This document shows positions 1-64,000 of a stretch of 64,000 nt of DNA, piece by piece. The notes below the pieces were generated by a model. That model saw only the letters and a program-made list of their open reading frames with translations. It did not search any database and was not told the origin of the DNA. Location: the NCBI GenBank assembly GCA_013285465.1, contig CP053449.1, forward strand, positions 2,318,735 to 2,382,734, given 5' to 3'. This stretch comes from Pseudomonadota bacterium (lineage in GTDB: Bacteria > Pseudomonadota > Alphaproteobacteria > Micavibrionales > CSBR16-224). Position 1 is the stretch's first letter; the number at the start of each line of letters is the position of its first letter. The position numbers were made by a program, and so were the translations under genes.

Positions 1-283
1 TCACCATGTCGTTATGACGGCGCGTGCCGATATTCTCGACCCATTCAAGCTCCGCACTGCCTTGAAAATTCTGATATTCCGCCGTCGTATAACCCAGTTT
101 TGTGCGTATTGTCGACGCACCGGAATCTTTGACAAAGGCATCATCATCCACATGTTCGTAACGGTAGCGGATATCCCCGTATAATTTTCCGTCTTTCAGA
201 ATCTCTGCGGGAGATGCCTGAGCTGATAACGGGAAAGTCAAACCGGCCAGTACCATTGCAATGGTTGTTATATTTTTTTTCAC
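1..283 (-). CDS. Outer-membrane beta-barrel (porin-like) protein, N-terminal part only
   Basis: This is the first 94 codons of a gene that runs off the left edge of the window. It starts at GTG 281-283, with a GGAGGG Shine-Dalgarno 8 bases upstream. The product begins with a Lys-Lys pair and a hydrophobic signal peptide ending around PLSAQA. After that come short alternating polar/hydrophobic stretches such as LYGDIRYRYEHVDDD and GSAELEWVENIG, as in the first strands of alginate-export or porin-type barrels. An in-frame ATG ten codons in lies inside the signal peptide, so GTG is preferred. Substrate and exact family cannot be judged from this fragment. The gene is divergent from nrdD, so the two share the FNR-box region. 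Confidence 0.6.
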   Translation of the reverse strand, partial: MKKNITTIAMVLAGLTFPLSAQASPAEILKDGKLYGDIRYRYEHVDDDAFVKDSGASTIRTKLGYTTAEYQNFQGSAELEWVENIGTRRHNDMV

Positions 284-357
284 AGTGCAGTCCCTCCATG
301 TTTTCTGCGTCATAACAGAAGTTTCAGCACATCCTGCCCTTTCAGACGATTCTGTCC

Positions 358-371
358 TTGACCTTGATCAA
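358..371 (+). promoter_or_regulatory. FNR/FixK/Dnr-type operator in front of nrdD
   Basis: The sequence reads TTGAC-CTTG-ATCAA, a near-perfect dyad for the CRP/FNR family (consensus TTGAT-N4-ATCAA). A possible -10 (TATAGG, 392-397) puts transcription start near 404. The box centre would then be at about -40, the usual place for class II activation. This fits an anaerobic ribonucleotide reductase gene. The start site is inferred. Confidence 0.75.
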
Positions 372-483
372 GCCCGCAACACGCTATCTTGTATAGGCTG
401 GATGCAGAAGACACCATATCTGGTAGATCATTCATAACACTCATAAAAACAACACAAAGATTCGACGTATAGGAGAAACAGCC

Positions 484-2496
484 ATGACAAAAAACACGTC
501 CCGCAAAACGGACCACATCAATCTCCCCCTCTCTGAAAAACACCCCGCCCATCCGGAGACGGATCATATCGTCAAACTGACCGGCGGCGCGGAAATAGAC
601 TGTTCCGAAGCGGTGAGCGAATATATCTCCGGCAGTGACTGGCGTATCAAAGCCAATGCCAATACCGGATATTCCAATGCCGGTATGATTAATAACGTGG
701 CGGGAAAAGTGATTGCCAATTTCTGGCTGGATGAAATTTACGCCCCCGAAGAGGGGGAAGCTCACAGAAGCGGCGCCCTGCATATCCATGATCTTGACTG
801 TCTGACGGGTTACTGCGCGGGCTGGAGCCTCCGCGCCTTGCTGAATGAAGGCTTTAACGGCGTACAGGGTCGTGTCTCTTCCCGCCCGCCGCGCCATTTC
901 CGTGAAGCATTGGGACAAATGAGCAATTTCCTCGGTATTTTGCAATCCGAATGGGCCGGTGCGCAGGCTTTCAGTTCATTCGATACCTATCTTGCCCCTT
1001 ATGTTTTTTATGATTCACTCGACTTTAAAGACGTCAAAAAAGCAATCCGGCAATTTGTTTACAATCTGAATGTTCCGGCACGCTGGGGGCAATCTCCCTT
1101 CACCAATATTACGCTTGATATTACCGTTCCCGAAGATTTGCAGGATCAATATCCGACTTATTGTGACGAGCATTTGTTCAAAGACATCGAAAATGAGGAA
1201 TTACTGGATCGTTTGCGCAAAAGAGATATGGGCATACGCGATCTGGAAGATGCGCGCTTTTCCCATTTCAAGCCGGAAATGGACATGATTAATATCGCCT
1301 ATTATGAAGTGATGACGGAAGGCGATGCGGGCGGACAGCCTTTTACCTTCCCGATCCCGACCGTGAATATCACCGAGGATTTTGACTGGGATAGTAAAGT
1401 CGCGCAGGCTATTTTTGAAAATACCGCAAAAGTCGGCTCTTCCTATTTTCAAAACTTTGTCGGCAGTCAATGGATGACAAATGAAAAAGGAGAGCGTGTC
1501 CGCAATCCCGAAGCCTATTCCCCCGGTGCCGTGCGCTCCATGTGCTGCCGCCTGCAGCTTGATCTGCGCGAATTGTTAAAACGCGGCAACGGCTTGTTCG
1601 GCTCGGCGGAAATGACGGGGTCTTTAGGTGTTGTTACCTTAAATATGGCACGGCTCGGCTATATTTATAAAGGCGACAAAGCCGCCCTTTATCGGGAAAT
1701 TGACCGGCTGATGGATATCGCCAAATCAACGCTGGAGAAAAAACGCATCTTTGTCCATAAAATGTATAATCGCGGTTTTTACCCCTATACCGCACGCTAT
1801 CTGCCGTTTCTGCGTAATCATTTCAGCACGATCGGTGTCAACGGCATGAATGAAATGCTGCGTAATTTCACAAATGACAGTGTTGATTTAACCGATGAAG
1901 AGGGCATCACATTCGCGCTGGAAATACTGGACCATATGCGCAAAAAGATTATCACCTATCAGGAGGATACCGGCAATCTGTATAATCTGGAGGCCACGCC
2001 TGCCGAAGGCACCACATACCGCTTTGCCAAAGAAGATAAAAAACGCTTTCCCGATATTTTACAGGCCGGATTTGATGACAATATTTATTACACCAATTCA
2101 TCACAAATTCCGGTCGGCCATACCGATGATCCTTTCGAAGCGCTGGAACTGCAAAACAAACTTCAATGTAAATATACCGGCGGAACCGTGCTGCATCTTT
2201 ATATGGGGGAAAAACTTTCCTCCGGAGAAGCATGCCGCCGCTTCGTGAAAAAGGTTATCGAGAATTATCAACTGCCTTACATTACGATTACACCGGTCTT
2301 TTCGACCTGTGAAACCCACGGCTATTTAAATGGCGAGCAACCGGAATGCCCGCATTGCGGGACGGAAACCAGCGTCTGGACACGTGTGATGGGTTATTTC
2401 CGCCCTGTTGAAAGTTTCAATACGGGTAAAAAAGGCGAACACCGTGAACGACTCCATTTCGAAGAAAACCGGATTGAATCAAAAAATCTGCTTTAA
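484..2496 (+). CDS. nrdD: Anaerobic (class III) ribonucleoside-triphosphate reductase NrdD, short form
   Basis: NrdD is the oxygen-sensitive glycyl-radical enzyme that makes deoxyribonucleotides without oxygen. The 670-residue product has the SMCCRLQ active-site strand (Cys354/355) and a C-terminal zinc site of the C-x2-H...C-x2-C kind (CETHG from Cys609, CPHC from Cys622). The radical loop RVMGY places the glycine at about 637. The start is set by AGGAG about ten bases before ATG 484. The protein enters the catalytic barrel almost directly, with no recognisable ATP-cone of about 90 residues at the N-terminus. It therefore resembles the short NrdD forms rather than the E. coli enzyme. nrdG follows 25 bases later, and an FNR box lies upstream. 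Confidence 0.96.
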   Translation: MTKNTSRKTDHINLPLSEKHPAHPETDHIVKLTGGAEIDCSEAVSEYISGSDWRIKANANTGYSNAGMINNVAGKVIANFWLDEIYAPEEGEAHRSGALHIHDLDCLTGYCAGWSLRALLNEGFNGVQGRVSSRPPRHFREALGQMSNFLGILQSEWAGAQAFSSFDTYLAPYVFYDSLDFKDVKKAIRQFVYNLNVPARWGQSPFTNITLDITVPEDLQDQYPTYCDEHLFKDIENEELLDRLRKRDMGIRDLEDARFSHFKPEMDMINIAYYEVMTEGDAGGQPFTFPIPTVNITEDFDWDSKVAQAIFENTAKVGSSYFQNFVGSQWMTNEKGERVRNPEAYSPGAVRSMCCRLQLDLRELLKRGNGLFGSAEMTGSLGVVTLNMARLGYIYKGDKAALYREIDRLMDIAKSTLEKKRIFVHKMYNRGFYPYTARYLPFLRNHFSTIGVNGMNEMLRNFTNDSVDLTDEEGITFALEILDHMRKKIITYQEDTGNLYNLEATPAEGTTYRFAKEDKKRFPDILQAGFDDNIYYTNSSQIPVGHTDDPFEALELQNKLQCKYTGGTVLHLYMGEKLSSGEACRRFVKKVIENYQLPYITITPVFSTCETHGYLNGEQPECPHCGTETSVWTRVMGYFRPVESFNTGKKGEHRERLHFEENRIESKNLL

Positions 2497-2521
2497 AAAA
2501 ACCGCCATAAGGGAAAAACAC

Positions 2522-3259
2522 ATGTCCGGCAAAGTGACGGCCAAAGAAGACATACTGCCGATTTACGGCACCACGCCTTTCACTTTGCTGGACTTTCCCG
2601 ACCGTACAGCCTGTATCATCTGGTTTTCAGGCTGCAATATGCGTTGCGGCTACTGCCATAACCCGGAGATTGTCAAAGGCAGAGGCCAATATGATATCGG
2701 TAAAGTCCTGTCTTTTCTTGAACGGCGCAAATATGTGCTGGACGGTGTTGTGCTGTCAGGCGGCGAAGCATCTTCTTATCCGGGGCTTCCGGCATTTATC
2801 AGAAAAATAAAATCCATGGGCTATGCCGTCAAGTTGGATACGAACGGCATACGCCCCGATCTTTTAGAGGTTTTTCTGAAAGACGGTTTACTGGACTATG
2901 TCGCACTGGATTACAAAGCCCCGGTCGACAAATTCAAAGCGGTGACGGGCGTAAAGAAATTCGGTTTCTTTTCGGACACGCTGGATATGCTCTGCCGGCA
3001 GAAAAATATTCCGTTTGAAGTCCGCACAACGGTTCACACATCGCTGCTGGACGAGGAGGATATTATAACCATCATGCGGGATTTGGAATTGCGCGGATAT
3101 AAAGGCGACTACTATGTTCAGAATTTCTGCGCCGATAATAACCGCCCGACTTTAGGGAATATTCCGCCGCAAAAACGCCTGCTGAATATCAACGCCCTGC
3201 CCCGTCCCGCAGATTACCGGCTTCATTTCCGCAACTTCGCAGCCGTTTCCGCGGCTTGA
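2522..3259 (+). CDS. nrdG: Anaerobic ribonucleotide reductase activase NrdG (radical SAM)
   Basis: NrdG uses a 4Fe-4S cluster and S-adenosylmethionine to place the glycyl radical on NrdD. The 245-residue protein has the radical-SAM motif C-x3-C-x2-C at Cys38, Cys42 and Cys45 (FSGCNMRCGYC). The GGE-type motif follows (VLSGGEASSYP). The open frame extends upstream into nrdD, but ATG 2522 after AAGGGA, 25 bases past the nrdD stop, is the natural start. Together they form a two-gene operon. The stop codon overlaps the next FNR-type box (3256-3269). Confidence 0.94.
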   Translation: MSGKVTAKEDILPIYGTTPFTLLDFPDRTACIIWFSGCNMRCGYCHNPEIVKGRGQYDIGKVLSFLERRKYVLDGVVLSGGEASSYPGLPAFIRKIKSMGYAVKLDTNGIRPDLLEVFLKDGLLDYVALDYKAPVDKFKAVTGVKKFGFFSDTLDMLCRQKNIPFEVRTTVHTSLLDEEDIITIMRDLELRGYKGDYYVQNFCADNNRPTLGNIPPQKRLLNINALPRPADYRLHFRNFAAVSAA

Positions 3260-3269
3260 TTTAAGTCAA
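3256..3269 (+). promoter_or_regulatory. FNR/FixK/Dnr-type operator in front of the hydroxylase gene
   Basis: The sequence is TTGAT-TTAA-GTCAA, a dyad with one left half-site of FNR type and one right half-site of FixK/Dnr type, overlapping the nrdG stop codon. A weak -10 (CATATC, 3287-3292) would put the start near 3303, so the box centre sits near -40. It probably makes the downstream gene a separate unit of the same regulon. Confidence 0.7.
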
Positions 3270-3335
3270 AGCTTTACCGCAGCAAACATATCAGGATGAA
3301 AACAACAATTCTTGATAACAGCGGGATACAGCACC

Positions 3336-4166
3336 ATGTATGAAACAGTTTTGCGGTTTGCAGACCAGCTTTCCGCCCTAACGATTACCATTATTATTTT
3401 TGTGATTGCAGCGCTGCTGTTTGAAAAATTACGGCCTGCCGATAAAAACATACCGTTTTTTCACCGCGAGACAAAATTTGAAATTATGACAGCCTATATG
3501 ATGGTCATGATTTTCTGGCCGCTGGGAAAATTTGCCTTTGATTTTCTGTTGCTTGAAACTCTCACGCATAACTTCATCCATGATACAGGGCTTGCTGTTA
3601 TCGGCACATGGCCGGCATGGCTGCGTTTTGTCACCTGTCTTGTCGCGCTTGATTTGCTGATCTATGCCCATCACCGTTTTGCCCATGTGTTTTTATGGCC
3701 GTTTCATGCCGTACATCACGATGCAAAAAAAGTGAACTGGTCAACCTCATGGCGTTTTCATCCTGCCGAAATCCTGCTGATGATTTTTGATATGGCTATT
3801 CTGCTCTGGATCGGCTTTCCGGCAGACAGCATTCTATATGCCGCCTTCGTCGTTAATATTGCGTCGAATTTCAACCATTTCAACACAGATCTAAAATGGA
3901 AAGGCGTGATGAAATATATTCTCGTCAGCCCGCATTTCCATCGCTGGCATCATGCATTGGATCAAAAAGCCACTGACAGCAATATGTGCTTTGTTTTCCC
4001 TTTTATTGATCTGATTTTCGGCACCTATTACTGCCCCGATGAAAAACCGGAAGAATTCGGCATTTTCCACAAAGAGATGCCCGATTTCTTTTTTTCAAAA
4101 TGGCTGTATGCGTTCAAATGGGAAGGGGAGCAAATCCGGCAGCTGTTTTCCCGTCATAAAAAATAG
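3336..4166 (+). CDS. Membrane fatty-acid hydroxylase / sterol desaturase family protein
   Basis: The family is di-iron membrane oxygenases that hydroxylate or desaturate lipids. The 276-residue protein has several membrane segments and the expected histidine clusters: AHHRFAH (His112-117), FHAVHH (His124-128), NHFN, and SPHFHRWHH near residue 205. ATG 3336 is chosen, with GGGA about ten bases before it. An upstream in-frame TTG at 3312 would add eight residues and also lies after the inferred transcription start. The gene sits between nrdDG and norB, both anaerobic genes, and has its own FNR-type box. That is odd for an enzyme class that consumes oxygen. The substrate is unknown. Confidence 0.85.
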   Translation: MYETVLRFADQLSALTITIIIFVIAALLFEKLRPADKNIPFFHRETKFEIMTAYMMVMIFWPLGKFAFDFLLLETLTHNFIHDTGLAVIGTWPAWLRFVTCLVALDLLIYAHHRFAHVFLWPFHAVHHDAKKVNWSTSWRFHPAEILLMIFDMAILLWIGFPADSILYAAFVVNIASNFNHFNTDLKWKGVMKYILVSPHFHRWHHALDQKATDSNMCFVFPFIDLIFGTYYCPDEKPEEFGIFHKEMPDFFFSKWLYAFKWEGEQIRQLFSRHKK

Positions 4167-4177
4167 CATCACCGTTT

Positions 4178-4191
4178 TTGACCTGGGTCAA
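4178..4191 (+). promoter_or_regulatory. FNR/FixK/Dnr-type operator in front of norB
   Basis: TTGAC-CTGG-GTCAA is a perfect 5-4-5 palindrome of the FixK/Dnr kind. A possible -10 (TATGCT, 4209-4214) places the start near 4221-4225 and the box centre near -40. NO-responsive Dnr/NnrR regulators use such sites at nor genes. Which regulator binds cannot be told from the site. Confidence 0.78.
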
Positions 4192-4265
4192 TCCCCTGCC
4201 CCGCCGCATATGCTCTGATGGCTTTTATATTTTTTAAAAGTCATTTCATATCGGGGGATAAGGCC

Positions 4266-4448
4266 ATGAATACGCCGCAAGGAACCGCTGTAAAAACATA
4301 TATCGTACAACAAAAACCGCGCCGCCCAAAAACGCCCCTCATACCGTTTCGGCGAAAATTGTGCCTGAACTACGGACACAAAATACGTAACGAAATACCG
4401 GAGCTTTCGGAAAAAGAGCTTTACTGCTGTCAGGTCGCGACAGACTGA
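4266..4448 (+). CDS. Small basic protein in the norB leader (uncertain)
   Basis: This short frame encodes 60 residues from ATG 4266, preceded by ATAAGG at good spacing. It lies inside the long leader between the inferred norB promoter and norB. The product is basic in the middle (QQKPRRPKTP) and has a CC pair near the end. There is no signal peptide or known domain. It would be co-transcribed with norB. I do not recognise it, and it may be only a chance frame. Confidence 0.35.
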   Translation: MNTPQGTAVKTYIVQQKPRRPKTPLIPFRRKLCLNYGHKIRNEIPELSEKELYCCQVATD

Positions 4449-4504
4449 GCCTGTCCGGCCATCAAGACTGCACGCAGGGTAAGGCAGGAATAAGGAGCCA
4501 TAAC

Positions 4505-6871
4505 ATGACGGATTCCGGCCATAAAGAACCCGGACGCCTTACGCTTACCGGTATTCTTCTCAACCGGAATTACTGGATGTTACACTTCCTGTTTGTGACG
4601 GTTGTCAGCATTGCCGGCCTGATTTATATCGGCCGCACCACATATACGGCTGCGCCGCCTCTGGAAAGTTTTGCTTCAGTTCGCGGCGACACGGTCATTA
4701 CAAAAGACGCCATCAACAACGGACAAAATATCTTCTTGCGCCGCGGCCTGATGACCTATGGTTCATTCTGGGGTGACGGTGCTGAAAGAGGGCCGGATTT
4801 TACGGCCGATGCCCTGCATTTGAAAACACGAGCCATGCGTGAATTCTATGCGCGGGAAACGGCAAATGATCCGGCCTATCCTTACAGAATTGACGCCGTC
4901 GCGCAGCGCGTAAAAAAAGAACTGCACCGGAACGGCTGGGATAAACAGAATGACCGCATCATCATCAATGATGCGCAAATTTATGCTTTTACCGCCTTAA
5001 AAGAACATTACAACCGCGTTTTCCGGGATCCCGCTTATCCGTCTTATATCCGTCTGGGACATCATCTGCCGGATGAAGACATCGCGGATTTATCCTCCTT
5101 TCTTTTCTGGGGAGCATGGGTCACAGCCGCCAACCGTCCCGGTGAGTTATACAGCTACACACATAACTGGCCTTATGACCCTGATGCGGGAAATCTGCCG
5201 ACAACAGATACCTATTTCTGGAGTGCGGCATCCATTCTGGTGCTGTTTCTTGGTATCATGCTTGTGCTTTACGCTTATGGACAAATGAAGGTCATATTCC
5301 CCGAACCTTTCGGCATAAAGGATGATACGGAAAAACTTCTGACCACAACGGCACTGGAAGAAAAGCATATTCTGCCGACACAAAGATCCACCTATAAATT
5401 TTTTGTGCTGGCCATGATTTTATTCGGCCTGCAGATTACGGCCGGTATTGTTTGCGCGCTGGATTTTGTCCGGCCTTACGGAATTTTTCTGGGCGATATT
5501 CTGCCCTTCTCCGTCGCGCGCAGCTATCATACATTACTGCAGATTTTCTGGTTTTTCATGTGCTGGGTCGGCTATACGATTTTCTTTCTTCCCGGCCTTG
5601 CCGGTATCCCGAAAAAACAGCGCCTGCTGATTGATGTCATGTTTTCCATGTGTGTTTTTGTCGCTTGCGGCGCGCTTGTCGGCATCTATCTGGGGCAGAC
5701 AGGGCGTATCACCGGAGACACGGCTTACTGGCTCGGCAGTCAGGGCTGGGAATATATGGAACTTGGGCGTCTGTTCCAGATCATTCTGCTGGCAGCCTTT
5801 ATGCTGTGGATTTTCATTATCTATCGTGCTGTCAAACCTTGGCTGACCGCTAAAAATCTATGGTCGGTACCGGCATGGCTGTTATACGGCAGCGGCATCA
5901 TGGTCTTCTTTCTGTTCTTTGGTCTCTTTATCCTCCCGGAAACAAATTTTGCCATCGCCGATTTCTGGCGCTGGATGGTTGTGCATATGTGGGTCGAAGT
6001 CACCTTCGAAGTTTTCACCACCGTGATCGTGGCCTATATGATGGTGCAGATGAAATTTATTCCGCGCATCATGGCTGAAAGAGTGATTTTTCTTGCCGTG
6101 ATGATGTTTCTTTTTACCGCGACAATCGGTGTTGCGCATAATTTTTACTGGATTGCGAAACCGACAGGTGTGATCGCCTTGGGAAGTGTGTTTTCAACAT
6201 TGCAGGTACTGCCTCTGCTGCTTTTAACCATTGATGCCTGGCAGTTACGGCGAAAAGGTCAGCACGCCGCATATCTCAAATCGGAAGGCCGGCAAAATAC
6301 CGCCATGGAAGAAGTCTGGCTGTTTATTCTGGCCGTTAATTTCTGGAATATTTTCGGGGCAGGCGTTCTGGGTTCGCTGATTAATCTGCCTATTATCAAT
6401 TATTTCGAACATGCGACCTATCTGACCAATAACCATGCCCATGGTGCTATGTTCGGTGTCAAAGGCAATATCGCCATCGGCGGGATGCTGTTCTGCTGTC
6501 AGCACCTTTTACCTGCCGCGCGTTGGAACGGAAAACTGGTACGTGTGATTTTCTGGTCGTTGAATACCGGTATTGCCTTGATGATGTTTTTAAATCTTTT
6601 TCCTGCCGGTCTTTATCAGCTCTTCGCCGTCTTTGAACACGGCTTCTGGTATGCCCGTTCTGCAGAAATTGTGGAAGGCCCGGTTTTCAAAACACTTGTC
6701 ACATTCAGAACTTTGGGCGGTATCGTCTTCGTCTGCGGCGGCGTCATTCCTTTAATATGGTTTATCCTGTCAAGACGGCGGGATCTCTTGCCGGAAAGTG
6801 ATGACACGGCATATCGCGACCAAGGCAGTGCGCAAAAGAATTGGGCACAGGATAAGCTGTTTCAGGATTAG
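4505..6871 (+). CDS. norB: Quinol-dependent nitric oxide reductase (qNOR, NorB/NorZ type)
   Basis: The enzyme reduces NO to N2O at the cytoplasmic membrane using quinol electrons. The 788-residue length fits the one-subunit qNOR type, in which a NorC-like periplasmic extension is fused to the haem-copper-oxidase-like core. The first membrane helix at residues 15-37 is followed by a large periplasmic part. The core has many helices, including HMWVEVTFEVFTT and the late NNHAHGAMFGVKGN segment. No separate norC is next to it, which supports the quinol type. ATG 4505 follows AAGGAG. The FNR/Dnr-type box upstream suggests induction by low oxygen or NO. It may serve denitrification or NO detoxification; no other denitrification gene is in view. 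Confidence 0.93.
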   Translation: MTDSGHKEPGRLTLTGILLNRNYWMLHFLFVTVVSIAGLIYIGRTTYTAAPPLESFASVRGDTVITKDAINNGQNIFLRRGLMTYGSFWGDGAERGPDFTADALHLKTRAMREFYARETANDPAYPYRIDAVAQRVKKELHRNGWDKQNDRIIINDAQIYAFTALKEHYNRVFRDPAYPSYIRLGHHLPDEDIADLSSFLFWGAWVTAANRPGELYSYTHNWPYDPDAGNLPTTDTYFWSAASILVLFLGIMLVLYAYGQMKVIFPEPFGIKDDTEKLLTTTALEEKHILPTQRSTYKFFVLAMILFGLQITAGIVCALDFVRPYGIFLGDILPFSVARSYHTLLQIFWFFMCWVGYTIFFLPGLAGIPKKQRLLIDVMFSMCVFVACGALVGIYLGQTGRITGDTAYWLGSQGWEYMELGRLFQIILLAAFMLWIFIIYRAVKPWLTAKNLWSVPAWLLYGSGIMVFFLFFGLFILPETNFAIADFWRWMVVHMWVEVTFEVFTTVIVAYMMVQMKFIPRIMAERVIFLAVMMFLFTATIGVAHNFYWIAKPTGVIALGSVFSTLQVLPLLLLTIDAWQLRRKGQHAAYLKSEGRQNTAMEEVWLFILAVNFWNIFGAGVLGSLINLPIINYFEHATYLTNNHAHGAMFGVKGNIAIGGMLFCCQHLLPAARWNGKLVRVIFWSLNTGIALMMFLNLFPAGLYQLFAVFEHGFWYARSAEIVEGPVFKTLVTFRTLGGIVFVCGGVIPLIWFILSRRRDLLPESDDTAYRDQGSAQKNWAQDKLFQD

Positions 6872-6999
6872 ACCGCAGGCCGACGTATTCTCAACTATGA
6901 CGGCCACAAACCGTATTTTGCCCGCAGCCCCCACCGTATTCTCCTTTGACACGTTCAAAACGAGCCTGAAAAAATCGCAGATAAGTATGGAGTGTCAGA

Positions 7000-7809
7000 C
7001 TAATTCTGAAATTTGTTCGGTTTAATACCTGCGGGGGATTTTCTTCTATTGATGCTTCTGGGAATTTTTATGAAGGGATGTTTCGCATTTCCCCCGTTAG
7101 CCTGTAACCATTCATATGCCGAAAGTATTTCACGGGGATTATCGTGAAAGGCTGAGAAGGGGCTCTCACTTCCCGCGTATTTATCGTCTATGACATATGC
7201 AACCGTTTGCGCATAAAAGTCAAATATCCGGGATAATTTCCCCATAGATCCGACACCAAGTGACTTGATCACAACATGCTCGCCCACTCTTCCATAAGTG
7301 CCGTGATCCGTTAATGGGGTAATCCGCTTCTGCTTCAAAATGTCGATACATTCCGCCAGATGCCGCTCCTCGGCAATATCCATAGGCGTATGTCCGCTCA
7401 CGTCTTTCTTTTCAATGTCGGCACCGTGGTTTTTTAGGGTCATCAAGCACACCGCATGCGCTCCCAGACACGCCCAATGCGCGGCAGTCTTTCCATTTAT
7501 ATCGCAGGCATCAATATTGGCGTTAAAGTTGATAAGAGTTTGCACGCAGTCTGCATGGCCTGCTGCGGCGGCATAATGAAGCGGGGTGTGATGTGACTTT
7601 AAAGTCACCTGGTTTACACTCATGCCTTCACCAACGAAGTATTCTATGATTGCGCATTGTCCCTCTTTAGCTGCCCAATGCAAAGCCGATGCCCCATAGC
7701 TATCGGTATAGCGCAAAAGATAGGGATTTTGCTTAATTGTCTCGGAGATCAGATTAATATCCCCCTCCAAAATACCCAGCTTTAAAATATCTAATGGTGT
7801 TGTATGCAT
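7000..7809 (-). CDS. Ankyrin-repeat protein
   Basis: The 269-residue protein carries about four ankyrin repeats between residues 35 and 170. Typical repeat cores are GASALHWAAKEG, TPLHYAAAAGH, KTAAHWACLGAH and TPMDIAEERHL. No signal peptide or membrane segment is visible, so it is probably cytoplasmic and acts by protein binding. The C-terminal 90 residues are not ankyrin and end in a basic tail. No clear Shine-Dalgarno precedes ATG 7809. An AT-rich stretch at 7840-7865 could be its promoter. It is convergent with norB and unrelated to its neighbours by function. The partner is unknown. Confidence 0.8.
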   Translation of the reverse strand: MHTTPLDILKLGILEGDINLISETIKQNPYLLRYTDSYGASALHWAAKEGQCAIIEYFVGEGMSVNQVTLKSHHTPLHYAAAAGHADCVQTLINFNANIDACDINGKTAAHWACLGAHAVCLMTLKNHGADIEKKDVSGHTPMDIAEERHLAECIDILKQKRITPLTDHGTYGRVGEHVVIKSLGVGSMGKLSRIFDFYAQTVAYVIDDKYAGSESPFSAFHDNPREILSAYEWLQANGGNAKHPFIKIPRSINRRKSPAGIKPNKFQN

Positions 7810-8254
7810 TTTTGTCGTGTATTTGCTAATCTAATAAACAGTACTTTATTTACATATATAATATAACGCCCGCGCTGTATACATGCAATTGCGCAGACTA
7901 ATCCTGCACCATTGCAGTTACCAAACAAAAAGGAGTGTTTCCTCTATCTCTCTTGTCTGCGATATGCCCAGGCTCTTTTGGTGCAGCGTAGATATCAAAA
8001 AGAAAACGGCCTATTTTGAAAAATAACAGCCTCTTAAAAAGATACTGGCGTAGAGGGAGGAAAAAGAACGCCGGATTTTAAGTGATTGATCTGATTGAAA
8101 CTCCCGTTTCCAATGCCTTCTACTGGTACATCCTATGTACTCGTTTTTGTACCGCAGCGCTAGCGTAGTCAAATTGTTGATTTATGGCGATATGCCTACA
8201 GTCCTTCTGGCTATTTTTTCTTCTCAGAGTGATGAGCGCAATGGAGATGATCTG
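7810..8254. other. Intergenic stretch, no gene seen
   Basis: I found no convincing gene in these 445 bases. The left end is AT-rich and probably holds the promoter of the ankyrin gene. A small dyad (GTACAT, 8126-8131, with ATGTAC, 8135-8140) is the only structure noticed. The cusA stop lies at the right end. Confidence 0.5.
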
Positions 8255-11200
8255 TCATTTCTGCAATCTCCGTTCCTCATCAAAATTTAATGTTTTCTGC
8301 ATATAAATGGCGTAAATCACAGGCAAAAACACAAGTGTTAGCAGCATGGTCGATGCCATACCGCCAACCATCGGCAATGCAATCCGGCGCATAACATCCG
8401 CACCGGGGCCGTCGGTCAGGAAAACCGGTATCAAACCAAGAATGACTGTGCCGACAGTCATCAATTTTGGACGAAGCCTCTGGACAGCACCGCGGCGAAT
8501 ATTGTCCAGTAGTTCTGCTATCGTCGTTGGCGGCGCTATGCGCATCTCATGATCAATGTATATCATCATAACCACAGCAGTTTCCGTTGCAATACCAGCC
8601 AAAGCAATAAAGCCGACAGCTACGGCCACGGACATATTATATCCCGCAAACCAAACCCACCAGAACCCGCCAATCAGACCGAACGGAACAGACAGCATCA
8701 GCATCCATGTACGATCCCAGCGTCCGAAATACAGATACAGCAAGGTTAATATCGTCAGCAGTGCTGCGGGAATGGCTATGCTTAAACGATGGTTTGCCTC
8801 CTGCATCTGTTCAAACTGGCCTGAAATTTTCAGACTATATCCCTGCGGCAGGGCAACTGTTTTTAACGTCTTCTGCAAATCAGTGACATAAGCACCAATA
8901 TCGCGGTTTTCAATATCGACAAAGACCCAGCCGTTTAAACGGGCATCTTCCGAGGTAATCATTGCGGAGCCGTCATTAACTTTAATCTCCGCAATATCCG
9001 TCAACGGTATCTGTGCACCCGAGGGGGCTGCGACCAGAATGTTGCTAAGGTCGGTGATATGTTCGCGATACGGTCTGTCATAGCGCAACATCACCGGATA
9101 ACGTTCGCGCCCTTCAACAACTTCATCCAGCATCATGCCGCCCAGCACAGTCTGTACCGTCATTTGCACATCCGTCATGGCAATGCCGTAGCGTGCGATT
9201 TTTTCCCGGTCAGTGATAATTTCAACAAATTTTCCGCCCTGCACACGGTCCGCAACCGCACTTCTTGTGCCGGTAACTTTCAGTGCGACGGCCTCAATTT
9301 CCTTTGCCAAACGGTCTATAATTTTTAAATCCTGCCCGGAAATTTTAATCCCGACCGGCGTGCGAATACCTGTCGTCATCATATCCGTGCGGATTTTAAC
9401 CGGATAACCCCAGACATTTCTCATACCGGGCAGCCGGACATGTTTATCCATTTCGGCGATCAGTTTCTCCGTTGTCATGCCCTTGCGCCATGTCGAGGGC
9501 GGCTTCAGCTCAATCCATGTTTCGATCATCGCCAAAGGCGCCGGATCGGTGGCCGAATTTGATCGCCCCGCTTTCCCAAAAGCCTGTTTTACTTCGGGGA
9601 TATTCATCAACTGTCTGTTGGTCACTTGCAAAATTTCACGCGCCTTTGCGGGGGACACACCGGGCAAAGTCATCGGCATATAAAGCAGACTGCCCTCGTT
9701 CAGCGGCGGCATAAATTCCGATCCGATTTTACTGATCGGCCAGGCTGTGCTGATCAACGCACACAATGCCAGCAACAAGGTCGTTTTGCGAAAACGCAAA
9801 GCCGTATTCAAAACGGGCCGATAGCAGAAGATGAAGAAACGATTCAAAATATTCTTTTCTTCGGGTTTGATTTTTCCGCGCATAAAAAACAGCATCAGGA
9901 CGGGAACCAGCGTAATCGACAAAATACTTGCCGCCGCCATCGCATATGTTTTTGTAAAAGCCAAAGGCGCAAACAGGCGGTAAGACTGCCCCGTCAGCGC
10001 GAAAACAGGCAGGAAAGAGGCGGTAATAATCAGCAGAGAGAAAAACAGCCCCGGCCCGACTTCTTTCGCGGCCTGTAACAGCGCAGTCCGGCGTGTTTGT
10101 TCCGTTGCGCCATCGGGCAAAGCGGCAAGTTTCCTATGGGCGTTTTCAACCATCACGATCGCCGCATCCACCATCGCGCCGATGGCGATGGCAATACCGC
10201 CCAGCGACATGATATTGGCGGTGATGCCTTGCGCCTGCATAACGATAAAGGCGGCAAGAATACCCAAAGGCAATGTGATAATAACGACAAATGCGCTGCG
10301 CAAATGCAGGAGGAAAAGAAAGATGACAATCGCAACCATCAGGCTTTCCTCCAATAACTTGCGCTCAAGATAACCGACCGCGCCTTCAATAAGCGTATTG
10401 CGGTCATAAACGGTCACAATCTCCACACCTTCCGGCAGGCCGTTTTTGATAAATTCCATGCGTTCACGGATTTCTTTAATCACATTATGTGCATTTGCAC
10501 CGGGACGCATCACAACAAAACCGCCGACGGCTTCGCCTTCACCGTTCAGCTCCGCAATACCGCGGCGAATAGACGGTGCTTCAACCACGCGTCCTATATC
10601 GGCGATAGTGACGGGAACGCCGTCCGTCCCGACCGCCAGAACAGCCTGCTCCAGATCCGTCACGGAATCTATATAGCCGAAGGAACGGATCATATACTCG
10701 CTTTCCGCCATTTCAATCGTGCGCCCGCCCGTTTCCTGATTAGCCGCACGAATGGCACTTATAACCTTTTGCAACGGGATACCGTAAGCGTGAAGCTTGT
10801 GAGGGCTGATGAGTACCTGATATTCTTTTACAAAGCCGCCGACGGAGGCGATTTCGGCAACGCCGTCAATGCTTGCGAGTTCAAAACGCACAAACCAGTC
10901 CTGCAGGGAGCGTAATTCCTGCAGATCATGCCGCCCCGTGCGGTCTATCAAAGCATATTGAAAAACCCAGCCGACACCGGTGGCGTCAGGACCCAATTGC
11001 GGCCGGACAGCTTCGGGAAGCTCACTTGAAACCTGTGATAACGCCTCCAAAACGCGGCTGCGCGCCCAATATAAATCCGTTCCGTCCTTGAAGACGATAT
11101 AAAGAAAGCTGTCGCCGAACATCGAAAATCCGCGAACGGTTTTCGCCTGCGGCAGACTTAACATACGCGTGGAAAGCGGAAAGGTGACTTGATCTTCTAT

Positions 11201-11431
11201 GACCTGCGGTGCCTGTCCCGGCCATGATGTGCGGATAATCACCTGCGTATCCGATAAATCAGGAATGGCATCCAGAGGCGTGTTTCTCACGGCGAATATT
11301 CCGGCGATTAGCAGTACAAAACTGCCCAGCAAAACCAGAAAGCGGTTGCGTGCCGACCATCCGATCACACCGGCAATGAATGATTGTGACGGATCATGCG
11401 GGCTGTCAGTGTTTCTGTGCATGGGTGCCAT
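8255..11431 (-). CDS. cusA: Heavy-metal efflux RND transporter CusA/CzcA
   Basis: This is the inner-membrane, proton-driven pump of a tripartite system that exports Cu(I)/Ag(I) or divalent metals. At 1058 residues it has the full RND length. It shows the HME-RND segment GAMVDAAIVMVENA with its membrane Asp, two large periplasmic loops and C-terminal helices. Translation may begin at ATG 11431 or, better spaced after AGAGG, at ATG 11422. Either way it overlaps the end of cusB, so the two are translationally coupled. Metal specificity is not certain. The metal-binding segment in the CusB partner favours copper or silver. No outer-membrane factor gene is adjacent. Confidence 0.93.
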   Translation of the reverse strand: MAPMHRNTDSPHDPSQSFIAGVIGWSARNRFLVLLGSFVLLIAGIFAVRNTPLDAIPDLSDTQVIIRTSWPGQAPQVIEDQVTFPLSTRMLSLPQAKTVRGFSMFGDSFLYIVFKDGTDLYWARSRVLEALSQVSSELPEAVRPQLGPDATGVGWVFQYALIDRTGRHDLQELRSLQDWFVRFELASIDGVAEIASVGGFVKEYQVLISPHKLHAYGIPLQKVISAIRAANQETGGRTIEMAESEYMIRSFGYIDSVTDLEQAVLAVGTDGVPVTIADIGRVVEAPSIRRGIAELNGEGEAVGGFVVMRPGANAHNVIKEIRERMEFIKNGLPEGVEIVTVYDRNTLIEGAVGYLERKLLEESLMVAIVIFLFLLHLRSAFVVIITLPLGILAAFIVMQAQGITANIMSLGGIAIAIGAMVDAAIVMVENAHRKLAALPDGATEQTRRTALLQAAKEVGPGLFFSLLIITASFLPVFALTGQSYRLFAPLAFTKTYAMAAASILSITLVPVLMLFFMRGKIKPEEKNILNRFFIFCYRPVLNTALRFRKTTLLLALCALISTAWPISKIGSEFMPPLNEGSLLYMPMTLPGVSPAKAREILQVTNRQLMNIPEVKQAFGKAGRSNSATDPAPLAMIETWIELKPPSTWRKGMTTEKLIAEMDKHVRLPGMRNVWGYPVKIRTDMMTTGIRTPVGIKISGQDLKIIDRLAKEIEAVALKVTGTRSAVADRVQGGKFVEIITDREKIARYGIAMTDVQMTVQTVLGGMMLDEVVEGRERYPVMLRYDRPYREHITDLSNILVAAPSGAQIPLTDIAEIKVNDGSAMITSEDARLNGWVFVDIENRDIGAYVTDLQKTLKTVALPQGYSLKISGQFEQMQEANHRLSIAIPAALLTILTLLYLYFGRWDRTWMLMLSVPFGLIGGFWWVWFAGYNMSVAVAVGFIALAGIATETAVVMMIYIDHEMRIAPPTTIAELLDNIRRGAVQRLRPKLMTVGTVILGLIPVFLTDGPGADVMRRIALPMVGGMASTMLLTLVFLPVIYAIYMQKTLNFDEERRLQK

Positions 11432-12599
11432 CCTCTGCGCTCATGGCGGCAAACCCGCCGCGCAACGTGCTTTCCGCATCAATCATGAACTGCCCCGTGA
11501 CAACAATATTTTGTCCTTCATGCAAGCCTGATGTGATTTCGGTCATTCCTTTGGCGGTGATACCTGTTTGTACACGCACAGGCCGGAAATATCCCTCTCC
11601 CATATCTTCGATAACATATGCGGTGTCTTTACCGTATAAAACAGCCTCAGCCGGAACGGCAAGCCGCATTTTGCTATCCGCCTCAAACATGATATGGACG
11701 AGCGTATCCGTTTTGAGCCTGCCATCCGTATTATCGAGCAAAAGCCTGACCATCGCCGTACGGCGCAGCGGATCGGTTGCAGGCAAAACCGTTTCTATGG
11801 TCGCGGCGAAACGCTCTCCGGTTTCGTCAATCATCACAACCGCCTTTGCATTTTCATGCAGCATTTGCGTATCCCGCAAAGGCACATGCGCCATCACCCA
11901 GAGCTTTTGATAATCCTGCAAAACCAAAACGGTTTCCCCCTCTTTCGCAAATGAGCCCTGACGCATAGGCAAAGCAGAGAGGACACCGTCCGCAGGAGCG
12001 TGAAACGGTGTTTTTTCCATGGCACGGCCTGATTTTTGCAGCGCTTTAATCGCCTGATTATCCATACCGTATAAACGCAGCCGCCCTTCCGTATCGCCGA
12101 TCGGGCGACCGGTGCGCCGTCCGACAAGATAGTCGGCCTGTGCGCTCATCAAGTCAGGGCTGTAAAAGGAAAAAAGCAGATCGCCTTTTTTGACGGTATC
12201 GCCAACAGCATCTTTCTCCAGCGCCGTAATCCAGCCGGATGTGCGCACAGCGATAACATGCTGGTCACGCGTGCTGGGCGCGATATGACCATGCGCGTCA
12301 ATCCGTTTTCCGAATTCGTGACGACCGACCGTCTCCGTTTTCACACCCAATGCCTGCCGGTATGTCGGGGAAATTTTTACCGCCCCTTCCGGTTCAGCAC
12401 TTTTGTCCTCTTTTTCAGTTTCCGTTGCGCTTTCACTCTCTTGCGGGACAAGGAACATACCGCAAACCGGACAGCTCTCCCCCTTCTGTCCGTGAATATG
12501 CGGATGCATCGGACAGATATAGGTTTTTGCATCCTCTGCCTGCACCGCCGGGATCGGCAGGCAAAGCAAGAACATGACAGTCAATAGAATAATACGCAT
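11406..12599 (-). CDS. cusB: Periplasmic adaptor CusB-like, with heavy-metal-binding domain
   Basis: This is the membrane-fusion protein linking the RND pump to an outer-membrane channel. The product is 397 residues from ATG 12599, chosen because AAGGAG sits 7 bases before it; an upstream in-frame ATG at 12623 lacks that. A signal peptide ends near AVQAED. Next comes a heavy-metal-binding motif (YICPMHPHIHG...CPVCGMF, residues 19-41). After it is the HlyD-type barrel-sandwich and alpha-hairpin region. The fused metal-binding segment is known from CusB proteins and from P-type ATPases. The ribosome-binding site lies in an inverted repeat (12602-12652). Confidence 0.92.
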   Translation of the reverse strand: MRIILLTVMFLLCLPIPAVQAEDAKTYICPMHPHIHGQKGESCPVCGMFLVPQESESATETEKEDKSAEPEGAVKISPTYRQALGVKTETVGRHEFGKRIDAHGHIAPSTRDQHVIAVRTSGWITALEKDAVGDTVKKGDLLFSFYSPDLMSAQADYLVGRRTGRPIGDTEGRLRLYGMDNQAIKALQKSGRAMEKTPFHAPADGVLSALPMRQGSFAKEGETVLVLQDYQKLWVMAHVPLRDTQMLHENAKAVVMIDETGERFAATIETVLPATDPLRRTAMVRLLLDNTDGRLKTDTLVHIMFEADSKMRLAVPAEAVLYGKDTAYVIEDMGEGYFRPVRVQTGITAKGMTEITSGLHEGQNIVVTGQFMIDAESTLRGGFAAMSAEDGTHAQKH

Positions 12600-12601
12600 A
12601 A

Positions 12602-12652
12602 AACGACTCCTTAAAAATTCCAAAATTATTCACAAATTGGAAAAGAGTCGTT
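12602..12652 (-). repeat. Inverted repeat covering the cusB ribosome-binding site
   Basis: AACGACTC (12602-12609) pairs exactly with GAGTCGTT (12645-12652). Inside it, TCCAA pairs with TTGGA. The hairpin would sit in the mRNA between the small secreted-protein gene and cusB, and takes up part of the AAGGAGT Shine-Dalgarno. It could limit cusB translation, bind a regulator as DNA, or be a processing site. There is no T-run, so it is not a classic terminator. Confidence 0.6.
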
Positions 12653-12653
12653 C

Positions 12654-13046
12654 TTAAAGGCGCAGGCGGCCTGTTTTCAAAAAGACGGGGGATGAGGACG
12701 GGAAAGCGGATAGAGCCGCATAGGGCGGCCCGTGACTGTCATAAAAACGCGCCGGACGCAGAAGGTCATTTGCGGCGACAATCATCCACGGGAATGAAAT
12801 TTTTTCGACCTTCAAATCAGGTTGGGAAAGAACACTGTCCGTATCGGCCTGTTGCAGCTCGACATTGTAGCAGTCTTTGAAAAATTTGAGCCCGTGATCA
12901 TCAGCGGGTTGTTTCTGTTCATGGCATTGCGCCGACATACCGCCGCCCATACCGTCGCCGGCATGCGCCACACGCATAAACGGCCCGCACGCCATTGCGG
13001 GCGTCAGCATCAGGGCAATCAGTATGGCGCATAAAAATCTTCTCAC
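12654..13046 (-). CDS. Small secreted protein at the head of the metal-efflux operon
   Basis: The 130-residue protein starts at GTG 13044-13046. It has a signal peptide (MRRFLCAILIALMLTPAMA), then a Gly/Met/His/Cys-bearing stretch (GDGMGGGMSAQCHEQ) that could bind metal. No known domain was recognised. It is 54 bases upstream of cusB on the same strand, so it is probably part of the same operon. There is no Shine-Dalgarno; a possible -10 (TAGAAT, 13053-13058) lies just upstream, so the mRNA may be nearly leaderless. A periplasmic metal-binding or sensing role is plausible but unproved. Confidence 0.65.
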   Translation of the reverse strand: MRRFLCAILIALMLTPAMACGPFMRVAHAGDGMGGGMSAQCHEQKQPADDHGLKFFKDCYNVELQQADTDSVLSQPDLKVEKISFPWMIVAANDLLRPARFYDSHGPPYAALSAFPSSSPVFLKTGRLRL

Positions 13047-13194
13047 AATTTCATTCTAACATAAAAATCCGTAATACTTCGCATCTATCTGTTATCCGCA
13101 AAGCCGTATCGTAACCACCTACCATTATATACCTGAATTCATTAAAATAAGTTTAAATACGGCGTCGATACCCTTGCCGGAGATGTAACGATAA

Positions 13195-13231
13195 AGGGAG
13201 GGATTACTTTGCTGCGATACACCCGCCAATC
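13195..13231 (-). repeat. tRNA-Ser-linked repeat, copy 1
   Basis: Downstream of tRNA-Ser(CGA) is AGGGAGGGATT (13195-13205), an exact copy of the tRNA's own 3' segment (13257-13267). It is followed by ACTTTGCTGCG and ends CGCCAATC. The same arrangement, with the matching tRNA variant, occurs beside the second tRNA-Ser (19868-19944). Confidence 0.6.
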
Positions 13232-13248
13232 CTGTCGGCGTTTTATTC

Positions 13249-13338
13249 TGGCGGAGAGGGAGGGATTCGAACCCTCGATACCGTTGCCGGTATACCGCAT
13301 TTCGAGTGCGGCGCATTCGACCTCTCTGCCACCTCTCC
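13249..13338 (-). tRNA. tRNA-Ser (anticodon CGA)
   Basis: This is a 90-base gene with the CCA end encoded (13249-13251). The acceptor stem is GGAGAGG/CCTCTCC with discriminator G. The anticodon loop is CTCGAAA (CGA, reads UCG), the long variable arm is typical of serine, and the T-arm is GAGGGTTCGAATCCCTC. A possible promoter lies upstream (TTGCGC at 13377-13382, weak -10 at 13354-13359). Confidence 0.95.
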
Positions 13339-13509
13339 TCCATGTGAGGAATATACATACAAAAGAATAGACGGCGGCGCAAGCCGCTTTCGAACCGGGC
13401 ATAAAACCATTTGGGCGCGCCGTTCATTTCTGCTTGAACTCACTCATCCGTATGCCGTAAAATATTTCAAAATACGCCTGTTTTCAAACAGCCTTCAAGG
13501 CGCAATATA

Positions 13510-15810
13510 ATGACAATCCTATCTGCTGCATCCCGGCGTTCCCGTATATCCTACGACATACGCCTCCTCGTGTTTTTATCCGGCTTTGCTGCATTGTCAT
13601 GGGAGGTCGTCTGGCAAATAAAATCCACATTGGCGCTGGGGGTTTCCGCATGGGGAACAGCGCTGACTCTGGCCACCACAATGGGCGGTATGTCACTCGG
13701 CGCCTTGCTGACAGGCCATATTTTAAAAGAAAAAAGCCGCCTGCGCCCCGTACGGCTTTACGGCATATTGGAAATCCTGATCGGATTATCCGGATTACTT
13801 CTGCCCGTAGCCTTTCAGACGATTAACCAGTTTGATATCTGGGTTTACGCAAAACATCCTGATTATGCGGCACTGGTTCATATTCTTAGTATTACCGCCG
13901 CACTTGGCGTACCGACCTTTTGTCTGGGTGCCACCCTGCCGGTGATCGGCCTTGCCGCACAGCAATATAAAATGTCGCTGGCCCTGCTTTACGGATTGAA
14001 CACGCTGGGCGCAGCCTGCGGTGTTTTGATCGCCGCCTTTATTTTAATCCCGCTGCTTGGCGTTTCCGGCACAATTACGGCAATTGCCGCCATCAATATT
14101 CTGGTCGGCATCACCGCAATCGCCGTCATGGATAAGGGTGTCCTGCAACAGAAAAAAGCGAAAACCGCCGCCAAGAAAAGTAATCCCGCCGCCACCTCTT
14201 CCATATCCTGGCCGGCTGCTCTGGTAACGGTTTTTGTAACAGGTTTTGCTACTTTCGCTCTGGAAGTTGCATGGTTTCGCTCCCTGACATCCGCTTTCCT
14301 TAGCACAACCGATGCTTTTGCCATCATGCTCTCCGCCGTATTGATTGCGCTGGGAATCGGCGCACAACTGGTCGGTTATTGTAAAAGAACAAACATTCCC
14401 ATCGGAGCGACCGCTGCCTGGGCGGGCATACTGATTTTACTGGCAACACCGCTGATTGAACGGTTTGACCGTCTCAATTTTTTCTTCGGCACACCGGCCT
14501 TAGGCGTTCTGAACTGGTTTAACATGACATTACTCGTGGCCGGCGGCCCCATCCTGTGTCTTGGTATTGCGCTGCCCTGGCTGCTGGACGACCAAAGCTC
14601 CGCAAAACGCTGGGGATGGCTTTACAGCCTGAACGCCTTTGCCGCCGTTCTTGGTTCCGTCATCGCAGGCTGGGTGCTGCTGCCCTCTTTCGGTTTTGCC
14701 CGTACGGCATGGTTTGTCGGCGGGCTGGTTTTCCTGACCGGATTATGGCTGCTGCCGTCCATCCGCCGCAAAGTGTTTCTGGCGGCAGGTGTCGGCGCTT
14801 TGCTGATCGCCGTCTTTTGTGAAAGCGGTATCGGCAGAACACGCGTACAGGGCTGGCCGGAGCAACGCGGGTTATCGGGTGAAATTCTCGCCTTTCACGA
14901 AGGGCCGGATGCCACGATTTCGGCGATGGATTACGGTAACGGACGGCGCGTCCTGATTATCAACGGTTTTTTGACGACATCGGAAAGCAGCACCGATAAC
15001 TGGATCGACTCTCTTCATTATATGCCGTGGATGGGGCATCTGCCGATGCTGATGCATCCCGACCCGAAAAAAGCGCTGGTCATCTGCTTCGGCACGGGGC
15101 AGACCGCTCATGCCGTTCGCGTGGAAAAACCGGAAGCACTGCACATCGTCGATCTGAACAAAGAGGTTTTAAAGATGGCACCCGTCTTTACCTCCAATAA
15201 AAACGTTCTGGAAGATCCTATCGTGAACACCACCGTAATGGACGGACGCGCCTATCTGCGCCGGACACAGGAAAAATATGATGTCATCACGCTGGAACCG
15301 ATGCCGCCGAATTTCGCCGGAACAGGCGCCCTTTATTCGCGGGAATTTTATCTGGCCGCGCGTGAGAAAATGACCGAAAACGGCATTATCGCACAATGGA
15401 TGCCGTTTCACCTGATGTCTGATGTCTCCTCCGCCTCGATTGCCGCCGCGCTGCAATCGGTCTTTCCCAATACCGTTCTTTGGGTTGATCCCCCTTCCAC
15501 AACGGGAATTCTGATCGGCGCCGTTGATGAGACGATTGATCTGACAACAAGCCTGCCCGGATATGACCGCGCGGGAATAGAACGTGATATGAGCATGGAG
15601 GACGTTCGCAAAGCCTTCATTCTTGACCGCAAAGCTGTCGAGACCTATAGCCGTTTCGGGGAAATTGTCAGCGATGATAACCAGATTCTGTCCTACGGCA
15701 AGGAAATTCTCGCCACACGCCGCGGCGGTTATTTCAATACACAGGAAAATTTCCGCCTGCTTGAAAAAATCACGGGGCGCAGCCTATACCCTGCCGCTGC
15801 GGAAAATTGA
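13510..15810 (+). CDS. Membrane-fused spermidine-synthase-like protein
   Basis: The 766-residue product has about a dozen hydrophobic segments in residues 1-450, then a soluble Rossmann methyltransferase-like domain. That domain has a SAM-type glycine loop (ICFGTGQTAHAV, from about residue 527) and YDVITLEPMPP. True polyamine synthases have an Asp-rich DSxDP motif at that place; here it reads LEPMPP. Aminopropyl transfer to putrescine is therefore doubtful. The layout is that of the bacterial 'fused MFS/spermidine synthase' group, whose substrates are mostly unknown. ATG 13510 follows AAGG. It is a single gene between a tRNA and an unrelated operon. Confidence 0.8.
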   Translation: MTILSAASRRSRISYDIRLLVFLSGFAALSWEVVWQIKSTLALGVSAWGTALTLATTMGGMSLGALLTGHILKEKSRLRPVRLYGILEILIGLSGLLLPVAFQTINQFDIWVYAKHPDYAALVHILSITAALGVPTFCLGATLPVIGLAAQQYKMSLALLYGLNTLGAACGVLIAAFILIPLLGVSGTITAIAAINILVGITAIAVMDKGVLQQKKAKTAAKKSNPAATSSISWPAALVTVFVTGFATFALEVAWFRSLTSAFLSTTDAFAIMLSAVLIALGIGAQLVGYCKRTNIPIGATAAWAGILILLATPLIERFDRLNFFFGTPALGVLNWFNMTLLVAGGPILCLGIALPWLLDDQSSAKRWGWLYSLNAFAAVLGSVIAGWVLLPSFGFARTAWFVGGLVFLTGLWLLPSIRRKVFLAAGVGALLIAVFCESGIGRTRVQGWPEQRGLSGEILAFHEGPDATISAMDYGNGRRVLIINGFLTTSESSTDNWIDSLHYMPWMGHLPMLMHPDPKKALVICFGTGQTAHAVRVEKPEALHIVDLNKEVLKMAPVFTSNKNVLEDPIVNTTVMDGRAYLRRTQEKYDVITLEPMPPNFAGTGALYSREFYLAAREKMTENGIIAQWMPFHLMSDVSSASIAAALQSVFPNTVLWVDPPSTTGILIGAVDETIDLTTSLPGYDRAGIERDMSMEDVRKAFILDRKAVETYSRFGEIVSDDNQILSYGKEILATRRGGYFNTQENFRLLEKITGRSLYPAAAEN

Positions 15811-15853
15811 TGTCAAATCCGCCCGCTTTTTATCCGCAATATCCATATTTCTG

Positions 15854-15882
15854 TTGACATAAAAAATATTCTCCCCTATGAT
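15854..15882 (+). promoter_or_regulatory. Sigma-70 type promoter
   Basis: TTGACA (15854-15859), 17-base spacer, TATGAT (15877-15882). It serves the hypothetical gene at 15923. The -35 continues as TTGACATA, shared with three other promoters in this window. Confidence 0.75.
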
Positions 15883-15922
15883 CGCACGATTATTTTTTAA
15901 AATCGGTTAAGGAGATTTCATC

Positions 15923-16372
15923 ATGGCAAAACCCGTAAACTCTTTTTATGACGCTTTTGAAAAAGCCGCAAAACGCAGCGAGGTCTTCAGCGAAGACCAT
16001 CAGACGCAGCTTGATGCGCTGGCCGAGATCGTGGCGGAAATCAATACGGGCGATACGTTCAGCGCCGAAATCAAAGGCATGAGCGAACAGGTCCCCGTCC
16101 TGAAAGTCACACAGAAATCCGACGGTAACGGCCAGACATTTTTTATCGGCTTTGGTTATGACGCGTTCGGCGGTTCGGCAACGCTGCTGCTCTCCACCGG
16201 TATGGATAAAAAACCGCTGGGCGGAAAAGAGGACGGCTACAGCCTACAATACGACAATGATCGTGAAGAGTTCCTGAACAAGCTCGGCGCGGAAACGGCG
16301 CAAAAATGTGCGAAACTGGCTCTTGGCGCGGAAGCCGTCAAATATGCAGGCAGCCGCAAAGCGGCAAAATAA
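15923..16372 (+). CDS. Hypothetical cytoplasmic protein (149 aa)
   Basis: I do not recognise this protein. It has no signal peptide or membrane segment. The N-terminal third is helical and charged, the middle is likely beta (TFFIGFGYDAFGGSATLLL), and the end is helical and basic. A strong promoter (15854-15882) and AAGGAG before ATG 15923 point to good expression. The downstream RatA/COQ10-like gene begins at the very base after its stop codon, so the two are translationally coupled. A link to that function is only an inference. Confidence 0.7.
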   Translation: MAKPVNSFYDAFEKAAKRSEVFSEDHQTQLDALAEIVAEINTGDTFSAEIKGMSEQVPVLKVTQKSDGNGQTFFIGFGYDAFGGSATLLLSTGMDKKPLGGKEDGYSLQYDNDREEFLNKLGAETAQKCAKLALGAEAVKYAGSRKAAK

Positions 16373-16804
16373 ATGCCGCAAGTTATCGGCGAGAGAATTT
16401 TAAACCACAGCCGCGAAAAAGTATTCGCCTGCGCCATCGGTATTGAAACCTATCCGCAGTTTTTATCCTATATCCAATCCGTCGATATTCTCTCACGCAC
16501 GGAGGACTGTATTGCCGCACGCTTTCATATCGGTGTCGGCAAACTGACTTTTTCCTATAACTGCGAAATCCATATGGAAGAAAACACACTGACCCGCGTC
16601 ACAACGGATGAGGAGATTTTCTCCGCTTTCAAAGCCGCATGCCGTTACGAGGAGCTGGCGGACGGGCGCTGCAAAATCATTTATGCGCTGGATTGTAAAT
16701 TCGCCAGCCGCACTTTGGAAATGCTGGCACGCGCCGTTCTGCCCTTTAATACGAAAGTGACCATCAATGCTTTTGAAAAGCGCTTGAACCAAATGGATTT
16801 ATGA
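16373..16804 (+). CDS. COQ10/RatA-type START-domain protein
   Basis: This 143-residue protein fits the small SRPBCC/START family of COQ10 and RatA, which bind ubiquinone or similar lipids and assist respiratory function. The N-terminal pattern (ILNHSREKVFACAIGIETYPQFL) and the C-terminal helix (RAVLPFNTKVTINAFEKRL) are typical. ATG 16373 follows the preceding stop codon directly. Its end overlaps the convergent ankyrin gene by six bases. A role in ubiquinone handling is the best guess; the toxin annotation of E. coli RatA is not implied. Confidence 0.8.
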   Translation: MPQVIGERILNHSREKVFACAIGIETYPQFLSYIQSVDILSRTEDCIAARFHIGVGKLTFSYNCEIHMEENTLTRVTTDEEIFSAFKAACRYEELADGRCKIIYALDCKFASRTLEMLARAVLPFNTKVTINAFEKRLNQMDL

Positions 16805-17236
16805 CGGTTTATTGCCACGCTTCACAAATTGGCGCAGATTGCGGTGGCGGTTATTATGACGCAGGATTTTTTCGCGCTCTTTCGCGCATTCCTCCCATGC
16901 TTTTTCTTCACGGCAGCGGTTCCACTCCGCGCGAAAACGCGTTTGCAGCATTTTCGGAATCTCGTCAAAATCCGCACCGTTCTCCAGCAATAAATAAACA
17001 ACTTCACTGCGGTTATCCTGCGCCGCCCAGCGCAAGGCATCGGGATCGGTCGGATCGGCACCGTGTTCCACCAGGAGTTTGACAACACCGGCATGACCGT
17101 TTTTCGCCGCCAGCCCCAGAGCCAGATTATGCGCATGATCAACATCCGCCCCCTGCTTCAGACAGTCTCTCACTTTCTCTTCATCGCCGCTGCGTGCGGC
17201 TTTCAAAAAGACGGAGGATAATTTTGCGGGTGACAT
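16799..17236 (-). CDS. Small ankyrin-repeat protein
   Basis: From ATG 17236 the product has 145 residues with about three ankyrin repeats in residues 5-100 (ARSGDEEKVRDCLKQGADVD, LGLAAKNGHAGVVKLLVEHG, LRWAAQDNRSEVVYLLLENG). A charged helical tail follows. The open frame continues upstream into the ABC-F gene, but that part is a shadow. Its start is 22 bases after the ABC-F stop with AGGA nearby, so it is probably the second gene of that operon. Its stop overlaps the end of the RatA-like gene. Confidence 0.8.
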   Translation of the reverse strand: MSPAKLSSVFLKAARSGDEEKVRDCLKQGADVDHAHNLALGLAAKNGHAGVVKLLVEHGADPTDPDALRWAAQDNRSEVVYLLLENGADFDEIPKMLQTRFRAEWNRCREEKAWEECAKEREKILRHNNRHRNLRQFVKRGNKPS

Positions 17237-17258
17237 CTGTTCTTTATCCTGTCGGTTT

Positions 17259-19136
17259 TTACGCACCGGCTTCCATTTCGCTTTGGATATCCAGCCAGAG
17301 TTTTTCCTGCTGTTCGATATCATTTGAAACCGTCTGATATTGTTGCTGCACATCCTGCGATTTTTGCGCATCCGCATACAGGCTTGCATCGGAGAGCAGT
17401 GTCTCCAGCTTTTCTTTTTCCTGCTGCAAAGCGGCAATCGCCTTTTCAATTTTTTCGCTTTTTTTCTGCAAAGCGGCAGGAGTCGCTTTTTTTGCAGGCG
17501 GCGCGGTTTTGGCGGCGGATTTTTTCGGCGCTTTTTCTTTCTCTTTCTTTTTGTCTTCGTTGCGGGATTTCACCACAAATTTACGGTAATCATCCATATC
17601 GCCATCGAATACGCTGCAGCCGCCGTCTTTAATCAGCCACAGCCTGTCCGCCACGCGTTCCACCATGCCGGGATCATGGCTGACCATGATAATCGCGCCT
17701 TCATAATCATTCAGCGCCTGCACCAATGCTTCGCGGGCATCAACATCCAGATGGTTTGTCGGCTCATCCAGCAGCAGCATATGCGGCGTATCAAAACTCA
17801 TAAAGGCAAAGAGCAAACGCGCCTTTTCCCCGCCGCTCAATTTGCCGATCAGATTATCGGCAAGCTCATGCGAAAAACCGAACTGGCCGAGCTTCGCACG
17901 GATTTTCGACTCCCGCGCCTCGCCCGTCTTTTCCCGCACCATACGCGTCATGGCCTGTACGGGTGTTTCATTCACATCCAGCTCTTCCGTCTGATGCTGG
18001 GAGAAATAGCCGATTTTCAATTTTCCCGACCGCGTCATTTCACCCGACATCGCCGGCAAACGCCCCGCAATCAGTTTCATCAAAGTCGATTTACCGTTGC
18101 CGTTTGCCCCCAGCAGGGAGATACGGTCGCCCGGTCCGATATTTTCAAAAATATGCTGCAAAACAGGTTGGCCTTCCGTATAGCCGACCGCTACGTCACG
18201 GAAGGAAATCAGCGGCGGTGCCAGTTCTTTCGGATGCGGAAAGCTGAAACGCACGGCGCGGTCGGCAATGACGGCATCAATAATATCCATACGCTCCAAA
18301 GCCTTGATACGGCTTTGCGCCTGCCGCGCCTTGGTCGCTTTGGCACGAAAACGGTCGATAAAGGATTGCATATGGGCGCGGTGCGCCTGCTGTTTTTCAT
18401 GCATTTTCTGCTGCATGCCCAGCTTTGCCGCACGTTCGCGCTCGAATGTATCATAATCGCCTGTGTACATGGTCATCTTCTGGCGGTCGATATGGATAAC
18501 GTGATCGATACATTTATTCAACACCTCGCGGTCATGCGAGATAATCAGCAGCGTATGCGGATAATTCGCCAGATAACCTTCCAGCCAGATAATCGCTTCC
18601 AGATCCAAGTGGTTTGTCGGCTCATCCAGCAGCAGCACATCGGGCTGTATAAACAGCGCCGCCGCCAAAGCGACGCGCATCCGCCAGCCGCCGCTAAAGG
18701 AGGAATAAGGCGCGTGCAATTCCTCTTCCTGAAAGCCGAGGCCTTTCAGAAGAATGGCGGCGCGTGACGGGGCGGAATAGGCGTCCAGCTCCGACAGGCG
18801 CATATAAATATCGCCCAGCTTATTGGGGTCGGCTTCGGTTTCCGTCGCTTTCATCAAGGCGGACATTTCCTCATCCGCCTCCAGCACCATATCGATCAGC
18901 GGCGTATCGCATTCGGGAATATCCTGCCGCACCTGTCCCAGACGGCGGCGCGCCGAAAGCTGAATATCGCCGCGGTCGGCGCTCAGCTCCCCCGCGATCA
19001 GTTTGAACAGCGTCGATTTCCCCGCCCCATTGGCACCGACCACGCCGACCTTCCAGCCATCCATGATATTGGCGCTGCACTCTTCCAGAATCGTGCGCGC
19101 GCCGATGGTATAGGTGATGTCGTTGATGCTGAGCAT
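17259..19136 (-). CDS. ABC-F family ATPase (YheS/Uup-like)
   Basis: The 625-residue protein has two nucleotide-binding domains and no membrane part, as in ABC-F translation factors acting at the ribosomal E-site. Walker A motifs are GANGAGKSTLFKL (near 35) and GANGNGKSTLMKL (near 345). The signatures are FSGGWRMRV and LSGGEKARL, and both domains have [12 protein letters not shown] basic Lys/Ala-rich stretch (about 535-570) and a coiled coil follow at the C-terminus. The domain order and tail fit YheS or Uup better than EttA, which is encoded separately at 34639. The small ankyrin gene follows in the same operon. Confidence 0.9.
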   Translation of the reverse strand: MLSINDITYTIGARTILEECSANIMDGWKVGVVGANGAGKSTLFKLIAGELSADRGDIQLSARRRLGQVRQDIPECDTPLIDMVLEADEEMSALMKATETEADPNKLGDIYMRLSELDAYSAPSRAAILLKGLGFQEEELHAPYSSFSGGWRMRVALAAALFIQPDVLLLDEPTNHLDLEAIIWLEGYLANYPHTLLIISHDREVLNKCIDHVIHIDRQKMTMYTGDYDTFERERAAKLGMQQKMHEKQQAHRAHMQSFIDRFRAKATKARQAQSRIKALERMDIIDAVIADRAVRFSFPHPKELAPPLISFRDVAVGYTEGQPVLQHIFENIGPGDRISLLGANGNGKSTLMKLIAGRLPAMSGEMTRSGKLKIGYFSQHQTEELDVNETPVQAMTRMVREKTGEARESKIRAKLGQFGFSHELADNLIGKLSGGEKARLLFAFMSFDTPHMLLLDEPTNHLDVDAREALVQALNDYEGAIIMVSHDPGMVERVADRLWLIKDGGCSVFDGDMDDYRKFVVKSRNEDKKKEKEKAPKKSAAKTAPPAKKATPAALQKKSEKIEKAIAALQQEKEKLETLLSDASLYADAQKSQDVQQQYQTVSNDIEQQEKLWLDIQSEMEAGA

Positions 19137-19229
19137 GTGTTTTTTTCATTTTTATAGGGTTTGTGCTCTTCCTTATAACGGGTGGATGGCGGGAGGACAA
19201 ATGGAATGTGGGGGAAGGTATTGCATGTT

Positions 19230-19847
19230 CTAAGATAAGTAGTTTATCTCATTTCTGATACTATGCAGAATTTCATAACCTATCTGGCGCACGGATACGC
19301 ACTCGGCGCTCTCTAAAGGTATTTTCCCACCAGGAGTGCTGACAACCCATCCCATAGAGTTGTTTTTCTTAAGGTCATTATATGTAGACCCAATTTTCGG
19401 ATCTACATGCGCTCCCCCATCTTTATCTGCCATATTTAAAATTAGATCTCTTCTAGTCATTATTCTAGCTTGATTATCTTTTAAAACGGGTTTCGACCAC
19501 CATGTTTCAAAATCGGTTTCGCTTTTGTAGTTTCCTTCTCCCAACCGAGCTTTATATAATACTTCACCTCTATTAAATGCTAGAACCATCAAAGGATGAG
19601 AAGTAACCAAATTATCAGGATCGATATCCTTCGCAGTATCCAAGAATGGTATGCACTTTTCTCCTAACTGAGACAATAACGATTGCGAATTACGAGTATC
19701 ATGAACAAGCACTCTCACCGCCACAGCTATTCTCTTAGCTTCGCTCATCATACCTTGATCGAACGCGCTAGATGATGCCTCTAAGAAGCCAATTTGCTCT
19801 TTTAGATGGTTTTCAAGCTCTACTCTCGAGATTTCTACTTTTTCCAC
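19230..19847 (-). CDS. Orphan protein beside tRNA-Ser, probably acquired
   Basis: This encodes a 205-residue soluble protein that I do not recognise. The start GTG 19847 is chosen because AAAAGG lies just before it; an ATG at 19895 would add 16 residues but falls inside the tRNA-linked repeat. The N-terminal region looks helical (SRVELENHLKEQIGFLEASS). Its base composition is clearly more AT-rich than its neighbours, with many AAT, AGA and TTA codons. It lies just downstream of a tRNA-Ser 3' end, a common place for integrated DNA. No integrase is present. It is probably cargo left by an element. Confidence 0.6.
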   Translation of the reverse strand: MEKVEISRVELENHLKEQIGFLEASSSAFDQGMMSEAKRIAVAVRVLVHDTRNSQSLLSQLGEKCIPFLDTAKDIDPDNLVTSHPLMVLAFNRGEVLYKARLGEGNYKSETDFETWWSKPVLKDNQARIMTRRDLILNMADKDGGAHVDPKIGSTYNDLKKNNSMGWVVSTPGGKIPLESAECVSVRQIGYEILHSIRNEINYLS

Positions 19848-19867
19848 GATATTGCCTTTTATAAAAA

Positions 19868-19944
19868 AGAGGATGGGATTACTTTGTTGCGGCACTTCGT
19901 GCCTGACAAAGTTGCAACCGCTAGGCGCGTTTCACGCGCCAATC
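19868..19944 (-). repeat. tRNA-Ser-linked repeat, copy 2
   Basis: AGAGGATGGGATT (19868-19880) is an exact copy of the 3' segment of the neighbouring tRNA-Ser(GCU) (20030-20042). It continues ACTTTGTTGCGG and ends CGCCAATC, as in copy 1 near 13195. This copy carries an extra 40 bases with two small hairpins (GGCACTTCGTGCC and GGCGCG-CGCGCC). Confidence 0.6.
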
Positions 19945-19981
19945 TTGTTGTCGAACCCTGTGGGGTCTCGGCCTCATTCTA

Positions 19982-20030
19982 TCCGCCATAACAAAACACC
20001 CCCATTTAGGGGGTGTTTTGTTATGGCGGA
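19982..20030 (-). terminator. Perfect 22-bp hairpin running into the tRNA-Ser(GCU) 3' end
   Basis: The arms 19982-20003 and 20009-20030 are exact reverse complements around a 5-base loop (ATTTA). The core ACAAAACACCCCC/GGGGGTGTTTTGT resembles a terminator for the tRNA transcript. However, the stem continues through the encoded CCA and into the acceptor strand, so folding would compete with the mature tRNA end. Confidence 0.65.
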
Positions 20031-20115
20031 GAGGATGGGATTCGAACCCACGATACCGGTTTCCCAGTATAACGGTTTAGCAAACCGCCGCCTTCAGCCT
20101 CTCAGCCACCTCTCC
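20024..20115 (-). tRNA. tRNA-Ser (anticodon GCU)
   Basis: This is a 92-base gene with CCA encoded (20024-20026). The acceptor is GGAGAGG/CCTCTCC with discriminator G. The anticodon loop is TTGCTAA (GCU, reads AGC/AGU), with a long serine-type variable arm and T-arm GTGGGTTCGAATCCCAT. A -35 like TTGACA (20165-20170) lies upstream; the -10 is poor. Confidence 0.95.
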
Positions 20116-20198
20116 GGATATAACCGTATTTTATGGCTCTTAAGAAACCAATTTACGGGGGTTTTGTCAAGCAAAAGCGCGGTGCCCCGATCATTTTC

Positions 20199-20837
20199 CT
20201 AAGAGGGTTTTTTCTCCTCGTCCAGATAGCCTTCCGGCAGATGCACAACAACGCGCCGCGCCGTCATATCAACCACCGGAACACATTCTTTGGTAAAGGG
20301 CAGGTAAAAGCTGCCGCCCCTTGCGCTTAAAGTTTCGGATTTGCGGATTTCCAGCAAATCCCCCGCGCCGAAATTCTGGACGGAGACAATCTCGCCGATT
20401 TCCGCTCCGCCTGTTTCCGCAAAGACGGGAATGCCGATCAGATCGACATAATAGAAACTGTCTTCTTCCTCAATCACGGGCAGAACGGCACGCGGCAGAT
20501 ACAGCTTTTTGCCTTTCAGCGCTTCGGCCGCATCACGGTCGGTAATGCCTTCGATTTCCGCCGTGTAATCATCCTGTTTGCGCCAATGCAATGTATCGAC
20601 ACGGAACAGGAAATTGCCTTTTTCATCCAGCACGCCGTCTTCACGCAGCAACAGTTCGGGGTCATCAGCAAAAAGCGTCAGATGCACACCGCCGCGCACA
20701 CCAAAGGCGCGGCCAATGCGGGCGACGCATAGCAATGCGTCATCCTGCGCCGCAGTTTTCTGCGGCACGTCCCCGTCTGTTCCGGCGCCGGAGGGCATGC
20801 GCCCTCCGCGCTTTTTCTGCGATTTATCAGCGGACAT
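20199..20837 (-). CDS. rimM: 16S rRNA processing protein RimM
   Basis: RimM helps 30S maturation by binding S19 and the 16S head. The 212-residue product has the N-terminal barrel (VARIGRAFGVRGGVHLTLF) after a 35-residue charged leader, then a PRC-type barrel (YYVDLIGIPVFAE...GAGDLLEIR). The long N-terminal leader is not typical of E. coli RimM. It lies 11 bases after rpsP in an ffh-rpsP-rimM run. The usual trmD and rplS do not follow; tRNA-Ser comes next. Confidence 0.93.
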   Translation of the reverse strand: MSADKSQKKRGGRMPSGAGTDGDVPQKTAAQDDALLCVARIGRAFGVRGGVHLTLFADDPELLLREDGVLDEKGNFLFRVDTLHWRKQDDYTAEIEGITDRDAAEALKGKKLYLPRAVLPVIEEEDSFYYVDLIGIPVFAETGGAEIGEIVSVQNFGAGDLLEIRKSETLSARGGSFYLPFTKECVPVVDMTARRVVVHLPEGYLDEEKKPS

Positions 20838-20848
20838 TCCGGTTGCTT

Positions 20849-21355
20849 TTAAGCGTCTTCTTTCTTTTCTTCTTCAGCCGGTGCGTCTTCCGCAGCAGCT
20901 TCTTCAGCGGGCGCTTCGGCGGCGGCTTCCTCAGCCGGCGCTTCTTCTTCTGCGGCAGCTTCGGCAACAGCCTCTTCAGCAGGGGCTTCTTCAGCCGGTG
21001 CATTTGCAGCTTCTTCCGCGGCTTTCAGCTTTTCTTCACGCTCTTTCAAACGCTCTTGCGTTTTTTCGCTCGGTTTTGCTTTTTCCGGGTTGTTGAAGAC
21101 CGGCTTTTCAATGATACCGGCATTACCGAGGAAAATCGCAACACGATCCGTCGGTTGTGCGCCTTGGCCCAGCCAGTATTTGATACGCTCGTCCAGCAGG
21201 CGGACACGGTTTTCATCCGTTTTCGGCAGCATCGGGTTATAGGTACCGACTTTTTCGATGAAGCGGCCGTCACGCGGTGCGCGCGCATCGGCAACAACGA
21301 TACGGTAATAGGGACGTTTTTTTGTACCCGAACGGGTCAGTCTGATTTTAAGCAT
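20849..21355 (-). CDS. rpsP: 30S ribosomal protein S16 with long acidic tail
   Basis: The first 80 or so residues are ordinary S16 ([20 protein letters not shown]...). The protein is 168 residues because of a tail of about 75 residues rich in Ala, Glu and Pro, with repeats of the type EEAPAEEA. Tails of this kind are known on some alphaproteobacterial ribosomal proteins, but this one nearly doubles S16. The reading frame is intact. It is cotranscribed with rimM and lies 73 bases after ffh. Confidence 0.95.
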
Positions 21356-21428
21356 GGTCTTATTTCCTTTCTGTTTTTTCGTCTTTTATTTTCTGTTGTG
21401 TTTTAAAGTTACTGTTTTCGTTTATTGG

Positions 21429-23057
21429 TTATTTCTTTTTCGCGCGTTTGGCGGCTTGCGCTTTCTTGCGTTTATTCATCGGCTTTTTGGTGCCGCGGGC
21501 ACCGCCGCCGCCCAGCGGCGGCATTCCGGGCGGAATACCCATTCCGCCACCTAAACCGCCAAGCCCCGGCGGCAAAGCGCCCATTCCACCGGAGTCCGCG
21601 CCGTCATCAAACGGGTTCGGTCCCAGCGGTCCGGCATCTTTTCCGGACAGTTCCGGCGGCATATCACCGCCCATACCCATTTGCGCCGCCATAGCCTCCA
21701 GCTCCTTGCCGCTGCCGCCCAGCATACCGCCAAGGCTTTTCAGCAGGCCTTTGCCGCCCATTTTGCGCATTTTCTTCATCATGGTCTGCATCTGCTGGAA
21801 CTGTTTCAGCAAACGGTTGACATCCTGTACGCTGGTTCCCGATCCGCTCGCAATACGGCGGCGGCGCGAGGCGTTGAGAATGCGCGGGTCACCGCGTTCC
21901 TGTTTCGTCATCGAAGACAGGATCGCCTCCTGCTGTTTAATGACGGTATTATCCAGATTGGCGTCTTCAATGGCGGATTTCAGTTTCCCCATTCCCGGCA
22001 TCAATGACATGATGCCCGAAAAACCGCCCATTTTACGCATCTGTTTCAGTTGGGAGGAGAAATCATCAAGATCAAACTTGCCCTCCTGAAACTTTTTCGC
22101 CATTTTCTCGGCGTCTTCTTTTTCAATCGTTTCGGCGGCTTTTTCCACCAGTGAAACGACATCCCCCATATCCAGAATACGGTCGGCAATCCGTTCGGGA
22201 TGGAAAGGCTGCAGCGCGTCGGTTTTCTCGCCCGTACCGATAAATTTGATCGGGCAGCCCGTGACGGCCTTCATCGACAATGCCGCACCACCGCGCGAGT
22301 CGCCGTCAATCCGCGTCAGAACAATCCCGGACAGGCCAAGACGCTCATGGAAATTTTTCGCCGTATTCACGGCATCCTGCCCCGTCAGCGCATCGGCGAC
22401 CAAAAGCGTCTCGCGCGGTTTGGCAAGATCACGCACGGCGGCGACTTCCGTCATCAGCTCTTCATCAATCGACAAACGCCCTGCGGTATCCAGAATAACA
22501 ACGTCATAACCGCTCAGCTTCGCTTCTTTCAGCGCACGTTCCGTAATTTCGACAGGTTTCTGGCCTTTAATAATCTCCAGCGTATCAACGTCGATTTGCT
22601 GTCCCAGAATTTCCAGCTGTTCCTGCGCGGCAGGGCGCTGCGTATCCAGCGACGCCATCAGGACTTTTTTCTTTTCCTTTTCCGTCAGGAATTTTGCCAG
22701 TTTTGCCGTTGTCGTCGTTTTACCCGACCCCTGCAAGCCGACCATCAAAACCGGTACCGGCGGCGTATGGGCGATATCGAGGCTTTCATTCGCCGCACCC
22801 AGCATTTCCACCAATGCGTCATGGACGATTTTAACGACCTGTTCCCCCGGCTTGACCGATTTCAGGACTTTCTCGCCGACCGCTTCGGCGCGGACATGGT
22901 CAATAAAATCCTTGGCAACCGGCAAAGCGACATCGGCTTCGAGAAGGGCAATCCGCACTTCGCGCAGCGCCTGACCGACGGCTTCCTCCGTCAGAACACC
23001 TTTACCGAACAGGCCTTGCATGGCGCTGCCGAGTCTTTCCGTCAAACTTCCGAACAT
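21429..23057 (-). CDS. ffh: Signal recognition particle protein Ffh
   Basis: Ffh is the GTPase that, with 4.5S RNA, brings membrane-protein nascent chains to FtsY. The 542-residue product has the NG domain with GLQGSGKTTTTAKLAK, DTQRPAAQEQL, DTAGRLSID and TRIDGDSRGG, then the methionine-rich M domain. The C-terminus carries a Gly/Pro/Met-rich low-complexity stretch and a basic tail (KKPMNKRKKAQAAKRAKKK), about 90 residues more than the E. coli protein. It heads the ffh-rpsP-rimM group. Confidence 0.96.
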   Translation of the reverse strand: MFGSLTERLGSAMQGLFGKGVLTEEAVGQALREVRIALLEADVALPVAKDFIDHVRAEAVGEKVLKSVKPGEQVVKIVHDALVEMLGAANESLDIAHTPPVPVLMVGLQGSGKTTTTAKLAKFLTEKEKKKVLMASLDTQRPAAQEQLEILGQQIDVDTLEIIKGQKPVEITERALKEAKLSGYDVVILDTAGRLSIDEELMTEVAAVRDLAKPRETLLVADALTGQDAVNTAKNFHERLGLSGIVLTRIDGDSRGGAALSMKAVTGCPIKFIGTGEKTDALQPFHPERIADRILDMGDVVSLVEKAAETIEKEDAEKMAKKFQEGKFDLDDFSSQLKQMRKMGGFSGIMSLMPGMGKLKSAIEDANLDNTVIKQQEAILSSMTKQERGDPRILNASRRRRIASGSGTSVQDVNRLLKQFQQMQTMMKKMRKMGGKGLLKSLGGMLGGSGKELEAMAAQMGMGGDMPPELSGKDAGPLGPNPFDDGADSGGMGALPPGLGGLGGGMGIPPGMPPLGGGGARGTKKPMNKRKKAQAAKRAKKK

Positions 23058-23114
23058 CTATCAATATCCTTCAAAACTGTTATCAGCCAACCGCAAAGCA
23101 CATAACAAAAACAG

Positions 23115-23144
23115 CCCCCGTGAGCGTAACTTCACCGACGGGGG
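23115..23144. repeat. Inverted repeat upstream of ffh
   Basis: CCCCCGT (23115-23121) pairs with ACGGGGG (23138-23144) across a 16-base loop. It lies 58 bases upstream of the ffh start, in the 270-base gap between the divergent ffh and dgkA. No T-run follows. It could be in the ffh leader; its function is unknown, and nothing else was seen in this gap. Confidence 0.4.
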
Positions 23145-23326
23145 GGCGCGGAGCGCAAAGAGGACAAATCTGTATTAAGGGAATCTCTTTGCTGCCTGGC
23201 TTTTATACCTGCCGCAAAAATACGGAAAACCCGCCGCATTGTCAAGATTTTTCGGCAGCATATAAGAAAGAGCCGTTTCTCCTTGACCAACAGCCGTCAA
23301 AGGCGTAATTTCGCAGCCATTCATCA

Positions 23327-23737
23327 ATGATTGGACAGATGAGCATGACAAAGCCCGTTTCACAAAAAAAACAAGAAAAACCAGCTTCTTCCTCCCGGGG
23401 CGTTGCCCGCTGGATCTCCGCTTTCAAGAACTCTCTCAGCGCTCTGACAACCGGCTGGAAAACCGAAACCGCCATGCGCGAGGAAATGCTGCTGGTGCTT
23501 GTCGCCGTGCCGCTCGCCATCTTGCTGGGGGATACGGCAGGTGAAACCGTCGCCATGATTGTCAGCATCTTGTTTGTCCTGCTGGTTGAAACACTCAATA
23601 CCGCCATCGAGGCCACGCTTGACCGCATTTCCGAGGAAATCCACCCGCTGACAAAAATCGGCAAGGATATGGGGTCTCTCGCCGTCCTGATCGCGCTGAT
23701 CATTGCCGCGCTGGTTTGGGGCGTTGCGCTCTTTTAG
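23327..23737 (+). CDS. dgkA: Diacylglycerol kinase DgkA
   Basis: DgkA phosphorylates diacylglycerol to phosphatidic acid in the inner membrane. The 136-residue protein has three hydrophobic helices and the hallmark LLVETLNTAIEATLDRIS with its catalytic Glu region. It carries about 25 extra residues before the core. ATG 23327, 23339 and 23345 are all in frame and none has a clear Shine-Dalgarno, so the start is uncertain. The phosphoethanolamine transferase gene follows after 14 bases. That enzyme releases diacylglycerol, so the pair makes biochemical sense. Confidence 0.92.
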   Translation: MIGQMSMTKPVSQKKQEKPASSSRGVARWISAFKNSLSALTTGWKTETAMREEMLLVLVAVPLAILLGDTAGETVAMIVSILFVLLVETLNTAIEATLDRISEEIHPLTKIGKDMGSLAVLIALIIAALVWGVALF

Positions 23738-23751
23738 ATATTAGGCACCGT

Positions 23752-25377
23752 ATGAAAAAATATATTACGCATCAATACCGTCTTATTCTGGCTGTTGCCG
23801 CGCTGCTGACACTATTTTATAACCGTGTGTTTTTCGCGAAACTGGTCGCGGCTTTTCCGCTGGATCAAGGCAATACGGGCTTCATCATTGCGGCGGGCGT
23901 GCTGCTGTTTCTGGCTAATGCGTTGTTTTTCGCACTTCTTGCCGGACGCTATGTGACAAAGCCTTTATTGATTTTCGCCGTCATCGCCGCCGCAGGCTGC
24001 AGTTATTTCATGTCGACCTATGGTGTCGTGATTGATGACACGATGCTGCAAAATGTGCTGGAAACGGATGCCGGCGAAGCGGCGGGATTGATTAATACAA
24101 GCATGGTATTGCAGATGGTGTTCTTCGGTCTGCTGCCCGCCGTGCTGATCTGGCGGTTAAAGCTGGACTATGCCCCCTTTAAAAAAGAGATCCTCTCAAA
24201 AGCCGTAATTCTGGGTGGAACGCTTGTTTTTGCCGCCGTCACGCTGCTGTCTTTCAGCGCAAGCTTCGCCAGCTTTTTCCGCGAATATAAACCGGTGCGC
24301 TATTACATCGCGCCGCTTTACGCTTTTTATTCCGGTATTCAATATGCCGTTGCCAGCCCCGCCGTCAACACGGGCCCTGCCAAACCGGTCAGCCCCGATG
24401 CGGAAATTATTGAACCGCATGATGATAAAGCCATGCAGGTTCCCGAACGCGAACTGATTTTTCTGGTTGTCGGAGAATCCGCCCGCGCCGATCATTTTCA
24501 ACTAAACGGCTATGCGCGCGAGACCAATCCCGCATTAAGCAAGATGGACAATATCGTTTCCTTCACGCAATTTCATTCCTGCGGCACGACAACGGCGGTT
24601 TCCGTCCCCTGTATGTTTTCCCCCGCCGCACGCAAATCATTCGACAGCGGTGATATTTATGAATATGAGAATGTTCTGGACGTACTGCGCCGCAGCGGTG
24701 TCAATGTCATCTGGCTTGACAATAATTCCTCCTCCAAAGGTGTCGCGGACCGCATGGAATATCAGGATTTCCGGCACACGCCGCATCCGGAATGCGGCGA
24801 AGAATGCCATGATGATGCCATGCTGCAGGATTTGCAAAACTATATTGATGACCACCCTGACGGCGATATCCTGATTGTTATGCACCAGCTGGGAAGTCAC
24901 GGTCCGGAATATTACAAACGCTATCCCGAAAGCTTCGAATATTTTAAACCGGCCTGCAAAACCAACAAGCTTGGCGACTGTACGGAAGAAGAGATTATCA
25001 ATGCCTATGATAACACGATCCGTTACACCGACCATTTTCTGGCAGGTATCATCAATCTGCTGAAAAAGAATGATGATTATTTCGAAGCAGGCATGCTGTA
25101 TGTCAGCGACCATGGCGAGTCTCTGGGGGAAAACGGCATTTATTTACACGGCATGCCTTATGCCATTGCACCGGAGGCGCAGAAACATGTCGGCGTTATT
25201 CTTTGGGGCGGCAAATATTTCGATTTTCCCGTCAAGAAAATTCTTCCTCTCAAGGATAAGGACTACACGCAGGATCAGCTTTACTGCACATTGCTGGCCA
25301 TGTTCGAGGTCAAGACAGAGGACTGCACAAGCGATATGATGATCTTCCCCCCGGAACTGGCCGCGCATGATGACTGA
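23752..25377 (+). CDS. eptA: Lipid A phosphoethanolamine transferase, EptA/MCR family
   Basis: This family moves phosphoethanolamine from phosphatidylethanolamine to lipid A, lowering its negative charge and often giving polymyxin tolerance. The product has 541 residues from ATG 23752. It has five membrane helices in the first 190 residues, then a periplasmic alkaline-phosphatase-type domain. Visible there are the metal site VVGESARADH, the nucleophile Thr region CGTTTAVSVPC, HQLGSHGPEYYKRYP, and SDHGESLGENG. Paired cysteines suit a periplasmic disulfide-rich domain. The substrate (lipid A or another glycolipid) is inferred from family. Confidence 0.9.
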   Translation: MKKYITHQYRLILAVAALLTLFYNRVFFAKLVAAFPLDQGNTGFIIAAGVLLFLANALFFALLAGRYVTKPLLIFAVIAAAGCSYFMSTYGVVIDDTMLQNVLETDAGEAAGLINTSMVLQMVFFGLLPAVLIWRLKLDYAPFKKEILSKAVILGGTLVFAAVTLLSFSASFASFFREYKPVRYYIAPLYAFYSGIQYAVASPAVNTGPAKPVSPDAEIIEPHDDKAMQVPERELIFLVVGESARADHFQLNGYARETNPALSKMDNIVSFTQFHSCGTTTAVSVPCMFSPAARKSFDSGDIYEYENVLDVLRRSGVNVIWLDNNSSSKGVADRMEYQDFRHTPHPECGEECHDDAMLQDLQNYIDDHPDGDILIVMHQLGSHGPEYYKRYPESFEYFKPACKTNKLGDCTEEEIINAYDNTIRYTDHFLAGIINLLKKNDDYFEAGMLYVSDHGESLGENGIYLHGMPYAIAPEAQKHVGVILWGGKYFDFPVKKILPLKDKDYTQDQLYCTLLAMFEVKTEDCTSDMMIFPPELAAHDD

Positions 25378-25389
25378 CGCGATGTGCGC

Positions 25390-26085
25390 CTAACGCCCCG
25401 AATAAATGACCAGTCTCAGACGCGGCTCAGGCGCTGCATGGCTGATAATCCTGATCTGCCCCTTATAGCCTTTCGCCGTAAACAACCCCGCCAGAACGCC
25501 GGATTGCAGGATTTTGGTTTCCAGCCTGTCGGGCGCACCGAATAAAACAATATCCATGCGGTTTTGCAGATGCCCCAGCGTTCCGGTTAAAAGCGCCATG
25601 GTTTCACGACCCGTTGCACTAAGTTCCCGCGGATCATCCGCATCAAACAGGCTGTCATAAGGCAGGGTCAAATGTGTTTCCCGTTCGAAACTTTCGAAAT
25701 GCGCCGTTGACAAAAGCGCGTTATTTTCCTGCAAGCGTTTCAACACGGCAAAAAGATAATTGGTGCTAAGCGCGGGCTGGCGGCGGATGCGGTCCATATC
25801 CACCGTTCCGTAAAGACCTGTGCTTTCCTCTCCTTGCGATGCACTGTTTTCTTTCTGCCCTTGCGACATGCCCTGCACCATTGTGACCCAGACATCCTCG
25901 TCGGGTTGGGACATTGCAAACAGCATCACGAAAAAAACCAGCATCAGCGCAATAATATCGGTAAAAGACAACAGCCAGATATTGGACATGCTGCTGTTAT
26001 ACTGACGGACGGAAAGCCCGTCGCCCAGCGACACATCCTGTGCGTTTTCCCGCATATTTTTCATTGTTTCCTGATAAGATGCCAT
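25390..26085 (-). CDS. MotB-like flagellar stator protein
   Basis: The 231-residue protein has one membrane helix near residues 36-58 (SFTDIIALMLVFFVMLFAMS) containing the Asp that carries protons in MotB. The C-terminal part resembles an OmpA-type peptidoglycan-binding domain (LPYDSLFDADDPRELSATG), though the usual NxxLSxxRA motif is worn down to ILQSGVLAGLF. It is the last gene of the fliL-fliM-motE operon. No motA is present in this window. It is most likely a stator B-subunit of a diverged kind. Confidence 0.75.
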   Translation of the reverse strand: MASYQETMKNMRENAQDVSLGDGLSVRQYNSSMSNIWLLSFTDIIALMLVFFVMLFAMSQPDEDVWVTMVQGMSQGQKENSASQGEESTGLYGTVDMDRIRRQPALSTNYLFAVLKRLQENNALLSTAHFESFERETHLTLPYDSLFDADDPRELSATGRETMALLTGTLGHLQNRMDIVLFGAPDRLETKILQSGVLAGLFTAKGYKGQIRIISHAAPEPRLRLVIYSGR

Positions 26086-26103
26086 TCTTGCCTGTCCCCC
26101 GCC

Positions 26104-26841
26104 TTACAAAATATGTGCGTGGGGCTGGAAGTAAAGATGCACTTCCCCCCTGATCCGCGGTGTAAACCCGTAGGAAACGACCTCATCCAAAAAGCCGAGA
26201 TGTTTTAAAGAGCTCTGATATTTTTTCAACGCCTCGATCTCGCTGCGATGCGGTTTGCCCGGATCATCGGTATTGCTTTGCACCGTCATATGATAGCCAT
26301 ATTGCCCTTCGCGCGGCGCCAGCATCACCGAAAGCTGCGTAAACAGTCGCGCATGGCGGGCGTAGATATTTCCGGGTTTCGGCTTCCCCTGCACGATGGC
26401 ACCTTCGACAGCCTGTGAAAGTGCTTCATCAAAATCACGGCGCGACAGCACGACAATAAAAATATCATCACCGTCAATCTTACGTATTTTAAACGAGATG
26501 GATGCGGCGTTAAAAATTCCCGTTACCACATCCAGTGTTGATCCCGGTCCCTCCTGCCCCTGCGCATCCACATCCGACGGTGCCGCACCGGTGCTGAGCT
26601 GGAATTGCTGTTCCAGACTGGACATGACAGGACGGACACGTTCCGTATCCACCTCGGAATGCACATTCAACACAACAAAAAAGGCCAAGAGCAGGATAAA
26701 AATAGACAGGTTCAGATATTGATGACCATCCGCCGTGCTTGTCGGTGCGTTTTCCGTTGTCACATATAAAACCGCTTCCCGTCCGCCGTTCCTGCGGCGG
26801 TCGGATTCCCCGAAATCATCCAGTTTTTTATCATCCGCCAT
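26104..26841 (-). CDS. MotB-like membrane protein lacking the proton-carrying Asp
   Basis: From ATG 26841 (GGGA upstream) the product has 245 residues. It has a charged N-terminal tail, one helix (residues 43-65, LNLSIFILLLAFFVVLN) and a periplasmic domain with no clear OmpA motif. The helix aligns with that of the next gene's product (LAFFVVL with LVFFVML), but the position of the MotB Asp is Ser. It lies 21 bases after motE and 18 before the second MotB-like gene. It is probably a paralogue with a structural role, or half of a mixed stator. Confidence 0.65.
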   Translation of the reverse strand: MADDKKLDDFGESDRRRNGGREAVLYVTTENAPTSTADGHQYLNLSIFILLLAFFVVLNVHSEVDTERVRPVMSSLEQQFQLSTGAAPSDVDAQGQEGPGSTLDVVTGIFNAASISFKIRKIDGDDIFIVVLSRRDFDEALSQAVEGAIVQGKPKPGNIYARHARLFTQLSVMLAPREGQYGYHMTVQSNTDDPGKPHRSEIEALKKYQSSLKHLGFLDEVVSYGFTPRIRGEVHLYFQPHAHIL

Positions 26842-26862
26842 GATGCGTGTTTCCCGCAAATA

Positions 26863-27501
26863 TTATTTCTGGGGCAGGTTCAGTTCCGGCAGTTTTCGCT
26901 GTTCGGCCAGCCGTATTGTCACCGCGCGCGCCCTGTCCGGCGTCATATTGGCCAAAATCGGCGCACTGCGGCGTTCGCTCATCCGCCCGATCACATCCAG
27001 CAACACACCCATCTCCAGCGTATTCATGATCGTTGCGGCTTCTTTCGGCTTCATATTCTCGTAGATTTTCACAAGACTACGCAGACGGTTTTCCTGCACA
27101 TCCGTCTGTTTCCCGAGCAGTTTTTCGATTTCCGCCCGCAATGCTTTTAATTCGGAAATTTTATTATCGACCTCTGCCTCGGCAACATTCAGCAGGGCTT
27201 CGCGCGTGGCCAGTTCTTTTTCACGTTTTTCCAGTGCTTCGCGGCGTTTGGCCAGCGATTGCAGCACATCAATTTCCGCATCGGAAAAATGGGTCTGCTG
27301 CAAAACTCCCGGCGCATCCTGATACGGGCTTTTATAGCTGTCATCCGCCAGCGGATCGGCGTTCTTGACAACAGGCTCTTCAATAGCTGGCGGCTCATCC
27401 GTCACGGCTGTCTGCGCCTGCGCCTTTTGCAGCGGCAACGCAAAAGCAGCCAGCATACCCAACAGCACAAACAGAGCCCCGATCTGCCGCATATGCTTCA
27501 T
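26863..27501 (-). CDS. motE: MotE-like flagellar chaperone/export protein
   Basis: MotE is a periplasmic protein that assists the stator in alphaproteobacteria. The 212-residue product has a signal peptide (to about LQKAQAQ), a long coiled coil (residues 80-130, KRREALEKREKELATREA), and a C-terminal MgtE_N-like helical domain (MKPKEAATIMNTLEMGVLLDVIGRM). Its start overlaps the fliM stop as ATGA. The assignment rests on the coiled coil plus MgtE_N layout and the flagellar operon. Confidence 0.82.
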   Translation of the reverse strand: MKHMRQIGALFVLLGMLAAFALPLQKAQAQTAVTDEPPAIEEPVVKNADPLADDSYKSPYQDAPGVLQQTHFSDAEIDVLQSLAKRREALEKREKELATREALLNVAEAEVDNKISELKALRAEIEKLLGKQTDVQENRLRSLVKIYENMKPKEAATIMNTLEMGVLLDVIGRMSERRSAPILANMTPDRARAVTIRLAEQRKLPELNLPQK

Positions 27502-28556
27502 GAACGCTTGCCTCCGCCGCTTCCCGGTGCGATATAGGTTTCGACATTGACGGCAATACGTCCCTGACGCTGCCCCGTTTTGGCGGTAAACATCGGATGT
27601 TCGCCCACACGCAATTCCACGGAATCCTCAACGCGGGTATTGAACATCACCGTCGCCCCCGGCTCCCAGTTCAGAATATCATGCAGGCTGACGGTGGTTT
27701 CCCCCAAAATGGCCTGTACTTCGATATCGGTCATATACAGCTCATTCGTCAGGTGATTTTCCCAGATGGAATCCTGACCGAATTTTTCCCCCATAAACAT
27801 TTGCAGCAGCAGCTCGCGGATCGGCTCCAGCGTTGCATAAGGGATCATCACTTCCACGCGGCCGCTGCGGTCACCCATATCAATGCGCATCCGCACCAGC
27901 ACACCGGCATTATTGCCCTGCGTAATCGTGGCAAAACGCGGATTGGTTTCAATACGTTCCAGACGGAAATTCACGGGCGAGAGCGGATCAAAAGCCGAGG
28001 TCATATCGCCCAGCACCACATTGACCATGCGTTCAATCAATGTCGTTTCAATCGTGGTAAAGGGGCGGCCTTCAACGCGCATCGCCGATGTGCCGCGCCG
28101 CCCGCCCAGCAGAACATCCACCACCGAATAAACCAGCGCGGAATCCACAACCAGCAAACCGTGGTCATCCCATTCCTCGGCCTTGAAAATGCAGAGCATG
28201 GCAGGCAGCGGGATGGAGTTCAAATAATCGCCGAAACGGACACTGGAAATATGGTCAAGGCTGATCTCGACATTATCCGAGGTCAGATTCCTGAGACTGG
28301 TCGACATCAGCCGCACCAGACGGTCAAAAACGATATCCAGCATCGGCAGGCGTTCGTAATTGACCAGCGCCGAGTTGATAAGCTCCATAATGCCGGTGCT
28401 TTGCAGCTCATCGGCATCCTCGTCAAAACCGAGGAGCTCGTCAATCTCGTCCTGATCAAGAATGCGGCCTTCTTCATCCGTCATATCCAGATCACCGGGC
28501 GCCGGCCCGGCTGCGGATTCAATCTCTTCTGCGCTGTTATCGCTCACGTCACTCAT
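27498..28556 (-). CDS. fliM: Flagellar motor switch protein FliM
   Basis: FliM forms the C-ring, binds phospho-CheY and sets the direction of rotation. The 352-residue product has an acidic N-terminus with the CheY-binding type motif ILDQDEIDELLGF (residues 32-44). The CheC-like middle domain follows (VDSALVYSVVDVLLGGRRG), then the C-terminal SpoA domain with VSLHDILNWEPGATVMF. About 30 extra acidic residues precede the usual start. The start overlaps the end of fliL by four bases. Confidence 0.95.
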   Translation of the reverse strand: MSDVSDNSAEEIESAAGPAPGDLDMTDEEGRILDQDEIDELLGFDEDADELQSTGIMELINSALVNYERLPMLDIVFDRLVRLMSTSLRNLTSDNVEISLDHISSVRFGDYLNSIPLPAMLCIFKAEEWDDHGLLVVDSALVYSVVDVLLGGRRGTSAMRVEGRPFTTIETTLIERMVNVVLGDMTSAFDPLSPVNFRLERIETNPRFATITQGNNAGVLVRMRIDMGDRSGRVEVMIPYATLEPIRELLLQMFMGEKFGQDSIWENHLTNELYMTDIEVQAILGETTVSLHDILNWEPGATVMFNTRVEDSVELRVGEHPMFTAKTGQRQGRIAVNVETYIAPGSGGGKRS

Positions 28557-29176
28557 TGCTGTATCAAAATCTCCTGAAACAGAACATCGCGCACATCCAC
28601 GCCGGGAACGGCGGTCATAACGCGCGCTTTCAGCTCGATCCGCATCCGGTACAGACCGGACGAGCCTTTCAAATCCTCCAGCCGCAGCTCCCGCAAATAG
28701 GTCTGGAACTGGTCGACAATCCGCGGCATCGCCGCTTCCAGCTTCGCCTGATCGGCGGCATCAGCGACCTCGATCTGCACACCCAGCTTCAAAAAGCTCG
28801 GGCGGCCCGATGAACCGCTGAAATTCACAATAATATTCGGGATTTCAAAAAACGCCCCCGGCGGCAGTGCCGCGCCTGCCTCCCCCTCTTTGCCTCCGGC
28901 CAGGCATTCTGCGGGGATATTCATCTCCGCGCCGTCTTCGGCATTACCTTCCTCGATATCCTTCAGGATTTTCTCGCAATTCGGGCCTTTATGCAGAAAT
29001 CCGTCCAGCATGCCGGTAAAATACAGACCCGCGCCGACACTTCCCAAAAGCAGCACCGGCACGCCGATAAATAGCAGGATTTTCTTTAAACCGCCGGTTT
29101 TCGGCGCGTCTTCCGCAACTTCTGCGCCTTCCGCTACAACGGCTTCAAGGTCATGTTCCATTTGCTCTTCGGCCAT
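28553..29176 (-). CDS. fliL: Flagellar basal-body protein FliL
   Basis: FliL surrounds the stator in the inner membrane. The 207-residue protein has an acidic cytoplasmic N-terminus, one helix (residues 29-52, KKILLFIGVPVLLLGSVGAG) and a periplasmic domain ending in a typical FliL strand (DVRDVLFQEILIQQ). It is the first gene of the operon fliL-fliM-motE and two MotB-like genes, joined by ATGA overlaps or gaps near 20 bases. No flagellar sigma site was made out upstream. Confidence 0.92.
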   Translation of the reverse strand: MAEEQMEHDLEAVVAEGAEVAEDAPKTGGLKKILLFIGVPVLLLGSVGAGLYFTGMLDGFLHKGPNCEKILKDIEEGNAEDGAEMNIPAECLAGGKEGEAGAALPPGAFFEIPNIIVNFSGSSGRPSFLKLGVQIEVADAADQAKLEAAMPRIVDQFQTYLRELRLEDLKGSSGLYRMRIELKARVMTAVPGVDVRDVLFQEILIQQ

Positions 29177-29331
29177 GGCATCACGCTTTCTTTTTCTCTT
29201 TAAGTACCTGTCTTCTCACGCTTTTCCTGCAAAGTAGCCGGAAAGGCGGTCTGCTCCATTTTTAAGAGTAACATTAGATAAGGAGTTTGTTAACAACGGA
29301 TTGCCCCAAAATGCCGTAATTTTACGGTTTT

Positions 29332-29538
29332 TCAGGCAATATGGCCTTTTTTGCGCAAAACATATTCCAGACGGCGCAGCGCATTATTTTCCAGCACGTT
29401 TTTGGACGCAGCCAGCGGCCCCTGAATGGAAATTTCCGTCAATGTCGCCGTATCCATCGCTGTGACTTTCATCACATTGCCAAGCGGGATGAATTCAAAA
29501 ATCACTTCACGGCCCTTCATGGGAGAATTCACAGTCAT
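29332..29538 (-). CDS. DUF6898-type small protein
   Basis: From ATG 29538 the product has 68 residues ([20 protein letters not shown]...[14 protein letters not shown]). The pattern [23 protein letters not shown] and the ending [10 protein letters not shown] match a short conserved protein seen widely in alphaproteobacteria. The function is unknown. The longer open frame upstream is a shadow of the divergent acyl-CoA dehydrogenase gene. The two genes share an 84-base promoter gap. Confidence 0.75.
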
Positions 29539-29622
29539 ATTCCGGTCTTTACCTCGTCTTCGGCTCTGATGTATGATAGCGCATTCAAAACGGATTGTAA
29601 CCCAATTGCAAGGATAACGACA

Positions 29623-30837
29623 ATGACAGCACAGCCCGCAGAAAAAGCCGGAAACGCCGCCGCCCGCCGCCCCGATTTCCAATGGGAGGACGCCCTGTTT
29701 CTGGAAGACCAGTTAACGGATGAGGAACGCATGATCCGTGATGCGGCGCGCGACTATTGTCAGGACAAGCTGATGCCCCGCATTCTGGAGGCCAACCGCC
29801 ATGAAAAATTCGACCGCGAGATTATGCGCGAAATGGGCGATATGGGTTTTCTGGGCTGTACACTGGAAGGTTATGGCTGCGCCGGTATCGGTTATGTCGC
29901 CTACGGTTTGATCGCCCGCGAGGTCGAGCGTGTTGATTCCGGTTACCGCTCCGCCTTTTCCGTGCAATCCTCGCTGGTCATGTATCCGATTTACGCCTTC
30001 GGCACCGAGGAACAGAAACAGAAATTCCTGCCGAAACTCGCCACGGGTGAGCTGATCGGCTGTTTCGGCCTGACAGAGCCGGATGCGGGCTCCGACCCCG
30101 CCTCGATGAAAACCCGCGCCAAAAAAACCGATGGCGGTTATATCCTCAGCGGCGCGAAAATGTGGATTACCAATTCGCCGATCGCCGATGTTTTCGTGGT
30201 CTGGGCAAAAGATGACGAGGGGAAAATCCGCGGCTTCATCCTTGAAAAAGGCATGAAGGGACTGACCGCACCGAAAATCGAGGGCAAATTTTCGCTCCGC
30301 GCCTCGGAAACGGGCGAAATTTCGATGCAGGACGTCTTCGTACCCGAGGAAAACGCCTTCCCTGATATTCGCGGTCTAACAGGTCCGTTCACATGTCTGA
30401 ACAGTGCGCGTTACGGCATTTCATGGGGAACGCTTGGCGCAGCGGAATTCTGCTGGCATGCCGCACGGCAATATGCACTGGACCGCACCATTTTCGGCAA
30501 GCCGCTGGCAGCCACGCAGCTGGTACAGAAAAAACTCGCCGATATGCAGACGGAAATCACGCTCGGCCTGCAAGGCGCGCTGCGTCTTGGACGTTTGAAA
30601 GATGAAGGCCGCGGCGCCCCCGAAGCCATTTCGATGATGAAGCGCAATAATTGCGGCAAGGCACTGGATATTGCCCGCACCGCCCGCGATATTCACGGCG
30701 GCAACGGCATTGCCGATGAATATCACATCATCCGTCATGTCATGAATCTGGAATCGGTCAATACCTATGAAGGCACGCATGATATTCATGCGCTGATCCT
30801 CGGGCGGGCGCAGACAGGTTTGCAGGCTTTCGGATAA
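29623..30837 (+). CDS. gcdH: Glutaryl-CoA dehydrogenase (acyl-CoA dehydrogenase family)
   Basis: GcdH oxidises and decarboxylates glutaryl-CoA to crotonyl-CoA in lysine and tryptophan breakdown, using FAD. The 404-residue protein starts at ATG 29623 after AAGGATAACG. The diagnostic GcdH stretch is present: [17 protein letters not shown] with the substrate-binding Arg, then [14 protein letters not shown] (flavin contact) and the catalytic Glu in [10 protein letters not shown]. These separate it from ordinary acyl-CoA dehydrogenases. No other gene of the pathway is adjacent. Confidence 0.92.
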
Positions 30838-30844
30838 CCGCGCA

Positions 30845-30948
30845 CCCGTCATTGCGAGGAGCGTCAGCGACGCGGCAATCCATATATCAGGCGATCCGCA
30901 GCCGTCATGGATTGCTTCGGCTTTTACAAAGCCTCGCAATGACGCGGG
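30845..30948. repeat. Palindromic REP/MITE-like element
   Basis: GTCATTGCGAGG (from 30848) and GCAATCCAT (30875-30883) recur inverted as ATGGATTGC (30907-30915) and CCTCGCAATGAC (30932-30943). The roughly 100-base unit is a nested inverted repeat between gcdH and ssb. Sequences of the 'gtcattgcgagg...gcaatccat' kind are well known as dispersed elements in many bacteria. It is non-coding. Confidence 0.8.
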
Positions 30949-31045
30949 AGCAAACGGCGTTATATCCGCCTACAGGCTTGCATTTGCGCTACGGCTTGAT
31001 TATTCTGTCTTACAGAATCATCAGACCCCTAAAGGAGAAAACGAC

Positions 31046-31528
31046 ATGGCCGGAAGCGTCAACAAAGTCATTTTAATCGGTAATCTCGGGCGTGATCCCG
31101 AAGTCCGCACCATGCAGAACGGTGGCCGTGTCTGCAATCTGTCGATTGCGACAGGTGAAAGCTGGAAGGATAAAAACACCGGCGAACGCAAAGAAAGAAC
31201 CGAATGGCACCGCGTTGTCATTTTCAATGATGCGCTGGTCGGCATTGCCGAACGCTTCCTGAAAAAAGGCTCGAAAGTCTATCTGGAAGGTACGCTGGAA
31301 ACCCGCAAATGGACGGATAACGACAATGTCGAAAAATACACGACCGAAGTCGTTCTGCGCCCCTATCGCGGTGAGCTGACGATGCTGGATGGCCGCAGTG
31401 AAGGCGGCAGCGCCTATGGCGGCGGCAATGATGACAGCTATGGCGGATCACAGCCAATGGCGGCAACCGGCACCGATGGCGGCCCCGCCCCGCAGCTGAG
31501 CGATATTGATGACGACATCCCGTTCTAG
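31046..31528 (+). CDS. ssb: Single-stranded DNA-binding protein
   Basis: SSB coats single-stranded DNA in replication and repair. The 160-residue protein has the OB fold (SVNKVILIGNLGRDPEVRTM, WHRVVIFNDALVGIAERFLKKG, YLEGTLETRKW). A Gly/Ser-rich linker and the conserved acidic tip DIDDDIPF, which recruits partner proteins, follow. ATG 31046 follows AAAGGAG. Confidence 0.97.
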   Translation: MAGSVNKVILIGNLGRDPEVRTMQNGGRVCNLSIATGESWKDKNTGERKERTEWHRVVIFNDALVGIAERFLKKGSKVYLEGTLETRKWTDNDNVEKYTTEVVLRPYRGELTMLDGRSEGGSAYGGGNDDSYGGSQPMAATGTDGGPAPQLSDIDDDIPF

Positions 31529-31547
31529 GCAACGGCTGTTTTAAGCA

Positions 31548-32336
31548 ATGGCTTTACAAAAATTCTCACCCCGAGACGGCGTGGAAATCGCCTATCACAA
31601 AACCGCAGCGACGGATGACACGCTGCCGGGCGTGGTGTTCTGCGGCGGTTTTATGTCGGATATGACGGGCAGCAAAGCCGTGTTTCTGGAGGAATTCTGC
31701 AAAAAACGCGGACAGGCTTTTCTCCGTTTTGACTATACCGGTCACGGCTCCTCAAGCGGCAAATTCACGGACGGCACCATCGGCAGCTGGACACAGGATG
31801 CGCTGGATGCCATCGATAATCTGACCGAAGGGCCGCAAATTCTGATCGGTTCGTCAATGGGCGGATGGGTGTCGATGCTGGTAACGCTGGCGCGCCCCGA
31901 ACGCATCGCAGGGCTGATCGGCATTGCCGCCGCCCCCGATTTTACCGAGGAAATCTATTACGGCACGCTGACCGATGACCAGAAACGCGAGCTGGATGAA
32001 AAAGGCATCATCCATATCCCCTCCGATTACGGCGAGCCATATCCCGTCACCGAAGGGCTGGTCAAGGAAGCCCGCCGCCATCTGCTGCTGGGCGGTGATC
32101 TGGTCGATATCCGCTGCCCGATCCGCCTGCTGCACGGCAAAGAGGACACCGTCGTGCCCTGGGGAAAATCCCTGCGCATCAGCAAAGTCGTCGCCTCGAA
32201 AGATGTCGAAGTGCGCTTTCTGGACAGCGGCGATCACAGCCTGTCCTGCGAAGAGGGTCTCAAAATGCTCGGTGACGCCGTCGCCGAACTCACCGACACC
32301 GCCACCTCCCGCGTTGTCAGCCTGCATAGCGCGTAA
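31548..32336 (+). CDS. Alpha/beta hydrolase
   Basis: The 262-residue protein has the hydrolase fold with nucleophile elbow GSSMGGW (Ser near residue 104), acid in LLHGKEDTVVPW and His in SGDHSLS. FCGGFMSDMTGSKA and FDYTGHGSSSG complete the oxyanion side. No signal peptide is seen, so it is cytoplasmic. It resembles the small esterase/palmitoyl-thioesterase-like group, but the substrate is unknown. The gene starts 19 bases after ssb without a clear Shine-Dalgarno. Confidence 0.85.
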   Translation: MALQKFSPRDGVEIAYHKTAATDDTLPGVVFCGGFMSDMTGSKAVFLEEFCKKRGQAFLRFDYTGHGSSSGKFTDGTIGSWTQDALDAIDNLTEGPQILIGSSMGGWVSMLVTLARPERIAGLIGIAAAPDFTEEIYYGTLTDDQKRELDEKGIIHIPSDYGEPYPVTEGLVKEARRHLLLGGDLVDIRCPIRLLHGKEDTVVPWGKSLRISKVVASKDVEVRFLDSGDHSLSCEEGLKMLGDAVAELTDTATSRVVSLHSA

Positions 32337-32344
32337 TATCCTGC

Positions 32345-32372
32345 TTGCACTTCATAACATGTCTGCTACACT
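32345..32372 (+). promoter_or_regulatory. Probable promoter of the SPFH leader
   Basis: TTGCAC (32345-32350), 16-base spacer, TACACT (32367-32372). Transcription would start near 32379, giving a leader of about 220 bases before the SPFH gene. Confidence 0.5.
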
Positions 32373-32378
32373 TTGAGT

Positions 32379-32598
32379 GTTTTTCGGTAAAAAGCACCGT
32401 ATTACACATCTGTGTTTACTGCGTGCTGTAAAGAAGAACACGGTTCAAAACCGCTATGGAACAGGGGTTCGATTCCCCATTTGCAATGGTATTGTATTGG
32501 TTCTGTTCCGAGCGCTATCAATAGAACACGGTCTTGCGGATTTAGATCCCCACCGTCTCTATATGCACTCGGAACAGTTCTTTTCGAAAGGATATACT
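32379..32598 (+). ncRNA. Candidate structured leader or small RNA with tRNA-like T-arm
   Basis: This non-coding stretch is unusually rich in pairing. It holds a T-arm-like GGGGTTCGATTCCCC (near 32464-32478). CTGTTCCGAG (near 32502) is complementary to CTCGGAACAG (near 32568), and these enclose an inner stem (ACGGT...GGAT...ATCC...ACCGT). AGAACACGGT occurs twice (32435-32444 and 32523-32532). No complete tRNA or tmRNA can be built: there is no matching acceptor strand or CCA. It may be an RNA element, a remnant, or a regulator of the SPFH gene that follows AAAGGA. Confidence 0.4.
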
Positions 32599-33360
32599 AT
32601 GTGGGAATCCGTTCTTTTTCCTCTCATACTTTCTTTGGCACTATTTTGGGGGATTTCTCTTGTCTGGAAATATTTCTTTTCCAGTGTCACCGTCTACGAA
32701 TACGAAACAGTATTAATGTATAAAAAAGGTCAATTTGCAGGAAAACTGAAAACCGGCAAACATCGGTATAACAAATTCCATACGGAAATTTTTCGCGAAG
32801 ATAACCGCCTACGCACAATGATTACAGCGGGGCAGGAAATTTTAACCCAAGACCATATCAACGTAAAAGTCAGCTTTGTCATGTCATGGCAACTGGAAGA
32901 TTTTCAAAAAGCCAGAGAAATCAGTCGTGATTTTTACGGCGATCTTTATACGCAATTGCAAATGGCGATCCGCCAGTCATTGGAAGATTTTACATTGGAT
33001 GATCTTTTAGAAAAAAAACATGACGCTTCCGAGAAAGTCCTGACGCTGGTTCGCCCCTTTGCCGAAGATTTAGGTTGTTCCGTAAAAACAGTCGGTGTAC
33101 GCGATATAATGCTGCCCGCCGCTTTGAAACGTGCATATTCCGGTGTCATCGAAGCCAAAAAAGATGCTGCCCGTGAAATGGAAAAAGCGCGGGGGGAACA
33201 AGCCGTTTTAAGAAAACTGGCTAATCTGTCCCAAATGGTCAGCAGCAATCCAGGACTGCTGGAGCTGCGCACATTACAAGCCTTTTCCAACAGCGATAAT
33301 GTCAGTGTTATTCTGGGTGAAAACGCCTTGACAGTTCCCGTCCAAAAGAAAAAAGCTTGA
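32599..33360 (+). CDS. SPFH/band-7 (slipin-like) membrane protein
   Basis: From ATG 32599, preceded by AAAGGA at ideal spacing, the product has 253 residues. There is one N-terminal helix (residues 5-22), then an SPFH domain (QEILTQDHINVKVSFVMSWQ...YTQLQMAIRQSLEDFTLDDLL...VRDIMLPAALKRAY). A coiled coil with KKDAAREMEKARGEQAVL completes it. Such proteins form membrane microdomain scaffolds and often regulate proteases. The open frame continues far upstream, but that part is non-coding leader. The gene is somewhat more AT-rich than its neighbours. Confidence 0.85.
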   Translation: MWESVLFPLILSLALFWGISLVWKYFFSSVTVYEYETVLMYKKGQFAGKLKTGKHRYNKFHTEIFREDNRLRTMITAGQEILTQDHINVKVSFVMSWQLEDFQKAREISRDFYGDLYTQLQMAIRQSLEDFTLDDLLEKKHDASEKVLTLVRPFAEDLGCSVKTVGVRDIMLPAALKRAYSGVIEAKKDAAREMEKARGEQAVLRKLANLSQMVSSNPGLLELRTLQAFSNSDNVSVILGENALTVPVQKKKA

Positions 33361-33446
33361 CCAGATTAGAAGAGCGCAGAAAACCAATATTCTTAACTAT
33401 CTCCTCATTTTAACGCGACTTTAACCTTGCTGCGCTATAATTTGCT

Positions 33447-34526
33447 ATGGAAAAAGAAGCCAGCAAATTTCAGTCCCCTTTGGCCCCTGCGGAGATTGCG
33501 GAGAAATCCGTGCAAAAGGCCGTCGAATTTGCCGATCAAGGCCAAAGCCCTATTCTGGCATTGGGGGAGCAGCATTACACGTTTTCCCATCAGGTGTCGC
33601 AGGCGCTCACCTTAAAGCAGCTGACGGAACAACAGCAGAAAACCACCCTGTTCATGGAATATCCGCATAACCGCATCTCCACCATACTGCTGGATCGCGG
33701 CTATGACGCGGGTGACGCGCAAAAACTGGCGGATCATATTCAAAAAAACGACCCGCACGGCCATATCGCCGCCAAGGCGGTGATCGGCGGCAATCCGGAG
33801 TCATTGCGCGGCGGCAATTTCCACCGTTTTGAAAGCATGCTGCCGCTGCAGGCCGCCATTCATCACGGCATGGATATCGTTTTTGCCGATGCCGCCCGCG
33901 TTTATCCCGATGATTTCTGTATGGATTACGGCGATGCCGCAACGGAAAAAATCGCGCAGGATTTGCATGCGCGCAAAGCCCCCGCAGGTGAATGCGGACC
34001 CGATGACATGCTGATCCGCAATACCCATATGGCGCAAAGCATTCAAAATACGCTGGTGAAAAGCGGCGGGATCGGCGTCCTCGCCACAGGCGCCGCCCAT
34101 ACGCTGGGTGTTGAAGATACCGCAAACGGGCAGCATTGCTATCAGGACAGTCTTGCCAAACGCTTTCAGGAAATGGGGCTGCCCGCCATCATCGCCAGAT
34201 TATGCGGTCACAACGATCTGCCATCCGATTACGAAGCACCGGAAAACGGGCAAATCCATCTTTTTGATAAGCCCGATCCGCAAGTGCTGATTGACGATAT
34301 GTCCGATAAGGACATCCATGACTGCATGACGAAAAACGGGCTTGACCCCGCCATCTATGACCCGCGCAATTTCGCCGAAAGCTACCGCGCCGCATTCGAT
34401 ACGGTGCTTAGAAAAGCGGAAAAAGATCTGGGCATAAAAACGCCCGCAATGCCGCAAAAAACCGCCACTCACGCCCGTGAAGGCAACAGCCAAAGCGCAA
34501 AAGCGGCAAAACCGCTCTCCGTCTAG
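33447..34526 (+). CDS. GExH-motif protein of the TraB/EreA/ChaN-like fold
   Basis: The 359-residue soluble protein shows ILALGEQHYTFSH (residues 37-49) and TLFMEYPHNR, then near residue 213 GVLATGAAHTLGV. This GExH...E...GxxH order is the signature of the TraB/TIKI/ChaN/erythromycin-esterase-like superfamily. Its members are metal-dependent proteases, esterases or haem-binding proteins. The activity here is unknown. The tail is low-complexity. No Shine-Dalgarno precedes ATG 33447. A perfect TATAAT (33436-33441) lies so close that the transcript may be leaderless. Confidence 0.65.
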   Translation: MEKEASKFQSPLAPAEIAEKSVQKAVEFADQGQSPILALGEQHYTFSHQVSQALTLKQLTEQQQKTTLFMEYPHNRISTILLDRGYDAGDAQKLADHIQKNDPHGHIAAKAVIGGNPESLRGGNFHRFESMLPLQAAIHHGMDIVFADAARVYPDDFCMDYGDAATEKIAQDLHARKAPAGECGPDDMLIRNTHMAQSIQNTLVKSGGIGVLATGAAHTLGVEDTANGQHCYQDSLAKRFQEMGLPAIIARLCGHNDLPSDYEAPENGQIHLFDKPDPQVLIDDMSDKDIHDCMTKNGLDPAIYDPRNFAESYRAAFDTVLRKAEKDLGIKTPAMPQKTATHAREGNSQSAKAAKPLSV

Positions 34527-34638
34527 CATGTCACACCTAAGAAAGCGCGGAAAAGCGCAGATTCTTCTTGATTCCGGCGGCGGGACATACCAAAATAGCC
34601 CTTGATGAATGAATCCGTAAAATAGAGGAAAATTACCA

Positions 34639-36321
34639 ATGGCGTCCTACCAATATGTCTATGTCATGAAAAACCTGTCCAAAGCCTATACGGGCGGCAA
34701 AAAGGTTTTGACCGATATCTATTTAAGCTTTCTGCCCGGCGTAAAAATCGGCGTTCTCGGCCCCAACGGGTCAGGTAAATCGACGCTGCTGAAAATCATG
34801 GCGGGGATCGAGAAAGAATATCAGGGCGAGGCCTGGGCGGCCGAAGGCGTAAAAGTCGGCTATCTGCCGCAGGAGCCGCAGCTCGACCCGACCAAGACCG
34901 TACAGGAAAACGTCATGGAAGCGCTGGCCGATATTAAAGGCGTGCTGGACCGCTATAACGAAATCAGCGAAAAATTCGCCGAGCCCGATGCCGATTTTGA
35001 CGCGCTGCTGGCCGAACAGGGCGAATTGCAGGAAAAAATCGAAGCCGCAGATGGTTGGGAACTGGAACGCACAATCCAGATCGCCATGGACGCACTGCGC
35101 TGCCCGCCCGGTGATATGGCAGTGGATAAGCTGTCAGGCGGTGAAAAACGCCGCGTTGCGCTGTGCCGCCTCTTGCTGGAAAAACCCGATCTGCTGCTGC
35201 TGGATGAGCCGACCAACCATTTGGACGCCGAATCCGTCGCATGGCTGCAGCGCCATCTCGCCGACTATACCGGAACCGTTGTCATGGTTACCCACGACCG
35301 TTACTTCCTGGATAATGTCACGGGCTGGATTCTGGAACTTGACCGCGGCAGCGGCATTCCTTACGAGGGCAATTACACCGCCTATCTTGAAAACAAACAG
35401 AAACGCCTGCATCAGGAAGGCCGCGAACAGGCCGCCCGCGAACGCACATTGGCGCGGGAGCTGGAATGGGTACGCCAATCACCGAAAGCCCGCCAGGCCA
35501 AAAGCAAGGCGCGTATCACCGCCTTTGACAATCTGGTCAGCGAAAGTGAAAAATACGCCAAGGCCGATAATGCGCAGATTATTATCCCGCCTGCGCCGCG
35601 TCTGGGCAATCTGGTTATCGAAGCCGAAAAGCTCAATAAAGGCTATGGCGACCGATTGTTGATCGAAGACCTTGATTTCCGTCTGCCGCCCGGCGGTATC
35701 GTCGGTATTATCGGTGCCAACGGTGCAGGTAAAACCACGCTGTTCCGTATGATTACCGGACAGGAAACTCCCGATAGCGGCACAATCCGCATCGGTGACA
35801 CCGTACAGCTGGGCTATGTCGATCAAAGCCGTGACAGCTTAAATGACGGCAAAACCGTCTGGGAGGAAATCTCCGACGGTGACGACCTGATCTATCTGGG
35901 CAAGCGCGAGATGCAGTCCCGCGCCTATGTTTCGGGCTTTAACTTCAAAGGCCCCGACCAGCAGAAAAAAGTCGGCATGTTGTCAGGCGGGGAGCGTAAC
36001 CGCGTCCATCTGGCAAAAATGCTGCGCAAGGAATCAAATGTACTGCTGCTGGATGAGCCGACCAATGATCTGGACACGGAAACACTGGCGGCGCTGGAAA
36101 ACGCGCTGGAAAACTTTGCCGGATGCGCTGTCGTGATCTCGCATGATCGCTGGTTCCTTGACCGTCTGGCAACGCATATTCTGGCCTTTGAAGGCAATTC
36201 ACAGGTTGTCTGGTTTGAAGGCAATTACGAGGATTACGAGAAAGACCGCAAGAAACGCCTTGGTGAAGACGCCGACCAGCCCACGCGCATTAAATACAAA
36301 CCGCTGCGCAAAGCCGGATAA
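34639..36321 (+). CDS. ettA: Energy-dependent translational throttle protein EttA
   Basis: EttA is an ABC-F ATPase that binds the ribosomal E-site and gates the first peptide bond according to ADP/ATP. The 560-residue length and sequence fit EttA closely ([21 protein letters not shown]). Walker A motifs are [12 protein letters not shown] and [12 protein letters not shown], and the signatures are LSGGEKRRV and LSGGERNRV. The arm domain between includes [20 protein letters not shown] 34639 follows AGAGGAAAA. It is monocistronic by spacing. Confidence 0.95.
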
Positions 36322-36382
36322 TCTTTATAAGACGTTAAGTTTTCTGCGTTAAGATAAGAAAAAATTAAAGGAGAGAAAAACG

Positions 36383-38617
36383 ATGGCTGTACAAAAACCG
36401 CTGAATAATCCGTTGGTTGATAAATCCCCGCACAAGAATGATGTGCCGCCGCTGGATAAAATTAAACCGGAACATTTCCTGCCCGCAATGGATTGGGCAA
36501 TTGCCGAAGCGGAAAAAGACCTGCAGGCCATCAAAGATGTCAAAGACCCCGATTTCGACAATGTCATCGCCGCATTTGATGATGCGGGCGCGGCATTATC
36601 CCGCGTTGCCGGTGTTTTCTTCAGTTTCGACAGTGTTGTTGCGACCGAGGAAATCAAGGAACTGGGCGAGGAAATCAAAACAAAATTCGTCCAGTTTGAA
36701 ACCAAAAAATCTCTGGATGAGGATTTGTTCAAACAAATCAAAGCCGTCCATGACAAAAAAGACGAACTGCTCCTCTCCCCCGATCAGGAATTGCTGCTGG
36801 ATGATATTTATAAAAGCTTCACCCGCAACGGTGCGCTGCTGAATGCGGAAGACAAAAAAACCCTCAGCGACATTGACGAAAAACTGGCACAGGCCGGCAA
36901 TAAATTCGGCAAAAACGTGCTGAATGCCACCAATGCTTTTGAATATTTCGCCGATGAAAAAGAAATGGCGGGTCTGCCCGACTGGTTCAAAGAAAGCGCC
37001 GCGGAAGACGCCAAAGCCAAAGGACAGGATGGCAAATATCTTCTGACCCTGCATGCGCCCAGCGTTATTCCGGTACTGACCTATGCCGAAAACCGCGACC
37101 TCCGCGAGAAAATCTGGCGCGCCTTTTCCACCCGCGCGAAAGAACCGCCGCATGACAACAAACCGCTGGTCAAGGAAATCGTTGAGCTGCGCCACAAACG
37201 CGCACAGCTGCTGGGTTATGATACCCATGCCGATTATGTGCTGGAAGAACGCATGGCCAAAAGCAAAGATGCCGTTTTCGACATGCTGAATAATTACAAA
37301 GACACGCTGAAAGATGTCGCCAAACAGGAACATGAAGAACTGAAAGCCTTCGCCCAATCAAAAGGCGGACCGGCTGATCTGAAACCTTGGGATATCGGCT
37401 TTTATTCGGAAAAAATGGTGCAGGAGAAATTCGACTTCGACAGCGAAGAGCTGCGCCCCTATTTCCAGTTTGAAAAAGTCCGTCAGGGCGCTTTCGATGT
37501 GGCCTCGAAACTTTATGATATCAGTTTCGAGAAAAACGAAGATTACCCCGTTTATCACGAAGATGTCGAAGCCTTTGATGTGATCGACAATAAAACCGGT
37601 GATCTGATCGGCACGCTTTATACCGATTACTTCCCGCGCGACACCAAACGCGGCGGCGCATGGGAAAACACCTACCGTTCCCAGGAACGCAATGCCGACG
37701 GCAGCCGCAAGCCGCCGATTGTCGGCAATCACGGCAATTTCACAAAGCCGATAAAAGCGCGTAAGCTGACGGAAGAGGAAAAGGCCGAATGGCTGGAAAA
37801 AGGTCGGAATCCCGAATTTGACCGCTCATTGAAGGACAAACCTGCGCTGTTGTCGCTGGATGAAGTTCTGACCCTGTTCCATGAATTCGGTCACGGGTTG
37901 CACGATCTGATGTCAAATACGCAGTATAAATCACAGGCCGGCACCAATGTGAAATGGGATTTTGTCGAGCTGCCTTCACAGCTGATGGAAAACTGGGCAA
38001 AAGACGAGGAAGTCCTCGCCATGTTCGCCAAACACTATCTGGCCGGAGAAACGGTTTATGCTGATGACGGCTCCGACAAACTGGAGACGATCAAAGGAGA
38101 TCTGCCGAAAGAGTTGATCAAAAAAATGCATGATGCGGATAATTTCCGCGCCGCCTCCGGCTTTATGCGCCAGTTGCAGCTGGCAACGCTGGATATGATG
38201 TGGCATACGACCGACCCGTCAAAAATCGACGATGTCGAAGCCTTCGAGCGCGAAGTCTGCAAGGATTTCTATATCCTGCCGCCTGAAGGCGGGCTGACCT
38301 CAACCTCTTTCACCCATATTTTCGACGGCGGCTATTCCGCCGGCTATTACAGCTATAAATGGGCGGAAATCCTTGATGCCGACGCTTTTGAAGCCTTCAA
38401 GGAAAAGGGGCTGTTTGACGATGACACCGCACAAAAATTTCGCAAGCTGATTTCCAGCGGCGGATCAAAAGACCCGGGAGAACTTTACGAGGACTTCCGC
38501 GGGCGGGCCGCAGATCCGAATGCGCTGCTGCGCCGTGACGGGTTACTGCCTGAAAATGATAACGATAACCGGAAAAAGCAGCCGGTGTCTCCTGCCCGGA
38601 AGCACCCGAAGCCCTGA
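36383..38617 (+). CDS. M3-family zinc metallopeptidase (oligopeptidase A / Dcp type)
   Basis: This is a cytoplasmic peptidase that trims short peptides. The 744-residue product has the thimet-type zinc site HEFGHGLHD (about residues 500-508). A downstream Glu ligand lies in the region WDFVELPSQLMENW. The late M3 motif SFTHIFDGGYSAGYYSYKWAE follows. There is no signal peptide, and the C-terminus ends in a charged tail. Between oligopeptidase A and dipeptidyl carboxypeptidase the choice is not certain; length and GYSAGYYSYKW favour the Dcp/OpdA group. A strong AAGGAG precedes ATG 36383, and a terminator follows. Confidence 0.92.
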   Translation: MAVQKPLNNPLVDKSPHKNDVPPLDKIKPEHFLPAMDWAIAEAEKDLQAIKDVKDPDFDNVIAAFDDAGAALSRVAGVFFSFDSVVATEEIKELGEEIKTKFVQFETKKSLDEDLFKQIKAVHDKKDELLLSPDQELLLDDIYKSFTRNGALLNAEDKKTLSDIDEKLAQAGNKFGKNVLNATNAFEYFADEKEMAGLPDWFKESAAEDAKAKGQDGKYLLTLHAPSVIPVLTYAENRDLREKIWRAFSTRAKEPPHDNKPLVKEIVELRHKRAQLLGYDTHADYVLEERMAKSKDAVFDMLNNYKDTLKDVAKQEHEELKAFAQSKGGPADLKPWDIGFYSEKMVQEKFDFDSEELRPYFQFEKVRQGAFDVASKLYDISFEKNEDYPVYHEDVEAFDVIDNKTGDLIGTLYTDYFPRDTKRGGAWENTYRSQERNADGSRKPPIVGNHGNFTKPIKARKLTEEEKAEWLEKGRNPEFDRSLKDKPALLSLDEVLTLFHEFGHGLHDLMSNTQYKSQAGTNVKWDFVELPSQLMENWAKDEEVLAMFAKHYLAGETVYADDGSDKLETIKGDLPKELIKKMHDADNFRAASGFMRQLQLATLDMMWHTTDPSKIDDVEAFEREVCKDFYILPPEGGLTSTSFTHIFDGGYSAGYYSYKWAEILDADAFEAFKEKGLFDDDTAQKFRKLISSGGSKDPGELYEDFRGRAADPNALLRRDGLLPENDNDNRKKQPVSPARKHPKP

Positions 38618-38635
38618 TTATCTAAATAAGACAAA

Positions 38636-38663
38636 AAAACACCCGCTATCAAGCGGGTGTTTT
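38636..38663. terminator. Bidirectional intrinsic terminator
   Basis: AAAACACCCGCT (38636-38647) and AGCGGGTGTTTT (38652-38663) form a 12-bp stem with a 4-base loop. T-runs follow in both directions, serving the M3 peptidase gene and the convergent DUF2336 gene. Confidence 0.88.
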
Positions 38664-38753
38664 ACTTTTGCCTTGCGGGCATCTTCACGCGGCACAACCG
38701 CAAAAGCGGCTCACTGCGATCTGCCCTTTTCCTGCCCTCTCGCTAGGAACCCG

Positions 38754-39860
38754 TCAAAAGCTTACGCCTCTGTCCTCATCATCTTCACCGGCATCATCCG
38801 CCGCCATTTCTTCTTCAATGGTTTTTTTCCAGCTTTTGATCACCCGTTTTGCATCATCCGCCGACACATTGTCAAAGAAATGGATAATTTTCAAAAGATT
38901 GCTTTGGTCAACATTACGCTCTTTCGAGTGCATCGCACCGCTGAGCAAATATAATGTCGCAAATTCCGTTTTCACAATGCCGAGTGACCGGCAGACCAGC
39001 GCAAAGGCTTTCCCCGAATCGCGTTCGATAATCCTTTTAAAGACAGGAACATCCATATCCGTCCACACCGACAGAAGTGCCACAAAAAACGGCAACTGGC
39101 CGCGGCGCAATGTCCGCGTTAACAGTCCCGTACTCATTTCCTCGCGGTCGCGGAAAGAACGTGCCAGATTCAGCATTTCTTCCGTCACATCCCAGGGACG
39201 GTGGCCACCCTTGTGCAATTCGTCCAGCAAGCCCTCAATGGTTTTATCAAGCAGCTGCTGATTAATATTGTAGTCGTTCAGAATTCTTTTACGCAATTCC
39301 TGCGATACGAACATATAAAGCGTCAAGGCAATGTCGTTACTGACCTCGGGCCGGTTTAAAAGCGGCATATGCAGCCTGTCGGAGCGCAGTGCCAAGACGC
39401 TTAAATCATGCATATTATCCTGTGACAAAGACGCCGTCAGATTACCGACCAATGTGATTGCCGTTTCAATATCTCCCGTACCGATCAGGCTTTCCGCCAC
39501 AGTGGGGCCAAGATTCTCGCGTTGGGCAATCGTGCGCCAATGTTGCTGGCCTTTGCTTTGCACAACAGCTGCCAAATCCAGCTCACTGATATGTTTGCTT
39601 TTCAACAACACATGCGATGCAACGGCGATATCATCATGGGCAACGCGCAAATCAATCTCCGCCTGCTGCAGAAGCAGCATCAAAACATCATTGGCAATCT
39701 GCCGTTCAATATTTGACAAATCACCATCCGCATAGATATCCGTGATTTCCTGTGTCAGCTTTGTATAGGATTCTTCGCTTCTCTCCTTGGCGTAATCAAG
39801 AAGCCGCTTTGCATCCACTTTGGGCAATTTCTGTTTTACTTCTTCAAAAACGATATCCAC
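38754..39860 (-). CDS. DUF2336 protein
   Basis: The 368-residue all-helical soluble protein fits the DUF2336 family, which is typical of alphaproteobacteria and has no settled function. Recognisable family traits are the opening AKRLLDYAKERSEE, NIERQIANDVLMLLL, HDDIAVASHVL and the recurrent helical pairs. The C-terminus is very acidic (AADDAGEDDEDRG). A -10 TATAAT lies at 39981-39986 on this strand, about 115 bases before the start codon. Confidence 0.8.
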   Translation of the reverse strand: MDIVFEEVKQKLPKVDAKRLLDYAKERSEESYTKLTQEITDIYADGDLSNIERQIANDVLMLLLQQAEIDLRVAHDDIAVASHVLLKSKHISELDLAAVVQSKGQQHWRTIAQRENLGPTVAESLIGTGDIETAITLVGNLTASLSQDNMHDLSVLALRSDRLHMPLLNRPEVSNDIALTLYMFVSQELRKRILNDYNINQQLLDKTIEGLLDELHKGGHRPWDVTEEMLNLARSFRDREEMSTGLLTRTLRRGQLPFFVALLSVWTDMDVPVFKRIIERDSGKAFALVCRSLGIVKTEFATLYLLSGAMHSKERNVDQSNLLKIIHFFDNVSADDAKRVIKSWKKTIEEEMAADDAGEDDEDRGVSF

Positions 39861-40101
39861 ATCGTATCCCCTTATGCGTGTCCCGTCGATTTCATTACCT
39901 GAAATGCTATAGACCGCATCTCCGGTACACCGATTCTCCTTACACCACTCCTTACAAGCGACTCACAATACTACATTCTCATTATACATAATCTACTTTA
40001 AATGAAGATTAAACTTTAACGGTATTTATCTAAAATTTTATCTATTACGCAGAAAGCGTAAAGGAGGGTACGGTCGGCCACTTGTGTTAAAGCGGGGAGC
40101 T

Positions 40102-41442
40102 TTAAGCGGCTGACTGTAAACGTTTGAGAACACGGTCGCGACCGATCAGCAGCAGCAGATCCTTCAGCTCCGGCCCATGATTTTGTCCCGTGATTGCCGC
40201 ACGCAGGGGCATAAAGAGGTCTTTACCTTTGCGTCCGGTCTTTTCTTTGATGGCATTCGCCCATTCCATCCATGTTTCTTCCGTCCATGGCGTTTGCGGC
40301 AGTAATTCCGCAGCAACTGCCGCAAATTCCGTATCTTCGATCACCGGCTCGACAGGACCGTTGGCCACTTGCCACCATTCCTTCACATCAGACAGTTTTT
40401 CGATATTCGGACGCACCGTCAGCCAGAATGCTTCATCCGCATCCGTGACTCCCATCGCAGCCAACCGGTCTTTGACATCATCAAATGCCAGCCCGTGCAG
40501 AATTTTGGCGTTCAGACGGTAAACATCTTCAATATTGAATTTCGGCAGGCTGCGCGAGAATTTCGAGAAATCGAAATTGGCAATCGCCTCATCCAGCGTT
40601 TCCACGGCCTCAATCGGGTCAGAGGTACCGATCCGCGACAGCAGACTGACCAGCGCCATCGGCTCCAACCCTGTTGTTTCACGCAGATCGCGCAAATTCA
40701 GGGAACCGATGCGTTTGGACAGCTTCTCGCCCTCTTTCCCCGACAGTAGCGTAATATGTGCAAATCCGGGCGGTTTTGCCCCGAAAGCCTCAAACATCTG
40801 GATATGGCAGGCGGTATTGGCGACATGGTCTTCGCCGCGCACAATATGCGTGATGCCGAAATCAATATCATCAATGACCGAGCAGATGTGATAAAGCGGC
40901 GTGCCGTCTTCACGCAGCACAACCGGGTCGGACATTGTCGCGCCGTCAAAGGCCACATCACCGCGCACGTCATCTGTCCATGTAATCGGCTCATGCAGCA
41001 GTTTAAAGCGCCAATGCGGCTTGCGGCCCTCTTTCTCATAAGCGGCAATTTTCTCATCGCTCAGCGACAAAGACGCGCGGTCATAAATCGGCGGCAATCC
41101 GCGTCCCAGCAGGGATTTCCGCTTCAAAGCCAGTTCTTCCGGTGTTTCATAACAGCGGTAAATACGGCCTGACTCTTTCAGGGTTTTAATGGCCTCTTCA
41201 TAACGGTCAAGGCGTTTGCTTTGATATTCCAGCCTGTCCCAGTCCAGTCCCAGCCATTTCAAATCTTCAAAAATCGCTTCCGTGCATTCATCGCGGGAGC
41301 GTTCGACATCCGTATCGTCAATCCGCAATAAAAACGTGCCGCCGGTTTTACGGACATACAGCCACGTAATCAACGCGGTTCTGGCATTACCGATATGAAG
41401 AAAGCCTGTCGGGCTGGGGGCAAATCGCGTAGCGGCGCTCAT
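40102..41442 (-). CDS. gltX: Glutamyl-tRNA synthetase
   Basis: GltX charges tRNA-Glu (and, in many alphaproteobacteria, tRNA-Gln). The 446-residue class I enzyme has HIGNART for HIGH (residues 17-23), the Zn-less form of the following region, and KLSKRIG for KMSKS (about 244). ATG 41442 follows GGAAAAG. A TATAAT box (41516-41521) lies upstream on this strand. Alphaproteobacteria often have two GltX copies; only this one is in the window. Confidence 0.94.
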   Translation of the reverse strand: MSAATRFAPSPTGFLHIGNARTALITWLYVRKTGGTFLLRIDDTDVERSRDECTEAIFEDLKWLGLDWDRLEYQSKRLDRYEEAIKTLKESGRIYRCYETPEELALKRKSLLGRGLPPIYDRASLSLSDEKIAAYEKEGRKPHWRFKLLHEPITWTDDVRGDVAFDGATMSDPVVLREDGTPLYHICSVIDDIDFGITHIVRGEDHVANTACHIQMFEAFGAKPPGFAHITLLSGKEGEKLSKRIGSLNLRDLRETTGLEPMALVSLLSRIGTSDPIEAVETLDEAIANFDFSKFSRSLPKFNIEDVYRLNAKILHGLAFDDVKDRLAAMGVTDADEAFWLTVRPNIEKLSDVKEWWQVANGPVEPVIEDTEFAAVAAELLPQTPWTEETWMEWANAIKEKTGRKGKDLFMPLRAAITGQNHGPELKDLLLLIGRDRVLKRLQSAA

Positions 41443-41597
41443 TTCTTGCTTTTCCTGTTCTTATCCTGTAGGGTGCATGTCCTGCGTTGACGCTGGCACC
41501 GTGATAGCATAAGCCATTATAAAACAAAAGCAAGATGTAAGGTAAAGTGCCGTTTTTGCACAGAAAACCCCTGCCGGCCGTGAAGCGCACTTAAGCT

Positions 41598-41625
41598 TTT
41601 TGCAAAACTATGCTATAGTGCAAAA
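41598..41625 (+). promoter_or_regulatory. Dyad overlapping the probable chaC-like gene promoter
   Basis: TTTTGCA (41598-41604) and TGCAAAA (41619-41625) form a dyad with a 14-base centre. A possible -10 (TATAGT, 41614-41619) lies within, so a bound regulator could block it. The binding protein is unknown. Confidence 0.4.
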
Positions 41626-41643
41626 GGCGACATAGATAAAACA

Positions 41644-42729
41644 ATGAAAAAATTGATAAAAAACATACGCCACCTCTTCGGAGGGCTGGCATCGAAAAAG
41701 AAGAAAACCGATCCGCGCGCGGAGCTGGAAAAAGCCATCGCCCGCCTTCCCGGTCTTGCACAATCCCTGAAACTGCACAATCTTGACCTGTCGAAAGAGG
41801 ATGCCGTCCATGTTTTCGGCTATGGCTCCCTGCCCGGAAAGCCCCATTATCCGCCCACGGAAATGAATACCGCCTATCTGCCCGGATACCGCCGCGATTT
41901 CTGCTGCCGTAGCATTCGCTCCGGCACAAACGAGTTCAGCGGCTTGACGCTTGGCCTTGTCAAAGACAAGGAAGCCGCCGTTAAAGGCAAAATTATGAGC
42001 TATCGCGGCTTAAAAACATCCGAACTGATCGATATGCTTAACGAATTCGCTTCCCGCGAAGTGCCCTCCACCGCGATTTACGTCTTCCAAATCAAAAAAA
42101 CAGTCGATGAAAACGGTCAAAAAGCCCTCGCCATTACCTGCGTTGCCGATACAAAGGCACCGGGATTTGTCGGCGATGCGCTCGGTAAGGAAGTACGCGA
42201 AGTCCTGAATGAAGAGGAACGCAAAGAAGCCAGCCTGTGGAGAAAAGCCTCGATCATCTCGCAGGCCGCAGGTTATCTGACCCAGGGCAAGCGCCACACG
42301 ACCAATAAAAGCTATATGGACCGCTTTGTGCGCTACAATCTTGATAACCATCCGACAGAAATTGATGAAAATGCCGATCCGGTGCAAAAAGAACTGCAGA
42401 AAAAAGTCATTCACGGCGAAAAGCAAATGCGTGAACTGATTGATGCCGTGGACAAAATGCGCGGCATGCTGAAACCCGCCACACGAAAATGGCTGGAAAA
42501 AATAGAAGCAAAACAATGGGATCACTTCCTGAAAGACCAAAAAATTCTGGATGAAAAAGCCGCAAAACAAGCCGCAGCAAAACAGGCCGCCGCCGCGAAA
42601 GCCGCCGCCGAAAAAATCAAAAATGATCCCGACGCCCCTGAAAACAACGTGCCGCCGCCGCTGATCCCCGATGATAAGAAACTTAATCTCAGCACGCGCA
42701 CGAAGGATTCCTTTTTTCCGTCTTTATAA
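41644..42729 (+). CDS. ChaC-like gamma-glutamylcyclotransferase family protein
   Basis: Residues 55-250 fit the ChaC family, which cleaves glutathione to 5-oxoproline and Cys-Gly. The hallmark is VFGYGSLPG with the anion-binding loop, then AYLPGYRRDFCCRS, GTNEFSGLTLGLV and NEFASREV, which probably holds the catalytic Glu. It has an unusual N-terminal basic segment and a C-terminal extension of about 100 residues rich in Ala and Lys with a coiled coil. At 361 residues it is about 130 longer than E. coli ChaC. It stands alone between gltX and tsf. Confidence 0.78.
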   Translation: MKKLIKNIRHLFGGLASKKKKTDPRAELEKAIARLPGLAQSLKLHNLDLSKEDAVHVFGYGSLPGKPHYPPTEMNTAYLPGYRRDFCCRSIRSGTNEFSGLTLGLVKDKEAAVKGKIMSYRGLKTSELIDMLNEFASREVPSTAIYVFQIKKTVDENGQKALAITCVADTKAPGFVGDALGKEVREVLNEEERKEASLWRKASIISQAAGYLTQGKRHTTNKSYMDRFVRYNLDNHPTEIDENADPVQKELQKKVIHGEKQMRELIDAVDKMRGMLKPATRKWLEKIEAKQWDHFLKDQKILDEKAAKQAAAKQAAAAKAAAEKIKNDPDAPENNVPPPLIPDDKKLNLSTRTKDSFFPSL

Positions 42730-42754
42730 TCCCCCTTTTAAAGGCAGCATAAAA

Positions 42755-42781
42755 AAAGCCGCGGACAATGCCCGCGGCTTT
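42755..42781 (-). terminator. Intrinsic terminator of rpsB-tsf
   Basis: AAAGCCGCGG (42755-42764) and CCGCGGCTTT (42772-42781) form a 10-bp stem followed on the minus strand by a T-run. It also lies just after the convergent ChaC-like gene. Confidence 0.88.
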
Positions 42782-42806
42782 CATATTCTATTGTTTTTCG
42801 GGGCGA

Positions 42807-43727
42807 TCAGCCGGCCATAGAGGCCACTTCCGCTGCGAAGTCATCTTCGCCGCCCTTTTCAACGCCTTCGCCCAGCTCGTAACGGACATAACCCGTCAGC
42901 TTGACATCAGCGCCCAGATCTTTACCGGCTTTTTCAAGCACAGCCGAAACTTTGCTTTCGCCGTCGATCACATAGGTTTGCTCCAGCAGAACAACCTGCT
43001 CGTAATATTTACGGATACGGCCATCCATCATTTTCTCAACGATATCAGCCGGCTTTCCGCTGGCCAGTGCCTGTTCTTTCAGAACGGCACGCTCGCGATC
43101 CAGTGCTTCGGAATCAACATCCGCGATATTCAGTGCTTCCGGACGGGCTGCGGCAATATGCATCGCCAGTTGGCGTCCCAGCTCGGCCAGTTTATCGGCA
43201 TCGGCTGTGGATTCCAGCGCAACCAGCACACCGATTTTACCGGCACCGGGGATCAGCGCATTGTGCATATAGCTGGCAATCACGCCGTTTTCAACGGACA
43301 GTTTTGCCGCACGGCGCAGCTGCATGTTCTCGCCGATTGTCGCAATCAGATCCGTCAGGCGGGATTCAACCGTTTCACCGTCCATATCAGCTGTTTTCAG
43401 CGTCTCAACCGTCTCGCCATTCGTCAGCGCCAGTTTTGCCAGCGCCACAACGAATTTCTGGAACTGCTCGTTACGGGCAACGAAATCGGTTTCGGCATTC
43501 AGCTCGACAACGGCACCGGATTTACCGTCCGTTGTAATCGCAACCAGACCTTCGGCTGCAACACGGCCGGATTTCTTCGCCGCTGCCGCCAGACCTTTTT
43601 TGCGCAGCCAGTCAATTGCCGCTTCCATGTCACCGCCGGCTTCGCCAAGCGCCTTTTTGCAATCCATCATACCCGCGCCGCTTCTTTCGCGCAGTTCTTT
43701 GACCATTGCTGCTGTAATTTCTGCCAT
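42807..43727 (-). CDS. tsf: Elongation factor Ts
   Basis: EF-Ts recycles EF-Tu from GDP to GTP form. The 306-residue product has the N-terminal UBA-like region ([22 protein letters not shown]) and the contact motif [13 protein letters not shown], as in all EF-Ts. It follows rpsB by 58 bases, the usual order, and ends at a strong terminator. Confidence 0.97.
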
Positions 43728-43785
43728 TTTTCTTTAACCTTCCTCTTTATATATATGTATTGATCCGACTGCCGCGCCTTTAAAA

Positions 43786-44694
43786 TCAGGCGCTGGCGGT
43801 TTTGGCTTTCACTTCCTCACCGTCTGCGGCGGGAACGGCAGCTTTGGCATCTGCGTCATCAGCAGGCTTTTCTTCGGAAGCCGCGTCTTCAGCAACCTTC
43901 TTTTCTTCTTTTTTCGCCTTTGCCGGAGCTTTCTTGCCTGTCAATACACCACCGTCTTCACGGGTACCGGTATCTTTGCCCGATGTTGCCAGTTCCATTT
44001 CCAGACCTTGCAGAATAGCCGCCACGAACAGGTCGCAATACAGTGCAATCGCGCGGGAGGCGTCATCATTGCCCGGAACCGGGAAGTCGATCTGGTCGGG
44101 ATCGCAATTGGTGTCAACAACCGCAAAAACCGGAATACCCAGTTTACGCGCTTCGGCAACAGCCAGATCTTCTTTATTAATGTCCAGAATGAACAGGGCA
44201 TCCGGCAGACCGCCCATTTCTTTAATACCGCCCAGCGCACGTTCCAGCTTTTCGTATTCGCGGGTCAGCTGCAGCAGTTCTTTTTTGGTCAGCGCTTTGC
44301 GCATCTCGTCATTGGCAAGCTGTGCATCCAGCTCGTGCAGACGTTTGATCGAATTGGAAACCGTTTTCCAGTTCGTCAGCATACCGCCAAGCCAGCGGTG
44401 ATTGACGAAGTACTGGCCGCTGCGTGCGGCAGCTTCGGAGATTTTTTCCGCAGCCTGACGTTTCGTGCCGACGAATAATACGCGTCCGCCCGCGGCAACG
44501 ATCGTGCGCAGCGCGGTCAAAGCTTCGTTGAGAAGCGGAACGGTTTTTTCAAGATCAAGAATGTGAATGTTGTTGCGGGTACCGTAAATGTAAGGTTTCA
44601 TTTTCGGGTTCCAGCGGCGGACATGGTGTCCGAAATGGACGCCTGCCTCTAAAAGCTGGCGCATCGTAAAGGGAGTCTGTTGTTTTGTAGCCAT
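43786..44694 (-). CDS. rpsB: 30S ribosomal protein S2 with extended tail
   Basis: The first 230 residues are ordinary S2 ([46 protein letters not shown]). The last 65 residues form a Lys/Ala/Glu-rich tail ([20 protein letters not shown]), making 302 residues. A similar though stronger tail occurs on S16 in this window. rpsB is cotranscribed with tsf. Confidence 0.97.
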
Positions 44695-45171
44695 TGTTCG
44701 GTTTTCCTTTCTTTACCGGTTCTCTTGAGGGTTTCCCCTCATCCTCTGCGGGAGCGGTTGTCAGTTTCCCGTGCGAATCGTTGATCTTTCGCACAAAAAA
44801 CACCGGAACGGTCATAGACATTGCCTGTTTTGCAGGAATGTCAGGCCGCTTATGCGCCCGCATGTGTTTTGCTAATATAAAGGAAAGGGGCTTAATACCC
44901 CTTGTCCCGTGCGCATTATGTAGCGCAAAAAGCGGTTCTTGTCTAATGTTTTTTAAGGAAAATCACCCTTCCGGCGCGGTTTTTACGCTTTTTACCGGCG
45001 ATTCTCTCCGCCATATATATCCTCCGGCACGATTCGCCTCTGCCGGGCGGCGGCAGGGGTTATGAATGATTATCGCAATACAATCTCAATAATATCTTGT
45101 GCAAGCCGCAGATTTATTATATAAATCGGGCATCTGACCCATTGACTGACGATCCTTTTTCATATTTTTTG
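44695..45171. other. Long gene-free stretch between rpsB and the TelA-like gene
   Basis: No supported gene lies here. The left part must carry the rpsB leader and promoter. AAGGGG (44885-44890) and CCCCTT (44898-44903) form a short dyad. The frames reported by translation in this stretch have no plausible starts or composition. Confidence 0.5.
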
Positions 45172-45200
45172 TTGACATAATCACAAAAAACATGTAAAAC
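45172..45200 (+). promoter_or_regulatory. Promoter of the TelA-like gene
   Basis: TTGACA (45172-45177), 17-base spacer, TAAAAC (45195-45200). The -35 is perfect and continues TTGACATA; the -10 is weak. It would give a leader of about 165 bases. Confidence 0.5.
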
Positions 45201-45373
45201 GTTAATAGATCGTTAACAAGACGATTTGTTCGTCGGGATATGGATGTCCATATATTAAGGGCACAGCACCCGCACAGCAAAACGACCTTCAAAAGCGGAT
45301 GATTCGCGATGCGAGCTGCGGGTGGAGGGGGAGTGAACAAGATTTCTTATTTAAGGAAAAGAGGAGAAGAGTA

Positions 45374-47113
45374 ATGGCTGATAAAGACGATTTCGATTTT
45401 GACGAGAAAGACACCGACGCTTTTGATATGAGCGATGATGAGCTTTTCGGTGATGACGCCGAAGAACTGAAAGCGGATACTGACGATGACGAGCCGTCAG
45501 GTTCCAGCGATGAAGATTTTGGCGATGATGTCGAAGGACGCCGCGCCGAACAGGAAGCCCGTAAAAATCAATCTGTTCAAGCCCGCGAAAAAATGGGCTG
45601 GACGATCCCGAGCTACCAGCAAATGAACACCGAGCTTGCTGAAAAAGAGCCGACCCTGAAAACACTTATTCAGGATTATAAGGCGCTTCAGGCAAAGAAA
45701 AACCCGTCTGATGAAGAACAGGCAAAAATGGATGAATTGAAATCCGAAGTTGCCAATATCCGCCGCCTGCAAAAAGACATTCAGGCGATGGATGCGCATA
45801 TTGATACGATTTTGGCCGCACCGGCTGATTTTGACAATATTATCAATTACGGCAGCTCGGTCACCGACCAGCTTGGCGAATTGACCGACAAGCTTTTGGA
45901 AATCCAAAGCAAATCCACGGATAAATTCACCGTCTTTAATGACACAATGTCGCAGGTTCGCGGTATTGTCGAAGACCGTGACTTTGAACAAGGCCTTGCC
46001 TTCCTGAAAGACCGTACGCTGACCAACGGTAAGCGCGTTCTGAACCAGGCAGGTGATGCAGCCAAGGAAGTCGGAAAAGTCGGTAGCGGCATTCTGAAAA
46101 GCACATGGCGCGCTTTGACATCCAAAAAAGCCGACCGTGAAGAAAAAGAGCGTACGGCAGAACTTGAGCGTGAAAACGCCCTGCTGAACGAACTTCCGGA
46201 AAAGCGGAAACAGCTGCAACAAGCTGCCGACGCCATTGAAAAACTGGAAAGAAGCTTGGTGAACCACGCTATTCAGGTTGAAAACCTCGGTAAAACAAAC
46301 CTGAATGCCGTTAACGAGCTGCGCCTTTACATTGCCGCAGGTGATGAAATCCTCCGCATTTATGACGAGGAACTGATCCCGGCTGCAAAAGACCGCTTCC
46401 AACGTGAAAAAACGCCGGATTCGGAAACAACGCTGAAGAACCTGCAGACCTCTGCATCGGATTTCTTCGATCAGGTTCTTGAACTTGAAGTCGTTATGTT
46501 CCGTGCACGCCGTGACGTTCTGGAACTGGCACAACAGGCCAAAACGAACCGTGAGTACATCAAAACGATTAAAAAGATGCGCAAAAACGGTATCAACCAG
46601 TGGAAAACGGCTCTGGCAAAAGCTGCCCTGCAAGGTCAGTCGATGAAACAAGGCCGCGCAATCCTCGAACATTCACGCTTCGGCGCCGAAACGGACGATC
46701 TGTCGATCGAAATCCAGCAGGCTTCGGCAAAGAGCGCGAAAGCAATCCAGGAAAGCCGCCTGAACGAAATCAGCAACCTGCTGGACAACCAGCAAAAGCT
46801 GAAGAAAATCATCGAAGGCTCTCTGCAGAACGACGCAGATTTCGAGAAAAAACGTCTGGCCGGTCGCCAGCAACTGAAGCAGGCCGAGGAGGAATTGGCG
46901 GAACTGACGCACAAATCCAACAAAGCTCTGGCTTCAAAAGGCGACAATGTCAGCCACAAAACAGAGCGCGATACCGCGAAAACGAAAAAAGACGACGATT
47001 TCGATACCACACCGGCAACGGACGGTACGAACGACAACAACGATACGGGCGTCGACGATATCGCAGCTCAGGTTCGCAGAAACCGCAAAACCGGTGCCGG
47101 ACCGAAGAAATAA
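45374..47113 (+). CDS. TelA-like (toxic anion resistance family) coiled-coil protein
   Basis: The 579-residue soluble protein begins with a strongly acidic stretch (residues 5-55). Long coiled coils follow. A central-to-late region (about 325-470) resembles TelA, with ELRLYIAAGDEILRIYDEELIP, a LELEVVMFRARRDVLEL helix and the INQWKTAL helix. A C-terminal acidic/polar tail then ends in basic residues. TelA proteins are linked to tellurite tolerance and the TerD stress group, but their real role is unclear. No ter genes are near. GAGGAG precedes ATG 45374, and a strong terminator follows. Confidence 0.6.
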   Translation: MADKDDFDFDEKDTDAFDMSDDELFGDDAEELKADTDDDEPSGSSDEDFGDDVEGRRAEQEARKNQSVQAREKMGWTIPSYQQMNTELAEKEPTLKTLIQDYKALQAKKNPSDEEQAKMDELKSEVANIRRLQKDIQAMDAHIDTILAAPADFDNIINYGSSVTDQLGELTDKLLEIQSKSTDKFTVFNDTMSQVRGIVEDRDFEQGLAFLKDRTLTNGKRVLNQAGDAAKEVGKVGSGILKSTWRALTSKKADREEKERTAELERENALLNELPEKRKQLQQAADAIEKLERSLVNHAIQVENLGKTNLNAVNELRLYIAAGDEILRIYDEELIPAAKDRFQREKTPDSETTLKNLQTSASDFFDQVLELEVVMFRARRDVLELAQQAKTNREYIKTIKKMRKNGINQWKTALAKAALQGQSMKQGRAILEHSRFGAETDDLSIEIQQASAKSAKAIQESRLNEISNLLDNQQKLKKIIEGSLQNDADFEKKRLAGRQQLKQAEEELAELTHKSNKALASKGDNVSHKTERDTAKTKKDDDFDTTPATDGTNDNNDTGVDDIAAQVRRNRKTGAGPKK

Positions 47114-47138
47114 GACAGACACTCCTCTGTACCGTAAG

Positions 47139-47170
47139 CGACCGGTTCTTGCAAAAGAGCCGGTCGTTTT
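47139..47170 (+). terminator. Intrinsic terminator with GCAA loop
   Basis: CGACCGG (47139-47145) pairs with CCGGTCG (47160-47166). The stem extends inward through five more pairs to a GCAA tetraloop and is followed by TTTT. It serves the TelA-like gene. Confidence 0.88.
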
Positions 47171-47277
47171 CTTTGAGAGCACCCATCATTCAATCTGGGC
47201 TGCGGTGTTTCATCAAAAAGAAAAAACGGACGACATTGCTGCCGTCCGCTTTCTTAATTTTTCCGGATTACACGGTC

Positions 47278-47766
47278 TTAATTGACCAGAACCCATGTGC
47301 CGTCAGCCTGTTTGCAGGCTGTGCCATAGGCCGTTTCAGCCTGACCGTCCACAACGATGGTCTGCTGGTATTTACGGCAGTAATCACCGGCATTGGTATA
47401 GCCTTCTTTCACCGGCGTGATCGACCCGCGGTTACCGCTTTCCGGATTTTCCCATGTAATGGTTTCACCCATCGGCGCGGTGTAAGCCTGTTCCGTTGCG
47501 CGGCTGGCATATTGCATATCGGCACGGTCCAGAGATTTTCCGACTTCACTGCCAAGGAAGGCACCCAGAAGCGTCCCCGCACCTGTTGCCCAAAGCTGGC
47601 CTTTACCGCCGCCGACATTTGATCCGAGGATACCGCCGATCACCGCACCGCTGGCGGCACCGACCGTTTGTTTCGTTCCCATGCCCCATTGGCCGTTTTG
47701 CGTACAACCTGCCGCCGGCAAAGCCAGCGCAGCGACAAGAGCGACTGTCATTAAAGATTTTTTCAT
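47278..47766 (-). CDS. Glycine-zipper surface-antigen-type lipoprotein
   Basis: From ATG 47766 with GAAGGA upstream, the product has 162 residues. A lipoprotein signal peptide ends LPAAGC, making Cys20 the lipidated residue. A glycine-zipper segment follows (GAASGAVIGGILGSNVGGG, GAGTLLGAFLGSEVG), then a small C-terminal domain (YCRKYQQTIVVDGQAETAYGTACKQ). This layout matches the Rickettsia 17-kDa surface antigen group, thought to sit in the outer membrane. The long frame upstream is not coding. Confidence 0.87.
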   Translation of the reverse strand: MKKSLMTVALVAALALPAAGCTQNGQWGMGTKQTVGAASGAVIGGILGSNVGGGKGQLWATGAGTLLGAFLGSEVGKSLDRADMQYASRATEQAYTAPMGETITWENPESGNRGSITPVKEGYTNAGDYCRKYQQTIVVDGQAETAYGTACKQADGTWVLVN

Positions 47767-47846
47767 TCCTTCATTACCCCTTTTTTCAAGACAACACTGA
47801 GCATATAGTATTAAACTGATCGCGGTTTCGCAAGGGAATTTGAAAA

Positions 47847-48485
47847 ATGTCACAGCAGACGCATAATGAAATTTTTGAGGCAAAAGGCGCAGAGCTCGAC
47901 CCTTTTGCCGTCTTTGGTTTATGGCTGGAGGAAGCGAAGGAAAAAGACGGTTTTTTCGACGCCACCGCTTTTGCATTGGCCACTGCCGGAGAAAACGGCC
48001 TGCCCTCCGTACGCATGGTGCTATTGAAGGATTTTGACGCAGACGGTTTTGTTTTTTACACCAATACGCTCAGCCAGAAAGGCCGCGAACTGGCTGAAAA
48101 TCCGCAGGCCGCACTTTGTTTTCACTGGAAAAATCCCGGCCGCCAGTTCCGCGCCCACGGGCCCATCATTCCGGTCACAGAGGCGGAAGCGGATGATTAT
48201 TTCGCCTCCCGCCCCTATGGCAGCCGCATTGCCTCCGCCGCATCGGATCAATCCGCCCCGCTGGCGCAGCGGCAGGATTATCTGGATAAAATCGCCGCAC
48301 TGAAAAAGCAATATCCCAAGGAAGACAACAACGTGCCGCGCCCGCCGCATTGGTCGGGCTACCGCATCGCACCGCTGGAAATCGAATTCTGGGAGGAAGG
48401 CAAATACCGCGCCCATCAGCGCCGCATCTTCACCCGCAGCGATGTCACCGCCACAACATGGCAATCAACGCTGCTTTACCCTTGA
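47847..48485 (+). CDS. pdxH: Pyridoxamine 5'-phosphate oxidase
   Basis: PdxH makes pyridoxal phosphate from pyridoxine or pyridoxamine phosphate using FMN. The 212-residue protein has LPSVRMVLLKDFDADGFVFYTN, RQFRAHGPI, SRPYGSRIASAASDQS and the C-terminal RPPHWSGYRIAPLEIEFW. The family's RLHDR element is RAHQR here. It heads a run with tsaC and pgk spaced 8 and 18 bases apart. Confidence 0.94.
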   Translation: MSQQTHNEIFEAKGAELDPFAVFGLWLEEAKEKDGFFDATAFALATAGENGLPSVRMVLLKDFDADGFVFYTNTLSQKGRELAENPQAALCFHWKNPGRQFRAHGPIIPVTEAEADDYFASRPYGSRIASAASDQSAPLAQRQDYLDKIAALKKQYPKEDNNVPRPPHWSGYRIAPLEIEFWEEGKYRAHQRRIFTRSDVTATTWQSTLLYP

Positions 48486-48493
48486 AATAAGTT

Positions 48494-49492
48494 ATGAGCA
48501 AAATCTTCCCCGCCACAAAAGACGCGATTGAAAAGGCCGCCACCCTCCTGAAGGATGGTGCTGTCGTTGCTTTCCCGACCGAGACGGTTTACGGCCTTGG
48601 CGCAGATGCGACATCGGAAGAGGCTGTTTTGGGGATTTTCGCCGCCAAAAACCGCCCCGCCGTCAATCCGCTGATTGTCCATGTCACGGATTGGAAAATG
48701 GCGGAAGACTATGCCGAAACCAATGCCCGCGCAAAATTGCTGGCGGCAAGTTTCTGGCCGGGGCCGCTCAGCATTATTTTAAAACGCAAAAAAGACACAA
48801 AACTGGCGCAAGCCGTCAGCGCGGGGCTGGACTCCGTTGCCCTGCGCGCCCCCGCCCATCCTGTCGCGCAGCAATTAATCGCCGCGCTCGGGCGGCCTAT
48901 TGCCGCGCCCAGCGCCAACCGCTCCGGCACGCTAAGCCCGACAAGCCCGCTGCATGTTGAAAAAAGCCTCGGTGATGCCGTGCCGATGATTCTGGCAGGC
49001 GGAAAATGCGCCATCGGGCTGGAATCAACCGTCGTTGATATGACGACGGAGACCCCCACCGTGCTGCGCGCAGGCTTTATCCTGCCCGAAAGCATTACCG
49101 CTGTTCTGGGGGAAGAGGTTCAGACAGCTTACGAATATGTCGCCGATGAAAACACCGCTGCGCCGCATTCCCCCGGACAGCTTCTCCGCCATTACGCGCC
49201 GGATACGCCGCTGCGGCTGAAAGCCGTTGATATTACAGAAGGCGAAGCCCTGCTCGCCTTCGGATCGACACGGTTTATGAGCCTGCGCGACACAGGACAT
49301 GTGCCTGAGCAGGATATTTTCAATCTCAGCAAAACAGGTGATTTAACCGAAGCGGCGGCAAATCTGTTTGCCATGCTTCACGAAATCGATCAAAAAGGGT
49401 ATAAAGGTATTGCCGTCATGGATATTCCCGCAACGGGGCTGGGCATTGCCGTCAATGACCGTTTGCGCCGCGCCGCACGCGCCCAACAATAA
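48494..49492 (+). CDS. Threonylcarbamoyl-AMP synthase (Sua5 long form)
   Basis: This enzyme makes threonylcarbamoyl-AMP for the t6A37 modification of tRNA. The 332-residue product has the YrdC domain (GAVVAFPTETVYGLGADA, KNRPAVNPLIVHV, APSANRSGTLSPTS) and a C-terminal Sua5 domain from about 210 (SPGQLLRHYAPDTPLRL). It is the long, two-domain form, unlike E. coli TsaC. It lies in the pdxH-tsaC-pgk run. Confidence 0.92.
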   Translation: MSKIFPATKDAIEKAATLLKDGAVVAFPTETVYGLGADATSEEAVLGIFAAKNRPAVNPLIVHVTDWKMAEDYAETNARAKLLAASFWPGPLSIILKRKKDTKLAQAVSAGLDSVALRAPAHPVAQQLIAALGRPIAAPSANRSGTLSPTSPLHVEKSLGDAVPMILAGGKCAIGLESTVVDMTTETPTVLRAGFILPESITAVLGEEVQTAYEYVADENTAAPHSPGQLLRHYAPDTPLRLKAVDITEGEALLAFGSTRFMSLRDTGHVPEQDIFNLSKTGDLTEAAANLFAMLHEIDQKGYKGIAVMDIPATGLGIAVNDRLRRAARAQQ

Positions 49493-49510
49493 GGAAGAGG
49501 ATGCAGAAAA

Positions 49511-50686
49511 ATGACCATCAAAACACTTGAAGATCTTGGTGATCTGGGCGGCAAAACCGCAGTTTTACGCGCTGATTTCAATGTCCCGCTGAAAAACGGC
49601 ATTATCGGTGACGATACCCGCATCCGCGCAACGGTGCCGACGATCAAAACCCTGCTGGAAAAAGGCGCACGTGTTGTCATTCTGTCTCATCTTGGTCGCC
49701 CTGACGGCAAACCCGCGCCGGAATATTCGCTGAAACCGCTGGTCTCCCGCCTCTCCGATCTTTTGGGCGAAGATGTCGGCTTTACCGCTGACTGCATGGA
49801 TCCGCCCGCCGGACAAAAAGTCGTGCTGATGGAAAATCTGCGTTTTTACGCCGAGGAAGAAGAAAATGACCGCGCCTTTGCCGAGCGACTGGCCGCGCAT
49901 GGCGATATTTTCGTCAATGACGCCTTTTCCACCGCGCACCGCGCCCATGCCTCCACCCATGCTTTGGCGGAACTGATGCCTGCCTATGCCGGACATCTGA
50001 TGGCGGAGGAAATCGCCGCATTGAATGCCGCGCTGGAAGAACCAGAACGCCCCGTTGCCGCCGTTGTCGGCGGTGCGAAAGTTTCCACCAAGCTCGATGT
50101 CTTAAACCATCTGATCCATAAAACCGATGTGCTCGTGCTGGGCGGCGGCATGGCCAATACTTTTCTGGCCGCCAAAGGTTTTGCCGTCGGCAAATCCCTG
50201 CATGAACCAGATATGCTGGACACCGCCCGCAAGATCATGACGGCGGCACATGCCGCAGGCTGCAATATCGTGCTGCCCGAAGATGTCGTGGTTGCCGCGG
50301 AATTTGCCGAAAACGCACCGTCAGAGACGGTCACGGTTGATGCCATCCCCGCCGATAAAATGGCACTGGATATCGGCGAAAAATCAATCACCCATATTAT
50401 TTCCGTCCTCGAAGACTGCAAAACCGTGCTGTGGAACGGCCCGATGGGAGCCTTCGAGATTCCTCCCTTTGACAAAGGCACGGTCAAAGTCGCGCAATAT
50501 GTTGCCGAACGCACCGAAGACGGCACATTAACCAGTATTGCAGGCGGTGGTGATACCGTTGCGGCACTGGCGGCGGCAGAGGTGAAGGACAAATTCAGCT
50601 ATGTCTCCACCGCAGGCGGCGCGTTTCTGGAATGGATCGAGGGCAAAATCCTGCCCGCCATCGCCGCGCTGGACAAAGCAGCTTAA
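49511..50686 (+). CDS. pgk: Phosphoglycerate kinase
   Basis: Pgk transfers phosphate between 1,3-bisphosphoglycerate and ADP in glycolysis. The 391-residue protein has TAVLRADFNVPLKNG, SHLGRPDGKP, GGAKVSTKLDVL, WNGPMGAFEIPPFDKGT and the late GGGDTVAAL. AAGGAAGAGG precedes ATG 49511. The promoter of the next gene begins at its stop codon. Confidence 0.97.
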   Translation: MTIKTLEDLGDLGGKTAVLRADFNVPLKNGIIGDDTRIRATVPTIKTLLEKGARVVILSHLGRPDGKPAPEYSLKPLVSRLSDLLGEDVGFTADCMDPPAGQKVVLMENLRFYAEEEENDRAFAERLAAHGDIFVNDAFSTAHRAHASTHALAELMPAYAGHLMAEEIAALNAALEEPERPVAAVVGGAKVSTKLDVLNHLIHKTDVLVLGGGMANTFLAAKGFAVGKSLHEPDMLDTARKIMTAAHAAGCNIVLPEDVVVAAEFAENAPSETVTVDAIPADKMALDIGEKSITHIISVLEDCKTVLWNGPMGAFEIPPFDKGTVKVAQYVAERTEDGTLTSIAGGGDTVAALAAAEVKDKFSYVSTAGGAFLEWIEGKILPAIAALDKAA

Positions 50687-50688
50687 TA

Positions 50689-50717
50689 TTGACATAACCA
50701 TAATATTTGTGTAGTCT
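50689..50717 (+). promoter_or_regulatory. Promoter of the ankyrin gene at 50756
   Basis: TTGACA (50689-50694), 17-base spacer, TAGTCT (50712-50717). It is the third TTGACATA promoter. The -10 is poor, so this is tentative. Confidence 0.45.
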
Positions 50718-50755
50718 CGGTCTTCCCTGACACGAAGAAAAGACCGGACCCGTCA

Positions 50756-51379
50756 ATGGTAAACACCTTAAATATGGCGCTTTTAAGTGCCGTTAAAAAC
50801 AACGACCCCGCCGCCATTCACACGGCGTTGCAGAACGGCGCCGATCTTGAATTCCGCGATATTTCCTTTTACACGCCGCTGATCTGGGCGGCACGCGAGG
50901 GCAATGCCAAAGCCCTGCAATATCTGATTGAGCAGAATGCGGAACTGGATGCCCAGAATGAATATGGCGAAACCGCACTGATTTTCGCCACCACCACCCG
51001 CCATACGGATTGTGCAAAAATCCTGATTGCATGCGGCGCTGATCTTGACGTCAAAACTTTCAGCGGCTGCACGGCGCTGATGTGGGCGGTACAGCGCGAT
51101 GACGCGCCGCTGGTTGATGCGCTGATTGCCGCAGGTGCGGGGCTCGACATCACGGATGACAGCGGCGGCACCGCCCTGACATGGGCGGCGGAGCAGAACA
51201 ACCACCGCATGATTGCCAAATTACTGACCGCCGGAGCTGACCCGGAAGCGGCATATCCCGAAAAAACCGGCAAATATGCCGCCGTCTTTGCCGAAGTTGC
51301 CGCCAGAACCCTGCGCGAGAAGGCACAGAAGCACGAGAATCTGCGCAGCTATATCAAAAGACACAAACCCTCTCCCTGA
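50756..51379 (+). CDS. Ankyrin-repeat protein
   Basis: The 207-residue soluble protein is almost all ankyrin repeats (about five, residues 5-165). Cores include TPLIWAAREGNAKALQYLIEQN, ETALIFATTTRHTDCAKILIA, CTALMWAVQRDDAPLVDALIA and TALTWAAEQNNHRMIAKLLTA. The C-terminus is helical and basic (KAQKHENLRSYIKRH), similar to the tail of the ankyrin protein ending at 16799. No partner is evident. Confidence 0.85.
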   Translation: MVNTLNMALLSAVKNNDPAAIHTALQNGADLEFRDISFYTPLIWAAREGNAKALQYLIEQNAELDAQNEYGETALIFATTTRHTDCAKILIACGADLDVKTFSGCTALMWAVQRDDAPLVDALIAAGAGLDITDDSGGTALTWAAEQNNHRMIAKLLTAGADPEAAYPEKTGKYAAVFAEVAARTLREKAQKHENLRSYIKRHKPSP

Positions 51380-51498
51380 TTTTACCGTGCTAAAAACCGC
51401 TTTTTTACCCCCTGCCGCGGCGTTTACAGCTGTGCGCAAATATGATTGAATAAATCTGCTTCAAATCGTCACATGCAACACAAAACCAAAGGCAGGTC

Positions 51499-52116
51499 AT
51501 GGCTTCTCTCTATTTCAAATATTCCGCGATGAATTCAGGCAAATCCACGCAATTGCTGCAAGCGCATTACAATTACCGCGAACGCGGCATGACACCGCTG
51601 GCCGTCACTGCCGCCATTGATGACCGTTACGGTATCGGCAAAATCACCGCCCGCATTGGTCTGGAGCTGCCTGCGGAGCTGTTTGCAAGCGATACCGACC
51701 TGTTTGCGATGGTCGATGATAAAATCACCGCAGGCGAGAAAATCCACGCCGTACTGGTGGATGAAGCGCAATTCCTGAACGAAGAACAGGTCGCGCAATG
51801 TGCAAAAATCGTTGATGAAATCGGCATTCCCGTCATGGCCTACGGGCTGCGCACCGATTTTCTGGGAAAATTCTTCCCCGGCTCGGAAGCGCTGATGCGT
51901 ATGGCGGATAATATTGAAGAGATCAAGACCATCTGCTGGTGCGGAAGCAAAGCCACCCATACCGCCCGTATGGATGAAAACGGTACGGTCTTGAAGGAAG
52001 GCGAGCAAATCAGCATCGGCGGCAATGATGTTTATATCGCCCTGTGCCGCAAGCATCACACGGCGGGACAAAGCCATCCGGAAGAAAAACAAAGCGTTTT
52101 AAACACCGCTGCCTGA
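51499..52116 (+). CDS. tdk: Thymidine kinase
   Basis: Tdk salvages thymidine. The 205-residue product has the P-loop SAMNSGKST (residues 9-17), AVLVDEAQFL, GLRTDFLGKFFPGS and the zinc lasso with CWCG and CRKH. ATG 51499 follows GGCAGGTC. It stands alone. Confidence 0.95.
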   Translation: MASLYFKYSAMNSGKSTQLLQAHYNYRERGMTPLAVTAAIDDRYGIGKITARIGLELPAELFASDTDLFAMVDDKITAGEKIHAVLVDEAQFLNEEQVAQCAKIVDEIGIPVMAYGLRTDFLGKFFPGSEALMRMADNIEEIKTICWCGSKATHTARMDENGTVLKEGEQISIGGNDVYIALCRKHHTAGQSHPEEKQSVLNTAA

Positions 52117-52128
52117 TTCCGCAATATA

Positions 52129-52157
52129 TTGACATAGTGGCAATCTATCCTTACAGT
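52129..52157 (+). promoter_or_regulatory. Promoter of the zincin-like gene
   Basis: TTGACA (52129-52134), 17-base spacer, TACAGT (52152-52157); the -35 again runs TTGACATA. Confidence 0.6.
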
Positions 52158-52200
52158 AAAACCGCTTTACAAGTAATTTTACGATAGAAGGAGAGAGCAA

Positions 52201-53511
52201 ATGGCTGATAAGCGGGAACGCAAAACCTATACGGTTGCCCAGATCAAAGAGGAATTCTTTCAGGAATTTCCCGAACTGAAAAATACGGTCAAAATTCTCG
52301 ACCCCCGCGATTATGACGGCATTGACGACATCATCGCCGATGTCCGCCCCGATTTTCAGGAAGAGGCAAAAATGCCCGGCCAAAACCCGATGCTGCCCGC
52401 CATGCGCGAAAATATGCTGCGTCAGGTGCTGAAAATGGGCGCGCCCGTTGCCATGATGCTGGGTGTTGACCCGAATGCCGATACGATCGGCGGCACAAAA
52501 CGCCTTGTTTTCGGCGGCAATGAAGATTTGCATTTCGATACGCTGGTCTGGCGCGGCTTGTCCCCCGGAACAGCCAATCTGATCGCCCAGTTCGATAAGG
52601 ATTTCGAAGAAAAACTGCAGGAAAAGGTCAAAGGCACCTATCACCTGCCGCCCGAGCTGGATGACCCGAATATCCTGCAAAGCTTCGTGCTCGATCACGA
52701 GCTGGGTCACGCCGCCACCGCGCATATGATCAAACAGGATAAAGCGCTGACCCATGACGTGCCGCAATATTGGGAATGTATCGCAGACAGCTATGCGCTG
52801 ATCCGCCATTACCAGCGTTACGGTGAAGACAGCCAGTTCGGTGAATATTGGGCGGCTTTCCGTTCCTCTGCCGCCGTGATGGTTCCCGACCCCGTGCATT
52901 GGACGGCGGAAGCGATGGAGAAAGTCATTGATCTGAACAAACAGGGTAAAATCAAAGACCTGACCCCGAAAGAGGCGATTGATCTGGCGGTGAAAATCGC
53001 TGATGAATGCGGTTTCGGTCTGGATGAAAGCCCGAATATTTCCAAAGCTTTCGGTACCTCGCCGTTAAAAGACGCCTTTATTGAAAGCGTCGGCAAAGGT
53101 GTTGTCAACACCTTGAAAGATTTGTGGAAAAAATCGAAAAATCCCGAGATCATTCCGGTCGAACAACCGGCCAATGACAAGGAAGAAGGTCTGTTTGACG
53201 GTATCCAGAAAAACTTTTTCAAACATTGCACCGACCGTCTGGACAATAAAGACAACACCGTGCGTAAAATCGGTGATATCGCGATGAAGACGCAATCTTC
53301 CGTCGTTTACCGCGTTGCGAAGGATTTCGTCAACACGGTCGAGAGAATCTGGCCCGAACTGGATGCGCAGAAACTCGCCGCTGTGAAAAAAGCCGTTAAT
53401 ACCCGTACGGATATCCCGAAAAGCGAACCGGGACGCTCGATGGCGGAACGCATGGCGCATGACATGAAAACGAAACATCTGCGTAACAAGAAATTCGGCA
53501 ACGGTTCTTAA
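52201..53511 (+). CDS. Zincin-like protein of unknown function
   Basis: The 436-residue soluble protein holds LDHELGHAATAH (residues about 173-184), an HExxH-type zinc site. About 25 residues later ECIADSYALIRHYQRYG offers the third ligand, as in gluzincin/WLM-like peptidases. The N-terminal 150 residues and the C-terminal region match nothing I know. There is no signal peptide. ATG 52201 follows AAGGAGAGAG. A strong promoter and terminator bracket it, so it is a one-gene unit. A cytoplasmic protease is the likely role; the target is unknown. Confidence 0.6.
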   Translation: MADKRERKTYTVAQIKEEFFQEFPELKNTVKILDPRDYDGIDDIIADVRPDFQEEAKMPGQNPMLPAMRENMLRQVLKMGAPVAMMLGVDPNADTIGGTKRLVFGGNEDLHFDTLVWRGLSPGTANLIAQFDKDFEEKLQEKVKGTYHLPPELDDPNILQSFVLDHELGHAATAHMIKQDKALTHDVPQYWECIADSYALIRHYQRYGEDSQFGEYWAAFRSSAAVMVPDPVHWTAEAMEKVIDLNKQGKIKDLTPKEAIDLAVKIADECGFGLDESPNISKAFGTSPLKDAFIESVGKGVVNTLKDLWKKSKNPEIIPVEQPANDKEEGLFDGIQKNFFKHCTDRLDNKDNTVRKIGDIAMKTQSSVVYRVAKDFVNTVERIWPELDAQKLAAVKKAVNTRTDIPKSEPGRSMAERMAHDMKTKHLRNKKFGNGS

Positions 53512-53541
53512 AAGCCGTCGTTTTTCAACAAGACAAAAAGA

Positions 53542-53576
53542 AACAAGCCCCGCAAATAACGGGGCTTGTTTTTTTA
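53542..53576. terminator. Intrinsic terminator
   Basis: AACAAGCCCCG (53542-53552) and CGGGGCTTGTT (53560-53570) form an 11-bp stem followed by a T-run. It ends the zincin-like gene and may serve the convergent citrate synthase gene. Confidence 0.9.
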
Positions 53577-53589
53577 TAATATCACCGTT

Positions 53590-54726
53590 TTATGCGGCTT
53601 TTTTGCGTTCTTCCGGCAGATCGCGCTGCGGCAAGCCACTGTAAAGGCTTAAAGGACGCATCAGCTTGTTATCGTCCAGCTGCTCCATAATATGCGCTGT
53701 CCAGCCCGTAATACGGCTCATCACGAAAATCGGCGTAAAGATCGGAATATCAAAACCCATCATGTAATAGGTCGGACCGACGGGAAAATCGAGATTGGGA
53801 TAAATGCCTTTGCGGTCAACAAAGGTTTTTTCGAGAATATCGGAAATCTGTACCCATTTCTCGCCGCCCTTGATTTTGGCAACATCGTGATAAACCTCCG
53901 TCATATAAGGTACGCGGCTGTCACCGTTGCGGTAAACGCGGTGACCAAAACCCATAACGACTTTCTTGTTTTCCAGCGCATCATCAATCCAGCCCTGCGC
54001 CTTGGCGGGGTCATCGATTTCCAGCAGCATATGCATCACGGCCTCATTCGCACCGCCATGCAGCGGGCCTTTCAGGGAACCGATCGCCGCCGTCACCGCA
54101 GAATAGATATCCGACAATGAGGAAATCACCGTCCGTGCGGTAAAGGTGGAAGCGTTAAAGCTGTGTTCCGCATAGAAAGTCAGGGACATATCAAAGGCTT
54201 TGACGATTTCCGGCTCCGGCACTTTTTCAAAACACATATGGAAGAAATTCTCCGCCAGCGACAAATCATCGCGCGGCGCAACCGGCTCTTTACCGTTCCT
54301 GATGCGGAAATCGGCGGCAACCAGTGTCGGCAGCTGCGCCAGCATTCTCAGCGATTTCTGCAAATTGGCGGCGCGGCTGTTATCCACCCATGTCGGGTCA
54401 TTTGCACCAAGAAAGCTGATGGCAGTACGCAGCGTATCCATCGGATGCGCGTCTTTATCCATCAGGCGCAGCACGTCAAGGCAAGCCTCGCTGACAGGGC
54501 GCAAAGCGCGCTCTTCTTTTTCCATTGCGGCCAGTTTCCCCGCATCGGGAAGTTCGCCATACCACAACAGATAGGCGACTTCTTCAAAACGGCAATATTT
54601 GGCAAGTTCCTGCACGGCATAGCCGCGATAGGTCAGCGTATTGGTATCCATCACAACGGTTGAAACGGCGCTGTAATCGGCATAAACCCCGGCGAGGCCT
54701 TTGCAAATAGCATCAAGTTCCGACAT
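53590..54726 (-). CDS. Citrate synthase / 2-methylcitrate synthase (short type)
   Basis: It condenses oxaloacetate with acetyl-CoA, or propionyl-CoA in the methylcitrate cycle. The 378-residue protein lacks the N-terminal zinc-binding domain of GltA and starts in PrpC fashion (KGLAGVYADYSAVSTV). The catalytic residues are seen in GPLHGGANEAV (His), GFGHRVY (His) and NLDFPVGPTYYMMG (Asp). The end RPLSLYSGLPQRDL is also PrpC/CitZ-like. No prpB or prpD is adjacent, so which reaction dominates is not clear. Confidence 0.92.
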   Translation of the reverse strand: MSELDAICKGLAGVYADYSAVSTVVMDTNTLTYRGYAVQELAKYCRFEEVAYLLWYGELPDAGKLAAMEKEERALRPVSEACLDVLRLMDKDAHPMDTLRTAISFLGANDPTWVDNSRAANLQKSLRMLAQLPTLVAADFRIRNGKEPVAPRDDLSLAENFFHMCFEKVPEPEIVKAFDMSLTFYAEHSFNASTFTARTVISSLSDIYSAVTAAIGSLKGPLHGGANEAVMHMLLEIDDPAKAQGWIDDALENKKVVMGFGHRVYRNGDSRVPYMTEVYHDVAKIKGGEKWVQISDILEKTFVDRKGIYPNLDFPVGPTYYMMGFDIPIFTPIFVMSRITGWTAHIMEQLDDNKLMRPLSLYSGLPQRDLPEERKKAA

Positions 54727-54859
54727 GGGCGTTCTCCTTCATATTTTATGATTATTTTGGCGCTAATATCGCAAGGAATCACGGTTTTGTCGAGAAAAAA
54801 CGCCCCGCCGCTTCTGCGCAAGCGTAACGGAAGTAGATGACGGTGACAAACAAAAAGCC

Positions 54860-54991
54860 GTCATTCCCGTGCAAACGGGAATCCATCAGCCCTTGCCGTT
54901 TTCATACGCCCTATGGACTCCCGCTTTCGCGGGAGTGACGGAGAATATGGTCGCAAGCCACGCAGTCATTCCCGCGAAAGCGGGAATCCAT
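54860..54991. repeat. Cluster of three REP-like hairpin units
   Basis: Unit 1 (54860-54886) and unit 3 (54965-54991) read GTCATTCCCG...CGGGAATCCAT in the same direction. Unit 2 (54913-54939) is inverted (ATGGACTCCCG...CGGGAGTGAC). Each folds on itself (CCCGCGAAAGCGGG in unit 3). They lie in a 310-base gene-free gap between citrate synthase and the pilin-like gene. Confidence 0.85.
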
Positions 54992-55036
54992 TCGGCAATG
55001 GCGGTTTGCACGGAAATAACAGTAAAGCGGAAAAAA

Positions 55037-55558
55037 TTAAATATAGGCGACTTCCAGAGAGATATAACGGTGTTCGCCGTTTTTCGGGAACATATCTTTT
55101 GTCATCGCAACGCCGGTATTGGCACTGTTACCGGAGCCGAATGCCTGCGGCTTGCTTGGCCCGCTACCGTCGCAGGCCAGAGATGCCGAGGCGGCGTTGC
55201 GGCGACCGGGGAAGAGCGCCTGTTCCGGAACAACATCACAGAACAAAAACGCCGTTTCACCGTCGGCACCGTGTAAAGAAACCGCCGCCTGCCGGAAAAA
55301 GACTCCGTTATCGGTGCCTTCATCCTGCGTCAGCGGCATTTGGAACTTTTCATGTTCAACTGTAATGAAAACAGCACCGCGGAACTTTGCCCGCACATCA
55401 ATCTGCACAGTATCGCGGGATACAGTAATTTTTTGCGGTTGATGCCCTTTGAAATCGGCAGCATCCGTCACATGCGGCGGCAGCAGGGAAAGGAGAATAC
55501 CCGTTGCCAACGCGAGAGCCGCGATTTTCGGTTTAATTCCTGTTAAGGCGCGTCGCAT
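55037..55558 (-). CDS. Secreted pilin-like protein of the usher locus
   Basis: From ATG 55558 (GGTGG upstream) the product has 173 residues with a signal peptide ending near VTDAAD. The rest is probably beta-rich. It ends HRYISLEVAYI, an alternating hydrophobic strand with Tyr next to last, as in chaperone-usher subunits. Two cysteines could pair. I do not recognise the family. It lies last in a run usher, DUF4402 protein, this gene, so a minor or tip subunit role is a fair guess. Confidence 0.6.
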   Translation of the reverse strand: MRRALTGIKPKIAALALATGILLSLLPPHVTDAADFKGHQPQKITVSRDTVQIDVRAKFRGAVFITVEHEKFQMPLTQDEGTDNGVFFRQAAVSLHGADGETAFLFCDVVPEQALFPGRRNAASASLACDGSGPSKPQAFGSGNSANTGVAMTKDMFPKNGEHRYISLEVAYI

Positions 55559-55638
55559 ATTACTTACCACCCTCTCAGTCGGTTAAAGGAAGGACAAGGA
55601 AGGCATAAAACCATGCCTTTGCCCTCTTTTAATTCTGA

Positions 55639-56238
55639 TCAAGGATAAACGACCTGAACATTAAACGGTGTACCGCCCGTTGCCGTTGAGTAATCACCAT
55701 CTGTAAAAGCGACCGCCGCACCACCATCAATCCGTCCACCGAATTTGAGCTGATCCGTTCCCGATCCCAATACGTAAATATGAGGCGTTACGCTGGCAAG
55801 CCCATCACAAGCCGTAGCCGTACCAAATGCACCCGCATTATCGGTATCCGTAACTTCCAGTGAATCGACTTCAATCGAAGCACCGGCACCGTTACTCATA
55901 ATTGCCGTTAAATCGCATGTGACATGAACGGTTTCGCCGGACGTACCCGTTGCGATATCAACACTACCCGCCGTTCCAGAACCTGCGGAGCTGGAAAACA
56001 CACCTGCCACCGCGATACTACCATCGGTTCCCATACTAACCGTATCAGCACCGCCCGGTGCTGCAGAATATTCAATGGTACCGAAAGCAATTGGTGTCGC
56101 ATTTGCCAAGGTAATCGTTTGTAAAAACTTTGCCGTCGCATCAATCGTTGTCGAGGCGGCATTTACCGCGAGAGGGAATGCCACGATTCCTGTCGCAGCG
56201 AGCATCATCAGCTTCTTGCTGTGTTTCTTGATAAACAT
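55639..56238 (-). CDS. DUF4402-type pilin-like secreted protein
   Basis: From ATG 56238 with AAGGAG ten bases before, the product has 199 residues. The signal peptide ends VNAAST. The body is low in charge and rich in Ala, Gly, Thr and Ser, with ATAKFLQTITLANATPIAFGTIE near the start and FNVQVVYP at the end, a penultimate-Tyr strand. This fits DUF4402 surface proteins, often found with usher genes. It is the likely major subunit. A 365-base leader region with possible RNA structure lies before it. Confidence 0.75.
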   Translation of the reverse strand: MFIKKHSKKLMMLAATGIVAFPLAVNAASTTIDATAKFLQTITLANATPIAFGTIEYSAAPGGADTVSMGTDGSIAVAGVFSSSAGSGTAGSVDIATGTSGETVHVTCDLTAIMSNGAGASIEVDSLEVTDTDNAGAFGTATACDGLASVTPHIYVLGSGTDQLKFGGRIDGGAAVAFTDGDYSTATGGTPFNVQVVYP

Positions 56239-56339
56239 TTCCACGGGTCTCCTTTCCGTTATATGGATTTGGTAAGACGTAAAAGACACTATATTTAAAG
56301 ACTGTTTTGCCGGAAGGGGCTTAGATGTGCTATTTGGTG

Positions 56340-56427
56340 TCGTATTCTTCGCACCCATCCTGACAAAAGCGGCTTTACCGTCTTGCCTTTTCGGGTACTG
56401 CCCTACTATTGTATGCCAATACCCTAT
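56340..56427 (-). promoter_or_regulatory. Candidate structured leader upstream of the DUF4402 gene
   Basis: Read on the minus strand, this stretch contains GGGTA...GTACCC, then GAAAAGG, then GACGGTAAAGCC and GGATGGGTGCG. The order and words loosely recall the class I cyclic-di-GMP riboswitch core (GGGCAAACC...GAAAG...GGACGCAAAGCC). The key GCAAAGCC reads GTAAAGCC and the P1b stem is short. It sits about 100-190 bases before the start codon, where a riboswitch would be. Unproved. Confidence 0.3.
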
Positions 56428-56603
56428 CTTCATTCAAGCATGGAATCCCTTTAAAAAGAGTTAATTTTTATTAACACAGCCTAAAAAATATGAAAAATTT
56501 TATCTAAATTTCAGGCAATTTTACCGCGTTTTTTATCTATTGGCGGTTTTCCGCGGTTTATAAAGGGTTTCATAACAAATAACCGCCGTATTTTTCACCT
56601 GTG

Positions 56604-59567
56604 TCAGGGCATGCGTTCCTCCGTATTCAGCCCGATAAAGCCGAGTTTTTCACCCGCGGGGCGTTCCGCAGCGCTGCTGCGCTCCATGATTCGCTCGCTT
56701 TCGGGAAAGCTTTGATAAAAATCAATACGATGCGGTGCAATAAACACATCACCGTCAAACCAGTCGGGCTCTTCTGACGTAAGTTTGAAAACAGGCCCCG
56801 TCCCTTCCCCGACATACCATTTGTCGCGGGTTGTGTTTTTTGGGAAAAACATCTCGTATTCTCCGATGGGAAGGGACGGGAAGACGTAAAATCCGTCATA
56901 CTCCGTATAGACGCGGGCAACTTCTTCACCCTGCTTGTTTTTCAGGACAATCAGCAGATTTTCAACAGCTGTTTCCTCCTGATCGATATGGTTATAGGCT
57001 GTGACCGTCCCGCTGATTTCTCCGGTTTTCACAAGCGGGAAGTCAATCGGGCCGCTGATGCCTTGTTTACCCAGCACACGCAGCTCGTTTTTCGGTGCGC
57101 GCATATAAATATCGGGCAGGCTGGCCTCTTTCAGCAAAATACGGTTGATCGCATTGGGGGAAATACCTTTCATCGACAGCATACCGTCCGGTCCCGCCGC
57201 CATTTCGATGCCGCGCTGGGCATTGCGGAAGGCCACGCCGGGGATCAGCTCTTCACCCTCATCGCGCACGCCGTTGCCGTTACTGTCAAGGAAGGGCTGA
57301 ATCATCAGATTACCGCTGGACAGATCGGCGGCATCACCGGACATTTTGTAATCGCCTTTCAGGCTTTGCGGTACAAGATTATAGGCAACATTCACCCCCG
57401 TGCGGACATCACCGTCATCATTCAGCGAGGCCGTCACACCCAGACGGTATTTCTTGAAAGTCATATCCAGTGTAGAGCTGAGCGTATTCAGCGGCGTATC
57501 ACCGAAAGTACTGTTCAGGATCGTGTTCAGGAACATTTTATCGCTCAGCTGGTTTTGAAACTGGATTTCGATACTGTCCAGCGTTTGCGCATCGCTTAAA
57601 TTGTAATTCAGCCTGCCGCGGAAATTCCCGATCGGCAGGCGGCGGCGGATGGTCAATGTCCCCAGCACATTATCCTGCGCATTGCTGCTGACAATATTAT
57701 ATTCGATTTCATTGGTCAGGCTGAAACCGAGGAACCCCGCAGAAAGGCGGTTGGTCAACACGGTTTCCGTTGTGCCGTTTTCACGCAGCTGGCGGCGGAC
57801 ATCAAAGCCGTAACTGCCGCTGGATAATGCGGGCAGGGAAAAATTATGCGAGAAACCCAGAAAACTCTCCCGCAGAATTTCACGCTGATTCATTGCATAG
57901 CCGCGATGTTCGGTATGACCGGCATTCCAGATAATCTGCTTGCTGAGATTCCCTGTCAGAGTAACGCTGGCCGAATGCCCGCCATCCAGACTTTGAAAGA
58001 AATTCCCCTGCGCAAACATACTTGCCCCCGACATACGAATACCGCCACCGACCCCCTGCATATCATCGGCAGCGAAAGGACCGGTGAAAAAGCCGAGATT
58101 GGCGGACAGGTTTTTGCGGATACCGTATTCGCCGATCACCGAAAAAGTCGGATCGGTATCCGGCTGCGGATTTTTGCTGGGGTCAAACAGCGGGCTGGAT
58201 GATTCCAGCGCGGACACCTCGTAAACGAGCTTTCCGGGTTCCACCATATTCGCCCCCAGATAAACGCGTTCGAATTTCTCGCGTTTCTGGCCGTTCGGGC
58301 CGTAGAAAACCAGACGGAACAGGTTAAAACCCTGCCTAAGCGGCAAGGCTTGAAAACTGTAACGCCCGTCACTGCCGATGGTAAAGAAATCCACCAGCCG
58401 CTCATCCTGATAAACCTCCATATCCCAGCCGACTTCACCAAAACCTTCCAGCAGGTAACGGTCAGGGTCACGGACAAAATTTGCCGGACGGTTGCTCAGC
58501 GTCACGCCGCGCCCGCGCTGGCTGCCGCCGGCCAGAGGAAAATTATAGGCGGTCGTATCGCCGATTTCGATCTCCGTAGCCTTCAAAGGGCCGAGAAGAT
58601 TTCCGTCCAGATCGGTTTTTGACAGCGTGAATTCGGCATTCTGCAGCTGGTTATCCCCGTCGGAAGCGGTCGTCAGCCCGATACCGCTGCGCATATCCAT
58701 ATAAAGAAAATCGCCTTGCAGCTGCAGGGAATGGTTGGAATTATGTGTGGACACACCGCCGGTTTTTGCCGCGCTCATATTATGATTAACGCTGATATTC
58801 GGCGGCGCGAATTTGCGGTGCGGCAGGCGGATAACGCTGTCATCAAGTTTCAGGGTCGGCGGTGCCGATACCATTCTGGCGCGTTCCCATTTTTCACGGC
58901 GGGCGGCTTCCTCCTGAAACGGCAGTGCCTCCTCCGTGGAAAGATACAGCGCCAATTCGTTGAATTTGAAAATCAGATTGATCGGGAACCATTTTTCCAG
59001 CAGCCTTTTATTGACGTAAATATCATCTTCATGCAGCTCGACCTTATCCTGCCCTTCCAGCACAATTTCCTGCCCGCCGATCGTGATGCTGCCGAACGGG
59101 TATTTCAAGGAAAATGTGTTTTCCTCCCGCACGAACCAGCCTTGCGCCCGTCCCGTTGCGGGCGTGACCTCAATCGGGAATCCGAGCATCTCCGACAAAA
59201 CACCCAGCGGTATCAGAATATCGTCTTCATCAAGATAAACCAGAAAGCCTTCATTCAGCAGCTGGTCATCCACCACCAGCGCCACAATCAGTAACTGGTC
59301 ATCGGGCCTTTCGGTAAATTGCAGCTTTCCGGGTTTTTCCTCCACAGCGGTAATACTGTCAAGATCCCGGTAGGCTTCCGTACTGTCATCGGTGTTAAAA
59401 CCCAGAAAACCGCCATTCTGCTGCTGCGCCGCCGGTGTTTCAGGCAAAAAAGGGTCCTGTGCCGTTGCAGATGTTGCAAAGGCGCAGAACAAGGCTATCA
59501 TCAGCCCGAATGCAAGGACGGACCTAACGGCGCATGAAACGCGCCCGGTCCCGCACAGATATGTCAT
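56604..59567 (-). CDS. Outer-membrane usher-type protein with SdrD-like repeat
   Basis: The 987-residue protein has a signal peptide (to about SATAQD) and an N-terminal domain (LLIVALVVDDQLLNEGFLVYLDEDD). A long beta-barrel follows, with usher traits such as FLYMDMRSGIG, VYQDERLVDFFTIGSDGRYSF and LPLRQGFNLFRLVFYGPNGQ. Near residue 780 is an SdrD/dockerin-like calcium motif DSNGNGVRDEGEEL. A carboxypeptidase-regulatory-like fold (GEISGTVTAYNH) comes next. It resembles the alternate ushers of the spore-coat-U/DUF4402 type more than FimD. No PapD-like chaperone gene lies in the window. ATG 59567 has only a weak Shine-Dalgarno. Confidence 0.8.
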   Translation of the reverse strand: MTYLCGTGRVSCAVRSVLAFGLMIALFCAFATSATAQDPFLPETPAAQQQNGGFLGFNTDDSTEAYRDLDSITAVEEKPGKLQFTERPDDQLLIVALVVDDQLLNEGFLVYLDEDDILIPLGVLSEMLGFPIEVTPATGRAQGWFVREENTFSLKYPFGSITIGGQEIVLEGQDKVELHEDDIYVNKRLLEKWFPINLIFKFNELALYLSTEEALPFQEEAARREKWERARMVSAPPTLKLDDSVIRLPHRKFAPPNISVNHNMSAAKTGGVSTHNSNHSLQLQGDFLYMDMRSGIGLTTASDGDNQLQNAEFTLSKTDLDGNLLGPLKATEIEIGDTTAYNFPLAGGSQRGRGVTLSNRPANFVRDPDRYLLEGFGEVGWDMEVYQDERLVDFFTIGSDGRYSFQALPLRQGFNLFRLVFYGPNGQKREKFERVYLGANMVEPGKLVYEVSALESSSPLFDPSKNPQPDTDPTFSVIGEYGIRKNLSANLGFFTGPFAADDMQGVGGGIRMSGASMFAQGNFFQSLDGGHSASVTLTGNLSKQIIWNAGHTEHRGYAMNQREILRESFLGFSHNFSLPALSSGSYGFDVRRQLRENGTTETVLTNRLSAGFLGFSLTNEIEYNIVSSNAQDNVLGTLTIRRRLPIGNFRGRLNYNLSDAQTLDSIEIQFQNQLSDKMFLNTILNSTFGDTPLNTLSSTLDMTFKKYRLGVTASLNDDGDVRTGVNVAYNLVPQSLKGDYKMSGDAADLSSGNLMIQPFLDSNGNGVRDEGEELIPGVAFRNAQRGIEMAAGPDGMLSMKGISPNAINRILLKEASLPDIYMRAPKNELRVLGKQGISGPIDFPLVKTGEISGTVTAYNHIDQEETAVENLLIVLKNKQGEEVARVYTEYDGFYVFPSLPIGEYEMFFPKNTTRDKWYVGEGTGPVFKLTSEEPDWFDGDVFIAPHRIDFYQSFPESERIMERSSAAERPAGEKLGFIGLNTEERMP

Positions 59568-59802
59568 CGTCTAAAACAGACTTTGCTTCGATATACGATT
59601 TTTAAAACCGCAGAACGCGGCTTTAAGATATTTTTCCCGCAACCAGAATAACAAAAAAGCGAATCGAATACAAATATATGTTTTTTCACAGTCTTTCCGC
59701 GAAAAAAACAGGCCGTAAAATATTTCCGCTGGAAGCAGGAGGAAAGCTGCGCTAGAGTCTGCTCTCAAGAGTAACAGCGACAAAAATCTGCGGGAGTGTG
59801 TG

Positions 59803-61383
59803 ATGAACAGTAAAAAAGAAATCTGGCGGAATTTATCCGCACATCAGAAAAAAATGCAGGATATCCGTATGGGTGACCTGTTTACGCAGGATTCCGCACG
59901 GGCGGAGAAATTCACCATATCCTATGATTCCCTGACGCTGGATTATTCCAAAAACCGTATCACGGAAGAAACGCGCAGCCTGCTGCTGGAACTGCTGGAA
60001 GCGTCGGGATTTGAAGAAAAACGCGCCGCCATGTTCGCAGGCGACCGTATCAATACCACCGAAAACCGCGCCGTTCTGCATACGGCTTTGCGCAATGTTG
60101 CCGAACGCCCCGTGCTGCTGGATGATGAGGATGTGATGCCCGAAGTTATCGCCGTCTGGGAACAGATGCAGGCTTTTGAAGACTCCGTGAATTCCGGTGA
60201 CTGGACAGGCTTTTCCGGTAAAAGAATCACCGATATCGTCAATATCGGTATCGGCGGCTCCGTGCTTGGTTCGGATATGGTGATTGACGCGCTGAAGGAT
60301 TTTCATACCGGAAAGCTGCGCTGCCATTTTGTCACCAATGTCGATGCGACGGAAATCAGCGATGTGATGCAATCCCTGAACCCTGAAACAACCCTGTTCC
60401 TTGTCGCTTCGAAAAGCTTTACCACGCAGGAAACCATGGCCAATGCCCGCACGGCGCGGGACTGGCTGGTCGCGCATTACAACGGTAAGGAAGAGGCTGT
60501 CGCCGACCATTTTGTCGCCATGTCCACCAATGAAGATGCCGTCAAAGCTTTCGGCATTGATATTGATAACATGTTCCCTTTCCGTGACTGGGTCGGCGGA
60601 CGGTACAGCAGCTGGTCATCCATCGGCCTTGCCACTTGCCTGATGATCGGTTTTGACCATTTCAAATCATTGCTGGAAGGCGCCTATATGGCGGATATGC
60701 ATTTCCTGAAAGCCGCTCCCGCGGAAAACATTCCTGTGACGCTGGCGCTGATCGGCATCTGGTACCGCAATTTCTGGGATGCGCCCTGTTACAGTGTCGT
60801 ACCGTATTTTTCACGGCTGAAAAAACTGCCGCTCTGGCTGCAGCAGGTGGATATGGAGAGTAACGGCAAATATGTCACCGCAGCAGGCAAAACCTCCGAA
60901 ACCGCCACAGGGCCGATCGTTTTCGGCTATCCCGGCACCGATGCGCAGCATTCCTATTTTCAGCTGATGCATCAGGGTACGGATATGATTCCGGCGGATT
61001 TCATCGGCATCCTCAAACCCGGCCATAAAATATCCGCACAGCATGATATGCTGATGGCCAATATGCTGGCACAGGCCGAGGCGCTGATGCTGGGACAGGA
61101 AAGCCCGAATGACCCCGCCCGTTATTTCCCCGGCAACCGCCCGACCAATACGATGCTGCTGGAAAAACTGACACCCTATACGCTTGGCCTGCTGATGGCG
61201 GTTTATGAGCATAAAATCTTTGTGCAGGGCATCGTGTGGGAAATCAACAGCTTTGACCAGTTCGGGGTCGAGCTGGGTAAGGTTCTGGCCGACCGCATTC
61301 TGGGCGAGGTCGCCGCAGATGCGGTAGGGGCGCATGATTCCTCGACAATGGAACTGTTTGCGCGCTGTTTCAAAAAATCGTAA
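59803..61383 (+). CDS. pgi: Glucose-6-phosphate isomerase
   Basis: Pgi interconverts glucose-6-phosphate and fructose-6-phosphate. The 526-residue product starts at ATG 59803, better spaced from GGGAG than the GTG at 59800. Visible are NIGIGGSVLGSDM, SKSFTTQETMANA, the signature GGRYSSWSSIGLA, and GIVWEINSFDQFGVELGK. It is followed by a GH13 glucosidase after 54 bases. Confidence 0.96.
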   Translation: MNSKKEIWRNLSAHQKKMQDIRMGDLFTQDSARAEKFTISYDSLTLDYSKNRITEETRSLLLELLEASGFEEKRAAMFAGDRINTTENRAVLHTALRNVAERPVLLDDEDVMPEVIAVWEQMQAFEDSVNSGDWTGFSGKRITDIVNIGIGGSVLGSDMVIDALKDFHTGKLRCHFVTNVDATEISDVMQSLNPETTLFLVASKSFTTQETMANARTARDWLVAHYNGKEEAVADHFVAMSTNEDAVKAFGIDIDNMFPFRDWVGGRYSSWSSIGLATCLMIGFDHFKSLLEGAYMADMHFLKAAPAENIPVTLALIGIWYRNFWDAPCYSVVPYFSRLKKLPLWLQQVDMESNGKYVTAAGKTSETATGPIVFGYPGTDAQHSYFQLMHQGTDMIPADFIGILKPGHKISAQHDMLMANMLAQAEALMLGQESPNDPARYFPGNRPTNTMLLEKLTPYTLGLLMAVYEHKIFVQGIVWEINSFDQFGVELGKVLADRILGEVAADAVGAHDSSTMELFARCFKKS

Positions 61384-61437
61384 CATTTTGCTTTCCGGTT
61401 CTCCGGTATCAAAGCCGATATGAAGAAAGGACAATCT

Positions 61438-63060
61438 ATGAGTGAATGGTGGCGCGGCGCAGTCATGTACCAGATTTATCCCCGCAGTTTTTGTGATGCC
61501 CGCGGTGACGGCGTCGGCGATCTGAAAGGGATTACCGGAAAGGTTCCCTATATCGCCGCACTGGGCGTTGACGGCATCTGGCTGTCACCTTTCTTTCAAT
61601 CGCCGATGAAGGATTTCGGTTATGACGTCTCCGATTACCTCAGCATCGACCCGCTTTTCGGGACGATGGAGGATTTCGAGGAAATGCTCGCCGAAATGCA
61701 CAAGCACGGGCTGAAACTGATTATTGATCTGGTTTTAAGCCATACCTCCGACCAGCATGAATGGTTCAAGGAAAGCCGCCGTGATACGCATAACGCAAAA
61801 GCCGACTGGTATGTCTGGGCCGATCCGAAGCCCGACGGCAGCCCGCCGAATAACTGGCTCAGCATTTTCGGCGGCGTGGCATGGGATTATGAAGGCCGCC
61901 GCGGCCAGTATTACATGCATTCCTTCCTGTCCTCCCAGCCCGATTTAAATGTCCGCAATCCCGAAGTGCAGGATGCGCTTTTGGATGTTGCGAAATTCTG
62001 GCTGGAAAAAGGTGTGGACGGCTTCCGCCTTGATGTCGCGAATTTCTACATGCATGACGAACAACTGCGCGACAACCCGCCGCAAACCGAGTTTGAACCG
62101 GGTAAGGTTTATAACGGGCTTTACACCAAGCCCTTCCCTTATGATATGCAGCAGCATCTCTATGATAAGTCACAGCCGGAAAATCTGCTGTTTATCGAAA
62201 GGCTGCGCGCCCTGACCGACCAGTATGACGGCAAAATGATGGTGGCGGAAATCGGCGATGATAACAGTATGAAAACCTGCACCGAATATACCAAAGGCGA
62301 TAACCGCCTGCATACGGCTTATAATATGGAGCTGCTGGGCTGGCATGACGGCGCGGAGGAAATTCACGAGCTGTTCACCCGCTATAACAGCTATGAAGGC
62401 GGCTGGCCGGCATGGGCTTTTTCCAACCATGATGTTTTGCGTATTGCCTCCCGCGGCAAACAGGATGATGCGGCGCTGCAAAAACAACGCGTCAAAATGC
62501 TGACGGCGCTTCTGACCAGCCTGCGCGGCACGATTTTCCTGTATCAGGGCGAGGAGCTGGGACTAACCGAAGCCGATGTCCCTTTTGAAAAACTGCAGGA
62601 TCCTTTCGGTATTTTTCTGTATCCCGACAGCAAAGGCCGCGACGGCTGCCGTACGCCGGTTCCCTGGACAAGCGCAGAGAAAAACGCCGGTTTCTCCACG
62701 GCAGAGGAGACATGGCTGCCTATCCCGGAAGAGCACCGTCTTGCCGCTGTTTCAGCGCAGGAGAATGACCCGGATTCCGTGCTGAATTTTGTCCGCCAGT
62801 TTCTGGAATGGCGTAAAAATCATACGGCGCTGGTCACGGGTGAAATTGATTTTGACATCGCCAAAAACAATTTGCTGGTGTTCCGTCGTCAAACCGGTGA
62901 TGAAACCGTGATTGCCGGATTTAATCTGGGCAGTGATGTCAAAACACTCGACAAGGATGAAAGCTGGCAATTGCTGGACGGGCACGGACTGCCCGTCACC
63001 GTCAATGACAATGCGATCAAACTTCCCGCTTTTGGCGGCTTTTTCGCAAAACGGGTATGA
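61438..63060 (+). CDS. GH13 alpha-glucosidase / oligo-1,6-glucosidase
   Basis: It probably splits alpha-glucosides such as maltose or isomaltose in the cytoplasm. The product is 540 residues from ATG 61438; AAAGGAC lies 5 bases before it. GH13 regions are present: YQIYPRSFCDARGDGVGDLKG, LVLSHTSDQHEWF, the nucleophile in GVDGFRLDVANF, acid/base Glu in MVAEIGDD, and FSNHDVLR. No signal peptide is seen. Being coupled to pgi, it feeds glucose units to glycolysis. Exact specificity is not readable. Confidence 0.93.
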   Translation: MSEWWRGAVMYQIYPRSFCDARGDGVGDLKGITGKVPYIAALGVDGIWLSPFFQSPMKDFGYDVSDYLSIDPLFGTMEDFEEMLAEMHKHGLKLIIDLVLSHTSDQHEWFKESRRDTHNAKADWYVWADPKPDGSPPNNWLSIFGGVAWDYEGRRGQYYMHSFLSSQPDLNVRNPEVQDALLDVAKFWLEKGVDGFRLDVANFYMHDEQLRDNPPQTEFEPGKVYNGLYTKPFPYDMQQHLYDKSQPENLLFIERLRALTDQYDGKMMVAEIGDDNSMKTCTEYTKGDNRLHTAYNMELLGWHDGAEEIHELFTRYNSYEGGWPAWAFSNHDVLRIASRGKQDDAALQKQRVKMLTALLTSLRGTIFLYQGEELGLTEADVPFEKLQDPFGIFLYPDSKGRDGCRTPVPWTSAEKNAGFSTAEETWLPIPEEHRLAAVSAQENDPDSVLNFVRQFLEWRKNHTALVTGEIDFDIAKNNLLVFRRQTGDETVIAGFNLGSDVKTLDKDESWQLLDGHGLPVTVNDNAIKLPAFGGFFAKRV

Positions 63061-63401
63061 AATATATGAAACGTCTTTTGCTGATGTCAGGCTTTGTGCT
63101 GGCCGCCTCATTTTCCGCACCGGAAAAGGCGCAGGCGGAAAGCTATTACCTGACGGCGCAGGAATTACTGCAAATGTGCGGCAGCAGTTTTAATACCGAT
63201 TACGGCTACTGCGCGGGTTATGTCACAGGTGTTGCCGATGAATTGCTGGGAAGTGCGGCCTCCTGCCATAAGGTCAGCGTCAAAAGCCAGCAGCTGCGCG
63301 ATATTACCGTGCGCTATATGGAGAAACATCCGGAAAGCCTGAACCGCCCTGCCCGCAGCGTCACCGCAGAAGCTCTGGCGGCGGCCTTCCCCTGCCGCTA
63401 G
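63057..63401 (+). CDS. Rap1a/Tai-like small secreted protein
   Basis: The 114-residue protein overlaps the end of the glucosidase gene as ATGA and has a signal peptide ending EKAQAE. The rest has four Cys, with CGSSFNTDYGYCAGYVTGVADEL, a KSQQLRDITVRYMEKHPESL helix and a FPC end. This is the pattern of the Rap1a/Tai fold, first known as immunity to type VI amidase effectors but also common without any effector nearby. No type VI gene is here, so an immunity role is only possible. Confidence 0.75.
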   Translation: MKYMKRLLLMSGFVLAASFSAPEKAQAESYYLTAQELLQMCGSSFNTDYGYCAGYVTGVADELLGSAASCHKVSVKSQQLRDITVRYMEKHPESLNRPARSVTAEALAAAFPCR

Positions 63402-63423
63402 AAAACCTGCATCACAGATATTA

Positions 63424-63458
63424 AAAAGGCCTCCCGAAAGGAGGCCTTTTCTTTTTTT
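63424..63458. terminator. Intrinsic terminator
   Basis: AAAAGGCCTCC (63424-63434) and GGAGGCCTTTT (63440-63450) form an 11-bp stem with a 5-base loop, then T-rich sequence. It ends the pgi run. Confidence 0.92.
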
Positions 63459-63479
63459 ACTGTGCTCCAAATTCTTTCT

Positions 63480-64000
63480 TTACGGGGCCTGCTGCTGCAT
63501 CGGCTGTTGTTGCGGCGGTTGCTGACCGCCCCCCATCATCATCATCATGGCATCCTGACCGTTCACCAGCATTTTTCCTTCACGGCTGACGACGAAATCA
63601 TAGGTTAAGACGGATTGTCCGGTCTTTTCATCCGTTCCCGGCTTGCCAAGCTGCTGTACCAGCATCAACGGCATCAGCGCCTGCTGCATCATCGGCGGCA
63701 GTTCCTGCGCTTTTGCCTGACTTTCCGCCAGCATCTCGTTCAAATTACGCAACCGTCCGAAGAATTGTGCCGTAAATCCGAACATGGCCGTATTGTCGGC
63801 AACCGCCTCACCTTTCAGCGATGTTCCCAAAGCCGGCATATCAACAGCGTGGTTTTCAAGCGTATATTTGGTTCCGGCCTCGCTCAGCATTTGCTGGATT
63901 GCCGCCATATTCAAACCTTCCGCACCGCGCGCATCCGGCTGCAATGCCGTACTCAACAGCGACAACAAGCCTTTCATCGGCATATTGGTAACATTCATTT
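63480..64000 (-). CDS. C-terminal part of an unrecognised protein (cut by window end)
   Basis: The frame is open to the right edge, so the visible 173 codons are probably the end of a longer gene. The part seen is soluble, with a TALQPDARGAEGLNMAAIQQML helix, a beta-like section (GTSLKGEAVADNTAMFGFTAQ) and a tail of Met, Gln and Pro (MMMMMGGGQQPPQQQP). A DUF945/YdgA-like export-related protein is conceivable from the middle part, but I cannot show it. Confidence 0.5.
   Translation of the reverse strand, partial: MNVTNMPMKGLLSLLSTALQPDARGAEGLNMAAIQQMLSEAGTKYTLENHAVDMPALGTSLKGEAVADNTAMFGFTAQFFGRLRNLNEMLAESQAKAQELPPMMQQALMPLMLVQQLGKPGTDEKTGQSVLTYDFVVSREGKMLVNGQDAMMMMMGGGQQPPQQQPMQQQAP

What the first reader, a model, noticed from the sequence alone, without database searches (positions are those of the whole stretch)
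32379..32598. Structured, tRNA-like leader in front of an SPFH gene
The 220 bases between a likely promoter and the gene contain a T-arm look-alike (GGGGTTCGATTCCCC), nested stems closed by CTGTTCCGAG/CTCGGAACAG, and a repeated AGAACACGGT. No known RNA family was recognised and no full tRNA can be built. It may be a new cis-acting or small RNA.
Basis: partly seen in the sequence, partly recalled or inferred. Interest (0 to 1): 0.6.

Follow-up and report, generated by a model that had tools for sequence, protein, structure and literature searches.

The report
tRNA-mimicking RNA before slipin gene
The stretch in front of this membrane-scaffold (slipin/SPFH) gene carries a real, strongly conserved folded RNA that imitates parts of a tRNA; it looks like a stripped-down relative of tRNA-like RNAs found in front of the same branch of slipin genes in other bacteria, some of them in RNA-repair gene clusters.

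Summary
In detail: T-arm (32464-32478), CTGTTCCGAG/CTCGGAACAG hairpin (32503-32577, z -6.4) and AGAACACGGT repeat are present; no Rfam family, tRNA or tmRNA matches. The 262-nt leader differs at 2 sites from its congener's, against 18-30% at third codon positions of six nearby genes; both changes stabilise the predicted fold.

The two nearest slipin relatives outside the genus carry collinear RNAs, one in the leader, one just 3' of slipin. The hairpin apex keeps its fold through compensatory changes and occurs nowhere else in the sequence scanned.

The SPFH protein falls in a slipin clade, apart from ordinary slipins, whose genes usually follow T-arm or tRNA-like RNAs (7 of 10 loci; 0 of 28 ordinary SPFH loci). 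In Citrobacter the order is rtcR, T-arm RNA, slipin, RlaP. I recall such an RNA reported with Band-7 RNA-repair modules (Burroughs & Aravind 2016; not readable here). The window version is a divergent minimal variant: no cloverleaf, and no RtcB in the genome.

Most likely it is a tRNA-mimic partner RNA of slipin that may also control slipin translation through a Shine-Dalgarno hairpin. Function is inferred.

The parts
32344..32372 (+). possible promoter TTGCAC-17-TACACT
   Evidence: sequence; not flagged by the consensus scan; L112 has TTGCAC-17-TATAAA upstream of its slipin leader; inference
32378..32440 (+). H1: hairpin TGTTTTTC/GAAGAACA with inner AGCAC/GTGCT and ACAC/GTGT helices; its first base lies about where the promoter would start transcription
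   Evidence: fold, pairing probability 0.95-0.98 for the main helices; z -2.7 on + strand
32441..32453 (+). H2: anticodon-arm-like hairpin CGGTTCAAAACCG
   Evidence: fold; L112 has CAGTCGTAAACTG in the same place before GCTATGG, a compensatory G-C to A-T change
32464..32478 (+). T-arm look-alike GGGGTTCGATTCCCC
   Evidence: sequence; unique non-tRNA site away from tRNA-Glu copies in the genome; matched by TCGGTTCAATTCCGA in L113 and TGGGTTCGATTCCCA in L120
32503..32577 (+). H4: long hairpin CTGTTCCGAG..CTCGGAACAG
   Evidence: z -6.4, 0 of 500 shuffles; pairing probability 0.97-1.0 for the outer 10 pairs
32528..32556 (+). apex of H4, ACGGT-CTT-G-C-GGAT-TTAG-ATCC-C-C-ACCGT, with a bulged C
   Evidence: same fold in L112:1188-1215 and L113:1932-1960, 29 of 30 pairs kept, pairs 2 and 5 changed on both sides; nowhere else in 1.1 Mb
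32578..32592 (+). H5: TTCTTT/AAAGGA hairpin that would hide the Shine-Dalgarno sequence
   Evidence: predicted (about 0.77 in G001; in G000 the AAAGGA pairs mostly with TTCTTT inside the gene instead); weak alone (z +0.7); the congener change 32579 T>C turns U-G into C-G
32599..33360 (+). Band-7/SPFH (slipin) gene, 253 aa
   Evidence: Pfam PF01145; groups with tRNA-like-associated slipins in the tree
33447..34526 (+). ChaN-like gene (weak match below cut-off), present and absent together with the slipin gene in the family
   Evidence: Pfam PF04187 20.8 bits, cut-off 27.7; found only in G000 and G001 of 7 family genomes

Best explanation
The leader is a tRNA-mimicking non-coding RNA that belongs with the slipin gene behind it: a divergent, reduced relative of the tRNA-like RNAs that accompany one clade of Band-7/slipin genes, some of them in RtcR/RlaP RNA-repair modules. 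Shown by sequence: a constrained RNA with an anticodon-arm-like hairpin, a T-arm and a long hairpin with a conserved bulged apex; homologues beside the nearest slipin relatives; T-arm or tRNA-like RNAs before most slipins of the clade. Inferred: it is transcribed with slipin; its tRNA-like part is bound or cut by something that acts on tRNAs (an anticodon nuclease, a tRNA-modifying enzyme) or held by the slipin membrane scaffold, so that it works as a decoy or damage sensor; refolding or cleavage would free the Shine-Dalgarno sequence and raise slipin synthesis.
For: Leader differs at 2 of 262 sites between two species whose third codon positions differ by 18-30%; contains the most conserved 260-nt window of 19 kb. 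H4 z -6.4. Collinear homologous RNAs at L112 (0 of 400 shuffles as good) and L113 (p 0.005), apex with compensatory changes and confined to these three slipin loci. 7 of 10 clade loci against 0 of 28 ordinary SPFH loci have an upstream T-arm. The tree joins the window slipin with these, 100/99. rtcR - T-arm - slipin - RlaP in Citrobacter. In L113 the RNA is 3' of slipin, which argues for a partner RNA rather than a pure leader.
Against: No cloverleaf, D-arm or acceptor stem in the window RNA. RtcB is absent from the genome. The T-arm is degenerate in L112 and its stretch has no folding excess in the window. Alignment with the tRNA-like leaders of L123 and L125 is not above chance. H4 is more stable on the minus strand. 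No expression or binding data.
Confidence: 0.5

Rival explanations
1. A purely cis-acting leader (attenuator, riboswitch or thermosensor) whose T-arm likeness is incidental: H4 followed by TTCTTTT acts as a terminator, or H5 masks the ribosome site, in response to an unknown signal.
For: GGAACAG 32458-32464 can pair with CTGTTCC 32503-32509, in competition with H4; H5 covers AAAGGA; both congener changes raise predicted stability; L112 keeps TTTTC..GAAAGG near the start codon.
Against: The competing fold is 9 kcal/mol weaker (-58.2 against -67.2); the scan flags no terminator on the + strand; the L113 homologue is 3' of slipin; T-arms recur across the clade.
Confidence: 0.25
2. A decayed tRNA or an integration scar (duplicated tRNA 3' end) left by the insertion of the slipin/ChaN pair.
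For: Such scars exist elsewhere in this genome, for example a tRNA-Glu 3' half in L090 and tRNA-Met-like 3' halves in L091 and L092; the gene pair is lineage-specific; the T-arm resembles that of tRNA-Glu in relatives.
Against: No acceptor stem or CCA; no matching tRNA in the own genome; decay does not predict 2 changes in 262 or homologous RNAs beside slipins in other families.
Confidence: 0.04
3. The conservation is a local gene-conversion or recombination tract between the two species and the structure is mostly incidental.
For: Only two genomes define the constraint, and the conserved tract runs slightly into both flanking genes.
Against: H4 z -6.4; collinear homologues in other families of the class with compensatory changes.
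Confidence: 0.06
4. The working RNA is the minus strand (an antisense RNA), since H4 is more stable there.
For: H4 is -38.2 on minus against -30.9 on plus; a weak terminator-like site lies on minus at 32454-32440.
Against: T-arm and Shine-Dalgarno features exist only on plus; H1 folds better on plus; the homologues share plus-strand order.
Confidence: 0.07

Closest known systems
tRNA-like RNA of SPFH/Band-7 RNA-repair modules (Burroughs & Aravind 2016, doi 10.1093/nar/gkw722; content recalled from memory, paper not held)
   Same: T-arm RNA next to a Band-7 gene of the same clade; RlaP and rtcR beside the Citrobacter relative
   Different: no cloverleaf in the window; no RtcB in the genome; no rtcR or RlaP seen next to the window gene; has a long bulged hairpin instead
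[quoted passage not shown]
   Same: non-coding RNA with a tRNA-like part in an RNA-repair context; L115 tRNA-like unit gives a partial sub-threshold match (29.7 of 69 bits)
   Different: no YrlA match in the window; partner here is slipin, not Rsr/Ro60
PaFlo8, an SPFH protein inside the rtc locus of Pseudomonas aeruginosa (PMC13086221)
   Same: an SPFH gene embedded with rtcA/rtcB/rtcR
   Different: no RNA element is mentioned in the passages found; relation to the window clade not tested
Anabaena alr0740 slipin in the TrcR regulon with rtcB and the trn tRNA operon (PMC10272220)
   Same: a slipin co-regulated with RNA ligase and tRNA genes under translational stress
   Different: regulated by a repressor protein; no adjacent tRNA-like leader reported in the passages read

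Membership tests
Band-7-associated tRNA-like RNA | adjacent SPFH/Band-7 gene of the RNA-repair-linked slipin clade | tested here: met
   tree split 100/99 against 28 ordinary SPFH proteins; long branches inside the clade
Band-7-associated tRNA-like RNA | tRNA-like element next to the gene | tested here: met
   T-arm and anticodon-arm-like hairpin in the leader; clade 7 of 10 loci, ordinary SPFH 0 of 28
Band-7-associated tRNA-like RNA | cloverleaf recognisable as tRNA | tested here: not met
   ARAGORN none; Rfam tRNA below threshold. Also not met in the Citrobacter, E. coli, L112 and L113 loci
Band-7-associated tRNA-like RNA | RNA-repair genes in the genome or operon | tested here: not met
   RtcB absent from G000 and G001; RtcR and RlaP not tested genome-wide
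YrlA | match to Rfam RF02553 in the leader | tested here: not met
   no hit at gathering or at E up to 10
YrlA | Rsr/TROVE protein partner in the genome | not tested
tRNA gene | acceptor, D, anticodon and T arms | tested here: not met
tmRNA | tmRNA model match | tested here: not met
   ARAGORN and Rfam
T-box or any other Rfam riboswitch or leader | Rfam model match | tested here: not met
transcription attenuator | terminator stem with U-run plus a competing antiterminator | tested here: inconclusive
   H4 plus TTCTTTT not flagged by the scan; competing fold exists but is 9 kcal/mol weaker

The most novel reading that the evidence does not exclude
A reduced tRNA mimic (anticodon-like arm and T-arm beside a long bulged hairpin) is the RNA partner of a membrane slipin in the absence of any RtcB ligase: a stand-alone slipin-RNA stress module in which binding or cleavage of the mimic switches slipin synthesis by unmasking its ribosome-binding site.
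Probability: 0.2. Interest if true: 0.8.

Novelty: new variant of a known kind. Interest (0 to 1): 0.57.

Why it matters
Slipins are widespread membrane scaffolds with poorly understood roles. A conserved tRNA-mimic RNA beside one slipin clade, often in genomes without RtcB, suggests that these slipins respond to tRNA damage or tRNA-directed attack independently of RtcB ligation. The window RNA is missed by Rfam and tRNA finders. A leader related to the Citrobacter one, with a T-arm in the copy examined, was detected in 1,624 of 5,426 complete E. coli genomes, and no RNA is annotated in the locus examined, so the idea can be tested in laboratory strains.

Tried and rejected
Searches that gave no homologue: leader DNA against plasmids and phages; T-arm pattern and SPFH protein against viral contigs (a profile search gave one 31% relative, L138, not followed up); CM R1 across 142 genomes of the order, only the two congeners; the order of G160. 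Coding explanation: an in-frame GTG ORF spans the leader, but both congener changes are nonsynonymous second-position changes while the neighbouring genes change mostly at third positions; rejected. The tRNA-Glu match in relatives is only the T-arm. tRNA-Sec and mir-511 hits are chance. The first forced antiterminator was mis-registered and was redone. MAFFT misplaced the gap in the L112 apex, so pairs were counted by script with the gap in the loop. Burroughs & Aravind 2016 and Chen 2014 could not be read.

Full report
OBSERVATION. The leader is 262 nt between an alpha/beta-hydrolase (31548-32336) and a Band_7/SPFH gene (ATG 32599). The strongest structural signal is the hairpin 32503-32577, z -6.4 against 500 dinucleotide shuffles; the T-arm stretch alone is not unusual energetically. 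In the whole genome the T-arm pattern occurs 19 times, with 0 for the reversed control; 16 are in tRNA genes, 2 at or near tRNA-Glu copies, one is this leader. ARAGORN and Rfam find nothing in the leader.

CONSTRAINT. One other genome of the genus (G001; L058) has the gene and leader. Over the 19 kb aligned, the leader holds the most conserved 260-nt window of about 15,000 (258/260). It differs at 2 of 262 sites, while six neighbouring genes differ at 18-30% of third codon positions and 1.8-4.3% of first and second positions; a tRNA-Ser differs at 0 of 92. Both changes raise predicted stability: 32579 T>C turns a U-G pair of the Shine-Dalgarno hairpin into C-G, and 32420 T>C allows a further G-C pair in H1; they rank in the most stabilising 4% and 15% of transitions. 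In the upstream in-frame ORF both would be nonsynonymous, so protein coding does not explain the conservation. Gene conversion cannot be excluded from two genomes alone.

GENE CONTEXT. Within the family (7 genomes held) the slipin gene and the ChaN-like gene behind it occur in G000 and G001 only; in G006 the hydrolase neighbours the EttA-like ABC-F gene directly. The pair is therefore a lineage-specific insertion, or a remnant of losses elsewhere.

HOMOLOGOUS RNAs. A covariance model of 32500-32594 finds only these two genomes among 142 of the order. The nearest slipin relatives in the sampled class are L112 (44% identity) and L113 (34%). The model picks up the hairpin apex beside both: L113 19.5 bits, E 0.0025; L112 12.4 bits, E 0.24. 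By pairwise alignment the L112 leader is collinear with the window leader over its length (0 of 400 shuffles as good), with GCTATGG after the small hairpin, the apex, and GAAAGG near the 3' end. The L113 element is collinear too (p 0.005): T-arm, CCATTTTGC, apex, TCTTTTCG. Two coding-sequence controls gave p 0.2. In the apex 29 of 30 pairs are kept over the three sequences; pairs 2 and 5 are changed on both sides and remain paired, and pair 9 is changed on both sides in L113 but broken in L112. A pattern for this apex occurs at only these three distinct places in 1.1 Mb counting both strands; five rounds of shuffled sequence gave 3 hits, about 0.6 per round. The small hairpin CGGT-TCAAA-ACCG is matched by CAGT-CGTAA-ACTG in L112. 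In L113 the RNA lies about 100 nt after the slipin stop, so the element is not tied to the leader position.

THE WIDER KIND. More distant slipins of the same clade have T-arms upstream. In L122-L127 these are one or two nearly complete tRNA-like units (up to 61.7 bits to the Rfam tRNA model in the shorter loci of the same places), abutting in L123 and L124, with odd features: ARAGORN's Leu types lack a long variable arm, one anticodon is AAA (Phe), and the first units of L126 and L127 have shortened anticodon loops. In Citrobacter a single T-arm lies between a sigma54-type site (TGGCAATAACACTTGC, by eye) and slipin, with rtcR before and RlaP (PF10127, E 1.5e-96) after. Related leaders were found in 1,624 of 5,426 complete E. 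coli genomes; the one opened has slipin and the nucleotidyltransferase but no annotated RNA. In the Citrobacter-E. coli alignment GGGTTCGATTCCCA is unchanged while its flanks vary. Counting loci other than the window and leaving out the E. coli near-copy, 7 of 10 clade loci have an upstream T-arm (L120, L122-L127; not L112, L113, L121) against 0 of 28 ordinary SPFH loci; by hand the Fisher probability is about 1e-5, with L126 and L127 from one genus and some upstream windows longer than the controls'. The value used 8 of 10 and is superseded. The loci were chosen by protein similarity, not by RNA. The SPFH tree puts the window with these slipins (split 100/99), apart from the ordinary ones; long branches make places inside the clade unsure.

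RNA REPAIR WITHOUT RtcB. From memory of its abstract, Burroughs & Aravind 2016 describe a novel tRNA-like RNA as the cognate RNA of SPFH/Band-7 modules in RNA-repair systems. The paper is not in the library; its existence is confirmed by citations and RlaP's place in RNA-repair systems by PMC6514570. RtcR senses 5' tRNA halves in Salmonella and the operon's YrlA carries a tRNA-like domain (PMC7790460). An SPFH gene sits in the rtc locus of P. aeruginosa (PMC13086221), and an Anabaena slipin is in the TrcR regulon with rtcB and the trn tRNA operon (PMC10272220). RtcB is absent from this one-contig genome, from G001, and from four other genomes with a clade slipin (G142, G160, G358, G405), with positive controls. 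The slipin-RNA pair therefore does not require RtcB in the same genome; G001 and G160 are incomplete assemblies.

MECHANISM (inferred). I favour a tRNA-mimic partner RNA of the slipin: a decoy or sensor for tRNA-directed enzymes, or an RNA held by the slipin scaffold. The Shine-Dalgarno sequence is mostly paired in the predicted folds of both species, though with different partners, so refolding or cleavage could also tune slipin translation. Neither step is shown.

MEMBERSHIP AND NOVELTY. The window RNA fails the cloverleaf and repair-gene features, so I do not file it as a standard member; it resembles, and is probably related to, the Band-7-associated tRNA-like RNAs. I call it a new variant of a known kind.

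Noticed in passing
L130:4001-4330 (E. coli NZ_CP028379.1) and L120:3266-3570 (Citrobacter plasmid): Leader with a T-arm (GGGTTCGATTCCCA) before slipin and the RlaP-type nucleotidyltransferase, without an annotated RNA; similar leaders in 1,624 of 5,426 complete E. coli genomes.
   Followed up: partly
L123-L127 and L122, roughly 330-560 nt before the slipin start where this was measured: Tandem tRNA-like units with unusual anticodons or shortened anticodon loops, followed by long GC-rich hairpins.
   Followed up: partly
L090:530-575, L091:489-543, L092:510-555 (own genome, near 1623343, 1080288, 1072220): Precise 3' halves of tRNA-Glu and of a tRNA-Met-like gene, ending in CCA; they look like attachment-site scars of integrated elements.
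   Followed up: no
L089, own genome 1603731: A second GGGTTCGAATCCC about 190 nt after the end of the tRNA-Glu gene, not called as a tRNA.
   Followed up: no
window 32503-32577: The long hairpin is more stable on the minus strand (-38.2 against -30.9 kcal/mol), because two A-C mismatches become G-U pairs; unexplained.
   Followed up: partly
window 32599-34526: The slipin and ChaN-like genes are absent from the other family genomes held; L105 shows hydrolase and EttA-like gene side by side without them.
   Followed up: partly
window 32377-32598: A GTG-started ORF runs in frame through the leader into slipin; congener changes argue that it is not translated.
   Followed up: yes
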